Assembly (NCBI GenBank): GCA_964036665.1
Contig: OZ038527.1
Coordinates: 15,894,221 to 15,958,220, forward strand
DNA from: Gordius sp. MW1
Taxonomy: Eukaryota > Nematomorpha > Gordioida > Gordea > Gordiidae
Reading direction: 5' to 3'
Length of the DNA stretch: 64,000 nt
Below the pieces are notes generated by a model that searched no databases, had not been told where the DNA came from, and worked only from the letters and a program-made list of their open reading frames with translations. Below, piece after piece: positions 1 to 64,000 of this stretch. The translations under genes were made by a program, and so were the position numbers. Each line of letters opens with the position of its first letter. Within the stretch, counting starts at the first letter, position 1.

Positions 1-1583
1 AACATAAACAGGTGTATAGTAACATCATAAACAGGAGTAGAGTAACGTCATAAACAAACGTACAGTAACGTAATAAACAGGGGTAATCTGTCGTGACTCA
101 TTAGTCATCCGATAAATAATAATAATCGTAGCATATAAGTATGCGAAGAAATAAACAAACAAAAACAAATAAGCTAATAATCAATCGTGTGCTACGCGTA
201 AAGTAATAAAAATAAGTAATAATAATTCAGGGAGGGGGAAACACCACACCTCCCCCTTTATCGAGAAGTCAAAGACCTGAAGTCCTGCCGATCCGATAAA
301 GGTACAGGGGTAACAATTTTAGTTAGAGGTCGAGGCGGGTTAACCTAAGGGTCGAGGCGGCGATCTACCTTATTTCTTAATCAAAGTTCAAATAAATCAT
401 AGGTATAACAGAAAATATAATTTTTAAACAATTGCTGACATCTAGTCCATTCATTTAATTTATCGTTCTGCTTTTGCCCTCGGAACTGATTCATGGCAAC
501 TGATTTACTGATGAAATCCTGCACTGTGAATCAATTGGGGTACTTCATGGCTACTGGACGTCGTCCCAGCTCTATACGCATGGCTACTGGACATGGTCTT
601 AGCTCTATACGCATGGCTACAGCTCTATAAAGCAACACTGGGCAACAGCTTCAACCAAAATTATAATCAATATATACTAAATCATCATCAAAAGGCTGTA
701 CGTTTTACTTCTATTTTATACCTATACTTTAACCTGCCATTTTTAAATAATCACTTCTCTCGCCACCCCTTCCTAATTTTATAAAAACATGCGCAAACCG
801 CCAAATAATATTCAAAGAAACGTGGGGGGGGGGGGGGGGGGGGTTGGCCTAATATTGGTTGATAACAATATAATCGGCATATAATAATATATGTGAAAAA
901 ATCAAGTAAAATCTCTTACAATCATATTTAATTATCGAATATTTGGTGTGAATATACTTTTCTTCTGATGTAATTCAGTTTGGGTTTTCTCTCGGATCGT
1001 TCTGTTATTAGTTCGACGTTCGAATAATCAGTGTGAATATATTTTACTTTTGCTTGTCCATTGCTGCGGGCGTGATTTTGTTTCCACGTTTTCTGACACT
1101 TCAGACATTGAAGAATTTTATATTTGAATCATCTGTGGAATATTGAAGAATATTTCTTACACTGAATTAAAAAACGGAATAGTTAAGTGGTTCGGGATTT
1201 TCCTTCGTTTGAAGAATTTTGCCAATATTTTGTTTTGGAGTTGGTTGCCGATGGTTCAATTGATCCACATTTTCTGACACCAATAATAAGTTTGCCGTTG
1301 CAACACTTATTCCGGATTTCCAATTTTTGTTTAGAATGGTGTTTCCCCCTCCCTGAATTATTATTACTTATTTTTATTACTTTACGCGTAGCACACGATT
1401 GATTATTAGCTTATTTAATTTTGTTTTTGTTTGTTTATTTCTTCGTATACTTATATGCTACGATTATTTTTATTTATCGGATGACTAATGCGTCACGACA
1501 GATTACCCCTGTTTATTACGTTACTGTACGTTTGTTTATGACGTTACTCTACTCCTGTTTATGGTTACTATACGCCTGTTTAT
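1..1583. repeat. Large inverted repeat pair (arms 1-245 and 1337-1583)
   Basis: The first 245 bases reappear as their reverse complement at 1337-1583. The inner edges meet at the shared motif GGGAGGGGGAAACACCA (left) and its complement TGGTGTTTCCCCCTCCC (right). Identity is high but not perfect. The left arm may begin before the window. The 1.1 kb between the arms is not self-complementary. It carries a 22-base G run near 822-843 and LTR-like sequence. A foldback or MITE-like element, or two oppositely oriented copies of one repeat, would look like this. No target duplication can be checked because the left end is cut off. Confidence 0.75.
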
Positions 1584-2042
1584 CTTAAATCATGTTTCCA
1601 TTCCCCCTTCCCTATTCCTTTTTTTATTACCCTGTTATTCAAGTTCTAGTTTTAAATTGCTGGAAATGTACTGAGTCATAGCTTTAGCTAGAAAAACTTT
1701 ACTTTGGAAATGTGCCAAGAATAATGATTGAGCGATAATTAATATTATATATACCCGATCGTTCGATATTGGTATTCATATATAATTCATTATAATTATT
1801 ATATTTTCTTGTCGCGTAGAAAATAAAGTTTGGTTAGAAAATAAGGTAGAAAATATCTAGTCCTCCCTTTTGGGAGAGGACCCGTTAGATTAAAATAAAT
1901 TAATAAATTTAATAGACCGTTTTTAATTCCATGTTTTTCCTATGGAATATATTAATTGGAATTCTAAACAAAAATTGGAAATCCGGATAGACTTGCAACG
2001 GCAAACTTATTATTGGTGTCAGAAGTGGGATCTGAACCCACG
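1272..2042. mobile_element. Oppositely facing LTR-type 3' ends with primer-binding-site-like motifs
   Basis: A 65-bp block at 1272-1336 is inverted at about 1959-2024. On the - strand it ends ...ACTTATTAT and is followed by TGGTGTCAGAA (1282 to 1272). On the + strand the same end is followed by TGGTGTCAGAAGTGGGAT at 2014-2031, and complementarity to a tRNA T-arm continues to about 2042. The motif is complementary to a 3' end ending TTCTGACACCA, as in tRNA-Leu-like tRNAs, so it is the expected minus-strand primer site next to an LTR. No gag or pol reading frame remains. This looks like relics of two LTR copies in opposite orientation, nested with the inverted repeat. Confidence 0.5.
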
Positions 2043-2740
2043 CCGAGTTAACCTGGAAAATTCTTGTTTTTTATATGATATATATAAGTATAAATGTGGT
2101 ATTTTATTTTAAATATTTTCCTTTTTCAAGATGCATTAAACTTCTTAAATATTTACAATTTGTTATTGTTTAAAAAGGAAATTAAGATTTTTTTAATAAA
2201 AAAAAAGATTTAAATATTTACCATGTATATTTGTGAATGCGGCATCTATATTTTAACAAATTTTTATAAAGCGTTATGCAGCATAGCATGCCCTACCCAG
2301 CCCCATAATTTGATCAAACACCATACACTAAAATGCTATACTATGCTGCATAGTATTATATATGCATGCAATGTAGTTATTCTTATAAACATTTATAATT
2401 TTACATTGTGTTATAGCAGAGGATCTGGAGGAGGTAAGAAACAAAATAGCAGTTAAAAATAATATAATCTTTATGGAAAAGGTCTTTGAGGAAGCATTTA
2501 CAATAAGCACCTTAGGTGATTAAAAAAGACCTTCTAAAAATGTTTACATTTTCTGATCAGTTGAATTGATTAAAAGATATTGACAAATCTAAGTTAAAGG
2601 ATGAGGAAAAAATATGTTTTATGAAAATGTTTATTTTAACAATCATATTCAAAGTAATCACTTGTGATGAATAAAAATATAATATTAGGGCTTCCATTAA
2701 TCTTCTCTGCTTTTTAAATCTTGTCCTTATGGGTTTAGTG
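2043..2740. other. AT-rich spacer, no gene seen
   Basis: Sequence is AT-rich with short open frames on both strands that show no family resemblance and no splice-site logic. Nothing supported here. Confidence 0.5.
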
Positions 2741-2997
2741 TAGTGATGCGGAAAAACCGAGAAAAATCTCGGTCTCGTCTCGTCTCGTCTCGAAAAACCG
2801 AGACGAGACGAGACGAGACGAGAATTCGGAAAAGGGAGTCGAGATCGAGACGAGAATTTTGATGTCGAGACGAGACGAGACGAGATTTTTTCAGCGAGAT
2901 CTCGACTTTTTATTGATCGTAAATTTTAGTAAATTATTGATTATTTTAATTTGCATGATACATTTAAGGTAATAAGTGTAAATCAATATGTATGAAA

Positions 2998-4490
2998 TAA
3001 CTCGGGCCTTCGGCCCTCGTGGTAAGGGGGAGAAGGGAAGGGAAGAGGGGAAGGGAAGGGGGGACGACTCATCTGTACTTCGCATAAATGTATCATATTT
3101 GCTATGCAATTTATGGGCGAGAAAGATGGGAAGGGGCGGGAATGCCTATAGGGGGGTATTAAATGCCTAATGATTAATTAATTATTTATACAAATTTTCC
3201 ATCATAGGCAAAATGTAATATAGGCAAAATGTAATATAGGCAAGGGTTAGGGTTAGATTTAGTGTTTGCATCTAGTTGCGTATTACATTAGTTTTTATGG
3301 CCTTTAATGATTATGGGTCTAACAAACATTATATTATAAAACAACAAAATGTTAAGAATTTGCAGAATTGTTGGGAGAAATTTTTTGTTGAATTTGAACA
3401 ATTTTTAATTAAAAAAATCAAAAATTTGGCCAATGGTCACTTTTTCTTTATTGGTCAGTACCAACAGATACTCTATAAGTCAATGATAGCCAAAAAAACG
3501 GAAAAAAAAATTTTGATGCTCACTTTGGCCAATGGTCATTTTTTCCCATTGGTCAGCAGCCAGCACACGGTAAAAGTGGATATAAATTCATAAGAGTAAA
3601 AAAAACGAAAAAAAAATTTTCGAAACACATTTTGGCCAATGGTCATTTTTTTCCATTGGTCAGCAGCCAGGACACTGTAAAAGTGGATATAAATTCATAA
3701 TAGTCAAAAAAAACGAAAAAAAAATTTTGAATCACATTTTGGCCAATGGTCATTTTATTCCATTGGTCAGCAGCCAGCGGACGGCCAAAAAGTCATAATA
3801 GCAATGGTAGGAACAGGAACAATCATAATAGTCAAAAAAAACGAAAAAAAATTTTCGAATCACATTTTGGCCAATGGTCATTTTTCCATCGGTCAGGAGC
3901 CAGCGGACGGCCAAAAAGTCATAATAGCAATGGTAGTAACAGGAACAATCATAATAGTCAAAAAAAAACGAAAAAAATAATTTCGATTCACATTTTGGCC
4001 AATGGTCATTTTTTTCATTGGTCAGCAGCCAGCGGACGGCCAAAAATTCTTATTATCAATGATAGTAACAAGAACAATCATAAGAGTCAAAAAAACTCCG
4101 GGATTCTAACCCCAAAACTAGTTAAATTGCATAGCAATTAAAAAGTAAACAACTTTTATTTATGTTTATTATATAACTAGTTAAATTGCATAGCATTAAA
4201 AGTAAACAACTTTTATTTATGTTTAATATATAATAGATAATTTAACAAATCTTATATATAACACACCGAGGGAGATAGAGATGAGGGGTGGGGGACCTCT
4301 TATGCATTAATTTAAAAAATAACACAGCGATGGAGATAGAGATGAGGGGTGGGGCACCTCTTTCTCATGCATTAATTTAAAAAAGCGGTAACCTAATATA
4401 CCCAATGCAAATAGATAGAGAGGGTAACGGACAACGGACGGACGGACGGAGGGACACCAAAAAACGAGCCCATAAATTGCATAGCAATTA
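2998..4490. mobile_element. Tandem-array repeat element, copy 1 (Helentron/HINE-like architecture)
   Basis: It shares its whole layout with 21606-23530. A start block contains the palindrome GGGCCTTCGGCCC and a purine-rich G/A run. Then come TTGCTATGCAATTTATGGGC (about 3100), the motif AGGGTTAGGGTTAGATTTAG, a central array of about 120-127-bp repeats (3425-4105), a doubled block with GGGAGATAGAGATGAGGGGTGG, and a closing GCCCATAAATTGCATAGCAA (about 4470-4489). The last is the reverse complement of the motif near the start. Paired subterminal inverted motifs around a central microsatellite-like array are known from non-autonomous Helentrons, but no Rep/helicase is present and the class is an inference. 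Confidence 0.55.
3425..4105 (+). repeat. Tandem repeat array, about 120-127-bp unit, TTGGCCAATGGTCATTTTT type
   Basis: About six units. Each begins near TTTTGGCCAATGGTCATTTTT, continues with CATTGGTCAGCAGCCAG, then GGACGGCCAAAAAGTCATA and an A-rich stretch with AAAAACGAAAAAAAA. Within a unit CCAATG pairs with CATTGG across a T-rich loop, and the outer TTGGCC pairs with GGCCAA, so each unit can form a hairpin. Long open frames across the array (for example 3746-4141) are products of the repeat and its A/T runs, not genes. The array ends at 4091-4115 with a CCGGGATTCTAACCCC block resembling a tRNA B box in reverse. Confidence 0.85.
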
Positions 4491-5391
4491 ATATTTGATA
4501 TACAAAAAAATTTTAAGTGTAGTAAATTTTATACATCTTTGCAAAAATTAAAATTTGACAATCATTTAGATTTACCTAAGTATGGTTGACCCTTAGGGTT
4601 TGTGAATACTTTTATAATGAAAATGTTAGGCTTAGAATAAGTTCTAATGGAATAGTAAATATTACTAAAGCATATTTGAATTTCGCAGTTACTCATCCTG
4701 CATAATGCGTTAATTATAAATTGGTGTTCAATCTTTGAACAATTATACAACTTGAACTAAGGTGGCTCGAGGTTTTTGAGCACCCGCCTAACGATTTCAA
4801 AAGTTAAAATATTAAATGACACAGTAATAGATTAAATCTTGAGTCATAAGTTTTTTAACTGTTTTTATGCTTAAACTAATAGTATACCTCCTAAATTTTT
4901 GAACCTTAATAAGACATTATGTGAATACATAGTTTTGACGTATGCATTACTGTTCATATTATAAACAGGGTTGGCAGGTGCATTCAAATTTACTATAATT
5001 TCTATTATTATGCAATATAAAATAAATACACGAACCTGAACTTTCCATATAAAATGTTATTTTTATGAATTAATTCATATTTTTCTATTGTCAATGAGAG
5101 TCCTGTCCCGCTAAATCTTTAAAAAGTTTGTGTATTAAAATTTTTCGAAAAATATTAAAGTTTACCATTTGGATTTTTTTACACTGATTTAATATTTTAA
5201 AAACACTCGACAAATTTTTATTCCGTATTTATATGTTTTAAAAGTCGAGACGAGACGAGAATTCGCGTCGAGACGAGACCGAGATTTTCCTAGACCGAGA
5301 CGAGATCGAGATTTTCTTAATCGCTCCCGAGACGAGACGAGATTTTGTTTTCGAGACCGAGACGAGAAGAGATCGAAACACTAGTTTAGTG

Positions 5392-7020
5392 ACAACACCA
5401 TATATGACAATATCCTAAAAAAAGCATTCTATAAAATTTGCTTACAAACACCTCAATACCTTGCCATTATAATGATTCCTCTAAGTGAAGAAATTCTGCC
5501 CATTTTCACCAATACCATAATCTATAACATCGTTGATAAAATATTTTCATCAAACAGATAGGTAATATAAAATAAAAATGGATCTATATTGTTATTAAAT
5601 GATAAGTTATTTAAAGTTATCTAACTTTTATGTTATGACACTTACCGGTAGTGTTATGACCATGATGCTAGTGTTATGACATTACTTTGAGCAAATATTT
5701 GCGTGAATTTGATTGGTCTTCGAACCGATAAATATTCGAACGGCTGTATAGACTGCCGAACAGTCGATAATTTTTAAGTAAGGGTGTAATCCGCCATTAC
5801 TTTCGTCTCATAAACTATCTAAGCGCGATTTATTTCGCTGGTTTGTAATATTTATTTTATAAATTTATATCAAGCTAATATAAGCTTACAAAAGCCCAAA
5901 CAAAAAGTAAAACTCATGTTTATATAAGAATAAATTAAACTACATTGAAAACATTTAAACTTGTGTAGAAATTCTACATTTATAAGGAAATAATATAATA
6001 TCGTTAAAAGTAATATTAGCGCCATCTATACTATATTTTCTACACGCTATAAAACATTAGTATTAGTTTTAACATTATAGGTTTTCTATATATGAAATTT
6101 AACTACATATAAATTTTACGAGAGTAAAATATTAATCAATTGTCATCTAAAAAAATTATTTACCCTTAAGATTTATTTATTTTATTTTTGCTTTGTAAAT
6201 TTTAAATTGTTGGTTCAAATTATTTAAAAATTTATAAAGCAAAATTTTTATTTGTGTAATATTTGATGATTCATGTATAATATATTTCTAAAAAAAGTAT
6301 AAGAACTTTTTAGAAGTTTATTTCATAAGTATAAAAATAAATTACAATACAATTCATGCATGCATTCATAAATATTCATATGCAGGTTTTCTAATTGGCT
6401 GGCTTTACAAATCACAACATGCCTTGGCAGATTGCTATGCACTCTTTGCTCCTGGCAGCAGTTTATATACAATCCCTTTGCCCATATTCACACACCTTCA
6501 AAATATTTTATAAATAAGAATTAATTTATATAATTCAAAACATCGTAAAATGAAGATGAGGCCTTATAGCAATCTTGTCAAGTAGAAAGCATATGAAATA
6601 ATATGAATGAAACCTTAAGGTTTAAACTAGTTGCCATTTTAAAATTACACATAATTAAACTTCTGATTGATAAAGACTTGTAAAACCCATCCAAATAGAA
6701 ATGTGCTAACTAACAAATAAAAAAAAATTATAAATTTTATTAATTTATGATCAATAAAATATTATTTTAAGTCTAGAAAATTTAAAATATAAATATCTTG
6801 AATGTTTTTAAAACCATAACATTTAAAGCTAATGTACTGCCAAATATATATGTCATGGACCAACTCTGTTAGATCATTACCATCATCCAAAATTAAATTT
6901 AAAGGTTGATCTTTGAAAAACAAGATCTACAATCATTACCATCAAAAATCAAATTTAAAGGTTAATTAACTTTGAAAAGGTCTACAATATATAAACATAA
7001 AAAATCAAAACTATATATAC
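5392..7020. other. AT-rich intergenic stretch, no gene seen
   Basis: No frame with family resemblance and no clear repeat boundaries. A roughly 110-bp island of higher GC at 6390-6500 has cysteine-rich translations on the - strand interrupted by stops. It could not be assigned. Confidence 0.4.
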
Positions 7021-7111
7021 CTGTTCAATACATCTTGTCTGTTTCTCCTTTCCAGGCATATACAGGGATACTAGCTTTGAATATTGCATCAGCTAAATGA
7101 TCTTGTGTAGA
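7021..7111 (-). pseudogene. AHCY: S-adenosylhomocysteine hydrolase exon relic
   Basis: On the - strand the segment translates as [14 protein letters not shown] then [11 protein letters not shown]. This matches the N-terminal substrate domain of adenosylhomocysteinase, the enzyme that splits S-adenosylhomocysteine into adenosine and homocysteine (family usual: ...FSTQDH...[15 protein letters not shown]...CIEQ). After ETD about five codons are missing and the frame shifts. The frame then resumes as RCIEQ at 7021-7035 and meets a GTATAT donor-like site. Sequence upstream of STQDH does not continue the family alignment, and no other exon was found down to 5.4 kb. I read it as a single broken exon of a pseudogene or old duplicate. 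Identity of the fragment is firm; its status is inferred. Confidence 0.7.
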
Positions 7112-7307
7112 AAATAATATAATCACTAAACTTGAAATTCATTTAAATTATGTAAAACAAAGTATTTATTAAAGACAAAGCATATAAAGATGATTTATTA
7201 AAATAACCATAAAACAACTTGATTACTTTATTTTATAAGGACTTATGCAGTTTTTTATTTCACAAGTGCGCATATTGGTGGGTGAAAGTAATGGCGGCCT
7301 GAGTTGC

Positions 7308-7711
7308 TTTCGTATTTGAAGAATACAAATACGCTTTAATATATTTATTTAAACTTCTAGCTAAATGTATTTATTTTCTAGAACTACCGCGAATATCAAT
7401 CAGTTTTATTTTTCGTACTACTACATCTTTCGCATAAATTTATTCAACTTCAAAAATTATTATGACTGATCAATCTCTACTGACAATTCGTTTTAAGTAG
7501 TAACAATAATAATGATGGGGGAGGTAGGATGGCGATAAACAAATAAATGATAGCGCACAAGCGCGGTGGTAAAACAATAATGATCAGCGCATCGGTAACA
7601 ACAACGATCAGCGCACTGGTACAATAATGATAAGCGGGGCAAATAACAATAACTAACAAATAGCGATATCATCATGATTATAACATCTGAAGGCTAATTC
7701 ATAGTAGGGTA
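7308..7711 (-). repeat. LTR-like block Y, copy 1
   Basis: About 400 bp nearly identical to 11146-11547, with a few single-base changes and a 3-bp indel (GCGATATCATC versus GCGATCATC). It contains repeated GATCAGCGCA units. In the other copy the block is directly adjacent to the TGGTGTCAGAA motif. Here it is not, so this copy is truncated or recombined. Confidence 0.85.
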
Positions 7712-8341
7712 TTCACGCCTAATCTTTACATGCTAAATATTGATTTATTTAATCTGAATCAAAATCTGTGAATAATTTATCAATGAATAAGTGTGAATGT
7801 TTCCATTTAAATAGTGATGAGATATCAATAACAATAATGATCGGGGGGGGGGAATTGAAGACGTGAGTCAATAGTATTGTACCGCGCGTTGATTACACAC
7901 CATAATAGTGATAAGGTGGTAAATAATACAATCATGATCGAGGGGGGGGATTGACGATGTAAACAACAATAATGGGGAGATAAACATATATCAACGATAC
8001 CATCTCGATCGGGGAGGGGAATTATATCAAACCAACGCGATCATCGTATAACGCGCTGACAACAATAATATGGGGAGATAGAAAGAGGGACTGCGTGACA
8101 AGCAATAACTTCTTTCTTTAACTTGAAGGGTAATAAAACTAGAAAGGGGAGGGTTAAATTAAATATTTATCATAAACGATTAAAACCCGCCATAGGCGGC
8201 TAAAACTAGTAATACAGAATAGACCTATAATAAAACTAATCCTTAAACGGGGGAAGGGGAGGGGGAAACGGAGTAGATACACCATTAACATTTATTGAAA
8301 CGGGTGACAAATAAAAAATCCAAATTTGGCCTTATGCCACA
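7712..8341 (-). repeat. LTR-like block Z, copy 1
   Basis: About 630 bp repeated in direct orientation at 9433-10067 with few differences, mostly lengths of G runs (for example GATCGGGGGGGGG). On the - strand it starts TGTGGCATAAGGCC right after a purine-rich stretch (AAAGGGTAAGG), the position of a polypurine tract in an LTR element. Confidence 0.85.
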
Positions 8342-8470
8342 CCTTACCCTTTACCCAAAATAAACTTGACCTTCACCGAAACAACATATCACTTAAACGA
8401 CATATTTACTTTTGATCATTTTCAATCAGGCCACCAATTAAATTTATCGCTAATGCTACTTTATAAAAAC

Positions 8471-8582
8471 ACTGAGGATAACTCATAGAGTTCAGAGCCT
8501 CAAAACATACGAGGATAACTCCTAGAGTTCAGAGCCTCAAAATTCAACATGAGGATAACTCATAGAGTTCAGAGCCTCAAAA
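8471..8582 (+). repeat. Short tandem repeat, about 36-40 bp, 3 units
   Basis: Three units built on GAGGATAACTCATAGAGTTC followed by AGAGCCTCAAAA. A diverged set of four units of the same type (GAGGATGACTCA...GAGTTCAGTGCC) lies at about 10381-10510 at the equivalent place in the neighbouring LTR-like unit, which links the two internal regions. Confidence 0.8.
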
Positions 8583-9432
8583 ATATCCGTAGCTTTAACT
8601 TTAAAACAAATTACTGGCCTTTTTTCGTAACCAAAAATTAATATAAACCATATTAAGAGTTCCAACAAAATTGACATTCAAAAATTTAACATAACCCTTA
8701 TTACAAGTTTCCATCAAAATTAGACCTTTTCCTCGCCATACTCTACTAAAAAAAACTGTTTTTCCCTCGACAAAAAAAAATCGCCCAAAAATGTTCAAAT
8801 AAAAGGGGAGGGGGGGGGGGTTTGGTATAATATCGATTATTAACAATATAATCATCAAATTTACGTAACATAATACGAATTTTTGCTTCTTTTAGATTAT
8901 TTGTTTCCAGTGTTCATATTAGAATAATTCCTTCATTGACTTTCATCTGTGCAATATTGACGTATATCTCTTGAACCCTTGAACCACTTCATGGATAAGA
9001 AGTATATGTTGGTTTACCCATCTTTCGGAATTTTTTAATATATAATTACTGGTTTTAGGAATTTCCCCTATATTGTGTCTGCGGTTTAAAATTTGGTTGC
9101 CCATTGTTCGAATGAATTGAGAAACGATTCCAAAGAATTAATTAGAAATTTTAGTTCACCGAGGTCTGCTATGTCCAGAGACACCTGCGTAAAAATTGCG
9201 AAATTTGAGCGTGTAAATTGACTTGGGGATAGAGATCCTGCTCGGAATTTATGGTTTTTTTTTGTTGAATCAACGCGTCTAAAAAGATCCACAACTGCTC
9301 ACTAACCTCCGTTTTGTTCCGCATTAAAAGGAGTATGTGGTAAAGGAAAGAACCCATGAAATTGTAGTCAGGACTGGAGCCTATAATTTTTCTGACACCA
9401 TTTATCATGTCCCAGGAGGGACATGAAATTTT

Positions 9433-10067
9433 TTCACGCCTAATCTTTACATGCTAAATACTGATTTATTTAATCTGAATCAAAATCTGTGAATAATTTA
9501 TCAATGAATAAGTGTGAATGTTTCCATTTAAATAGTGATGAGATATCAATAACAATAATGATCGGGGGGGGGGGGGAATTGAAGACGTGAGTCAATAGTA
9601 TTGTACCGCGCGTTGATTACACACCATAATAGTGATAAGGTGGTAAATAATACAATCATGATCGAGGGGGGGGGGATTGACGATGTAAACAACAATAATG
9701 GGGAGATAAAAATATATCAACGATACCATCTCGATCGGGGAGGGGAATTATATCAAACCAACGCGATCATCGTATAACGCGCTGACAACAATAATATGGG
9801 GAGATAGAAAGAGGGACTGCGTGACAAGCAATAACTTCTTTCTTTAACTTGAAGGGTAATAAAACTAGAAAGGGGAGGGGTAAATTAAATATTTATCATA
9901 AACGATTAAAACCCGCCATAGGCGGCTAAAACTAGTAATACAGAATAGACCTATAATAAAACTAATCCTTAAACGGGGGAAGGGGAGGGGGAAACGGCGT
10001 AGATACACCATTAACATTTATTGAAACGGGTGACAAATAAAAAATCCAAATTTGGCCTTATGCCACA
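9433..10067 (-). repeat. LTR-like block Z, copy 2
   Basis: Direct repeat of 7712-8341. On the - strand it is preceded by block X (10068-10197). It is followed by a small perfect hairpin, TCATGTCCC/GGGACATGA around 9405-9426, and then the primer-site-like TGGTGTCAGAA at 9400-9390. Confidence 0.85.
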
Positions 10068-10197
10068 GTAATAAAGCGGTAACTAACCTTGACATTTAAA
10101 TTTAAGAATAAACCACTTGGCACATTTCCAAAAGTAAAAGAAGTCCTAAAATTAGAAGTAAGCGAGGGGGGGGGAATAGATATACCACACCTACCCC
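10068..10197 (-). repeat. LTR-like block X, copy 1
   Basis: About 130 bp, repeated at 11548-11674 (shared core CGGTAACTAACCTTGACA, then GTAAAAGAAGTC and a G run). In this copy it abuts block Z. In the other it abuts block Y, which shows that Z was lost there or gained here. Confidence 0.8.
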
Positions 10198-10380
10198 TTT
10201 TCACAAAAACAAATCAACCTCTGCGGATCACTCGTGAGGGTTAAAGCCGCCAACGGAGGTATTAAGACTTCGACTTTTTGACACCGACATTGACCTTGAC
10301 ATTCACATTGACACCGACATTGACCTAGATAATGACGTTGATTGACACTACTTCCCGACACTCAAGAATCTTGTTCCTCA

Positions 10381-10510
10381 TAACCGAGGATGACTCATTC
10401 ACTGAGTTCAGTGCCCCAAAAACCAAGGTTGACTCATTATCTGAGTTCAGTGCCTTATAAACCAAGGATGACTCAATGAGTTCAGAGCCTTATAAACCCG
10501 AGGTTGACTC
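10381..10510 (+). repeat. Short tandem repeat, 4 diverged units
   Basis: Four diverged units around CCGAGGATGACTCA and GAGTTCAGTGCC. Immediately upstream (about 10270-10345) is a hexamer-like tract of GACATT/GACACC units. Both belong to the internal part of the LTR-like cluster. Confidence 0.7.
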
Positions 10511-11145
10511 TATGAGCCGGTCTAGTAGTACAATTGCTAACCAAAAAATCTCCGTCAATTCCTTCCTTCAAAAAAATTTTCTGACGTTTCCTTCCTTCCA
10601 AATATTAATATAATTCGCATTACAAAAATTGTCCTTTCCCTCTTCATTCCTTCCTTCAAAATCTTAATACCATTCCATTTACAAAAATAGCCAAATACTA
10701 TTCAAAGAAACGCGCGGGGTTTTGGTTTAATATTGATTACTAACAATATAATCGTCATACAATTAATATATGTGAATCATTCAAGTAAACTATCTTAAAA
10801 TAATATTAAAGAAAGTGGCACAATAAAAAACTAGGCTTCTTTTTAAATCATTTGTTTTCAGTGGTTGAAATCAATTTTACCAGACATTACGAATTTTGAT
10901 TTTCAGAATTCCCATATGTTGCTTTCGAATCACTTCATTGAATATTTGCTAAGAAAGAATATTAATTCCCAGAATATATTTCATTTTCTGAACATGATTA
11001 ACTTTCCTTTCAAGACGATCGTTCTGTTGTTAGTTAGTTGCTCAAATAATTAGTGTGAATACATTTTCCTTTTGTCTTGCCACCGGAATCAGGATATTGG
11101 AATTTCCATTGCGGGCGCGGCTTTAGTATTTTGTTCTGACACCAA

Positions 11146-11547
11146 TTTCGTATTTGAAGAATACAAATACGCTTTAATATATTTATTTAAACTTCTAGCT
11201 AAATGTATTTATTTTCTAGAACTACCGCGAATATCAATCAGTTTTATTTTTCGTACTACTACATCTTTCGCATAAATTTATTCAACTTCAAAAATTATTA
11301 TGACTGATCAATCTCTACTGACAATTCGTTTTAAGTAGTAACAATAATAATGATGGGGGAGGTAGGATGGCGATAAACAAATAAATGATAGCGCACAAGC
11401 GCGGTGGTAAAACAATAATGATCAGCGCATCGGTAACAACAACGATCAGCGCACTGGTACAATAATGATAAGCGGCGCAAATAACAATAACTAACAAATA
11501 GCGATCATCATGATTATAACATCTGAAGGCTAATTCATAGTAGGGTA
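11146..11547 (-). repeat. LTR-like block Y, copy 2, adjacent to primer-site motif
   Basis: Near-identical to 7308-7711. On the - strand the block ends at 11146 and TGGTGTCAGAAC begins at 11144, the geometry expected for an LTR 3' end and its primer binding site. Confidence 0.85.
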
Positions 11548-12293
11548 ATAAACCGGTAACTAACCTTGACATTTAAATTTAAGAATAAACCACTTGGCAC
11601 ATTTCCAAAAGTAAAAGAAGTCATAAAATTAGAAGTAAGCGAGGGGGGGGGAATAGATATACCAAACCTACCCCCAATTTTCTATACTTAAATAAGTATA
11701 GATTTAACGAATGATCCTCCCTCAGTGAGGGAGAATGTATTTTATAGGATTCGTAACCACTAATATATTTTTCCCAATTTTATTTCCACAAAACAAATCT
11801 TTTATTATTAATCATTTTACAAACAATTCCTTCTTTTAATAGTGAGAATAATAATGATGATCGTTGACGTAAATAGGTAAACAATACAATAACGATCGGG
11901 GGTTGATTGAAGATGAAATATGTAAACAATACCATCACGATCGGGGAGGGGGATTATAACAAACAAACGCGTTAGGACTGCGTGACAATAATTTGAATAG
12001 TCATACAACTAGCAAGGGGAGGGTAATAAAACTAAAAGGGTAATTGAACAAGCCAAGAATAGTAATTAAAACACGAAAGGGGGGAAGAAAAATAGCTATA
12101 TCATAAAACTAGAACTAAGCAACCAAAACAGGATAAAACCAAAATTAAAAGGGGATTGGCGTTATGCCACAGTTGCTAAATAAATTTCAATGCACAGAAC
12201 ACCTGTTCGGCAGTCTATAGTTTTATTAGTCTATGGTTATATTATATGTCTATTTGTACCTAATTGTTAGATTAGTATAATTTATTTTGCAAG

Positions 12294-15200
12294 ATGTCTT
12301 TGGCTGATGAACTTTTGGCTGATATGGAAGAAGGGGAAGAGGAGGAAGATTTATATGTGTCTGGGCTCGATAAAATAGATGAAATTAATGAAATCGAAGA
12401 TATAGATGACAATGAAAAGGATTCAAAGATAAAAGTGGACTCTGTTAAATATGTAGCTAAGTTATGGGAAAGTCCTCAAGTTTGATTAAAATACATAATT
12501 TATATTTTAATGATAGCTCAAAGCAATATTAAGTCAAATCGAGGCTAAGCTTTTAATGAATGAAGAAAATACTAAGGAGGAGCAGAGCCTGGCTAACTAC
12601 GAAGGTTTAGTAGAAAACCATCATGAATATCAACTAATAGTTGAAGCTAACAATTTGACTGTTGAGATAGATAATGAAATAAGTAAGTTTATATTTCCCT
12701 ACCTAAATCTACCTAACTTTTAATGCCAGTAATTATGTGTTATGTTATTATATTATAATAATTTCTTAGATGTAATCCATAAATATCTAAGAGATGTATA
12801 TGCAAAACGGTTTCCTGAATTAGAATCATTGATTCCTACCCCTTTGGAATATATATTTACTGTTAAGGTATTGTAAATTTTATGTTTTTAAATTTATATA
12901 TATTTTATTTTCCTGTTATTATTGTTTTCAAATGTATTATTTAATGCTATCAATTGAATTTTAAACTAAATGTTTTTATAAATACACGTTATTGTAAAAA
13001 CAATTAATACATAAATTATTGAAAAAAATGATAAAGTTATTATATATCTTAAGGAATTGGGTAATGATTTGGAAAAAACTAAATCTAGCATTGAATTACA
13101 AAAAATATTAACCCCTGCAACAATAATGGTTGTCAGTGTAACAGCCTCCACAACTCAAGGGTAAATATTATATGTTTATGAAATAGATCATGTATATTTT
13201 AAGAGTTTAAAATATTAATTTTTTCTTTATTTTTTAGTATAATGCCTTGCACTAATCTAATATAGTATTTATTCAACAATAATTTTATTGATTTTCTGCA
13301 AGATTTATGTTTGTTGTTTTATGCATATAAAGAACAGTTTTAGAAGAAGGAGAATTTCAATGGGTTGAAGAGGCTTGTGAAATGGTAATGAAATTTTTTT
13401 GTTGATTAATTGTTAAATATGAAAATTAATTAATAAATAGAATACAAAGAAATTAAAAAAAACAATAAAATTCTATTTTTATAAACTGTTTAAATATTGT
13501 AATTAACTTTTTTTAAAATATAGTTTTGTATCTATTTTTTAGAATTGTTTATAATTAATTTTATGCAATCAAATATTAAAGGTTATTTGTAATCGTTTAG
13601 ATAATATTTACAAATGGATCTAGTGTTAATCATAGACAATCATTATATCATCACATCGCATTAATTAACAAATAACTAAGGGTGTACATATAGTCAATTA
13701 CTATTAGAATTGATTAACCTTTTCATGAGCTAATTCCAATCAGCCATTAATTTATGTTAAAATCATTATACTTTAAGTTAAATTTTTTTATTTATTTTAA
13801 TTTCTATAATAAAATGTTGTAGGTTCAAAACCTCAATGATGCGAGGATGAAAATATTGCATTTCGTTGAATCTAGGATGATGTTTATTGCACCTAATTTG
13901 ACACTTATTGTTGGAGCCTCTTGTGCTGCTAAATTGATGGGTATTTTTGTTTTAATATTATATCAATAAGCTTTATAATATAAGAGTTGTTTAGAAACTT
14001 CATTTTAATGTTTGAGAAAGGTTCAATTTTTTGTGAATTTTTTTCCTTATTTATAATGGATTGATATGTTTTATCTCAATTTTTTATTTTTAGATTATTT
14101 AATCAATTAGAATGTTTATTATAAATATTTTAAACAATAAATATCTGCTCAATTAATTACTTATAAAAGTACAATATTGTAAAAATTTAAAATCGCTTTA
14201 GCTCAACATTTGTAAACACTGTATTATCAATAAGCACATTATAATGTGGTTGAGTGATGCTCAAACTTGTTGATTATTTTAAAAAAAATACTTAAATAAG
14301 AGAACAAATTATTTTGCATAGTTTTTTATTCAAAGTGCAAAGTTTTAATTGCCATTTTCCAAGTTTTTTATTCAATTTGCCAAGTTTTGAATTAAATGTT
14401 AAGTTTTTTATTAAATGTTCAGATTTTTATTTATTTGCTCAGAGATTAATTATACTTGCCAAGTTTTTTTATGCAAGGTGGTTTTAATTTTTAATTAAAA
14501 CGAGATAGGTGCGGGTATCGAACCTGCGAGGTACGAGCTATTGAAGCTGCTAGTCAGACGTTCAATCCACTGAGCTATCAAAATATTTTTGGTTATATCA
14601 CTTATATATAGCAGCTATAACATTTTATTAGGTTTTTATATATATTATTTTAATAAATGATTATTAAAGGCATCATTTTGTTTGTTTTTAATATACTTTG
14701 ATTTATGTACTTAATATAGACAATACGCGATTTAAATGAATAATTTATAACTATTATTAAAGCTCTCTAGCGTTTCCACAGCTCAATAACACTTCTGTGC
14801 AAAATGTAATATAGGCAAGGGTTAGGGTTAGATTTAGTGATTTTAATAACAACTGAGCATATTTTGAAAAAAAACGAAATATTTTTTTCAAAAAAAACTG
14901 AACATTTTTTGAAAAAAAAACTTAACATTTTTTGAAAAAAAACTGAATATTTTTTGAAAAATTACTGAACATTTGTTTACAAAAAAACTGAGCACTTTTT
15001 AATTAAAATCTGAGCATAAAAAAACTGAACATTTTTAAAAATCTGAGCAAGTTGAATTAAAAACTGAGCACAAACAACTGAGCATTATGGAATTTTTCAC
15101 TATGCATTTAAATCACACCCCTTAAATAATACTTGGGTCAGATTTTGATGAGAGACATGTGTCATACTAAATTATAAATTAATAGCAACCTAGAGATCAA

Positions 15201-18200
15201 TTTAAATTTTGAATTACGTTCTTAATATGGTTTTATACTTGCTTAATCAATAATATTGTATGCAAAGTTATATTGACTATCTTTATAGTGAGATATATTT
15301 AAAGTCTTGTTTGGGGGGGGGAATATAAAATATTAAAGTTTCTAAAACCAAAAGTCGTTTAAAAGCTTATAGCTTAAACTTCTAACTATCTAAATCGTAT
15401 TTTTGATCAATTTTTAAATTTAAAGCCTAAAACAGTAAAACGCCATGATAAATTTATTCTTCTTTTTAAATATTACTAAAAATTAAAAGTTATTGATATA
15501 ATATATAACGTAATTATTTTGTATATGCTTTAATTTTTTATAAGGGAATTTTGTATGTTTTGAATAGATTTTTGGGGGCAAAATAAAACTCTAACTATAC
15601 ATATTAAAGACTCTTTTATGGCAGCACCGTTTACAGTCTGTATAATATAAACCTGTTGTATCATTTGTTGCTTGTGTAGGCGCCGCCGGTGGTTTGTCCA
15701 AGCTTTCCAAAATTCCATCAGCTAATTTGCTGGTGATCGGATCACAGAAAAAGATACTATCCGGTTTCTCAAGCTCTGCCCTCATGCCTCACCTCGGTTA
15801 CATCTTCAGTAGTCCCTTGGTGCAAACGGCCCCTCCCGTAATTCTATTCTTATCACTTTTGCTTAACTCAATCGGCTCTTTTATAGCCTATCGTGATGTG
15901 TAATTATTTATTGGGTGGGTATTATTATAATTGAATCCCTTGACTGCAAAACTTTGTACGAAAGCTTTTCATTTTAAATCTAATTTGTGAGATTTTATAA
16001 CATTTGCCTTCTGTTTACTTTATTTGCCTGGCTTAGGGGCGAAGGGACCGATTAGTGTTACTCGATAAAACGTTTAAATATCTACATGTTTTAAATGTAT
16101 ATAAAATGGTACAAGAGAATAATTTCGTTTTCAATTATCGACTGCGAATGTCTGAGAAATTTTAAGGCAAATTTGCTACTTTATCAAATGGCATAGTTTC
16201 GGGATAGTCTAGTAAAATTTTTAGATCGTTATATTTTACTTATAAATAGCTCTAGTCTAATGTCTTGGTAAAACTCTAAATTTATAGTAACTGAAATCGC
16301 TAGACTAGTTATATCTACATCATCAAGTTTCACGTCAAAGCCACGTGTTAGTTTCCTCAATCGTTAGCTATCCCTACCTCGTTAGTTCTTACACATTGTT
16401 TAATATGGGTATCACGTCACATTATTTTTTGCGACATTTTTGAAATCCTATTATTTTTATTTCACCGCGAGTACATTGAGCACCCAACTAAGTTGTACCT
16501 AGCACACCTTAATAATTAATCACTCGCCAAATGAATAGGATCTCCGGCGAAAGATATCGCGCATCGTGGCGAACAAATGCGCCCTAGCTGCCCGAGTCGA
16601 CAGTTTTCACCAGAATAGGAATGGGACCGTGGGTAAAAATTACGTGCAGGTCATCAAGCATCACCTCGACATATTGTTGGAACCGCCGTCAGTTAAGTTG
16701 GTCAAGCCTTTACCAGCGCCCCTCGAAGGACCACGAAAGCGCAGGGGCGGCCGAAAGTACGTAATATTCAAAAGAGACGCTATATCATATCACTAAGTTC
16801 TTCCTTAACTTAATATTCTTAACGGCCTTGGTTTTGTTACTAACCTAACAGAATACTAATTTTTTGTACCTATGCATTCGTTCGTTTGTTAACACTCTAA
16901 ATTTTGGCAAAAATATTTGCCATGCATTTTTTGTGAAAAAGCCAGTTCTAGGCAGACTACAGCGGTGGTCAGTTATATATGGTCAAGCTTGGCCACTTTG
17001 ATTTATTTGACAGCAGACGTAGACTTGTTAATGTCTCTCATGAAGTGTCTGATAAAACGATGGCTTTGCAATTGTTATATTGTTGTGGTATAAACCGCAC
17101 TCATAACTCTTTTAACGTAGAAAATTAATATTGAGCAAGATAATGCAATGTTTTTAAACTTTAAATGTTATTATTAAGCGGCTCATTTAATTTATTACCA
17201 TAGAATCTCATTTACTATATATAAATACTAGGTATCGAAAAATGAAGGAGCGTTTCGGCTTAACGGAAATGCGGAAGCAAGCGAATCGTATGACTTTCGC
17301 TCACATAGAGGAGGACGCATATCAAGCCGATCTTGGGTTTTCTGTGGGAAATTTGGGAAACAGCAACAGTGGCAAAATTAGGGCTGCTCAAGTATGATTA
17401 AGTCGGAAGCTTTTTAATGATTACAGCTCTCCTCCAATATTTTAGAAAAGTGTTATTAATTAAGTTAGGGCCCATTTGTGGATAGGGCAATCAATTAAGT
17501 CAGGTATCGCCAAGCTTGTGGTTATATGTATAAAGTTTTTTTTATATTTTTTTCATATATATATATGTGTTTTTTTTTGCTTTAGTTTATTACACGTTTT
17601 TTTAATTTGGCATTGTTGTATAGCACTATAGGCCGCCTTCAATAATATCTGTCAAACACATTAATGGCCATTTACTTTTAAGAACACTTTTTTTAGCAAT
17701 TAGAGATTTATTTAAAAAGACTAGGATATGTAATGTCGAGATGTGCCTTAAACCCGATTTAAAATTGATTTGGTTTTGTTGTCATATTAAGATGAGTACA
17801 TATTAATTATACTTGTTATAGCTATCATTTCCATCATCACTCCCATTTTTTCTCTGATTACTAACCCAAATCCTTTGCCTTTGTTATCCATGAACCGCGT
17901 AAAAGATAAATTGGTTTTTCAGCAAAAATTTGTTTTACGATTATAAAAAATTCAACAATTCTTAATCATCTAAGCTTACTTAATTGCCATCCGATGTTAT
18001 GCTTGTATGCGCTTTGATATTTATTTTCACACAACTCTGAAGATCCCTACCATAATAATTCAAATTTAACGCCACTTTTATTATATATCGATGTCATTTA
18101 GATCGATCTAAAGACCCAGGTCAAGATATCGAAAACCTTGCAAAAACAAATTCAAAAACAGCATGCAAAACTAGGCGTTCAAAGCTCGTTAACGTCAGGC

Positions 18201-18720
18201 GGCAAGAGTAGTATAAGAACCAGTTTTGCCCGGAGCAATATCCCTGGCACGGCATCTAGCATCGCTTTTACTCCCTTACAAGTCAGTTTTTGTGTCATTT
18301 AAAATCGTTGATTAACATTTAAATCACACTTATTATTTGATTTGTAACAATCCGAGTTGCAAACGTTTACTAAAGAATTTTGAATAATCATTTAGGAATA
18401 AACAAAGTGTTTTATATATTGTATTTGAAGTTTGCTCAATCTCATAATTTCCTTCTGATTTATTATTATATTTTTATTTAATTCCCTTTATAGCACCTAA
18501 GTGTTTACTATTAACTGTTATGCAATTTATTATTTAAAATATATGTTAAACATAGCTTGATAGTATTCATTTTAATACAATTCTAATTTTTTCCATATTT
18601 GATATGTAGGGTTTGGAGATAGTTAACCCCCAAGCAGCAGAAAAAATTCTTGACGACTCCTCGGCAAAATATTTTTCAAATAAAGCGGGCTTTTTGAACG
18701 TTGCTAGAAAGACTACTTGA
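12294..18720 (+). CDS. PRPF31: U4/U6 small nuclear ribonucleoprotein Prp31
   Basis: Spliceosomal protein that binds U4 snRNA with the 15.5K protein and joins U4/U6 to U5 in the nucleus. Eleven exons keep one frame through GT-AG introns: 12294-12479, 12517-12682, 12770-12867, 13054-13160, 13333-13384, 13823-13940, 15680-15837, 16539-16756, 17232-17391, 18102-18281, 18610-18720, giving 517 aa (human about 499). The start MSLADELLADM matches the family N-terminus. Visible landmarks: acidic N-terminus, NOSIC-region ANNLTVEIDNEI, Nop-domain VESRMMFIAPNL and GSQKKILSGFSSSAL, LAARVDSF, RKRRGGRK, the C-terminal KQANRMTF, and GLEIVNPQAAEK near the end. Intron 1 is only 37 nt; intron 6 (1.74 kb) holds a tRNA-like sequence and A/T repeats. 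No inactivating change was seen, so it is probably functional. The last residues (NVARKTT) differ from vertebrates. Confidence 0.96.
14505..14585 (-). pseudogene. tRNA-like sequence (tRNA pseudogene or SINE head) in PRPF31 intron 6
   Basis: On the - strand an A-box-like TAGCTCAGTGG (14578-14568) is followed 43 nt later by a perfect B-box GGTTCGATACC (14524-14514) with a T-stem pairing at 4 of 5 positions. The acceptor and anticodon stems do not pair, and the candidate anticodon loop CTAGCAG is not closed by a stem. So it is not a credible functional tRNA. It is antisense to its host gene. Confidence 0.6.
14860..15085 (+). repeat. Degenerate short tandem repeat, CTGARCATTTTTT type
   Basis: About ten irregular units of ACTGAACATTTTTTGAAAAA or CTGAGCA plus A runs. 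Partly complementary A/T-rich units (CAAGTTTTTTATTCAA, TGTTCAG, TGCTCAG) lie at about 14330-14480 in the same intron, so the two tracts can fold on each other. The left edge is a 43-bp block (14797-14842) with GGGTTAGGGTTAGATTTAGT, shared with the tandem-array elements. Confidence 0.6.
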
Positions 18721-18817
18721 TTTATATCCTGTATTCTTGTTTATATTCCATGTCTTTATATTGAATTGCCCTAAACATGGGTCTGTATATTATTTATTTA
18801 AAGTATAAAAAACGTTG

Positions 18818-18823
18818 AATAAA
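18818..18823 (+). promoter_or_regulatory. Poly(A) signal of PRPF31
   Basis: AATAAA lies 98 nt after the PRPF31 stop codon in otherwise AT-rich 3' sequence. It is the first canonical hexamer downstream, so it is the likely cleavage signal, though chance AATAAA is frequent here. Confidence 0.55.
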
Positions 18824-19619
18824 TTTATATTTAATATTCTAATTTATTTTTGTTAATGTTTTTTACGCACATATTTTGGTGCTAAGTCATGAGGATGATA
18901 TCCAATCCTTTTACAGTAGAATTTATTAAAAACTTTATTAATTCTAAATTTTTGAGATTTGTTAATGTCTTAAATGAATGCTCCGGCGTAAGGCGTTTAA
19001 TTCAAATTTTGTTAAAAATTATGACATTGATATTATGCTTTTAGGGCACTCTATGCCAGCTAGGGACGTACGCAGGACTACAATTTGAGAGGAGGGGGTT
19101 TAATTTTGCTTAAATTATCTAATTTAATTAAAAATCACATATCAATAATACCTAAAGACCTGCACGGAAAACCCGGTTTTGGACTCAATCCCGAACCAGG
19201 AGCTAAAAATTAGAAGGACGAAAATTTCGGGTCGGAATTTCGTGGTTTTGATATTGAGATGATTCAAATAGGCAATGTCCGTTATATCAACACACAAAGA
19301 AAACAAAGAAACTTTTTCCTTCCTTCACTCTTCTTGAAGCATTCTAACAGAATTTAAAAAAGAATAAATCTTTTAGATTCGAGAAGGAATCTTATTTGTT
19401 AATACATGTGAAAATAAACAATAATAATAAATATTGATGATTTAGAACTAACCGGCGACTTGTGTATCATGGAAATAGTTCATTTATAATTAAATTAAAT
19501 CTAGCCCTCCCCAATGGCTCCTAGACCCTTCCCTCCAAGAGTGGTGGTATAGGCATCCGACCCCCCCCCCCCCCCCATTTACTTTTACTAGCAGGGTTCA
19601 TTTCATCCCGTTTATCAGC

Positions 19620-21605
19620 GGATGAGTTAATCAAACAAATTACACACACCCAAGACCCTCACCTCGACAGCGCTCTTCAGGCGTGGGAAGACCTCAAACT
19701 TGATTCCGCAACTGACCCAACTGGAACCACCCAAAAGGAATGGGATTTACCACTGATAGCACGTTTTGTAACTTACCTCTCTTCGAACAACCTATCTTTG
19801 GGAAATTTCCATTTCAATTTGGCAGCCTCCGGGGGTTACGAATGGCTCGAGGCCCTACCAAGCCAAAACCTAGGGTTACACTTGTCGGGCGAGGGTCTCG
19901 AATAGCTGTAGGCCTACGCCTCGGCTGCGACATTGTGTCCCCATTCATCTGCGATCCTGTCGCCAACCCGTTCTAGCAACGGCCATCATTCTACACTGCC
20001 AATACAGCAAGGGGCGGCATCCCCGTCATGCCACAATAAATAAAATAATCGGGCAATCTTTGAAGAAAGCCGGCTTTCCTAATTTAATGGAACCCACAGG
20101 CCTAAGCTCCACTGACGGTAAAAGGCTCGACGGTGTAACATCCCGTGGGCTCGTGGGCTAAACGCTTGTTGGGACTTCACTGCAGTGGATATATTTGCCA
20201 AATATAACACCTCTCCCGACCTCATCTCTTCTAGTGAGAGAAAGAAAGTGGAAAAATACATATACCTCAGCAATATTATTTTTGTACTAGTAGTGGCCAC
20301 GACCCTCGGTAATTTAGGTCCCAAGGGCAGCCAATTCCTCAAACAACAAAATATATAACCTCCATTTAGAGGTGTGCACGGATCAAATTTTTTTGATCCG
20401 ATCCGAGGGGTTTTTGAAAAATTTTATATCCATCCGATCCGATCCGAGTTTTTTAAAATTTAAATCCGATCCGATCCGAGTTTTTTAAAATCTAAATACG
20501 ATCCGATCCGAAATTTTCAAATTAAAATTTTACGAACAGAACTTTTTATTGTTGATTTAATTCAAAATACATAAAAATAAGGTATAGCAATTTTAATAGA
20601 CCTGAAATAAATATAAAATTTTATTTGACTAATTCCATAATATCATATAAAAATAATAAAGAATCTAAATTTTCTGGTTTAATTCGCGTTCTTCTTCTAA
20701 TGTTCTTCCAGCCACCGAGAAATTTCTTTCCGAATTGGTAGAGGTAGCAGGTATAGCTAAAACTTTATTTGCCAGCTTATAAAGCCTTGGCAGGACTGTT
20801 TGATATGAACCCCACAATTTCAGCAAATCTTTTTTTGAATCACATTTGCAATCTTCATTTTTTAACGAAAGGTAAATTGTGATTTCATCGGGGGCTTTAT
20901 CCCAATTCTAACACCCCCCCCCCCCCTATTATTTTTTCCCCTCAAGTCGGCGTGACTCACACCAGACACCCCTGCTGCACCATGGAGATTGCTTCTAAGA
21001 AAGAAGGCAAGGCAAGTTACATCTGTAGTCTATGGTTACATCACTCATGATTACCCGAAATCAAGAGGGAAAGGAGCTACGCGTGTGCTTTAAGGAAAGG
21101 GGAGAGTTGATAATTTTCGGAGTTGAGTTGAAATGAAATAGAAAGAGATGCGTGTCTACTACGTCTAGCTAGGGAAAAACGCTAGGGAAATACTGATAAA
21201 TATATTTGGGTAAGTAAGGGGTGAGGAGGTGGTATTGGGCATCAAAAATGGTAAAGTAAAAAAAGAATGCAAAAATAATTATGAAAAGGCACACTAAAAA
21301 TTATTAATTTAATTATTATTGTTTATTTTAAATTTGAAAATCCGATCCGATCCCACTAAAATAAAATGTTGATCCGATCCGATCCGACTTCCAAAATTAA
21401 AATGTTGATCCGATCCGTCCGAATCCGAGTTCGGACGGGTCGGATCGGATTGATCCGTGCACACCTCTACCTCCATTACACACGATCCCAAAAAATTCTT
21501 TTACATCAAGCAGAAAATCACCATGGAAATTGTAAAATCTAAGACAATCTCAATCCATGGCTCGATGCCACATACATAATTATTTGGAAATAAACTTCGG
21601 TTAAA
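19620..21605 (+). pseudogene. Non-LTR retrotransposon relic (C-terminal nuclease-like part), split by hAT
   Basis: Conceptual translation with several frameshifts and stops gives NLSLGNFHFNLAASGG, YEWLEALPSQNLGLHLSGEG, then IAVGLRLGCDIVSPFIC, MEPTGLSSTDGKR and a DG/WD-like segment. After the hAT copy (20367-21469) it resumes at about 21478 with KQKITMEIVKSKTISIHGSMP. The same order of blocks is found on the - strand at 41640-42600. It is the C-terminus of an invertebrate reverse-transcriptase protein with a Cys/His cluster and an RPDG...WD.T motif. That combination suggests a restriction-like endonuclease module as in R2-like elements; the clade is inferred. The hAT landed between the two halves and duplicated CCTCCATT. 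Confidence 0.65.
20367..21469. mobile_element. hAT element, internal-deletion derivative, GATCCG arrays
   Basis: The 1103-bp element has perfect terminal inverted repeats (TAGAGGTGTGCACGGATC at the left, its complement at the right). An exact 8-bp target duplication CCTCCATT lies at 20359-20366 and 21470-21477. Inside each end are arrays of GATCCGATCCGA, inverted relative to each other. The interior matches 57996-60749 at both sides. It still carries, on the - strand, the hAT C-terminal dimerisation exon (LYKLANKVLAIPATST, SERNFSVAGRTLEE), but the rest of the transposase is deleted. The junction is at a C run near 20912-20927. It depends on a full copy for movement. Confidence 0.92.
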
Positions 21606-23530
21606 AAAAACTCGGGCCTTCGGCCCTCCTGGAAAGGGGGAGGGGAGAAGGGAAGGGGGGACGACTCATCTTTACTTCGTATAAATGTATCAAATTTGCT
21701 ATGCAATTTATGGGCGAGAAAGGTTGGAAGGGGCGAGAATGCCTATAGGAAGTATTTAAATGCCTAATGATTAATTAATTATTTATACAAATTTTCCATT
21801 TATAGGCAAAATGTAATATAGGCAAGGGTTAGGGTTAGATTTAGTGTTTGCATCTAGTTGCGTATTACATTAGTTTTTACGGCCTTTAGTGATTATGGGT
21901 CTAACAAATATTATATTATAAAACATCACAATGTTAAGAATTTGCAGAATTGTTGGGAGAAATTTTTGTTGAATTTGAACAATTTTTAATTAAAAAAATC
22001 AAAAATTTGGCGAATGGTCATTTTTTCTCCATTGGTCAGTACCAACAGATACTCTATAAGTCAATGATAGCCAAAAAAACGGAAAAAAAAATTTGATGCT
22101 CACTTTGGCTAATGGTCATTTTTTTCCATCGGTCAGCAGCCAGCACACGGAAAAAATGGAAATAAATTCACAAGAGTAAAAAAAAACGAGAAAAAAAAAT
22201 TTCGAATCACATTTTGGCCAATGGTCATTTTATTCCATTGGTCAGCAGCCAGGACACGGTAAAAGTAGATATAAATTCATAATAGTCAAAAAAAACGAGA
22301 AAAAAAATTTTCGAATCACATTGCCAATGGTCATTTTATTCCATTGGTCAGCAGCCAGCGGACGGCCAAAAAGTCATAATAGCAATGGTAGGAACAGGAA
22401 CAATCATAATAGTCAAAAAAACGAAAAAAATAATTTCGATTCACATTTTGGCCAATGGTCATTTTTTCCATCGGTCAGGAGCCAGCGGACGGCCAAAAAG
22501 TCATAATAGCAATGGTAGTAACAGGAATAATACTAATAGTCAAAAAAAACGAAAAAATAAACTCGGATTCACATTTTGGCCAATAATCATTTTTTTCATT
22601 GGTCAGCAGCCAGCGGACGGCCAAAAAGTTTATTATCAATGATAGTAACAAGAACAATCGTAATAGTCAAAACTAAAACTAAAAAAAAACTTGGAATCAC
22701 ATTTTGGCCAATGGTCATTTTTTCCATCGGTCAACAGCCAGCGGACGGCCAAAAAGTCATAATAGCAATGGTAGTAACAGGAACAATCATAATAAGCAAA
22801 AAAAAACGAAAAAATAAACTTGGATTCACATTTTGGCCAATGGTCATTTTTTTCATTGGTCAGCAGCCAGCAGACGGCCAAAAAGTCATAATAGCAATGG
22901 TAGTAACAGGAACAATCATAATAATCAAAAAAAAAGACAAAATAAACTTGGATTCACATTTTGGCCAATGGTCATTTTTTTCATTGGTCAGCAGCCAGTG
23001 GACGGCCGAAAAGTCGTATTAGCAATGGTAGTAACAGGAACAATCATAATAGTCAAAAAAAAGAAAAAAGAAACTTGGATTCACATTTTGGCCAATGGTC
23101 ATTTTTTTCATTGGTCAGCAGCCAGTGGACGGCCAAAAAGTCTTATTATCAATGGTAGTAACAGGAACAATCATAAGAGTCTAAAAAAACTCCGAGATTC
23201 TAACCCAAACCCTTGTAGTGGGGTAATTATAGCAATTAATATCAATGTACCCAATTCAAAAACGAATAGATATACTTTTGCATTAATTTAACGTAGCAAT
23301 TAAAACCCGACCCCGCCCGAAAGCGAGGGAGATAGAGATGAGGGGTGGGGCACCTCTTATGCATTAATTTAAAAAATAACACAGCGAGGGAGATAGAGAT
23401 GGGGGGTGGGGCACCTCTTTCTCATGCATTAATTTAAAAAATCGATAACCTAATATACCCAATGCAAATAGATAGGGAGGACATCAACGGACAACCAAAA
23501 ACGAGCCCATAAATTGCATAGCAATTAAAA
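21606..23530. mobile_element. Tandem-array repeat element, copy 2
   Basis: Same order as 2998-4490: GGGCCTTCGGCCC palindrome, purine run, TTGCTATGCAATTTATGGGC (about 21699), AGGGTTAGGGTTAGATTTAG, array (22010-23190), doubled GGGAGATAGAGATG block, and closing GCCCATAAATTGCATAGCAA (23505-23524). This copy has about ten array units against six in copy 1, so the array expands and contracts. Outside these blocks the two loci are unrelated, which defines the element limits. Confidence 0.6.
22010..23190 (+). repeat. Tandem repeat array, about 120-127-bp unit, about 10 units
   Basis: Units as in 3425-4105 (TTTTGGCCAATGGTCATTTTT ... CATTGGTCAGCAGCCAG ... GGACGGCCAAAAAGTC ... GGTAGTAACAGGAACAATCA). 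The first units have the variant CCAGCACACGG or CCAGGACACGG; later units are more uniform. Open frames up to about 150 codons cross the array but encode only the repeated unit. Confidence 0.85.
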
Positions 23531-23871
23531 TTAATTTCGTTATATTAACAAATTTTTTGCAATGACATACTTAAAGCTCCATTTAATACACTAAAATCAA
23601 ATCAAGCAGGTAAATTATTGTATATTTAAGGGCATAATACTTTATCTTGTTTAAAACAAAATGATATTCACACTGAAAACATTTTTAAATTAATACAAAA
23701 TATTTACAATAAAGAATAATATACTTTTTAACAGATAAAAAAATATCTCTAGAATTCAAATATCACTTACACTTAGAATGAAAGTATAAGTAACTGGTTT
23801 AAACATACAAAAATTGTTATTTAACATCCGTAAAGAATTATTATGTTTCTAATGATTTTCGAATCGCAAAA

Positions 23872-25443
23872 ATAAAAGGTTTCTTTAATATACGTTCAAT
23901 GGAATTGGGATTAATTTTTTTCGAAGACCTTTGATGTAAAAATTTCAATTTAAATTTGCGAAACAGATTTGAATTTTTCTATATTAAATTGCATTGAAAT
24001 ATAGAAGCTTAATTAAAATAATTTTAAATTAAAATATCAAACTTCAAAAAGCGTTAAAAAATATCTTTAAAGAATTTTTACACTATCACATTAGCAAAGC
24101 ACCGCCAAAAACTCTTTCAATCAAGATTTAATCAAAAACTTAAAACTATCATTAATTTAAAAAATCCATTAAACTTTGTTATAATTATAAGGTAAGCAAG
24201 GGCTTGATATGGCTTCGCCGAATATATGTTAAAATGATTGAAATAGTAATTATAAATTAGTATTTTAAATAATTAAGTGAATATTGCAGAACGAAGGTTG
24301 GAATCTTAATTTGAAGCAAAGCTAAAATAGCGATCGACCAAAAATTTTAATCAAGGTAAGGGAGAGAGAGGGAGTGGAGGGTATGATTAGGTTTTTTTTA
24401 TAAATTATCAAGGTCACGCCAACATAAGCTATTATTGGGTTGTCGAGCGGTGAAGCGGGGTTGAGGGATGATCTCTCTCCCTTTCTCCATCTCCTCCACT
24501 CCCGCCCCCTAATAATACCAACTCAGCGGTGGAATTTGGATCAATAATACCATTAACGTTTTTGGAAATCTTAGTTTTTTAGATACTATAAATATTTTTT
24601 CTTAGATTTTAAAAATGTAGGGCATGTTTTATAAAATTATAAATTAATGGTTCATAGGCACGTCTTAATATCTTGTTTAATTTTGGCAGGGATTTTATAT
24701 CATCTTACCGAATGTTTATTTTTAATCTATACGAAATAAGATGTAATCATATATCTGCTTGAAAAGAGCGTTAAAGGGTAATATATTAGTTATATTTTAG
24801 CAATATGTCAAAGAATTTAAATGATTGAGGGGAAAAATGGGCGCATTAATTATCTAAAAGTATTAAAAATTCTAGATATAATAAACACAAAAAACATCAT
24901 ATAATAATTAATATAAAATCATCTAAAAGTACCACCTATTTTTGAATTAAAATTTTTTAAATTAAGTCTTAATGTAAAAATAATTTGATTTCTTTATTAC
25001 GATTTAAATTATGGCTTCATTCTAAAAAAAATTAATCAAAATACCGCAAGAATTGTAGTCACAATACAATGTATTAAAAAATGGTGAAAGGTTTCTTTAA
25101 TATACGTTTAATGGAATTGGGATTAATTTGTTTCGAAGACCTTTGATGTAAAAATTTCAATTTAAATTTGCGAAACAGATTTGAATTTTTCTATATTAAA
25201 TTGCATTGAAATATAGAAGCTTAATTAAAATAATTTTAAATTAAAATATCAAACTTCAAAAAGCGTTAAAAAATATATTTAAAGAATTTTTACACTATCA
25301 CATTAGCAAGGCACCGCCAAAAACTCTTTTCAATCAAGATTTAATCAAAAACTTAAAACTATCATTAATTTAAAAAATCCATTAAACTTTGTTATAATTA
25401 TAAGGTAAGCAAGGGCTTCATATGGCTTCGCCGAATTTATGTT
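23872..25443 (+). repeat. Direct repeats of about 360 bp separated by about 850 bp
   Basis: 23872-24231 and 25083-25443 are nearly identical (start GGTTTCTTTAATATACGTT, end GGCTTCGCCGAAT). The intervening DNA contains an imperfect inverted pair of purine/pyrimidine runs (about 24358-24384 and 24474-24506). No LTR-type ends or primer motif were seen, so a segmental duplication of about 1.2 kb or an unrecognised element is possible. No coding frame. Confidence 0.75.
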
Positions 25444-25769
25444 AAAACTTTCTAAATTAGTTTTGCCTCTGCTGAACTAATATAAAACTTTGACTTAGTA
25501 GAAAGTTTTAATTATATAGAAAATACCTGGGCTAAGAAGCCATATAAAATTAAAACAACTTGAACGAATTTTGTTATATTTCAAAAAACAAAATTATTTA
25601 AAAAAACTTTAAATTCCGGAAGTTAGGCATGTGCAAATAAGAGTATCGTTAACGTTTTGACTATTGAATACAAGGTTTTAATTAAAAATGAAAAATATTT
25701 TACGTGTAAGTATGTGTGAATTATAATCAAAAAATATTAATTGCTATTAAGTTAAGTTAAATTTCACTT

Positions 25770-27170
25770 CACACTTTGGCCAATGGTCATTTTTTTCATT
25801 GGTCCGTACTCAGAGCTGGTCTATAAATACATACTAGTCAAAAAAAACGAAAAAAATTACGAATCACATTTTGGCCAATGGTCATTTTTTTTCATTGGTC
25901 ACTACCAACAGATACTCTATAAGTCAATGTTAGCCAAAAAAACGAGGAAAAAAATTTTACTTCACACTTTGGCCAATGGTCATTTTTTTCCAGTGGTCAG
26001 CAGCCAGAGGACGGCCAAAAAGTCATATTATCAATGGTAGTAACAGAAACAATCATAAGAGTCAAAAAAACGGAAAAAAAAATTTCGAATCACATTTTGG
26101 CCAATGGTCATTTTTTTCATTGGTCACTACCAACAGATACTCTATAAGTCAATGTTAGCCAAAAAACGAGGAAAAAAATTTCACTTCACACTTTGGCCAA
26201 TGGTCATTTTTTTCCAGTGGTCAGCAGCCAGCGGACGGCCAAAAAGTCATATTATCAATGGTAGTATCAGGAACAATCATAAGAGTCAAAAAAAACGGGG
26301 AAAAAAATTTTCGATCTACACTTTGGCCAAATGGTCATTTTTTCATTGGTCAGTAGCCAGCGGACGGCCAAAAAGTCATATTATCAATGGTATTAACAGG
26401 AACAATCATAAGAGTCAAAAAAAACGGGAAAAAAATTTCGCTTAACACTTTGGCCAAATGGTCTTTTTTTTCCAGTGGTCAGCAGCCAGAGGACGGCCAA
26501 AAAGTCATATTATCAATGGTAGTAACAGGAACAATCATAAAAGTCAAAAAAAAATATTTTAATTTTTTGGCCTCTCCGGGATTCGAACCCCAGATCTGAA
26601 GAGGGATAATAAGTCTTTTTAAGGGGGGGGGGCACAGGGACCCATATCAGTAGAGGCAAGATCCTTCTAGGAGAGGGCATGGGGTATTTATCGATGTTAG
26701 TCAAAAAAATGGAAAAAAAATTTGCTTCACTTTGGCCAATGGTCATTTTTTTCCATTGGTCAGTACTCAGTGGACGGCCAAAAAGGCATATTAATCAATG
26801 GTAGTAACATAAACAATTAATGTTAGCCTAAAAAAACGTCAATGGTATTAACAAGAACAATTTATTAATGTAAAAAAAACTATTAATAGCATAGCAAACC
26901 CCATATCTAGAAAGGCATGGTCATTTTTTCCCATTGGTCAGTAGCCAGTGGACGGCCAAAAAGGCATAATATCAATGGTAGTAACATAAAAAATCAATGT
27001 TAGGCTAAAAAAACGTTAATGGTATTAACAGGAACAAATTATTAATGTAAACTAGTTAAATTAACCTAGTAACAAACAGCGTGACAAACAGCGTACGAAA
27101 AAAAAATTTCGATTTATATGCCAATGGTCATTTTTTTGCAATGGTCAGTAGCCAGCGGACGGTCAAAAAG
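25770..27170 (+). repeat. Tandem array of the TTGGCCAATGG family, copy 3, interrupted
   Basis: Six to seven contiguous units (25770-26550) are followed by CTCCGGGATTCGAACCCC (26573-26590), a perfect reverse B box of a tRNA. Then come scattered single units at about 26720, 26915, 27120 and 27455. The locus ends at 27625-27660 with GACGGACATCAACGG repeats and GCCCATAAATTGCATAGCAA. It lacks the GGGCCTTCGGCCC start seen in copies 1 and 2, so it is a 5'-truncated or rearranged copy. Confidence 0.75.
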
Positions 27171-27264
27171 TCATATTTTCAATGTTACAGTATACAGTCA
27201 AAATTATTGGGGTTTAACAAACTATTTAAATTAAATAAATAAAATTTAAAGTAATAGCTCTTGC

Positions 27265-27440
27265 AGGATCCTAAAATTCCTTTTAGTTTAAAAAAGGGCT
27301 AAATTCTGAAACTACCGGCCCGATTCGCTCGAAACTTTACCGGTAGGTGCCCAGGGCGGCCAGGGGTAAAATAGCTTTTTCAGATTCCTAAAATACCTTT
27401 TCGTTTTAAAAATATCGGAAATTTCCCGGGCAGTTTCATA
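27265..27440 (-). repeat. Inverted copy of the 45-46-kb dispersed repeat
   Basis: The reverse complement of this block matches 45530-45800 and 46320-46440. Shared pieces are GAATCTGAAAAAGCTATTTT, ACCCCTGGCCGCCCTGGG, and CGAATCGGGCCGGTAGTTTC. It is embedded between single units of the tandem-array element. About 160 bp; no coding meaning seen. Confidence 0.75.
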
Positions 27441-27689
27441 AAAAAAATTTCGATTTATATGGCCAATGGTCATTTTTTTCAATGGTCAGTAGCCTGCGGA
27501 CGGTTGAAAAGTCATATTATTAATGGTATTAACAAGAACAAAATATTAATTTAATTAAATATATACATTGGAGGGTAAACGGACGGACATCAACGGACAT
27601 CAACGGACAACGGACATCAACGGACAACCAAAAACGAGCCCATAAATTGCATAGCAATTAAAATTAAGTTAATAAAAATTTTACCGCCA

Positions 27690-28765
27690 TATTGATTAAA
27701 ATATCTAGAAAATTCATTTTTATATCCCGATATTTATTCTCAAATAAAAAAATTGTTCTACTGTTTAGATGGTTTTGCTTATTATATAAGGATAGTGTGA
27801 TACATGTAGCAGAAGGGAGTCGAAAAATTTTTTTTAAAAATAATCCTCCATTTTTACTAAAATATTTATTCAAAATACTCTAAAAAGCAATTTGATGTTA
27901 GCTTTGAATTTGATGTCGCAATTGCTATGAAATTGTTTGTCGTGCATTTAATTTAAAAATCATATCGATTCAGTACTTCTAAAAATAACTTAAATTCTTC
28001 TCTTTAACTCGACCGTATTAAATGCCTACAACAGGTCAAAGTTGACATTTTGGTGTTATTAGCTCAATGGAACCTATAAAATTGTTTTTCAATGGTCCAA
28101 TATTTTAATTTTGCTATGTCCATCCCAATTTCGACAGCCAAACTATACATCCACTAACATATCGTTTAAAGGATTTTTCCAGCAGCCAGCTTATCTGTAT
28201 TCATCTCTGGCCATGTTGGTTTTTCAACGGTCCCTTATTTAGGATAATTTAAAAGTTAATTTTATTCTTAATTTATATATACATATTTAATTTTCATTCT
28301 TTTTTGCGAATGTTTTAGTATATGGTCATTTTGTATGATGAATAAATTCCAGAGGCTTAAATCTATTTTTTTCTTATTGATAATTTGTGTGAAAATATAT
28401 TTTTAGTTTTTATTTCCTTTCTTCAAAAAAGAGACTAGTTCAGTTGTAAGCTTTTAATTTTTCCGAAGGAACGGGTCTTATCCCCCTTAAAAATTTTTTT
28501 ACAATATAGTTGTTAATTAAAACAATTATTATTAAATCAAATTATACATGATTCCTTTTTTAGAAACAAATGTTAACATTATATAGAATTCAGAATGTTT
28601 TAATTTACAGTTATCTCCAAGTAGTCAGGTGCATAGTCAGAATCTTCGAAAGACCGGAAAAATTATCTAACGCTCGATGCAAATAAAGTTTATTAAAAAA
28701 TGCAAAATATTTATTAAACTATAATATTTTTTTAGCATGGCGTTATAGCGCTCATTCCTAATATA
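27690..28765. other. AT-rich stretch, no gene seen
   Basis: Short overlapping open frames on both strands near 27664-27883 look like chance frames in AT-rich DNA. Nothing else supported. Confidence 0.4.
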
Positions 28766-30100
28766 TTGGGTTGAGGAGAAAGTTCGGTAGGGTGCAACAC
28801 ATGCTTCTGATGAATTATATAAAATTCATTAAGTAGAACTCTTTCCCCTCTACAAAACTGTGCCAATCGTGATTTTAAGAAATTTAGTTTTTTATAACTT
28901 TCGCGACGTCAAAATGGAGCATCCAAACGGTAAAAATCAACATTTTCGACACCTGCTATTCTTCGCTTTTTATCGTGGTCAAAACGCTGCTGAAACAGCC
29001 TGAGACATTTGTAAAGTATACGGAGAAGGTGTCATAGTTGAGTCTACAGCACAAAAATGGTTCGCAAAGTTCAAAAATGGCGATTTTGACATCGCTGATA
29101 AGCCCCGTAGCGGAAGACCCTCGGTTGACGACGAAGAGTGTTTCAGAACACTTTTGAAGGAGGACGGTCGCCAAAAAGTCGTGAATTGGCGGAAATAATG
29201 AAGTTCGATCAGAAAACCATCCTAAATCATCTTCATTCGATGGGATTAGTCAAAAAATTGGGATCTTGGATCCCTCACGAGCTTAACGAAAGCCACAAAG
29301 AAAATCGCCTTCAAATCGCTTCTCAACATCTCGCCCGTCATCGAGCAAGCGCGGTCATAAACAGCGCTTTTTGTACTGAATCGCCACGGGAGATATATAT
29401 TTATTTCATATCCTGTGTTGTCAATATCTAAGTATTTGATTCAATAAACTTTTAATAAAAAAAAATGGTGTATGTCCGTAAATTTGAAGCAAAGAAAGGA
29501 GTGGGTGGCTCCTGGAACGACTCCAAAGCCGAGGGTAAAGCCTGACCTCCATCCAAAAAAGACCATGAACTGCGTTTGGTGGGACTGGGAGGGCATTCTT
29601 CATTGGGAAATTCTGGAAAGGAATGCCACGGTCAACAAGGAGCTCTATATATCCCAGCTACACCGCGTGAATGAGGCTATTCGACTCAAAAGACCCCATC
29701 GACAAGGCCATACCATACTCCTTAACGACAACGCAAGGCCCCATGTTGCTCAAATGGTAAAAGCCGCACTCCAAGAGCTCGAATGGGAGGTCCTTCAGCA
29801 TCCACCATATTCTCCGGACCTTGCTCCGACGGATTACCATCTTTTCCGCTCTCTATCGATCCATATGAGGGGCGTTACCTTGGACAATGTAGAGGGCCTT
29901 AAAAACTGGCTCAACAACTTCTTCTCTACCAGACCGGTCGATTTTTGGCGTAATGGCATCGAAAAATTGGTCAAAAGGTGGGAGGAGGTCGTAAACAGCA
30001 ACGGCGAATATATTATTGAATAAGTTATTGTTATAACAATAAATAATCGTTAAATAAAAGTCGACTGTAATAAGAGCCAAGGTCTTTTTACAACACTATT
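28766..30100 (+). mobile_element. Mariner (Tc1/mariner superfamily) element, inactive
   Basis: The left end begins TTGGGTTGAGGAGAAAGTTC just after a TA, as mariner elements do. The transposase-like sequence starts 148 bp inside. The matching inverted repeat is not visible after the stop codon (30023) where it would be expected by about 30100, so the right end is lost or strongly decayed. Host sequence on either side is AT-rich without features. Confidence 0.8.
28914..30023 (+). pseudogene. Mariner transposase pseudogene
   Basis: Related to the cecropia/SETMAR-type transposases, which cut and paste DNA with a D,D34D active site. The helix-turn-helix part is visible (QHFRHLL, AFYRGQNAAETA, WFAKFKNGDF, KPRSGRPS), followed by KSRELAEIMKFDQKTILNHL and WIPHELNESHKENR. 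The second and third acidic residues are present in LLNDNARPH and YSPDLAPTDYH, and the end is RWEEVVNSNGEYI. Breaks: an in-frame stop after AAETA, a frameshift near 29350, a stop just before the first catalytic aspartate, and about 75 bp of foreign AT-rich DNA ending in an A run, inserted at about 29395-29465 between GD and KW of the usual GDEKW box. It cannot encode active transposase. Confidence 0.9.
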
Positions 30101-30836
30101 CTGTCCTGTCCTGAATGTCTTGTCCATGTACTATAACAAGTAGATCTTGAACTAAACAATGACGGTAAGTTTATTACCTTGGCTAAACAGGGGATGACCT
30201 TTTGAAGGGGAGTTTAATGATGAAAACTAAAAAACTTTTTCCTCAACCTAATACATAAAAAAGTGCCAAAAATGTCGTTACATTAGGCACTGGTACTAAT
30301 TTAAACGTAAACTACGCATTATCTTTAGATGGGAACTATGCCATATTATCAATTTTAAGTTAATTTTGTGCCCTTAAAATTGCTTGTTTTAAATTTAAGT
30401 TAAAAATATTTTCAAAAATATGGCCAAATGGGTCTTGAGGAACTAGTATCTGAAAGTTACCAAAACTTTGTTTTATGAAATCGTCCATTGAGTTGTAAGA
30501 TAAAAGAAGCAAGAGAATAAATATTTATACATATGATTCAGTTAAAATATTTTTCCAAAAGCTTTGCCTCTAAGCAAATCAAGTTTTTTGATGAAATCAT
30601 ACTTAATAAAATCGATGAAAGCTTCGTTTTATGGATTTCATCTGAGCTGAAATGCTATCGGTTAATAGAATAAATTGTTGAGGGTCACGATTCCTTTTAT
30701 CTGCAATTGTTTACATAAAAAAGTCTAATTAAAAAAATCATTACTTTACAAGAGAGAAATTCATTATTTAAATCGATAAAAAACATAGCAATGTTGCAAC
30801 CTTTGTTTTAATCATACTATGGCTGGCTATTGAAGC
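30101..30836. other. AT-rich stretch, no gene seen
   Basis: No homology-bearing frame, repeat boundary or RNA motif recognised. Confidence 0.4.
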
Positions 30837-31824
30837 TAGAGCCCTGCAAGGGTGACCCGGAACCCGACGTCGGGTTCGGGTTGGAAATTTTAAAAAACTT
30901 TTGGGTCGGGCTCGGGTTGAAAAATTTTAAACTCGGGTCCGGGTCGGGTTGAACGTTACATTTTATATTGAAAAATAGACGCTATTTTATATAATATTTT
31001 ATAATTAATATCAAAATGTATGATTAATTTATCTCATACATTCATTTAAATTTATTTCTTTTAAGTTATATCTGAATTTTGGAATTGCGCATTTTTAAAC
31101 TCAGAAAAGCAAAATATCTTGATGGATGCTAATTGCTAAATTATAATGAACATGTAATTGGTATCACAAAACTTATGATTTTCTTAATTCCCATTTTTCT
31201 TTTTTTAATATTAATGTCTCAACTTGTTATCGCCTAACTTATACACTAGAATGAAATTAATTTATCATATTTTACAAACATGACTTAAAATATAAGAGTT
31301 TTCGAAATAATAATCAAATTTTCTCTTTTCATTTTCGCACAATATTGCCACAACCGTTATTGGCCTTAAAATTAAAATTGCCTGATAATACAGACAAACT
31401 CATTTTAATTAGAAAGTAAGCATTTTATATGTGAAAAAATTGCGGGTGCGTTAATATTTTGAAGAAGATAATAATAACCACATTTAGGAGTGCCGCAATT
31501 AACTTAAAAGTATACCCTATGGGCCATTTATAAGCAATTTTAATTAGAGACTAATTGATTTTACATATGTAACCTATCTTTTTAGCATGTGACCGGGAAA
31601 TGATAAACATATAACGTTTTGTCCATTTTTGGGAGATAATATTTTGTTGCCATTTAAATCCATTATAATCAATTTTACAATTTTAACTTTTTTTTACTTT
31701 CGGGTCGGATCGGGTTCGGGTTAAAATTTTAAAAAGCTTTCGGGTCGGGTTCGGGTTGAAAAATTTTTAATGCTTTCGGGTCGGGTCGGGTTTGGATTGA
31801 AAAAAGGGACTTTACAGGGCTCTA
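30837..31824. mobile_element. hAT-like non-autonomous element, GGGTTCGGGTCG arrays
   Basis: The ends are inverted repeats TAGAGCCCTG (30837) and CAGGGCTCTA (31824). Inside each lies an array of GGGTTCGGGT/GGGTCGGG units, inverted relative to each other (30855-30955 and 31700-31800). TAGAG fits the hAT end rule. The flanks ATTGAAGC and TCAAGCGC are only loosely alike, so the target duplication is decayed or the ends are slightly different from my call. The interior is AT-rich and non-coding. Confidence 0.7.
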
Positions 31825-33590
31825 TCAAGCGCTGTATATATGGCGTCTTGAGGCTGAATATTATTAAAACAGTGTCCCTAGTTGTTTTAACTTTTATTCT
31901 TACTTACACTTTAAATTTCTAATAATAATTGCTGATACAGTCATTAGGTTTAATCAAGTTTCCATTGACAAACGAATTATAAAATGGGAAAATATAAGCT
32001 AGATACTTTCTGCTAAAAGGTTTTGAAAAAATACACAGAATTTCTATACTTTTGAGGTATCTACAAGGGTATTATGCTAACTTTGATTATTTTTAACTTT
32101 TAATAAATGATTCTATACGAACAAAATTTCTAAGGCCATGGAGGAGATTTTTTTGGGTTCCCTTTGGCTACGTGCCTGGTTTAATAAATGCTGTAAATTA
32201 TATACCTATATACATTTTTGAAAAGGATCTTACAAAAAAGAACGATAGGCTTCTAGTTTTTAGAACATAGGTCTGCACGGGCTAACGGTTAGGCTATTCT
32301 TTCAAGCAGGGCTTAAATTAGATAAACTTTATGTGAAATTAGAGCAAAAAAATCTTAATACCTCAAATATTAAAAAAAAATTTGGCCTTACATATAATAT
32401 AAAATTTTATATTAAACATTCATTTAATTAATTTTACTGTTCAAATTTGAATTGTCAGAATTCCGATCACTATTATAAATCCTCTCCTAATTTCAATTTT
32501 AATTAAGAGGAAAAATGTTGAAAAAATTTTCAAGCAATTTAATAACGTGGTGTATTTGTAGAAGTATCAGAGTTCACCTTATAAAGCAATTAATTTAGGT
32601 TAACATTTTACAAAAAATCTTCAAAATTTTGAATTTAACGATACATATTTATAATAAATCGATCAAATAAATTTTATGAAATATGTAGCATAAATTAGTT
32701 TGTTGTTGTTGAAATTAGTATTTTAATTTGAAGACTAATTTAACCAATTGCATTTCTATTTATTTTCATGTGGGGTGGGGTTCGGGTTAAAATATGAAAA
32801 AGCGGGTCGTGTTAATGGGTCTAGTTAGGATTGAAAGAAGGGGCAATAATGATTTAAGGGGGAGGGGATAAAATAATAAGATTTTTAAATTTAACATAAT
32901 TTGTTAATTTTTTTGAGAATTTTTAGATTTAAATGGGTGCAGCCGCCATCTCCGGACTTTCTCTGGCTACGTTCATGGTCGGGTTCACATTGAAAAGTGA
33001 CTATGCAGTCCTCTACCCCTAATTAACGTGTCACACAATTTGTTTACCTCGCATATAATTTTTATAGTATATATAGTTTCATTTAATAAAAGATATCATT
33101 AAAAAAAAAAAAAAAAAAAATAAAAACGTATTGCGGAGGACTTAAGATTAACAATACCGTAGGCAATATGTATTTATCAATAATTATATTATTGGTATAA
33201 ATTAATACTTCAATTTGAAGTGGTCACTAAGTTGTCAATACAATGTTTGGACCTGAGCCAAAATATCTAATTTCTCAATAACAATAAACAATATCCCTTA
33301 GGCTGATTGTAAATAATTAAGGATGTGGAAGGGAATAAGGTACAATGATAACACATTAAAGGAAGAAATTCTATTATTTAATGTCACCGGCTATTACCTG
33401 ATGCACACACATGCATGGATGCATAGCACCAAAATGCTTTATACAGGCAACCTCAGTTTTTTATCTCTCACCCTAAGATTGGTTACCGATGAATTGTGTC
33501 CACCTGATTTGACCGGTTTCTAATGGTTACGATTGTCCAGAGCTTTTTTTAATTTTTTAATCATTTTATGGTTTTAAGTTCAAAATTCTA
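31825..33590. other. AT-rich stretch with decayed repeat fragments upstream of the ACE gene
   Basis: At 32771-32835 and 32978-33015 are decayed pieces of the GGGTTCGGGT element end (GGGTTCGGGTTAAAATATG; GTCGGGTTCACATTGAAAA), split by a short MITE-like insertion (about 32838-32977) whose edge reads CTGGCTACGTTCATGG. A 21-base A-run, interrupted only by one T at 33121, is at 33099-33124. No coding sequence was seen before the ACE signal-peptide exon. Confidence 0.45.
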
Positions 33591-36500
33591 ATGCATACAA
33601 ATATCACAAAGCCAATTATCTTGATCATAATTCTAATAATTCCTGCGGTATTGGGCAATTTTAGTTTGGTTATATATAGTAAGTATTTATGTATATATGG
33701 TGTAGAAATTTTAAAATATCGTAATTTTCAATTATAAGCTATGTTTAATTATATTTATAAATTGTTTTTCACATTTTAAGGAATACTAAATCGATACAAT
33801 TCGGAAGCGCAGAAATATAGAAAATTAATTGCCGCACTCAGTTGGAATTTTACGATAAATCTCAATAATGCAAATGAAGAAAAATTGAAAAATGCTACTT
33901 TAGAAAAAGAACTATTCGATAATAATTGGAAAATTCGTTTCCTAAATTACAAACACAAACTGCATTTAATAGATTCATACTCATTAGGATTAATATTGAA
34001 GATTCCTTATAATCCATCAATACAAAACGTAGCCTCCCTCAAGTATGTATCACATTAAATTAACTTTTGACATATAATATATTAAACGAGAGAGTGTTTT
34101 AAGTATTTATTTAAAGAGTATAACTATTATTGAAAAAATTAGTTATGAGATAGGATATAAAACCCAAACAAAATATATCAGGTGTTTATAATATTGTCAA
34201 TCTCACAGAGTTTTATGTTTAAAAACTTTGTCATATAAAATGTTTGGGGGGATCGTTGCCTGACAACCCTGGAGACATTCTTGATGATATTTTGCTTTGA
34301 CATCCTAATTACCAAATGCATTTAGTATTAATGTGAAATTTAGGACACTTCTCCGCACATTTTGTCATCATTTTACGTAATATTCACTCAACCTAATTAA
34401 CCCCCATTTTTTTACGCTCAAAAAAGTAACACAATTTAACTGTTCTAAATATCAAAAGTTATTTCTTAATAATCCATCTTGCTTAAAATGTCTTATAATT
34501 GGATCCGAACCGATTTGTTTAAACATTTTCCTTTCTTTTTTAATTCCGATTCACTGACCACAATAGCATAAATTAAATATTACAGTTTTTTTTAATGTGT
34601 TCAACCCTTATATTAATGAGAAAACGCAGGAATGGATGGTCATATAAAGTAGATTTTATCGCTGCATTAGAAACGGGGAAAAAATAGGTTTGGGAGGTAT
34701 GCAATCTGCATATATTGGGGGACCATAAACTTTATCAGCTTAAGATCTTACATTTGATACATTTACATCCAATTTTATTAAAACAACTTAAAACCATATA
34801 ATTTTAATGTTTTTTTGAATAATATTTATATAATAGTCAATATAAATCATCAAAACGAGCCCTGTTAAAAGCCTATGCCAATATAAGACTGATGCGCAAG
34901 TCCTTTACCTGTCCCTACAATTTTAACCCTGCACTTCCTCCCTACACCGTGCAATACATGAGGCTGACGTGTAGTTGGGAGCAACATAGAATAGGCCCCG
35001 AGTTGGAATTGAAAAATTTGTATGCGAAAATGGCAAAATCTTATGCCAAATGTTGTTCTACCAGACTATCAAGTATTTACGATTAAAATGCTGATTAATA
35101 ATTTTGTGAAAGATGGAAATGGACCAAATTTCGCTCCACCTCATATCGAGGACATTATCAGGAAAATAAAGCCTTTTTACACCCTACTTCATGCTTACAC
35201 TCGGGACAGGCTGCAAAAATATTATCATTTGCAAAACTATGATATGATACCACTGCAACTGACAGGTTATTTAACTATACGTAATCAATAACTCCTTAAT
35301 TTGCATTTTTCTTACAGAAAATGCGTGGGGTCAAAATTGGGAAGGCGTTACATCCAAGATATTTCCAATAAAATCCATGACTTATAAAACATTAGTGGAT
35401 ACTGTTATAAGGACAAACAATTTTTCTATCGAGGGATTGACAATCAATTGCGAGGACTATTACAATACTATAAATTTCCCCAAATTACCTCAGCAATTTT
35501 GGAAAAATTCCATCTTTTCTCATCCCAAAAATGCAAATTTAAGTTCTTGTTACCCTTCGGCGTGGAACATGTTTAATAATAATGATTTTAGGTATCATTC
35601 TATAACATAACTTTAATAAAATAATTTTTTTTACATCTTTCTCAAAAAATTAAATATTCTCTTTTCTTATTTTTTTTAGAATCATGTTTTGCCAAAAAGT
35701 TTCTCTATCATCTTGGTCTAATTTGTACCACGAATTGGGGCACGTGTACTACTACATGGCTTACAAAAACCTCCCCGTCGTTTTACGCATGTCCCCAAAT
35801 TTAGCATTGCACGAATCGATCGGGGATACTATAGCATTATCAGCATTGTCACCATGGAATCTTATAAGATATGGGTTTCCAAACACGCAGATCGACAAAG
35901 AACAAGGTTTTAACAATTATACAGAGGGGAAAGAGATTTTATATATTTTTTTAAATCTAAGTCTAATTTATGATTTATCGCTAATTAAATAGGCCTAATA
36001 AGTTATAAGTGCTTGTGTTTATAAATTTCTTATTATGTTTAGAGATGGAATTTTTGCTATTGCAAGCTTTGAAAAAGATTCCCCTCTTTATGTTCGCCTA
36101 CTCCCTTGAGGATTGGAGATCTCAGGCATTGAGTGGCAATTTGAACGAATCGCATTATAATTCGGCTTGGTGGGCGCTTGTAGCAAAGTATCAGGGATTA
36201 TCACCACCCATATCGAGGAGCGAAGAAAACTTCGATCCTGCCTTCAAATTCCACGTAATAAAAAATCAAAACTTTTTGGAATATCTGCAATCGACCGTGA
36301 TTCAATTTCAATTGTTTAAAGCTTTGTGCTCACAAGATCGGAAAAATGCGAAAGTCCCGCTTCATAAGTGCGATTTAAAAGGGTCCAAAAGAGCCGGAGA
36401 CATTTTATGGTAAATTATATATAGCTTATCAAATCTTTAAAACTCGTGCCATAAATTGTTCAAAATGACTAAGTCGCGTTTAAAACGTATAAAGGGTACC

Positions 36501-36929
36501 TTTTCATCTATATACTAAGATTGAATATTCACAAAGTTTGGTGTATATTAACAGTCCAAATAATATGAAAATACAAAAAAAAAGTTAAAATGTGCAAAAT
36601 TGTCTTAAATTTTTTAGGGTTATTTAACACTTTACAACGTTGTAGAGTTAAGTCTTTGAATTATAGACACGCTTTAACAAGACGAAATTTAAAATCTTTT
36701 TTGACTTTTTAGGAATATTATGAAGTTGGGAAATCAAATTACATGGCAAGACGCATTATTTAGCATTACTGGGAAATCGAATTATGACGTAGAACCGCTT
36801 TTAGATTATTTTAAGCCACTCATCACACACCTGGAAACTATTATCAGCCAAAATAAGATAAAAATTGGATGGTCATATAGAAAACAATTCAAAAACAGAT
36901 TTTATCGACATTTTAATGGCTTTTATTGA
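33591..36929 (+). CDS. Angiotensin-converting-enzyme-like zinc peptidase (family M2)
   Basis: Secreted dipeptidyl carboxypeptidase family. Exons: 33591-33678, 33781-34042, 34837-35265, 35318-35591, 35680-35906, 36043-36409, 36713-36929, about 620 residues, the size of a single-domain ACE. Exon 1 encodes a signal peptide (MHTNITKPIILIIILIIP, then AVLG). The zinc site HELGH (35729-35743) and the third ligand in LHESIGD, 28 residues after the first His, are present. FKFH, the QFQLFKALC helix and MKLGNQITW match the family C-terminal half. Oddities: the family's CHASAWDF reads CYPSAWNM, so the transition-state His is Tyr; GANPGFHEAIGD reads SPNLALHESIGD; in PYIRY the first Tyr is Phe and the chloride-binding Arg is Glu. 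Exon 3 needs a one-base frame change between AKSYAK (about 35050) and MLINNFVKDG (35079). That is either a sequencing error or a disabling mutation. Confidence 0.88.
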
Positions 36930-37619
36930 TTTTTAAAGTACCAAATATATAGATGTTGTGTAATTTATTTTTTAATAAATAATATTTTATGCTTTCATTA
37001 ACAGTAAGAGAGACACTCATGCGAATATATTAATTGTCGACATAGCTTAATTTTATTGCCGAAAAATCAATGAGAATTTATTTCAAAACTTTATTTAGAT
37101 GATAAAAATAGAAGACCTGTGTGATGATATTAATTACAATATATATTAAAGTAAATTAGAACAAAAAATAATGTTGTCCCTGGCCTAAAAACTGGGTAAT
37201 AATTGCCTATACACCCACATTTTATTGAGCAATAAATAACATTTTACTTAATACTAAAACAATTTTGTACAAAATATTAACTCGATGGTCACTAACATTT
37301 GCCTTTAGTTTTCATTTGATTATAAGAATAGTTAATAAAATAATTAAGTAATAAATAAATTATCTTTTAACCTGTCTTTAGAAATCTTAATGTACAACGT
37401 TTAGCAAGTCAGAGGATAATTGAATCTGTATTAGAGAACTATGCTATATTCTATAATTCGAACCAAGCTTTAAATTATTGTTTTACCAGTACGTTCACAA
37501 AGAAAAAGAGAATTTATAAATGTAGGGTCCGTTAAGTACAGATGTGCAAAATTTTAACTTGAATTTAACTCACACTTTATTTAATAGAGCTTGGTTTCTC
37601 AAATTTAAATTTATTAGCG
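36930..37619. other. 3' flank of the ACE-like gene, nothing else seen
   Basis: An AATAAA lies about 45 nt after the stop codon (near 36975) and is a plausible poly(A) signal. The remainder is AT-rich without recognisable features. Confidence 0.45.
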
Positions 37620-37985
37620 TGGGGTTCTAATCTTCTTCTTTATCAAGTATTTGATCCAAAAGTCGTGGGGTTTGTTTTAGAGAGTTTCTCTAACTTGATC
37701 GCGTAAGCTTAGTATCTTCCTAACGTGATGCAAAGTGGTCCTCTTCCTCTCCCCCGGTACCTCTATGTCCAGTACTTTTCGATTTACATCATTCTTCTCC
37801 CTTCATATGTACTTACACCTTACACATTTTTGCCTTAAAACAATGGTGGAGCTTAGTATACTCAAACTCCATTGTATCACTCTCACCTCCGTGGCTTATT
37901 AAAACTTTTCTCCCATGGGGCTTAATGCCCATCAGAGACAATGCCCGACCCGGTGCCGAACAGGATTCGGGCTTAATAAGGTTTT
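37620..37985 (-). pseudogene. 3' fragment of an RTE-like LINE
   Basis: The reverse complement aligns with the 3' part of the LINE at 57060-57450. Shared pieces are TCGAAAAGTACT, GGAAGAGGACCAC/GACC and AGAAGAATGATGTAAATCG. In the intact family this region encodes the end of the RT protein (WYGH...RGRP... type). Here it is too broken to read through. A 5'-truncated, old insertion. Confidence 0.6.
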
Positions 37986-37989
37986 TTTA

Positions 37990-39042
37990 GATAGTATATT
38001 ATTTTGTTACTTTTTTATATGATTGTATATGAAAATGCTAAGAAAGTCAAGAATATATGAAAAATGTTAAAAAAGTCAAGACACTTGATTTTGCCACCCG
38101 TCCCCAAGATGCAATTGCTTAAATATCAGTTTATTTGTTATAGAACTTAAAGCATAATCATAAATTATTATAAAAAATATAATTACATAATATTATATAA
38201 CACAATAATACATATTTTTTATATTTAATCCTTTCTAATATTAAATAAGCTGTTCAAATGTTTAGGCTAGATGCATGTTGAAGGTTGTTGTAGGAGGTGG
38301 AATTGCACATATTCTAGCAACTTATGGACCTAAAAATATTAAAAATCCAATTCTTATGTACTGGGAGAAGCAATTTGTTGGGCTGGAATTGGTTCGATTG
38401 TTCTAGGGGGTGGAATTGCTAACTAAACGGAAAGATGGATTTGTGTCTTAATTGTGTAAAATTTATATTAAAATTGGAACTGTTACGCGAAAACCTCTGT
38501 TGTTTAAATTATTTGTTATGACATATCTCGTGCAAAATTTTGGGTAAATATAATTGGTCGTCGGGAAGATGCAAAATCTAGAGGCTGTGCAGAAGCGATT
38601 GGAATATTAAAATTTATGTAGACCTTTCATTGTTTGTAATTCACATGTGCCGTCTAGATATAATACAAAAGCGGCATGCCCAAAATCATACGATGCATGC
38701 AAGCGCATCTGTACATAAGACGACTGACCTGTTAGGCGACAACCAATTAGGTTACAGATTTATGTGCGATTCGAATGAGCGCAACTGAAGAAAAAACCAA
38801 TTTATGAAAACCAATAGGACACATTTGCACATATGTTCATATAATAATTATGCCTTTTCTAAAACTAATTAATCTTACAGTTAAGGCGAACAATTTTGTT
38901 ACCAAAAAGCACTTAGATGCACCACATAAAAGTAAGATTTTTGAGCCCAAATGAATTTATATGTATTTTAGCTAGTTTAACACAAAAAAATATTTCCATC
39001 GCTTAATCGTTCTAATCTATATACTAAAAATTTATTGCATGT
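37990..39042. other. AT-rich stretch, no gene seen
   Basis: No convincing coding frame, tRNA box pair or repeat edge. Confidence 0.4.
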
Positions 39043-39050
39043 GATATTAT

Positions 39051-39874
39051 CAGGGGTTTGAACCCGCCCAAAATAAAATCGGGTTCGTGTTCGGGTTTGG
39101 CATAAATTTTGAAATCGGGTTCGTGTTCGGGTTTGGCATAAATTTTGATACCCGGTTCGGGTACAGGTGCGGGTTCAAGAAATTTTATTAGACTAATAAT
39201 ACATTTTTACTTCAAAAAATTATTAAATAGTTAACTTAATTTTTAAATAGCACCTAATTAAATTAACATGCCAACTGTTTAATGGGGTTATTTTCCTTCA
39301 CCATTTTTAGACTCTAAAAGAGAATAATAAAATATATGTCCTATTCTTATTAAACATTGTATAATAATTAGACCTCAGTAAATTTTACAAGTGAGAAACA
39401 AATTTAAAATTATAATAAAACATCTGAGGTTTCTTGGAGATTAAATGTTAAAGTACAAGTATTTTACAATTATTATATAAATTATAGTCTAATATATATC
39501 AATTATATATATAATACTTACAAATAATTCTTGAGATAATATAAATTATAGTCTAATATATATCAATTATATATATAATACTTACAAATAATTCTTGAGA
39601 TAATTTGTATTGATTAATTAATGAAAAATGCTGAAAACATAAAAATATTGAAATTAAAATCATATGGTTTTCTTCGTTTCCGTTACATTCTCATGATAGA
39701 GAAAACTGAGATATTCAATTCCATTCACAATATATTTTTGAATTAAAAACCCGAACCCGATCCCTTTTTGTATTTTTCGGGTTCGGGTTTTAAGTATTTT
39801 TAAAAATGGGTTCGGGTTCTGTAAAACATCGGGTTTTACCCGGTTCGGGTTCAAGGGTTCGGGACAAACCCCTG
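39051..39874. mobile_element. hAT-type non-autonomous element, CGGGTTCG arrays
   Basis: The 824-bp element has ends CAGGGGTTTG and CAAACCCCTG in inverted orientation and an exact 8-bp target duplication GATATTAT (39043-39050 and 39875-39882). Inside each end are inverted arrays of GGGTTCGGGT-type units (about 39065-39175 and 39745-39865). CAGGG is a classical hAT terminus. The interior is non-coding and contains a recent 64-bp tandem duplication. Confidence 0.9.
39477..39604 (+). repeat. Perfect 64-bp tandem duplication
   Basis: 39477-39540 and 39541-39604 are identical (start ATAAATTATAGTCTAATATA, end TTCTTGAGATAAT). It lies in the interior of the hAT element at 39051-39874. Full identity implies a very recent event or an assembly duplication. 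Confidence 0.95.
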
Positions 39875-40119
39875 GATATTATTAATTATATTTTGAATGT
39901 TTTAATTTTTCATAGGTGTATAGTCGGAACTCCATTAATTTTGCTATGAGGCTGTGTGAAGCGTGAGTTGCGTTTATTGGTATGATTGGGAGAAGTACAT
40001 GTAAATTAGGTATTCATATAGCAAGGGCGTTAAAAAGTATGATCCTTAAAGTTTTGTGGTTTAGTTTTTGTTTAATTAGTGTTCTTTATAATGCGGTTGT
40101 TTTAGTTTCAAATTGAAGT

Positions 40120-40710
40120 TTTTGTATTGGTTTTCAATTTTGTGAAGGGCTTATTTACAGTAAGGACGTCAGTTAGACGATATGGGAAAAAGAATTTTCT
40201 TACGCTTAATAAGAGGCAGCTGTGGAAAAAGGCTAGTAAAGGGATTACCATTGGGGGAAGAAAGAGGTCTAATTGTTGCTTGCCACAGGGCAGTAAGGTG
40301 GGTGAAAAAATTATGGGGGATAAAAATCAAACCAATAGTAGGGTTATTAGAAAAGGCCAGGATCCCGGGTGGCTGTAATGTGTCGTGTGCCCTGTAAATG
40401 GAAAAGGGTGGTCGGCAGGAAGACAGTTCAAGGACTAGTAGAGGATTTAACAATTAAGGCATTAGAGATAGACGGTGAGGTAATGGTTGGTGGTATTGGT
40501 AGGGCAAGAGCATTTAATCTAAGGACTAAAAGATGGCAAGAGGGCGAGGGATGGATAGAAAGAAGGTTGACCGATGTGCGGAAGGTGACAGGCTTTTTAC
40601 TTTATGGTAAAGCATACATAATTTTCCATTTTCATAAAAAGAAAGTGTTGGAGGAAATTATTTCTATTTTCATATTATATTTTCTACTACTTATCTCTCA
40701 TTTTTAATTT
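40120..40710 (+). other. Unclassified coding-like relic
   Basis: A local rise in GC gives overlapping frames of 70-110 codons (40127-40378, 40182-40397, 40369-40707) rich in Lys, Arg and Gly, for example EIDGEVMVGGIGRARAFNL then RTKRWQEGEGWIERRLTD. Two frames could join by a shift near 40370. I do not recognise the family. The composition differs from the flanks and resembles decayed retroelement coding sequence more than a host exon; no splice signals frame it. Confidence 0.3.
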
Positions 40711-40962
40711 TACTTTACCGCTAGTTTACTCTATTCTACCTAACTCTTCCCTATTTATCTCTCATTTATTTTATTATTGTGTTATGCATATTTATACCTA
40801 TTTCGGCCTAGAGCCATATTTATAAAAAAACAAAAATAAATAAGAAAAAATTATATGTAAAAAATGAATGTATAGAAGCATGGGCGAAGGCTTAATCGAA
40901 AAAGGCTCAATTCAAGTAGAGAAATTGTATTTCTCACTAGCGCGATTTCGCAATAACGAATT

Positions 40963-41096
40963 TATATGTCTCAGTGAAAACAATCGCGATTTCACAATAA
41001 CATTATGTAGGGAAATATAACGTAGAAATTATATGTCTCAGTGAAAACAATCGCGATTTCGCAATAACGTTATGTACGGAAAATAAACGCAAAAAA
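40963..41096 (+). repeat. 67-bp tandem duplication
   Basis: Two units beginning TATATGTCTCAGTGAAAACA and containing CAATCGCGATTTC (period 67). A third, partial unit (GCGATTTCGCAATAACGAA) precedes them at 40941. No function evident. Confidence 0.8.
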
Positions 41097-41639
41097 CTGT
41101 ATTTTGCATGACTTCGTGTAACAGTGTATACAGAGGTATAATATAAAAACTGTATTTACAATTTCGGAGAAAATATTTTAAATACGCTCACGGATTTAAG
41201 GAGTTGATATTAATGTTTAAAAAAATTGTAGAGTGGTCGTATATGTATGGTATGGTGTACTCACTCCCGTTTAAAAAAAAAGTAATAAAAATAATTAAAA
41301 ATAAATAATTGTTGTGGCTAGGCATCTTTCCATGCGCTTCTTCCCCCTCTCCCCTCCTCTCTTTGTAAGATGCCGCGTGCTAACGCCATCTGCGCTAGAA
41401 GCGTGTATTAATGAGATCATTGTCACAATCGATATTTTAGATATATGAAAATTCTCACGCATTATTATAATATACATATTTTCGGGGATATGTACGATTA
41501 CCTTCGCGCGATGGGGAATGGAATATTCATATATAAATAAATAAGGTAAGAATCTAATATTATTAAGAGTCCATAATTTAATAAAATTAAATTGGTTAAT
41601 AATTAAAAAAATAATATTAAAAAAGGGAGGCAAAGTGAT

Positions 41640-43020
41640 GTATTATTTCGATTTTATATTTGTATTCTCATACATTTTTTAAAATAAATTCTTTATTAAA
41701 TGGTAAACAAAAAATTACATTCACGACTAAAAAAATATAAAAACGCGCTATAACTAAACGGATGGGCATTGATCCGTGTATGGAAATCGTGTTGGATTTA
41801 ACGATTTCCATTGTGATCTTTTGTATGATAAAAAAGTATACTCTTTCAAATCTAAAAAGACGTTGGAGATCGCTTTTCCAATTTGTTTCAGGAGAGCGAG
41901 AGCTTCGGCGCCAAAATTTCCAATTGTGGTTGCCACTACGGGAATGAATATATTGTGTCCGTGAGGGAGGAATATTTGGTTGTCTTCCTATTCTCTGCAC
42001 TGACTATAAGGTCCGGAGAGGAGTTGGATGGGGAAAATATGTCGACCGTGGTGAAGTCCCAAGTAAGATTCAGTCCACGAGACCATGGGATGAGTGTGAC
42101 CCCGTCTGGTCTTTTTCCATCGGTGGTGCTAAGGCCGACGGACTCCAAGATGTTTGGGTAGCCTGCCTGGGGTTGCGGCCTTTGCTGTATTTGCAATGAA
42201 GGGGATGATGATCATTGGGTAGGACCGGCTGTTTGCAGAGATCGCATACCAAAGGGGATACTATGTCACATCCGAGACGGAGATCTATGGCTATGCGTAA
42301 CTCCTCCCCAGACATATGGAGTCCAAAATTCCTGCTCGGGATTGCTTCGAGCCACTCGTAACCGCTTTTGGAAGAGGCCCAATTGAAAGGGAGTTTCCCC
42401 TGAGATAGTTCGTTCGAAGAAAGATAAGCGACGGAACTTGCTATTAGGGGAAGATCTCATTCCTTTTGGGTCACTCCGAGTGGTCGTTCAGCTGACTCGA
42501 GCTTGTCCGCGTCCCACCTATGGAAAGCCTCCAGGAGGTGCGTGTCTAAGAGGGATGTCATGGCAGAAATTAGGGGGTCGGTACTCATGCGCGATTATAT
42601 AAAACCCGCTAATGCTATCTGTTGCGGAGATCGAATACCAATTCCCCCACTCTTAGAAGGGAGGGATACTTGGAGCCATTAGACTGGAGTAAATTTTATA
42701 TTTAAGCAGGTTTCAAAAAGAGTTTGAATGTGTCGTTCGATTAAATTTAAATGCTCTGGGCAGCCAAAGATAGGTGAAGCACGCAAGGCTGATTTATTTT
42801 CGGGATTAGCAGAACGCCTAGGTGGCTGAACTGGTCGAGAGTGAGGACAGGAAAGGGGATCTATTAAAGGATCCCTGCTGTATTCACATTTTAAGTGGTT
42901 GAGTTTGAGTCGAATTGAATCTGAAAAGGATTCAATAATCGGCGGTATTTTACATATTTCACTCGCGAGGCCCACCAGAAATCCGTCGTCCATGTACCAT
43001 AATATGTGTAATCATAATCG
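41640..43020 (-). pseudogene. Non-LTR retrotransposon relic: RT YMDD box plus CCHC and RPD-D module
   Basis: Reading down the - strand in three shifting frames: LWYMDDGFLVGLASEI with LRLNHLKCEYS-like text (42993-42880), the catalytic palm motif and following region of a reverse transcriptase. Then GYEWLEAIPSRNFGLHMSGE, RIAIDLRLGCDIVSPLVCDL, a Cys/His cluster (CDLC, then HHPLHC), GLSTTDGKRPDGVTLIPW with WDFTTVD, and a long tail with GNFGAEALALLKQIGKAI. The order RT, CCHC, RPD...D is that of elements with a restriction-like endonuclease (R2-type); assignment to a clade is inference. Same family as 19620-21605. Frameshifts and a stop show it is dead. Confidence 0.65.
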
Positions 43021-43785
43021 TAATTATAGCCTTGATTGTAGTCATCCATTTGAGCTTGGACATTCATTTCGACCGGTTTTGTGGTTTGTAATGTGTTACT
43101 GAAACCGAAAAAACTTTTGCCCTCTTTCTTTTCTCCACTACCCCAAAATTTTCCACCCGAGCGGCAAAACATTACCGGTATCTTTATAACTTTAACAAGT
43201 TTAAATAAATGAAAATTCAATAATTATCATTGCGGAAATTGTTTGAAATACTTTTTAATCAACTTATTTGCAAATTATAGTAAAAATTGGATTTAGGAGA
43301 GGCATTATCTGTGTATGAAATGGTATAGATAATTTACTTTGAGTGGGTTTTTGTCCAGTGCTATAGGCATAGCCCATGAACCCAACGATTGATTGTAAAA
43401 AGACCACGACTACTATAACCTCGATCGGAGCTATAAGAGGGCCACTGGAACTATCTGAGGCTTCCCCGACCGCTTTATCTACTTAACCAGCTATTAAAAA
43501 ATGTTATTATAATTTATTTTTAAATATTAGTATAGTTTTTTTTGGATTTAGGGGGGGGGCAGTCACCCCTCCATGCCACCCCCTGGCTACGCCCACGAGT
43601 ACATCATACCGAGTTATCGTAATTAAAAATATATATAATAAAATTTCCACATCAAAATTAGGCCTGCCGCACACAAAAATTGCCAACCATTTTGGGGGGT
43701 TAAATTAAGCCACTATAATTTAAGTTATTTAAGCCCGCCTGCACCATAGGTGTAGCCAAGATTTTTCCATAAAGATGGGCATAGA

Positions 43786-43932
43786 CGTAGCCAGCATTGG
43801 GAAAGGAGGGCAATAATGATTCAAGAAGGGGCGAAATGATCATTTTTTGAAATTTTAGCCATCATTTTAATAAATTTCAACAATTCTTTTAAATTTAGGA
43901 GGGGCAGCCGCTCCTCTCTTGGCTACGCCCAT
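43786..43932. repeat. Short MITE-like repeat with GGCTACGCCCAT ends
   Basis: Begins ATGGGCATAGACGTAGCCA and ends TGGCTACGCCCAT, an imperfect inverted pair, with G-rich and C-rich runs inside. Similar ends occur at 43575-43600, 50689-50799 and, disrupted, at 32838-32977. The short size and inverted ends suggest a MITE; I found no clean target duplication here. Confidence 0.55.
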
Positions 43933-44259
43933 GAAGAGGGGACTACTTAATAATTTTTCCAATTTTGCCCCCCCCCCCTAATTTTTTACCCTCTTTCTCA
44001 CCATGGGGAGGAGGGGGGGTGTGCCCCCCCCCCTTCAATGATTTAAGATTGCCAATTTTGAAATATCAAAATAAAGTTTAAGCCAAAGTGGTAAAAAATA
44101 TTTAAAGGGGTGACCACTGAGGGACATGGAGAGATAGTTGCTTCTATATGATAAAATTATTTTTTAATTTTAATTGCAACGCTTCAGCCATAAGTTCCTG
44201 TAATTTTTAAAACCATTATAACGAGCATTTTGGCATTTATTTAAATATTAATTTTAAAA

Positions 44260-44455
44260 TCCCCCCCCTCTGGTGAGAAAGAGAAAATTAAGAGGATAAA
44301 AAATAGGGGGGGGGGGCAAAACACCCCCCCCCCTCCCCCCTGGTGAGAAACAGGATAAAAAATAAGGGGGGGGGGTGTTCCCTCCCCCCGGTGAAAAACA
44401 GGATAAAAAATAAGGGGGGGGGGGCAAAACAACGGGACAAATAAAGGTAGGGGGC
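44260..44455 (-). repeat. Tandem repeat of G/C homopolymer blocks, 3 units
   Basis: Three units of about 60-75 bp, each with a GGTGAGAAA or GGTGAAAAA piece, GGATAAAAAATA and a run of 10-13 G flanked by C runs. Proline-rich open frames on the - strand here are artefacts of the C/G runs. Neighbouring DNA (43975-44030) has the same style of homopolymer blocks. Confidence 0.8.
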
Positions 44456-44659
44456 AAAGTTCTTTATAATATATTATAATTTTTTTATCACCCTTAGGAT
44501 TAATATATAATTGAAAAATATTGATTAGCATTATATGGCAGCTACCAACTCTAATAGTAAGCTAAAATTCAATTTGCTAAAAACCGTGGCTAGTTTAAAA
44601 CAAGCCTGCTAGATACCACGGTTTATATCAGTCCAATCTGCCAAATGCCCGGTTACTTA

Positions 44660-44815
44660 CATCCAGAGCTGTTACTAGTTCCTGGAACTAGTTCCTTTTC
44701 TTCAGTAAAGTAACTGTAATCAGTTACTTTTACTTCAGGGTAACTGTAACTGTAGTTAGTTACATTATTTTAGTAACTTTTAACTAAAATTACATTTACT
44801 TTTTATTAAATTTTT
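44660..44815 (+). repeat. Fragment with AGTTAC/GTAACT arrays, probable transposon end
   Basis: Starts near AGAGCTGTTACTAGTTCCTG and carries many inverted and direct GTAACT/AGTTAC units in 130 bp. Such arrays are common just inside ends of some hAT elements. Only one end is visible, so this is a truncated copy and the class is a guess. Confidence 0.4.
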
Positions 44816-44944
44816 TAAATTAAATATCAAAACTACACGTCTAGTTTGCGTTAATCACTTTAAATTTAAATTTTCTTCGCGGATCAAATTTGAATTTCGA
44901 ATAGCTAGTCCATCCTATCTTTAAATTATTACTATTTTATAAGG

Positions 44945-46470
44945 TACTAGCTGTGCCCGGCCAAGCGTTGCTTTGGCTCAGTCCTTAAGTGGTTAATTAA
45001 GTATAAGCTATTAATAAGACTTATCTAAAATGGGGTCATATATGAAATAATTTATAATGTGAAAGGTCCGAATAATTTTATGAACCCACTATTTTTAGTA
45101 TATATTTATATAATAAGACAAACCAAATGCAAATTCTGTTTTAATCATCAAATCCGACAAAAATTAAATGTTTTTGAAAAAATTCCTTATTAATGCTGTT
45201 ACTTATTATACAATAATACCATTATTTTATTTTTCCAGTTAGCTGATTTATTTAAAATACAATTTTCTTTAATATAATAAAATAATTAATTGAAGGATGG
45301 ATAATTATTAAAAATATGCTTCTATGATCGACCACGTGATAATAATGACAAAAACTGCATAATTTAAATTTTATTTATTTAATTTAAATAGTCTGTTAAA
45401 CCCCAATAATTTTAACCGTATACTGTAACATTTTTATTATACTTTTAAATATCTAATTCGAGAAAACTTCAGCTTTGTATGTATGACGTCATTATTGTAT
45501 ATGCTGCTATAAATGAAACTGGACGGGAAATGTCAGATATTTTTAAAACAAAAAGGTATTTTAGGAATCTGAAAAAGCTATTTTACCCCTGGCCTATCTG
45601 GGCATCTACGGCTAAATTTTCGCTCGAATCGGATCTGAAGTTTCAGAATTTAGCCCTTTTTTAAAACCAAAAGGCCGAGAAATGTCCGATATTTTTAAAA
45701 CTAAAAGGAATTTTAGCAATCTGAAAAAGCTATTTTACACCTGGCCGCCCTGAGAACCTACGGGTAAAGTTTCGCGCGAATCGGGCCGGTAGTTTCAGAA
45801 TTTATTCTCATTTAAATATCTCATTTAATTAAAATTAATGATAGATAAATAATGACATTTATATATTAATAGCATTTACTCAGAATAATCAACGTTGGAC
45901 TATTTTATATTACATTTAAATTATATATACTTTCATCTTTCTCATTTAAAATATCTCATTTAATGATAATGAGAAAAATTCATCTTCTTCACCTATATAT
46001 TTTCTCAAATAATCTATAATTTTATTTATTTCAGGTTAATTCATTAATTTTATGTTGTCACCGTTAAGAAAAGATGACGTTTAAGAAATTTAATTCATAA
46101 ATGTTATGTTGTCTTGTCACCGTTAAGAAAAGATGACGTTTAAGAAATTTAATTCATAAATTTTATATTGTCACCGTTAAGAAAAGATTACGTTTTACTA
46201 CAAACTACTATAAGTGATACACTTTTACTACAGAACTGTCTGTATATTCAAATTTTCGACGAACGCGAGGAGGTGCGTTTGATTGACATTTTATTGAACG
46301 TCAAAACGCATAAAACCCAATATCTTGAAAATTAAAAGGAATTTTAGAAATCTGAAAAAGCTATTTTACCCCTGGCCGCCCTGGGAACCTAGGGGTAAAT
46401 TTTCGCGCGAATCGGGCCGGTAGTTTCAAAGATTAGCCCTTACATACATATATACACTTTACTTTATATA
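44945..46470 (+). repeat. Dispersed repeat beginning CTAGCTGTGCCCGGCC
   Basis: The left edge reads TACTAGCTGTGCCCGGCCAA. The body has three diverged direct copies of a block of about 120 bp (about 45545-45660, 45690-45800, 46320-46440) around CTGAAAAAGCTATTTTAC, CCTGGCCGCCCTG and TCGGGCCGGTAGTTTC. The right end is a TATATATAGATTAT run. One more block lies inverted at 27265-27440. Between copies sit three 65-70-bp tandem units (46041-46195) with CACCGTTAAGAAAAGATGACG. No protein is encoded. The element class is not recognised. Confidence 0.6.
46041..46195 (+). repeat. Three tandem units of about 68 bp
   Basis: Units contain GTCACCGTTAAGAAAAGATG then ACGTTTAAGAAATTTAATTC. The third is shortened. 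Inside the dispersed repeat 44945-46470. Confidence 0.85.
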
Positions 46471-46997
46471 TATAGATTATATTAGTACATTGTAGTGTTG
46501 TAAAAAACCAAGGTTTTAGATTGGTCGCCTGCAAGGGTTAGCGTTTTTTCCCACCAAACCCTTTCAGTGTTAGGTGAATTTTTTTGGTTCACCCTTGGTG
46601 TTTGGCGCTTTTCACACCCATACACCAAGAGTGTTTGGGTGAAATTTTTTGGTTCACCCTTGGTGTATTGGCGCTTTTCACACCCATACACCAAGGGTGT
46701 TTGGGTGAAATTTTTTGGTTCACCCTTGGTGTATTGGCGCCTTTCACACCCATACACCTTTGGTAACCTTTTGGTTTGGTTTTGGTCGGTTTGGGTTGTG
46801 TATGGAAACATGTGAAGTTTTTATAATTTTTGTATTTATTAGTTATTTATTTTTGTAATGAACTTTTATTGATGGGAAATATGAAATGACGTCACTAAGT
46901 GGAAAGTATCATACTTGCTAGTTATAATCAACCTATAATTTGTTCCAATTGGTATGCGATGCATCATTCATGCAGATCATTAAAGGTGTATTATGAA

Positions 46998-47870
46998 AAT
47001 ATTTTTTCACCTGTTAATTGTGAAACAGGTGACAAATGTCAAAATCTTTAATATCTATTGAAATGAATATTTTTTTTTGGGAATTGGTTCATTATATGAC
47101 TAAAACAAGTTTTAAACTCGAAAATAATATTTTTTCACTTGTTCAATGTGAAACAGGTGGCAAATTCCAAAATCTTTAATATCTATTGAAATGAATATTT
47201 TTTTTTGGGAATTGGTTCATTATATGACTAAAACAAGTTTTAAACTCAAAAATAATATTTTTTCACCTGTCCAATGTGAAACAGGTGACAAATGTCAAAA
47301 TCTTTAATATCTATTGAAATGAATATTTTTTTTTGGGAATTGGTTCATTATATGACTAAAACAAGTTTTAAACTCGAAAATAATATTTTTTCACCTGTTC
47401 AATGTGAAACAGGTGGCAAATTCCAAAATCTTTAATATCTATTGAAATGAATATTTTTTTTTGGGAATTGGTTCATTATATGACGAAAACAAGTTTTAAA
47501 CTCGAAAATAATATTTTTTCACCTGTTCAATGTGAAACAGGTGACAAATTCCAAAATCTTTAATATCTATTGAAATGAATATTTTTTTTTGAAAATTGGT
47601 TCATTATATGACTAAAACAAGTTTTAAACTCGAAAATAATATTTTTTCACCTGTTCAATGTGAAACAGGTGACAAATTCCAAAATCTTAAATATCTATTG
47701 AAATGAATATTTTTTTTTGGAAATTGGTTCATTATATGACTAAAACAAGTTTTAAACTCGAAAATAATATTTTTTCACCTGTTCAATGTGAAACAGGTGA
47801 CAAATTCCAAAATCTTTAATATCTATTGAAATGAATATTTTTTTTGGAAATTGGTTCATTATATGACTAA
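46998..47870 (+). repeat. Left-arm tandem array, about 120-bp unit, 7 units
   Basis: Seven units with near-constant length. Each has a TTTTTCACCTGTTCAATGTG/AAACAGGTG stem-loop, a T run of 8-10 bases, TTGGTTCATTATATGAC and ACAAGTTTTAAACTCGAAAA. Variation between units (GACAAATGTC against GGCAAATTCC) shows exchange of unit types rather than simple doubling. The right arm (48560-49310) carries the inverted equivalent. Confidence 0.92.
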
Positions 47871-48559
47871 GATAAGTTTTAAACATGAAAAAAATATATA
47901 TTGGAAGTTTTGAGGAGTTAGGTTTAGTCTACATTAACTTTTATAATGTTTTATTTTAACTGGCTTATTCTTAGATGTATATAAGTTGTATAAAATTTGT
48001 GGTCAGACAAAAGGTGTCATAATCTTTAAATTGGGTCAATTCATTTATTTTCCGATATTTTGCACAAAGCAATATTGAAACAAGTAGCATTTATAGAAAA
48101 AAAGTCTAAATCATACAGGTAAAAAATCTAAATCTTTTAAGTAGATCTCAATTAAAATATTTCTTTTACGTTTCCATCTTTTAAGGCTTTATTAAGTCCC
48201 ACTCATTATAAACGTATAAAAGTTGTAGATCCTAAAGATGAAAAGTGTCCGAATCTTTTTAATTGGCCTAAATACGATATGTAAATAAACGTCTTGGGGT
48301 CCTCATGACTCGACCCAGAATATTCTAATTAAAAGATTTAGATTTTTTACCTGTATGATTTAGACTTTTTTTCTATAAATGCTACTTGTTTTAATATTGC
48401 TTTGTGCAAAATATCGGAAAATAAATGAATTGACCCAATTTAAAGATTATGACAGGTTTTGTCTGACCACAAATTTTATACAACTTATATACGTCTTAGA
48501 ATAAGCCAAAATGTAGATTAAACCTAACTCCTCAAAACTTCCAATATATATTTTTTTCA

Positions 48560-49310
48560 TGTTTAAAACTTGTTTTAGTCATATACTGAATCAATTTCCA
48601 AAAAAATATTCATTTCAATAGATATTAAAGATTTTGGAATTTGTCACCTGTTTCACATTGAACAGGTGAAAAAATATTTTTTTCGAGTTTAAAACTTGTT
48701 TTCGTCATATAATGAACCAATTTCCAAAAAAAAATATTCATTTCAATAGATATTAAAGATTTTGGAATTTGTCACCTGTTTAACATTGAACAGGGGAAAA
48801 AATATTATTTTCGAGTTTAAAACTTGTTTTCGTCATATAATGAACCAATTCCCAAAAAAAAATATTCATTTCAATAGATATTAAAGATTTTGGAATTTGC
48901 CACCTGTTTCACATTGAACAGGTGAAAAAATATTATTTTCGAGTTTAAAACTTGTTTTAGTCATATATTCAACCAATTTCCAAAAAAAATATTCATTTCA
49001 ATAGATATTAAAGATTTTGGAATTTGTCACCTGTTTCACATTTAACAGGTGAAAAAAATATTATTTTCGAGTTTAAAACTTGTTTTAGTCATACAATGAA
49101 CCAATTTCCAAAAAAAATATTCATCTCAATAGATATTAAAGATTTTGACATTTGTCACCTGTTTCACATTGAACAGGTGAAAAAATATTTTTTTCGAGTC
49201 TAAAAATTGCTTTAGTCATATATTCAACCAATTTCCAAAAAAAAATATTCATTTCAATAGATATTAAAGATTTTGACATTTGTAACCTGTTTCACATTTA
49301 ACAGGTGAAA
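48560..49310 (-). repeat. Right-arm tandem array, inverted copy of the left array
   Basis: About six units of the same roughly 120-bp sequence in the opposite orientation. Unit variants (for example ATATTCAACCAA in place of ATAATGAACCAA, TTTAACATTGAACAGG) are not all matched in the left arm, so the arms have diverged and partly re-exchanged units. Confidence 0.9.
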
Positions 49311-50167
49311 AAATATTTTCATAATACACCTTTGATGATCTGCATGAATGATGCATCGCATACCAATTGGAACAAATTATAGGTTGATTATAACTAGCAA
49401 GTATGATACTTTCCACTTAGTGACGTCATTTCATATTTCCCATCAATAAAAGTTCATTACAAAAATAAATAACTAATAAATACAAAAATTATAAAAACTT
49501 CACATATTTCCATACACAACCCAAACCGACCAAAACCAAACCAAAAGGTTACCAAAGGTGTATGGGTGTGAAAGGCGCCAATACACCAAGGGTGAACCAA
49601 AAAATTTCACCCAAACACCCTTGGTGTATGGGTGTGAAAAGCGCCAATACACCAAGGGTGAACCAAAAAATTTCACCCAAACACTCTTGGTGTATGGGTG
49701 TAAAAAGCGCCAAACACCAAGGGTGAACCAAAAAAATTCACCTAACACTGAAAGGGTTTGGCGTAATTTATACACCAATTACCAAGCTTGGCAACACGCT
49801 GGGAAAAACCAGCCAGCCGTTTTTACAACACTAGTACATTGTATTCATATCTGCAAAGTTTAAAACAAAAAAATTATAATAATTGACAAATTCAAAATTT
49901 TGATTAAAAAGTATATATATTATTTATTTGCAGGTAAAAAAATGTAATATTTTGTAATTATTTTGGCCATTCGAAATTAACATTTAATAAATTTTAATTT
50001 ATTATCTCCTATCAACTGGTTTGTAACCTAAAAGAGAACTCAATCTAATTTGGCCTTAGATAGACTTATCTCGATTACAATGTGACTAGAAAATTAACTA
50101 TGGCATACTGATGAGCTCCGATAAGAGCGAAAACGTTATGTCTGTTTTTATTTTCAAGTCACATTCT

Positions 50168-50317
50168 CATGAGCGTACCCAGGTTTTGAATTAGGGGAGG
50201 GGCAAAACGTTTAAAAGTTCAATTAGAGGGGGGCAAAACATAATTTTAATTTTACAATGTTTTTGCATTGAAAAATTTTTTCCCCCGTAAGCCGCCCCCC
50301 TCCTGGGTCCGCCCATG
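50168..50317. mobile_element. 150-bp MITE with 8-bp target duplication
   Basis: Ends CATGAGCGTACCCAGG and CCTGGGTCCGCCCATG are imperfect inverted repeats. CACATTCT is duplicated exactly at 50160-50167 and 50318-50325. The 8-bp duplication suggests a hAT-mobilised MITE. Inside are a G-rich and a C-rich run. Confidence 0.8.
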
Positions 50318-50688
50318 CACATTCTAAAAGAGATAGATAAAATTTAGTCAAACTAATCTCTAATTTAAATTTTGTCCTAGATGGCATGTTAATTGAGTTA
50401 TTATTATTTGATTTACGGTTACCACGTGTCGTAAATCGGCCCTTATTTATATAAGTCTAATAAACTTTTAAAACCCTTATTTAAGGTTGTAATGTTTTTA
50501 ATTAAGTAGTTGGCTTCTTTGCTTTTCCGCCATTTTATATATTTTAGGCTATTGGTATAAAATGAAAAAGCTGTTATAATTTAGAAGAAAAGATCAATTT
50601 TAAAATTTGTAAATGAGTATATATATATAAATAATTTTACATATTAATAAATTAATTCACTAAATATTGCTAGAGGGTATAAATGGGG

Positions 50689-50799
50689 AGGCAAGAATGG
50701 GCAGCTGCTCCCCCCTCCAAATCCAAAAATTCGTAATCTAAGAAACATTTTTGCCCTACCCATACTACCCCCTCTAGTCTAAATTGGCTACGCCCATGG
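50689..50799. repeat. MITE-like fragment ending GGCTACGCCCATG
   Basis: Starts near AAGAATGGGCAGCTGCTCCC and ends TTGGCTACGCCCATGG. It belongs to the same end type as 43786-43932. No exact target duplication recognised. Confidence 0.45.
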
Positions 50800-51081
50800 G
50801 ATCATGTATATAAATTATCTTTAACTTTTAGAAGAGGTATTGATGAATAAATGAACTAAGATGGAAATAAAATTTAACTTTCCTTGTTAATTTAATATAC
50901 ATAAAATAATTAAAATTTAAAACATTATTAGAACACTTTTTTTATGCTAGATCTAATTGTTTTTGTCACGAGCCTTAAGTATATCTAGGCCCGGCCCGTA
51001 AAGTTATATTAAGGCCTGGCCCGTGCTCTCTAATAAGCACGATTCAGCAAAAGGGAATGTTTTAAAGCCAGAAATTATTTC

Positions 51082-51916
51082 TAGAGATGCACCGATGCCA
51101 CTATTTTGTGCCGATACCGATACCATGCCGGTACTTATAATAAAAATAATTTTTATACTAAAAAATATATGCAAATTAAATATTATAAAATAAGTCACAT
51201 CCAAATTTTGGTAGATCAGAATTTTGACGATAAAACAATTGTAATATAATATTAATTTATAATAATAAATTTTGTTATTAATCAAGTTAAAAGTATTGTG
51301 ATAAATAGATCAAAAAAGAAATTTAAATTTTATTATACAACACTTTATATTTTATTATTACATAAATTTATTTTATAAAAAAGTAAATATACGTGTAATA
51401 TGCTTATATTAAAAACTAATATTGAAAATTTAGTTCTCTTAAGTTCAACTTAACAATTGTTAGTTGTTCTATTTTCTCCGAAACAAGCCTTCTTTTCCTA
51501 TTAGAATCTATCTCACCCATCATACTGAATAATGATTCTGATGGTACTGTTGTTGGTGGTGGCCTAGATATCTTCTGGCTAATTTTGCTAAAGTAGGGTA
51601 TCTATTACAATTATGCTTCCAATATAGTAAAGGATCACATTTTTCATTTGATAAACTACCAGTATATAATGGTTCTGAACTTAAAAGCGCAGTTCTTTGG
51701 AACAGATGGTCAATAAGTTTATTATACTCCACATAGAAATATTTATAGCCAATCAAATGACACTTTTTTTAAAAAATTTTAAAAGTCCTCTATTTTTTAA
51801 TGGTAGGAGATACTATAAATATTATTTTTGAGTTTCATATTAAAAAGGTATCGGCTATGTAGTTGCCGATACTTTTGGCAAGGTATCGGCGCCGATACCT
51901 TGCCGATGCATCTCTA
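51082..51916 (-). mobile_element. hAT element remnant with GGTATCGGC arrays and dimerisation-domain relic
   Basis: The 835-bp element has inverted ends TAGAGATGCACCGATGCC and GCCGATGCATCTCTA, with an exact 8-bp duplication ATTATTTC (51074-51081 and 51917-51924). CCGATACCG/GGTATCGGC units sit inside both ends. On the - strand (51756-51420) there is a decayed hAT C-terminal domain: CDPLLYWKHNCNRYPTLAKL, ARRYL, then after a frameshift VPSESLFSMMGEID and SEKIEQLTIVK. The rest of the transposase is missing, so this is an internally deleted copy of a family different from the GATCCG one. Confidence 0.9.
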
Positions 51917-52606
51917 ATTATTTCTTTCGAAAACATGACTAAAGGGTGAGTTGATGTGGTAAGTCAACTCTGTTCAAACTCTAATATTGCAAGAGTGTCA
52001 ACAGATGACCCTTTACAATAAATTATACTTTGTTGGATATAGCTACAATTAATTCAACGATCGTCTATCAATATAATATTGGTAAAAAATTAAGAATTAG
52101 CATAAGGATTACCAAAACCTTTTATGGAATTTAGATTAAAAAATAATCTACATCTCTCCAGAGAAATTAGAAATTCTTAAAAAAATTTAAGATATTAGGG
52201 AAATATATTCCAAGGCCCAAGTGGTTGATGTTCTTTTCGTCTGAGGATCCAAAATTATACTGAAACAAGTGTTTACAATTGGTGTGTTCTATGTGAAATG
52301 TCTATTTTTTGTTTAACATGTTTTACAATATATGTTTTAATTACATTTTGAACATTCTTTTAATAAAAATTAGGTTTATTTTAGAAATATATGATTTCAA
52401 GGGGTAAATTGAGGTTAAGCTCCATAATAACCCATAAAGGTCTAACAAAAATCATTGATAAGTATTGCAATGTTAATTAGATTTTTACAAAAATATCTAC
52501 CATCAATCTATGAACCATGTTTAAAGTTTAAAAGCTAAATTTTTTTGATATTGTAGAGTTAAAAATGGGGTAAAATATACCAAATGAATGATTTTGTGTT
52601 CAGGAA

Positions 52607-52735
52607 TTCTCTCACAGGTTTAATGTTTCAATTGTATCTCACCTTATGCAAACCAGACTGAGTGTTGATCAAAAAGCACTTCGTATAAAAAAGTTAAGGG
52701 CAGACCAACCTCCAAAAAATGGCACATTGCATCTG
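52607..52735 (+). CDS. Possible last exon of an unidentified gene
   Basis: After an acceptor-like TTGTGTTCAG the frame reads EFSHRFNVSIVSHLMQTRLS, VDQKALRIKKLRADQPPKNG, TLHL and stops at a TAG (52733-52735). An AATAAA follows 19 nt later (52755-52760). The charged, helix-like composition looks like real C-terminal coding sequence and stands out from the AT-rich flanks. I do not recognise the family and could not place the upstream exons, which would lie before 52560. It could also be a retained pseudogene exon. Confidence 0.4.
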
Positions 52736-53155
52736 TAGTTCATATAGCATAAAATAAAGCATAATGTCAAAATTAAACTTTTTACAATCTTTAAATCACA
52801 GCAAATTCAACTTATAGGTCCTCTTGCCTCACTAAACAAGTTTTGTAGTACCAAAGAAAGTTTACTGTTAGATTTTATTGTGTGCTAAAATAATACAAAT
52901 ACATTTTTATGGGGACATAGGAAGTAAAGAATTAAATAAGTTTTAAAACAATGATTTATAATACCTACTAAAGTTAACATTTATTAATATTAAAAACACC
53001 TTTCACTGATATGAAAAAACAATCTCTTTTTCTTAAACTAAAAACAAATATATAGCTCATATTTTATTTCGGTTAAGTTATTTAAATATTTATTACATTA
53101 TATTTTCTTTGAAGCAAGACATTTTATAAATAATCATTCATATTCTTTGAGGTCT

Positions 53156-53670
53156 TTATTTCAGTTCCTTAACTTGTAGTCCTAAATAAATGAATATTAA
53201 AATTAGTAATAAAATCATGATCAGATTATTATTAAATCACAGTGTCATCATAAGAGGTGTAAGGAGTTCATCATTTAGAATTTTATTACCTGGTGGCAAG
53301 CTCTGCTTTAATTTGTCTGCCTTTTCTTTATCAACAACCGTTAAGGTGTATAAGAAGCGACTACATCTAACCTTAAACTTCGTCTGTTCACCATTCTTTT
53401 TAATTTTCACAGCTAATAAATTAAAATTTATATTAATATATTGGTGACTTTAATTCGAAAAAAATCAAAGTGGATATAATTAAATTCTGATATCCAAGGT
53501 ATTTTAGCACTTAATAACATAATTATAAAGTGACTCTAACCTTGTTACTTATACATATAAATTGAAATACCTTTGGCATCCTTTCTTCGTGCTTTTATTA
53601 AAAAGTCTTTAATTTCTTTGATTTCTCTAGGCTATAGTTATGATTAAAATTTAAAAAATAACTCTACCAT
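53156..53670 (-). CDS. RPL38: 60S ribosomal protein L38
   Basis: Component of the large cytosolic ribosomal subunit. Exons on the - strand: 53670-53668 (ATG only), 53631-53571, 53412-53290, 53181-53156, giving 70 aa, the usual length. The protein reads [60 protein letters not shown] and PGLQVKELK. An intron straight after the initiator ATG is also normal for this gene in other animals; here it would be only 36 nt, which makes the first exon the least certain part. A pyrimidine tract (TTTTCCGG) just upstream resembles a 5' TOP start. The stop TAA lies inside AATAAA (53160-53155), so the poly(A) signal overlaps the end of the CDS. No defect seen. Confidence 0.93.
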
Positions 53671-53689
53671 TAAACGGCCGGAAAATAAA

Positions 53690-54400
53690 TTTCGGGTGTT
53701 TCTATATTGCGATGTTATAATTATGAATCCGAGCTACTAATTTTTCGTTAAATATTTCGCGAAGTTGCTTTTCAATCCTAACTATACTAAAAATTACCCG
53801 TGGATTAGAATATTAAACAACATTTGGCTGTCAAATTCTTATATTAACGAAGATTATTGCGAATATAGTTAATTTGTGAACCTTATATTAAAAACATTAG
53901 GGTCTCTGCAGTTATAAAGAACATAATTAGAAAAAGTAGAATTCACACTTAGAAATCTCTTGATTTTGATTTTCTATCTCCTTTATTCTTAAAATTTATT
54001 ATATGTATAGAAATTTCATCTTTTTATAAAAAACATAATTTGACTTCTTTATTACTGATCAGGTCCATTCGAACTAAATATGGGTTTGATATGTTATCTG
54101 TTCAAAAATGCATGAGGATCTGCAAATAGTATATCCAAAAACAATGATATTTTGTATTTATAAATTATATTCATTTGATGTATTAATTTTGGTTTAATCT
54201 CGTAGGTGTTCATGTTAATTAGACCTATTATTAAACCCAATTAAAAATATAGATGACCGCTTCTTTGATCACATACCACTCTTTCCACAAGTTTCTAAAG
54301 AGGTCTGAAGATTCAAATGGGCATGATGATAATAAATTCTAGATATCTTCTAAAAATTTTGTGAGTCATATTATTCTTATCATTATCTAAATAATAGATT
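53690..54400. other. AT-rich upstream region of RPL38, no gene seen
   Basis: No additional exon, repeat edge or RNA gene recognised. It probably includes the RPL38 promoter, but no defined element can be pointed out beyond the TOP-like tract. Confidence 0.4.
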
Positions 54401-54407
54401 TGTTAAC

Positions 54408-54887
54408 TGTTGTAGTCTTACTACACGACCCCACTCTCATCCATCTACGCAGCAAGACCAGCTGCGCTCCCCTCATCTTATTTCGCTTATTTATTAGTGT
54501 CTGTATACGCATCTTTATGTATACGTCTAGTCCCTCTCCCCCCATCGTTCTCTACGCGATTTATTTACGTGTAGGAATACATCACATGATACACAGCGAG
54601 TGTTCCCATCATTATGTACGCGTAGGAATTCTTTTGTTCTGAATACACAGATGTAGATCGAACCTTTTCTTTTGTTCGCATTTTAGTAATATAATTTTCT
54701 TCGCTAATTACTTGGGCATAATTCTAATTGAAATAAAGGATAAATTCATGAGATATAAATGAATTATAAGGTAAGAAAATATCAATAAATAAAATCATTA
54801 ATAACGTAAACCTTAATCACGATAATTGTTAAAAGTAATATTTTATCTTTTCTAACTTTTAATAGTTTACTAATACCTCTTAATTTA
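54408..54887 (+). repeat. LTR-like direct repeat, left copy
   Basis: Starts TGTTGTAGTCTTACTACACG and is about 97% identical to 56330-56806. It is followed directly by TGGTGTCAGAATC (54888), the same primer-site-like 11-mer found at the LTR-like borders at 1.3, 2.0, 9.4 and 11.1 kb. Length 480 bp. Confidence 0.8.
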
Positions 54888-55926
54888 TGGTGTCAGAATC
54901 AAAAGGGGATACAAGTAATAGAGTTTTTAATAGAAAAATATGATAATTTTTTGGATTTTATACTTTTGGATTAAGGTTAAATGTAATATTTAGAAATTTA
55001 AATTTAGACAAAACTATGTTGGTAGTTATTGTAACTTAGATTTTGGGGTAATATTTGAGATGATAAGAGTATGGCAATATTTTTAATTTTAAATACGGTG
55101 AGTTTGGCAGTATTTTGAAATTATATAAATTAGTGCTTAAGTCCCAATAGAATCGCGCGAAGGTAAACATTTCCATAATGCATGTTTTATTCCTTCAAAT
55201 TTTTTCGCTTTTGTTTTTTCGCATGGAATTTATTTAATATTTTTTAAATATGATTGCGCATGTGACCGTCAATCGCTATCCGTCATTGTCCTTGATTGAT
55301 CAGCTGGTATCTGACAGTGCGAAATAGAGCGCCGAGAGTATGTGATTCCGGTGCTGTGGAACGCTATTGCAGTTCTGAAAAATTCTGTCGGTACCTGCTG
55401 GTGGACAAGATGACGCGGTGGTATTTAACGTGTGGAACGAGGTTTCGGATATGCATGAGCGCACGTGTAATCCAGAAGCGAATTAATAGCCCATTTTCGA
55501 CGTTAATCGTCGGTACACTTTCGGGTGTGGCACCTACGGGTGCGACGTCTACGGACGTGTTTAATTAATTCGGAGGCTTAATGCCTGTTATGACCTGCTT
55601 TTTTCGCTTTATGCCGTATCACCTTTAATTAGGTTTGATGAGGTTGAGTTTTCTGGGTGGGCAAATTGCCCTGTGCGCATGATTGATTGATTTGTTGGAG
55701 TTAATTACCTCGCATGTACGAAGGGAAGTTAATACCATCGTTGTCAGGTCCAAGGTTACCGTTATGGAGTTTATAGCTCCCAGGTGATTATGGTAGGCGG
55801 AGTTGCATTTATGCGAGATACGCCTGATGACAGTTTTTTACACTTAGTGATGTTGCTGGTGCCTATGTCGGCGCCGATTGCTGATATGTGGTGTAGCGAC
55901 GTCACCTATTTTAACGGAAATATCGT

Positions 55927-56286
55927 ATGCTTTTGGTCGAGAGGCTAGCAGCTCTTATTGAGAGGCGGCCTAGACGACTAAGAGTGGCTAAGATGTTTCT
56001 GTCTTGCTTTATGGGGGAAAAAACAAAAAGAAACTACTTTGGGTTTATTAACGAAAAACAATTGGGTGAAGTATCCCGAGCCCAACAACGCCTGGATACA
56101 TTGACAAAACCCTCTCCCCCTAGCAAGCTTGAAGGGTATGGTGCGTTTCAATTTTTACGGCCAACGACAAAATCAAGTCGAAAGGCCGAATCAGAAAAAC
56201 GATCCTGGAGACGTTCAATACAAATCGATTCGTACGTTCGAACAATGGACAGCGGTCAAAAACTCAAATCCGACGACCGTGCTTAG
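55927..56286 (+). CDS. Unknown open frame inside the LTR-like element
   Basis: 119 codons, basic (many Arg/Lys), beginning MLLVERLAALIERRPRRL and containing KQLGEVSRAQQRLDTLTKPS. No domain recognised. It lies directly upstream of the right LTR-like repeat and its GC content matches the surrounding internal sequence. It may be a remnant of a retroelement gene or a captured sequence; translation is not established. Confidence 0.3.
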   Translation: MLLVERLAALIERRPRRLRVAKMFLSCFMGEKTKRNYFGFINEKQLGEVSRAQQRLDTLTKPSPPSKLEGYGAFQFLRPTTKSSRKAESEKRSWRRSIQIDSYVRTMDSGQKLKSDDRA

Positions 56287-56329
56287 AAGTCAACAATCAG
56301 GTCGGAGGAGGTTATCGTGAAGGGTATGG

Positions 56330-56806
56330 TGTTGTAGTCTTACTACACGACCCCACTCTCATCCATCTACGCAGCAAGACCAGCTGCGCTCCCCTCATCT
56401 TATTTCGCTTATTTATTAGTGTCTTATACGCATCTTTATGTATGCGCGTAGTCCCTCTCCCCCCATCGTTCTCTACGCGATTTATTTACGTGTAGGAATA
56501 CGTCACATGATACACAGCGATTATTCCCATCATTATGTACGCGTAGGAATTCTTTTGTTCTGAATACACAGATGTAGATCGAACCTTTTCTTTTGTTCGC
56601 ATTTTAGGAATATAATTTTCTTCGCTAATTACTTGGGCATAATTCTAATTCAAATAAAGGATAAATTCATGAGATATAAATAAATTATTAGGTAAGAAAA
56701 TATCAATAAATAAAATCATTAATAACGTAAACCTTAATCACGATAATTGTTAAAAGTAATATTTTATCTTTTCTAACTTTTAATAGTTAACATACCTCTT
56801 AATTTA
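56330..56806 (+). repeat. LTR-like direct repeat, right copy
   Basis: Second copy of 54408-54887 with scattered substitutions (for example TGTATGCGCGTAG for TGTATACGTCTAG). It too is followed by TGGTGTCAGAATCAAAAGGG at 56807. Confidence 0.8.
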
Positions 56807-57995
56807 TGGTGTCAGAATCAAAAGGGGATACAAGTAATAGAGTTTTTAATAGAAAAATAATTCACTTAATTTACATTAACCATCCACATGTGCTTTAAAA
56901 ATAGGTTTATGAATATTTGGTCATTAATTACACTTGTCCTTTCTTATGATTTGTAGATCTGACATTTTATCAAATATATATTTTCATTGTAAGTTGATAT
57001 TTTATATCAAATTTCAGAATGGAACACAAATAAAAGTCAGCTTCTTCTTTTTTATTAAGTAATTGGTGATGGTGCTAGAGTCGTGAGGTTTGTTTCGATG
57101 ATTTTTAACATCTTGATCTGGTAAATGTCATGTCTTGATTAATCTTCTTAGATTTTATCTTTGTCGACTTGCCCTTTCCACCTGACACTAGGTCGTCCTC
57201 TTCCTCTCTTCCCCAGTACTTCCATGTAGAGTACTTTTCGATTTAAATCATTCTTCTCACTTCTTTATGCCCATACCATCTTAGCTGATTTTCGTTAATC
57301 ATGTCCGCCATAGGTGTAATACTCATTTCTGCCAAGAGAAAGTCATTCGTCATGGTCTAGCTTAATAATCCCCAAGCTCCACCGTATCATTCGCATGTCC
57401 GTGACTTGTAATAGCTTCTCTTCCGCAGTGTTTTATACCCATGGTTCAAATGAGTAACACCGGTCTTACGATAGATTTGTAAGCTTTGCTCTTCAACCAT
57501 ATTGGCATTTTCTTGACGCACATTACACCGGTTGTACTTCGCCATTTAAGCCATCCTTTTTGAATCCGGGCATTGACTTCTGTTGCGCAATCTCCCTCTT
57601 GATGTAGCATCGAGCCGAGGTATAGAAACCTGCCTACTTTTGGGTAATTTAGATGGTAATCCAGCGATGGGCTGCCTGTAACGTTCATTTCCATATATAC
57701 CGTTTTTCGATCGTTGACCTTTAAACCATATCCAGCTACGAGCATTGACCACTTTTCAGCTTCTTAGAATCCTTTCTCCTTTGTTTTCATAGTACCATAG
57801 GTATATAACATTTAACATGGAGATGGCTCTTGAATTTTTCATTATCGTGTGCATAATTATATAAAACAAAAATGGACCTAAAGCAGATCCTTGATATAAT
57901 CTAATTTCAATCCGAAAAGGTTTAGAGTCTCCAACTGTCGTCCTAACGCAAGAATTTGAGGCTTCATAAATATTATTTATAAGTCGTATATATGC

Positions 57996-60749
57996 TAGAG
58001 GTGTGCAGGGATCAAATTTTTTTGATCCGATCCGAGGGGGTTTTGAAAAATTTTATATCCCATCCGATCCGATCTGAGTTTTTTAAAATCTAAATCCGAT
58101 CCGGAATTTTTAAATTAAAATTTTACGAACAGAACTTTTTATTGATGATTAAATTCAAAATACATAAAAATAAGGTATAGCAATTTTAATAGACCTGAAA
58201 TAAATATAAAATTTTATTTGACTAATTCCATATTATCATATAAAAATAGTAAAGAATCTAAATTTTCTGGTTTAATTCGCGTTCTTCTTTCTTCTAATGT
58301 TCTTCCAGCCACTGAAAAATTTCTTTCCGAAGTGGTAGAGGTAGCAGGTATAGCTAAAACTTTATTTGCCAGCTTATAAAGCCTTGGCAGGACTGTTTGA
58401 TATGACCCACCATTTCAGCAAATCTTTTTTGAATCATATTTGTAATCTTCTCATTTTAACGAAAGGTGAATTGAGGTTTCATCAGGGACTTTATCTTCTT
58501 CGTGCTCATCTTCCCATTGATTGACTATTTTAAAATATAAATTAAATAATTTATTTTATGTAAAAAAATATATATATATTTAAATGTATGTTAATTACTT
58601 TTTTGACTATCACTACTACTTGCCGCATAATTTTCAATCTCAGTTGCAGAATCTACCAAAAAATCCTTAGCTAGGGTGGATCTTATTTCATTAATTACGC
58701 CTACTCGCTTATTTGGGGGGAGCATCCTAAGTTGGCGATAATTTGGGCACAAAAATGTGGCAATTTTATGTTGTTGAGTGATTAGAAATTTTGACTTGAG
58801 GGTGGTACAAATATCTTTTTTAATATCATTAATTTCGTGATGTTCTTCAAAATCATCAGTTTGCTCGTGGTCTGATTGTGAAAGATCACCGAGTAATTGG
58901 TAATATTGAATCAATATATTGTAAAAGGTTGGGTGTTGATCAGCTTCCAGAACTAAAGAAGCCGTTTTAAACGGCCGGAGTACTTCTATTAGTTTGGTCA
59001 GCAAATTTTTATCAATCACATCTACTGGCATATCTCTGGAAGTTAGATATGTGGTCAGTTCCTTATACTCCTTCAATATGCTCTCAAACATGTCGTGTCT
59101 GGAGTTCCATCTTGTTTCTATTGCTTGATGCAATGTATGCTTTAAATATTTATTTTTGCCACTTTGCTTCATATATGTCGTTGGCTTTTTGCATGCTTCT
59201 ATCAAGTCATTAACCTGAGGGTAATGGAATGTAAAATCATTTTTATTGAATACGTTTCGTAGTACTGTTATCAGTAAATGGGACGTGCAATTCATTCGCT
59301 TATGATTTTGCAATGCTTTGACCTTGTTAGAGCCCTGATCGGTAACGTAAGTTATCAATCTCATGTATTCTGTAGGGATGTGAAGTTTTTGAAAATTTAC
59401 AGATATTTTTCTTACAAAATTTTCCCCTGTTTTTTTTCAACATCTATTTTTGAAGCGAAAAGAATATGCTAATGTAGGATTCCGAGGATATATAATGTAA
59501 AGAAAATGTTAAGTAGTTTATTTTGACAAAGTCATCTGTCGAGAGGTCGAGAGTGGCTGAACATGATTTTGATTTTAAATGGGGGAGTAACTTTAATATT
59601 AATGCTTCTCTACTTACATCTGCAAGTTTTGCTGTATTCTTACTTAGGGTAGTCCTATCTGAAAGTAATTCATCAACGTTTATATGACCATGAATGGCAC
59701 CAATATTTAGAGCTTCTTGGAGCATTGCTCTAAATCCTTCCCTGTTAACGATTGAAAACGGTCGAATATCTTTTGAAATAAAATAAATTAGATGCTTTTC
59801 AATTTTTAATTTTGTGATTTCAGAGAGAGGTTTGGTAACAAATTTGTCAACTGAAGTTTTTGGAATACATTTATGATGCAAAAGATGGGAACTACCTCGA
59901 ATGGAATTATATGTGTAGATATGATGGCATTCCTTGCAGATAACATAACCGGTGTTTGTATCATTTTCATTTAGAAGGTCAAAGTAACTCCAAATTTGAC
60001 TTTTTCCGTCTTATTTTTTAACTTGTTGAAGCATATTTCTTTTAGATTTTTTTATTATTTCTTCCATGACGGTTTTCAATATGATAAACAATATTGTTGT
60101 AATTGCTAGCTGTTACGAATCCCAATGATTATTTTTAACACCCCCCCCCCCCCCCCCCATTATTTTTTCCCCTCAAGTCAGCATGACTCACACCATCTCG
60201 TCAACGACAATACCCCTGCACCATGGAGATTGCTTCTAAGAAGGCAAGCTACATCATTCATAATTACCCGGAATCAAGAGGGAAAGGAGCTACGCGTGTG
60301 CGGAAAGTGGAAATTGTGATCGATGATTTTCGGAGTTGACTTGAGTTAAGATAGAAAGAGATGCGTGTGCTAAAAAAGAAACAAGAGATGCTGATTTATC
60401 ATTGACACTAGCTCCTTTCTCGCCAAACAAGAAAGTCTAGCTAGGGAAAAACGCTAGGGAAATACTGATAAATATATCAGGGTAAGTAAGGTGAGAGGTG
60501 GTATTGGGCATCAAAAATGGTAAAGTAAAAAAAGAATGCAAAGATAATTATGAAAAGGTATACTAAAAATTATTAATTTAATTAATTGGAACTTATTATT
60601 GTTTATTTTAAATTTGAAAATCCGATCCGATCCGACAAAAATAAAATGTTGATCCGATCCGACTTCCCAAAATTAAAATGTTGATCCGATCCGATCCGAG
60701 TTCGGACTGGGATCGGATGTCGGATCGGATTGATCCGTGCACACCTCGA
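57996..60749 (-). mobile_element. hAT transposon, near-full-length, GATCCG arrays
   Basis: The 2754-bp element starts TAGAGGTGTGCAGGGATC and ends GATCCGTGCACACCTCGA (last bases mutated from CTCTA). It is flanked by an exact 8-bp duplication ATATATGC (57988-57995 and 60750-60757), which interrupts the LINE RT frame. Arrays of GATCCG lie inside both ends (58020-58100 and 60620-60735). It contains the transposase gene (- strand) absent from the 1103-bp sister copy at 20367-21469. Ends and arrays are shared between both copies. Confidence 0.93.
58214..60012 (-). pseudogene. hAT transposase with BED finger and C-terminal dimerisation domain, decayed
   Basis: On the - strand: BED-type zinc finger (WSYFDLLNEND, CKEC, HLLHHKC, 60007-59870), KIEKHLIYFISKDIRPFSIV (about 59800), LDLSTDDFVKINYLTFSLHY (about 59550, start of the RNaseH-like core), frameshifts at about 59470-59400, then LITYVTDQGSNKVKAL and KHTLHQAIETRWNSRHDM. 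A short intron (about 58588-58532) precedes the hAT C-terminal domain: LYKLANKVLAIPATST, SERNFSVAGRTLEERRTRIK, ENLDSLLFLYDNMEL. An extra frameshift lies near 58455. The family reaction is cut-and-paste with 8-bp duplications, which agrees with the flanks. Indels make this copy inactive as read; otherwise the domain set is complete. Confidence 0.88.
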
Positions 60750-61400
60750 ATATATGCGTCAGGGATATTTTGTTTTCTCAAGGACCACCATATTAAATCG
60801 CGAGGGACCGTGTCATAAGCTTTCTCCAAATCGATAAAGACCATATGTAGGTCTCTTCTCTTTTTACCATATTAATCCATCATTTCTCTTAGTGCGAAGA
60901 TTGGGTCAATTGTGGAATTGCCACGCACAAATCCGAATTGTTTAGCCTATGTTTCAACCTCGATTTTCAGCCTTGCTACTAGGATCCTTTTAATAAGCTT
61001 CAAGGAGTAGCAAGTTAGCTTGATATTTTTGTAATTGCCACAGTCTTGTGGGTTTCCTTTGCCTTTCAATAGGGGTATAATCATGCTTGCTCTCCATTGA
61101 TTAGGAATTGGCTCTTCTAAGAATATCTTGTTAAAGAAGTTGTCATGGTCGTGACTCCTTCTTCATGGCATCCAAGCAAAGTTTCATAGGTATTCCATCT
61201 GGGCCATTAGCTTTTCCTTTTTGCATCTTGTTCATTTGTGTCCTAACTTCATCCTACTGAAAGAGTTCGACAAGATTTATGTTGGCTCAATGTCGGGAAG
61301 GGCATCTTTGTCATTTGCAATATACATAAATTCTTTTAAAAATGCTTCCCACCTTTCAATCACTTTACGGTTTGAATAAGGTTAAACCCTTCTCGTTTTT

Positions 61401-61680
61401 GACTATATTAAGGACTCCGGCATTGCGACTTTTCTTCTCCCTTATCTTGGATTTTATATAAGCATGTCGCCCCCTTTATGGTCCAGTTTATACCATCTCG
61501 GTGTACGCGGCATTCTTCGCTAATGCAACGAATCGCTGCTTTGACTATATTAAGGACTCCGACATTGCGACTTTTCTTTTCCCTTAACTTGGATTTTTAC
61601 ATAAGCCTGTCGCCCCCTTTATGGTCCAGTACCATCAAGGTGTACGCGGCATTCTTCGCTTAGGCAACGGCTCGCGACTT
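61401..61680. repeat. 142-bp tandem duplication inside the LINE relic
   Basis: GACTATATTAAGGACTCCG at 61401 recurs at 61543, followed in both by CATTGCGACTTTTCTT, GTCGCCCCCTTTATGGTCCA and GTGTACGCGGCATTCTTCGC. The two units differ by several substitutions and small indels. The duplication further disrupts the LINE frame upstream of its RT. Confidence 0.85.
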
Positions 61681-61930
61681 TCTTTGCCTCGCTATACTCC
61701 TGCTAATCTTCTGACTTTTTTTGATTTATGCCACCGTCTATTTTATTGATTCGACAAAATCTCTAACCTATTGATCCCACCACCATATTTCCCTATCATT
61801 CATAATTTTGCCTACTTTAGTCTGTCCTAGAATCCTAATCGCTTTATAGTTAGCGTCTCACAATCGTCGTCTAAGAATCTTTGCAACCTCCTTGCACCCA
61901 AAAGTGAGGAGGCATTTCGATGATATTTAT

Positions 61931-62990
61931 TGTTCGTCGAGGGAATCAATTAATAATATATATATATATAAACTATACAAATAAATTGCCCTAAATTATA
62001 CCCACAACATCATTATATAAATGATTTATAGACGGCGGAAGCATATAAAGGATGCAATTTAACGCCCAGGACCTCTTCCTTAAATCTCTACAGGATGTTA
62101 CCTCACCCCGGTCAGTTTATATTAACTATTGCCAAATTTATCTAGTACAATGTAAATTATATTAGAAATATTTACAATTTTGGCATAAATGAGCCTTTCG
62201 CTAGATTTCCCCCCCCCCTTTGCGTCGCACAATACTTTATGATTTAGGTGCGCCTGTTGCAAAATTTCCCCCCCCCCTGTGCATCGTACGATATTTCATG
62301 ATTTATGTAACGTGTTTTATTAAGGCGTTTCTAGCTGGATATCACGATGAATGTTGAATTTATATATACATTATATATCGTATTACACAAAAATAAAATA
62401 GTGATTTTTCGCCTGGAATTCTTGTTAAATTTGATGAAGTAACTTATGTAAGTTACACATCAAAAATCATGGAATATTTACAATATGTCCGGACAGATTA
62501 TATTCAAATAAATATTAATTAAAACTACCTTATTTAAAAAAGATAAGCTATTAAATTTTAATGTGTCGAACGAAACAGATACCAAAGTTTGTATCATTCT
62601 TTTGGGTTTTTTAAGTGATATTTCGAAAAACTATTTCTATCTAAACTTTTGTTTCTTAATATTAGTCTTAAGTTTAAAGTAATATATAGCTAAAGTTACC
62701 GAACCAAATGATTTATTATTTTAGACGTTTTAATTTAAAAAACAAATCATTTAAATTTAATTGGTCTACATCTCATAAAAAAATTTATTGATAATTTTTT
62801 CTTCAGCTAAGGTAAAAATACATATTTTGTGAAGATGAATGAAATAAATAAAAGTTAGGTATTATAAATATTTGAAAAACGTTCCTAAATTGCTATTGAT
62901 ATATTTACAAATAGTAATCCTATTTTCTTTCCTATAAAAAATGATTCGCGATTATCATAGGATAGAAAAGAAGTTTGTTTCCCTATTTAT
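61931..62990. other. AT-rich stretch with one short tandem duplication
   Basis: At 62200-62320 two units of about 66 bp each contain a run of 9-10 C followed by TGCGTCGCACAATA or TGCATCGTACGATA and TTTATGATTTA or TTCATGATTTA. The rest shows no gene. Confidence 0.5.
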
Positions 62991-62999
62991 TTAATTATG

Positions 63000-64000
63000 T
63001 TCAAGGCTTTGGGCCAAAGGTTGTGAGAGTGATTGTCGCAATGGGACAGAAAATTCTAGTATTGTCAAGTTGCGAATATTTAGATTTATCAGTGCCTCGG
63101 CTGAAGGGAGAGGACGTCTATGATGTTTAGATGGGGCAAATATATCGGTATATGTATAGTCAGTCCCAAGCTAAACAGAGTCAATTCAAGCAGCTAGGGT
63201 TCACCATCGGGTCTTTTGTTATCTTCCCAGAGGCCTGTGGGTTTGAGTATGGAAGGAAAAAGGAAAACCAGTTTAATGCATAAGTTTGTTATCCGCGGCA
63301 TGGCAAAGATACCAGGCTTTGTTACGATTGCAGTGAAGGCCATGATGGCCATTAGATTTCACAGATTTATTGCAAAATGAACAAGTGTGTTCAGCAACTA
63401 TATTGCACCCTAGTCTTAGGCCTAATGAGATGCGGAATTCGTTGTTTGATGAGAGTAAACCAAGAATACAATTTGGAAAAGCTTCGAGTCATTCATCCGA
63501 GCCTGAAGCTAAGCTCCTAAGCGCTAAAAGTTCCTTTGCCAAAGCGCCATTACTGAAGAGGCACTCGGACAGGGGGCCATTCCAACACTTTTGAGTGTTT
63601 ATTTCAGGGAATAGAGGAGGACGCTAAAGAAGTTATTCCATTGTTGGAAGGCAACGTCTAGTAGATTGCCAGGCTTTAAGGTTAATGATAAGATGCGGCC
63701 TTTATTGGACAGACGGTTTGAAAAAAATGCTGAAAGGGAAACAGAGTCTATTGAGCCTAGGCCCATCAGTTTTGTTGGAAGGCAAGCTTGTTGCCAGTGT
63801 GTGGAGTCTAAGATGAGATTGGTTTTTTTTCGGTAAAAGACCTAAGCTCAGCATCAAACTTGGTCAAGGCTTGGCGGTGTAAAAACACTTACGATAACAG
63901 AAATCTATGCATTAATTTAGGTATTGATAGCAATTTTTTACAAGAAAACACGAAGGTGTTTGAAGAGACTTTTCATGTCTGATAGTCTACGACTAGCTTC
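63000..64000 (+). other. Retroelement-like coding relic, runs off the window
   Basis: GC rises and broken + strand frames appear. Around 63320-63360 a stretch reads CYDCSEGHDGH, part of a zinc-knuckle or Cys/His cluster, followed by a stop. In a neighbouring frame MQNEQVCSATILHPSLRPNE continues to AKAPLLKRHSDRGPFQHF (63370-63594), with Ser/Lys-rich text. A nucleocapsid-like part of a decayed retroelement would fit, but no diagnostic motif beyond the partial cluster was found. Confidence 0.3.

Follow-up and report, generated by a model that had tools for sequence, protein, structure and literature searches.

A palindromic foldback element, apparently of the hAT type, with unlike tips and variable tandem arrays in Gordius sp. 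MW1

The window analyzed here is a 64,000 nucleotide stretch of Gordius sp. MW1 DNA (contig OZ038527.1, positions 15,894,221–15,958,220 of the forward strand). Window positions 46493–49833 (plus strand) contain an insertion of 3341 bp. It is bounded by a perfect 8-bp target site duplication (TSD), GTACATTG, found at positions 46485–46492 on the left flank and 49834–49841 on the right, and its terminal inverted repeats are 14 bp long, perfect, and read TAGTGTTGTAAAAA. The segments of the element are in the order T vvv U u7 C S C′ u′6 U′ v′v′v′ R′, those marked with a prime being inverted. The T tip is 61 bp (46493–46553, plus strand) and the R tip 72 bp (49762–49833, minus strand), and neither has an inverted partner except for the 14-bp end; the first 44 bp of T and the outer 54 bp of R are the portions used in comparisons across subfamilies. 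Three 66-bp v units are present at 46566–46758 on the plus strand and three inverted ones at 49557–49749 on the minus strand. Next to these is U, a unique arm segment of 240 bp at 46759–46998 (plus strand), which is found inverted at 49317–49556 (U′, minus strand). The 128-bp u units number seven on the left (46999–47891, plus strand) and six on the right, where they are inverted (48554–49316, minus strand). The central arm segments C (47898–48146, plus strand) and C′ (48324–48547, minus strand) enclose a non-inverted spacer, S, of approximately 180 bp (48146–48324), which is missing in two other copies of the element, L078 and L080.

Comparison of the window with itself shows two pairs of inverted arm segments, i.e. 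46554–47205 with 49110–49761 (652 nt without a gap, 97% identity) and 47961–48145 with 48324–48508 (97%), to which the arrays add further inverted matches that are shifted in register. Apart from the 14-bp ends, inverted homology in the window copy begins 61 bp from the left end and 72 bp from the right end, thus the element is palindromic between two unlike tips. Tandem Repeats Finder (TRF) gives 7.0 copies of the 128-bp unit at 46998–47897 and 6.1 copies at 48548–49319, and 3.0 copies of the 66-bp unit in the inverted array pair at 46566–46758 and 49557–49749. An earlier note on this DNA, made from the letters alone, had described the exact 8-bp duplication and the inverted termini correctly. 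Its two arms that are reverse complements of each other are borne out by the pairs at 97% but not by the outer 61 and 72 bp, which are not mirrored; the description "almost fully palindromic" therefore does not hold for the tips, T differing from R. Its count of six to seven units per arm agrees with the seven and six found, although the unit is 128 bp and not 120 bp, and the inverted pair of 66-bp arrays was overlooked.

The longest open reading frame that touches the element is 109 aa and crosses the repeats. As in foldback elements, long inverted repeats make up the bulk of the sequence and contain tandem units whose number varies between copies. The inverted repeats do not reach the extreme ends; whether a foldback requires this is a matter of definition. 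A palindrome in the arm segment, TGACGTCA, which we take to be a CRE-type site, is located at 46887 and 49421 of the window, i.e. within U and U′. It is present in all three subfamilies described below (L078, L080, L071, L024, L025, L027, L083 and L079, as well as the window copy) and was not found in L073, L074 and L070.

The u unit displays a 9-bp stem. A stem had been attributed to every unit; both of its halves are present in 11 of the 13 units if the first half may deviate by one base, but two right-arm units are without one half. When compared with shuffled sequences, the 128-bp unit tested folds with a z value of −3.06 and the v unit at 46640–46705 (66 bp), which has a 14-bp stem, with −4.55, while the stretch 46559–46625, containing the outermost v unit, folds weakly (−1.64). 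Over 162 of the 128-bp units, the stem diverges by 2.6% and the remainder of the unit by 5.0%, yet the stem is only eighth among 128 circular shifts and there is one double change among all cells. The stem of the 66-bp unit shows no conservation (rank 47 of 66 over 79 units), and one of its pairs is a C-A mismatch in 48 of the 79 units. Stem conservation is thus modest in the 128-bp unit and absent in the 66-bp unit. Selection on the hairpin, with a weak signal in the one and none in the other, is therefore not demonstrated and was set aside.

The left arm is enriched in the words GGTG, GGTGAA and CAGGTG. GGTGAA is found 12 times where 0.9 are expected, a count that is inflated because the units are copies of one another; in the sister subfamily it is found twice (0.2 expected). 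The enrichment in CAGGTG comes from the 128-bp units only, and this word was not found in two tested stretches outside of these units. Repeated binding sites would explain the excess of GGTG-type words, and the GGTG and GGTGAA repeats may be additional, putative sites for the BED finger of a transposase.

The window also contains a different family of repeats with units of approximately 96–129 bp in three arrays, at positions 3400–4384, 22000–23442 and 25759–26553. Its units have a stem of the type GGCCAATGG...CCATTGGTC. The first and third of these arrays lead into tRNA-like sequence (e.g. CTCCGGGATTCGAACCCC), and the array at 22000–23442 into a similar sequence. ARAGORN predicts no tRNA at the tRNA-like stretches beside these three arrays.

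The genome searched for other copies comprises 211.8 Mb in 12 contigs. The 13-bp end occurs at 5208 places (control, 50). The R end, taken as its outer 34 bp with at most three mismatches, occurs at 298 places compared with none for a reversed-pattern control and thus is above chance. With at most three mismatches, the T end is found at 112 places and the core of the 128-bp unit at 754, and the control of each gives none. Eleven independent copies could be read at both ends with their flanks, L072 and L077 being left out of the count as duplicated neighbourhoods of L071 and L073. Nine of the 11 have perfect 8-bp TSDs, all of them different: GTACATTG in the window; TAGCACAC, ATGAGAAT, ATATAAAC, GTATAAAC and GTATGATG among L071, L073, L074, L078 and L080; ATTCATGA in L024/L025; GTGTGCGG in C2:15360463–15363021; and GTATGGGT in L076, which has a small deletion at its right end. 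The two that fail are L070, where the flanks do not match, and L069, where the right tip is lost. That the element is mobile, with ends like those of hAT and duplications of 8 bp, had been proposed on the condition that further copies share these ends and have target duplications; nine of the 11 both-ended copies uphold this. In all 11, one tip is T and the other R. When the window flanks (300 + 300 bp) are joined, no match across the join is found elsewhere within the window.

The same genome also contains short elements with TAGTGTTGTAAAA ends, which share the 13-bp end. Ten of them seen with both ends are 131–211 bp long and their flanks agree in six to eight of eight positions. At C2:5564909–5659105, six R ends are found on alternating strands approximately 16–21 kb apart, a pattern suggestive of tandem duplication of a segment of about 36 kb.

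Short inverted ends of hAT elements conform to the consensus (C/T)A..G, and the element, whose perfect 14-bp ends start with TAGTG, fits this pattern. The 8-bp length of the TSD in nine of the 11 independent both-ended copies is also that of the hAT superfamily. Hermes prefers 8-bp targets of the form nTnnnnAn (PMC10368747). Among the flanks of the first 30 places with the shared 13-bp end, which are mostly from short elements and include at least one element counted twice, A is at position 7 in 26 and T at position 2 in 16, the latter being a weak enrichment (p = 0.026). In the first eight TSDs of the element itself, T is at position 2 in seven and A at position 7 in four, so that in either set one half of the pattern is clear. 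The TSDs, the TAGTG tip and the A at position 7 of the flanks point to a hAT element of the Ac/Hermes type, although that A is found in only four of the eight element TSDs.

A partner transposase was sought by eye among matches to PF05699 (the best 150 of 3413 candidates, of which 30 loci were read) and PF10683 (101 matches). These domain matches were compared with 100 of the 298 R places and 100 of the 112 T places. The exact 13-bp end is absent from all 30 of the hAT loci read, where there are a few matches with one or two mismatches; no transposase with TAGTGTTG ends was found among them, thus the hAT membership is read from the ends and the duplications only. Of 17 hAT loci whose ends were printed, 15, belonging to three families, finish in TAGAG...TGCAAA and two are ambiguous. 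Nor did the listed domain matches and ends yield the full-length partner transposon that the earlier note had proposed to look for. The single near pair of a domain match and a T end among the listed places is at C8:26748877 (L081). This locus has a T end and approximately 150 bp of arm homology but no R end within 6 kb, and its reading frames appear muscleblind-like by eye; it was rejected as an autonomous partner. In the window, a transposase-like open reading frame, hAT by eye, is at 58591–59364 (minus strand), and a match to a Hermes-type DNA-binding domain is at 59648–59806 (minus strand; C1:15953868–15954026). Both are about 9–10 kb from the palindromic element and outside of its ends. 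A mariner-like open reading frame, also identified by eye, is at 29472–30023 and adjoins a lone TTTTACAACACTA end at 30086–30098.

The copies fall into three subfamilies that have the tips in common and differ in their inverted arrays, which are of 128-, 67- and 110-bp units. Nine copies were mapped end to end (the window copy, L078, L080, L071, L073, L074, L070, L069 and L076). Counting units per copy, as had been suggested, shows that the number varies among these nine: the T arm contains 5–16 of the 128-bp units and the R arm 3–17, the 66-bp units number 3–21, and each count is accurate to one unit owing to partial units. In most of the nine, the two arms have unequal numbers. L070 has 21 nearly identical 66-bp units on one arm (L070:5072–6451) and three on the other, and L078 and L080 have no centre, so that both arrays join head to head. 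At C1:733051–737868, the sister copy, of which the outer 1.5 kb at each end was read, has the same tips and a 67-bp G-rich array in its inverted arms. In the copy at C2:15360463–15363021, the arms are 97.7% identical over 829 bp and contain 4.7 and 3.7 copies of a 110-bp unit; a stray R tip is also present inside this copy.

A copy with its T end at C1:25064556 displays 50 exact matches to the u core, all on one strand, between 25065334 and 25080790. The last 3 kb of this region (L082, C1:25080700–25083700) was read directly and is a solid array of 128-bp units with no end. The satellite-like array thus extends from C1:25064556 to at least 25083700, approximately 18 kb or more, most of it seen as spaced pattern matches. 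It has apparently grown from one copy of the palindromic element. Distances of 6145 and 6269 bp recur in the array and might reflect faulty assembly.

Five copies from the three subfamilies were used to align the arms separately from the tips, after removal of 44 bp from the T side and 54 bp from the R side of each. These limits derive from the 67- and 110-bp subfamilies, in which the inverted homology starts at the same positions, bp 45 and 55; in the subfamily of the window copy it starts 17–18 bp deeper. The arm segments are homologous among all three subfamilies. The two arms of the same copy are 97% identical in the window copy, 99% in both the 67-bp and the 110-bp subfamily, 97% in L080 and 94% in L076. 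Between subfamilies, arm identity is 82–83% for the 67-bp and 110-bp types and 58–65% for the 128-bp type with either of the others. Tips show the reverse: across copies T is 86–98% identical to T and R is 87–100% identical to R, whereas T compared with R gives 44–57%. Across subfamilies, therefore, arms go with their own copy and tips with their own kind.

Within the 128-bp subfamily the result is less uniform. Arms of different copies are 86–97% identical, thus the other arm of the same copy is not always the closest relative, e.g. the R arm of L076 has 97% identity with the R arm of the window copy and 94% with the T arm of L076 itself. The 240-bp U segment was compared in nine copies with both arms, the matches in L070, L008 and L027 being too short to keep. 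The own other arm is closest in three of the nine (L076, L078 and L080), is nearly tied with another copy in L069, and is not closest in the window copy, L006, L071, L073 and L074. The arms of L006 are from two lineages. From this mixed result, exchange seems to occur both within and between copies. Exchange between arms, as the earlier note had supposed, therefore stands for the comparison across subfamilies but is uneven among close copies.

The pairing of ends was examined in contigs 1–4 and in contig 5 up to 6.6 Mb, the region for which usable positions are available for T as well as R. Here, 51 T places (0–3 mismatches) and 99 R places (no mismatch, one R place left out) were searched for ends facing each other within 7 kb. 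Of 31 facing pairs, 28 are T/R, three are R/R and none is T/T. Because three T ends each face two R ends, the 28 T/R pairs represent 25 T ends. Shuffling of the labels gives a mean of 14.0 T/R pairs, and none of 10,000 shuffles reaches 28. All three R/R pairs are located inside T/R elements. An extra R tip, in either orientation, is inside or adjoining six elements, those with T ends at C1:22571966, C2:15360463, C3:4385561, C3:8109323, C3:9760992 and C4:22699865; in the one such element that was read (L083/L079), it is only about 56 bp of R. When both ends of a Hermes donor are left ends, little mobilisation remains, and when both are right ends, none does; the authors of that study conclude that end asymmetry is important for activity (PMC10368747). 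By analogy, the same need for unlike ends would, on the simplest reading, hold T and R apart here.

The explanation preferred here, with a probability of roughly 0.7, is a non-autonomous hAT-type foldback that is moved in trans and whose arms are homogenised while transposition preserves two unlike ends. A transposase encoded elsewhere (hAT, Ac/Hermes-like) would require two unlike ends, and if so only T/R copies would spread. Inside of the tips, the arms would copy each other, by gene conversion or by template switching in the repair of gaps or foldbacks, and so become homogenised. Unequal exchange would allow the arrays to expand, to shrink and to be replaced, and on one occasion may have run away into a satellite-like array. 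A more detailed version is put forward tentatively, at less than even confidence. It divides the element into two zones, with short unlike tips strongly constrained by a two-end hAT transposase and inner arms that are ever copying each other, by which every copy would mend and remake itself in mirror form; the arrays would serve as exchangeable cassettes, of at least three unlike units, and as a nursery of satellite DNA.

The arms could also have arisen by independent duplication, i.e. one subterminal region was copied to the other end, inside of the tips, separately in each subfamily, with no ongoing conversion. Arms that are near-identical within each subfamily and different between them would be expected on this account as well. 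The inverted homology starts at 61 and 72 bp in the 128-bp subfamily and at 44 and 54 bp in the other two; this difference, together with the R arm of L076 being closer to that of the window copy, weighs the preferred explanation down and independent duplication up. The two-lineage arms of L006, and the arms of L071, L073 and L074, which show no greater similarity to one another than to those of other copies, also agree with it. On the other hand, the 67- and 110-bp subfamilies have arms 17–18% apart and yet the same limits and 99% identity between their own arms, the arm segments are homologous in all three subfamilies, and the U arms of L076, L078 and L080 are closer to each other within the copy than to any other copy examined. 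Independent duplication is the strongest of the alternatives in our estimation, though unlikely. A selected foldback, in which a putative hairpin RNA would feed small-RNA silencing or a DNA cruciform would assist movement, is less probable again. The inverted arms are indeed very long, two of the three unit stretches fold clearly better than shuffles, and the 128-bp stem diverges less than the rest of its unit; but its rank among circular shifts and single double change are unimpressive, the 66-bp stem is not conserved, and unlike arrays can replace one another.

Assignment to the Mutator or P type, like FB, Tetris and Galileo, instead of hAT appears doubtful. The layout is the same, TSDs of 8–10 bp in Tetris and 7–8 bp in Galileo are described in the cited accounts (PMC4079207; PMC4168063), and no transposase is in hand, but the 8-bp TSDs at nine loci, the TAGTG tip and the predominance of A at position 7 (26 of 30 flanks) fit hAT. 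Long inverted arrays are difficult to assemble, and the 6145- and 6269-bp recurrences in the array at C1:25.065–25.084 Mb are of the kind an assembly fault might leave. For the element itself, an assembly artefact or a chance palindrome is already refuted by nine independent loci with perfect and different 8-bp TSDs, differing unit numbers and three arrays, and hardly any weight is left for it.

On the preferred reading of a hAT-type foldback with two preserved ends, a mirrored interior combined with unlike tips in all 11 both-ended copies is a natural test of the end-asymmetry rule. The three subfamilies also hint at the length of unlike sequence that is needed, 44–61 bp on one side and 54–72 bp on the other. 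Because a single genome contains many copies from three subfamilies, gene conversion from arm to arm becomes measurable in foldback elements.

Foldbacks with tandem units inside their inverted repeats are already known, namely Tetris and one copy of Galileo, and some of the foldbacks of FB, sea urchin and Chironomus also have tandem repeats. FB of D. melanogaster and the sea urchin and Chironomus elements have the foldback layout in common with the present element (PMC4079207); these elements, Tetris and Galileo are likened here by description. In the literature searched, no hAT foldback was found in which homogenised arms with interchangeable arrays lie between short unlike tips; subscription journals were mostly outside of this literature, so the result is weak evidence of absence. 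Galileo, of the P superfamily, has the foldback layout and highly variable inverted repeats, and one 9-kb copy has tandem repeats of approximately 140 bp inside both of them (PMC4168063). Unlike the present element, it has 7–8-bp TSDs with the consensus GTATTAC and a known P-type transposase, and the inverted repeats of the most complete copy in the cited account are 99% identical (PMC4168063).

Hermes resembles the element in its 8-bp nTnnnnAn targets, short subterminal motifs and need for two unlike ends; it differs in that it encodes its own transposase, is approximately 3 kb and has dissimilar ends of about 450 bp, and a palindromic interior is not part of the cited description (PMC10368747). 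Tetris of Drosophila virilis is likewise non-autonomous, without a found transposase, with a middle domain, 8–10-bp TSDs and long inverted repeats that contain a variable number of tandem units of approximately 220 bp (PMC4079207). It differs in that an external flanking domain opens its inverted repeats, the cited portion of the report giving no unlike tips outside of them, and in having three structurally complete copies and one type of unit (PMC4079207). The repeats of Tetris grew into satellite arrays, and its authors propose a Mutator origin (PMC4079207). The element described here provides a comparable case of a foldback growing into satellite-like DNA, in this instance apparently one of the hAT type.
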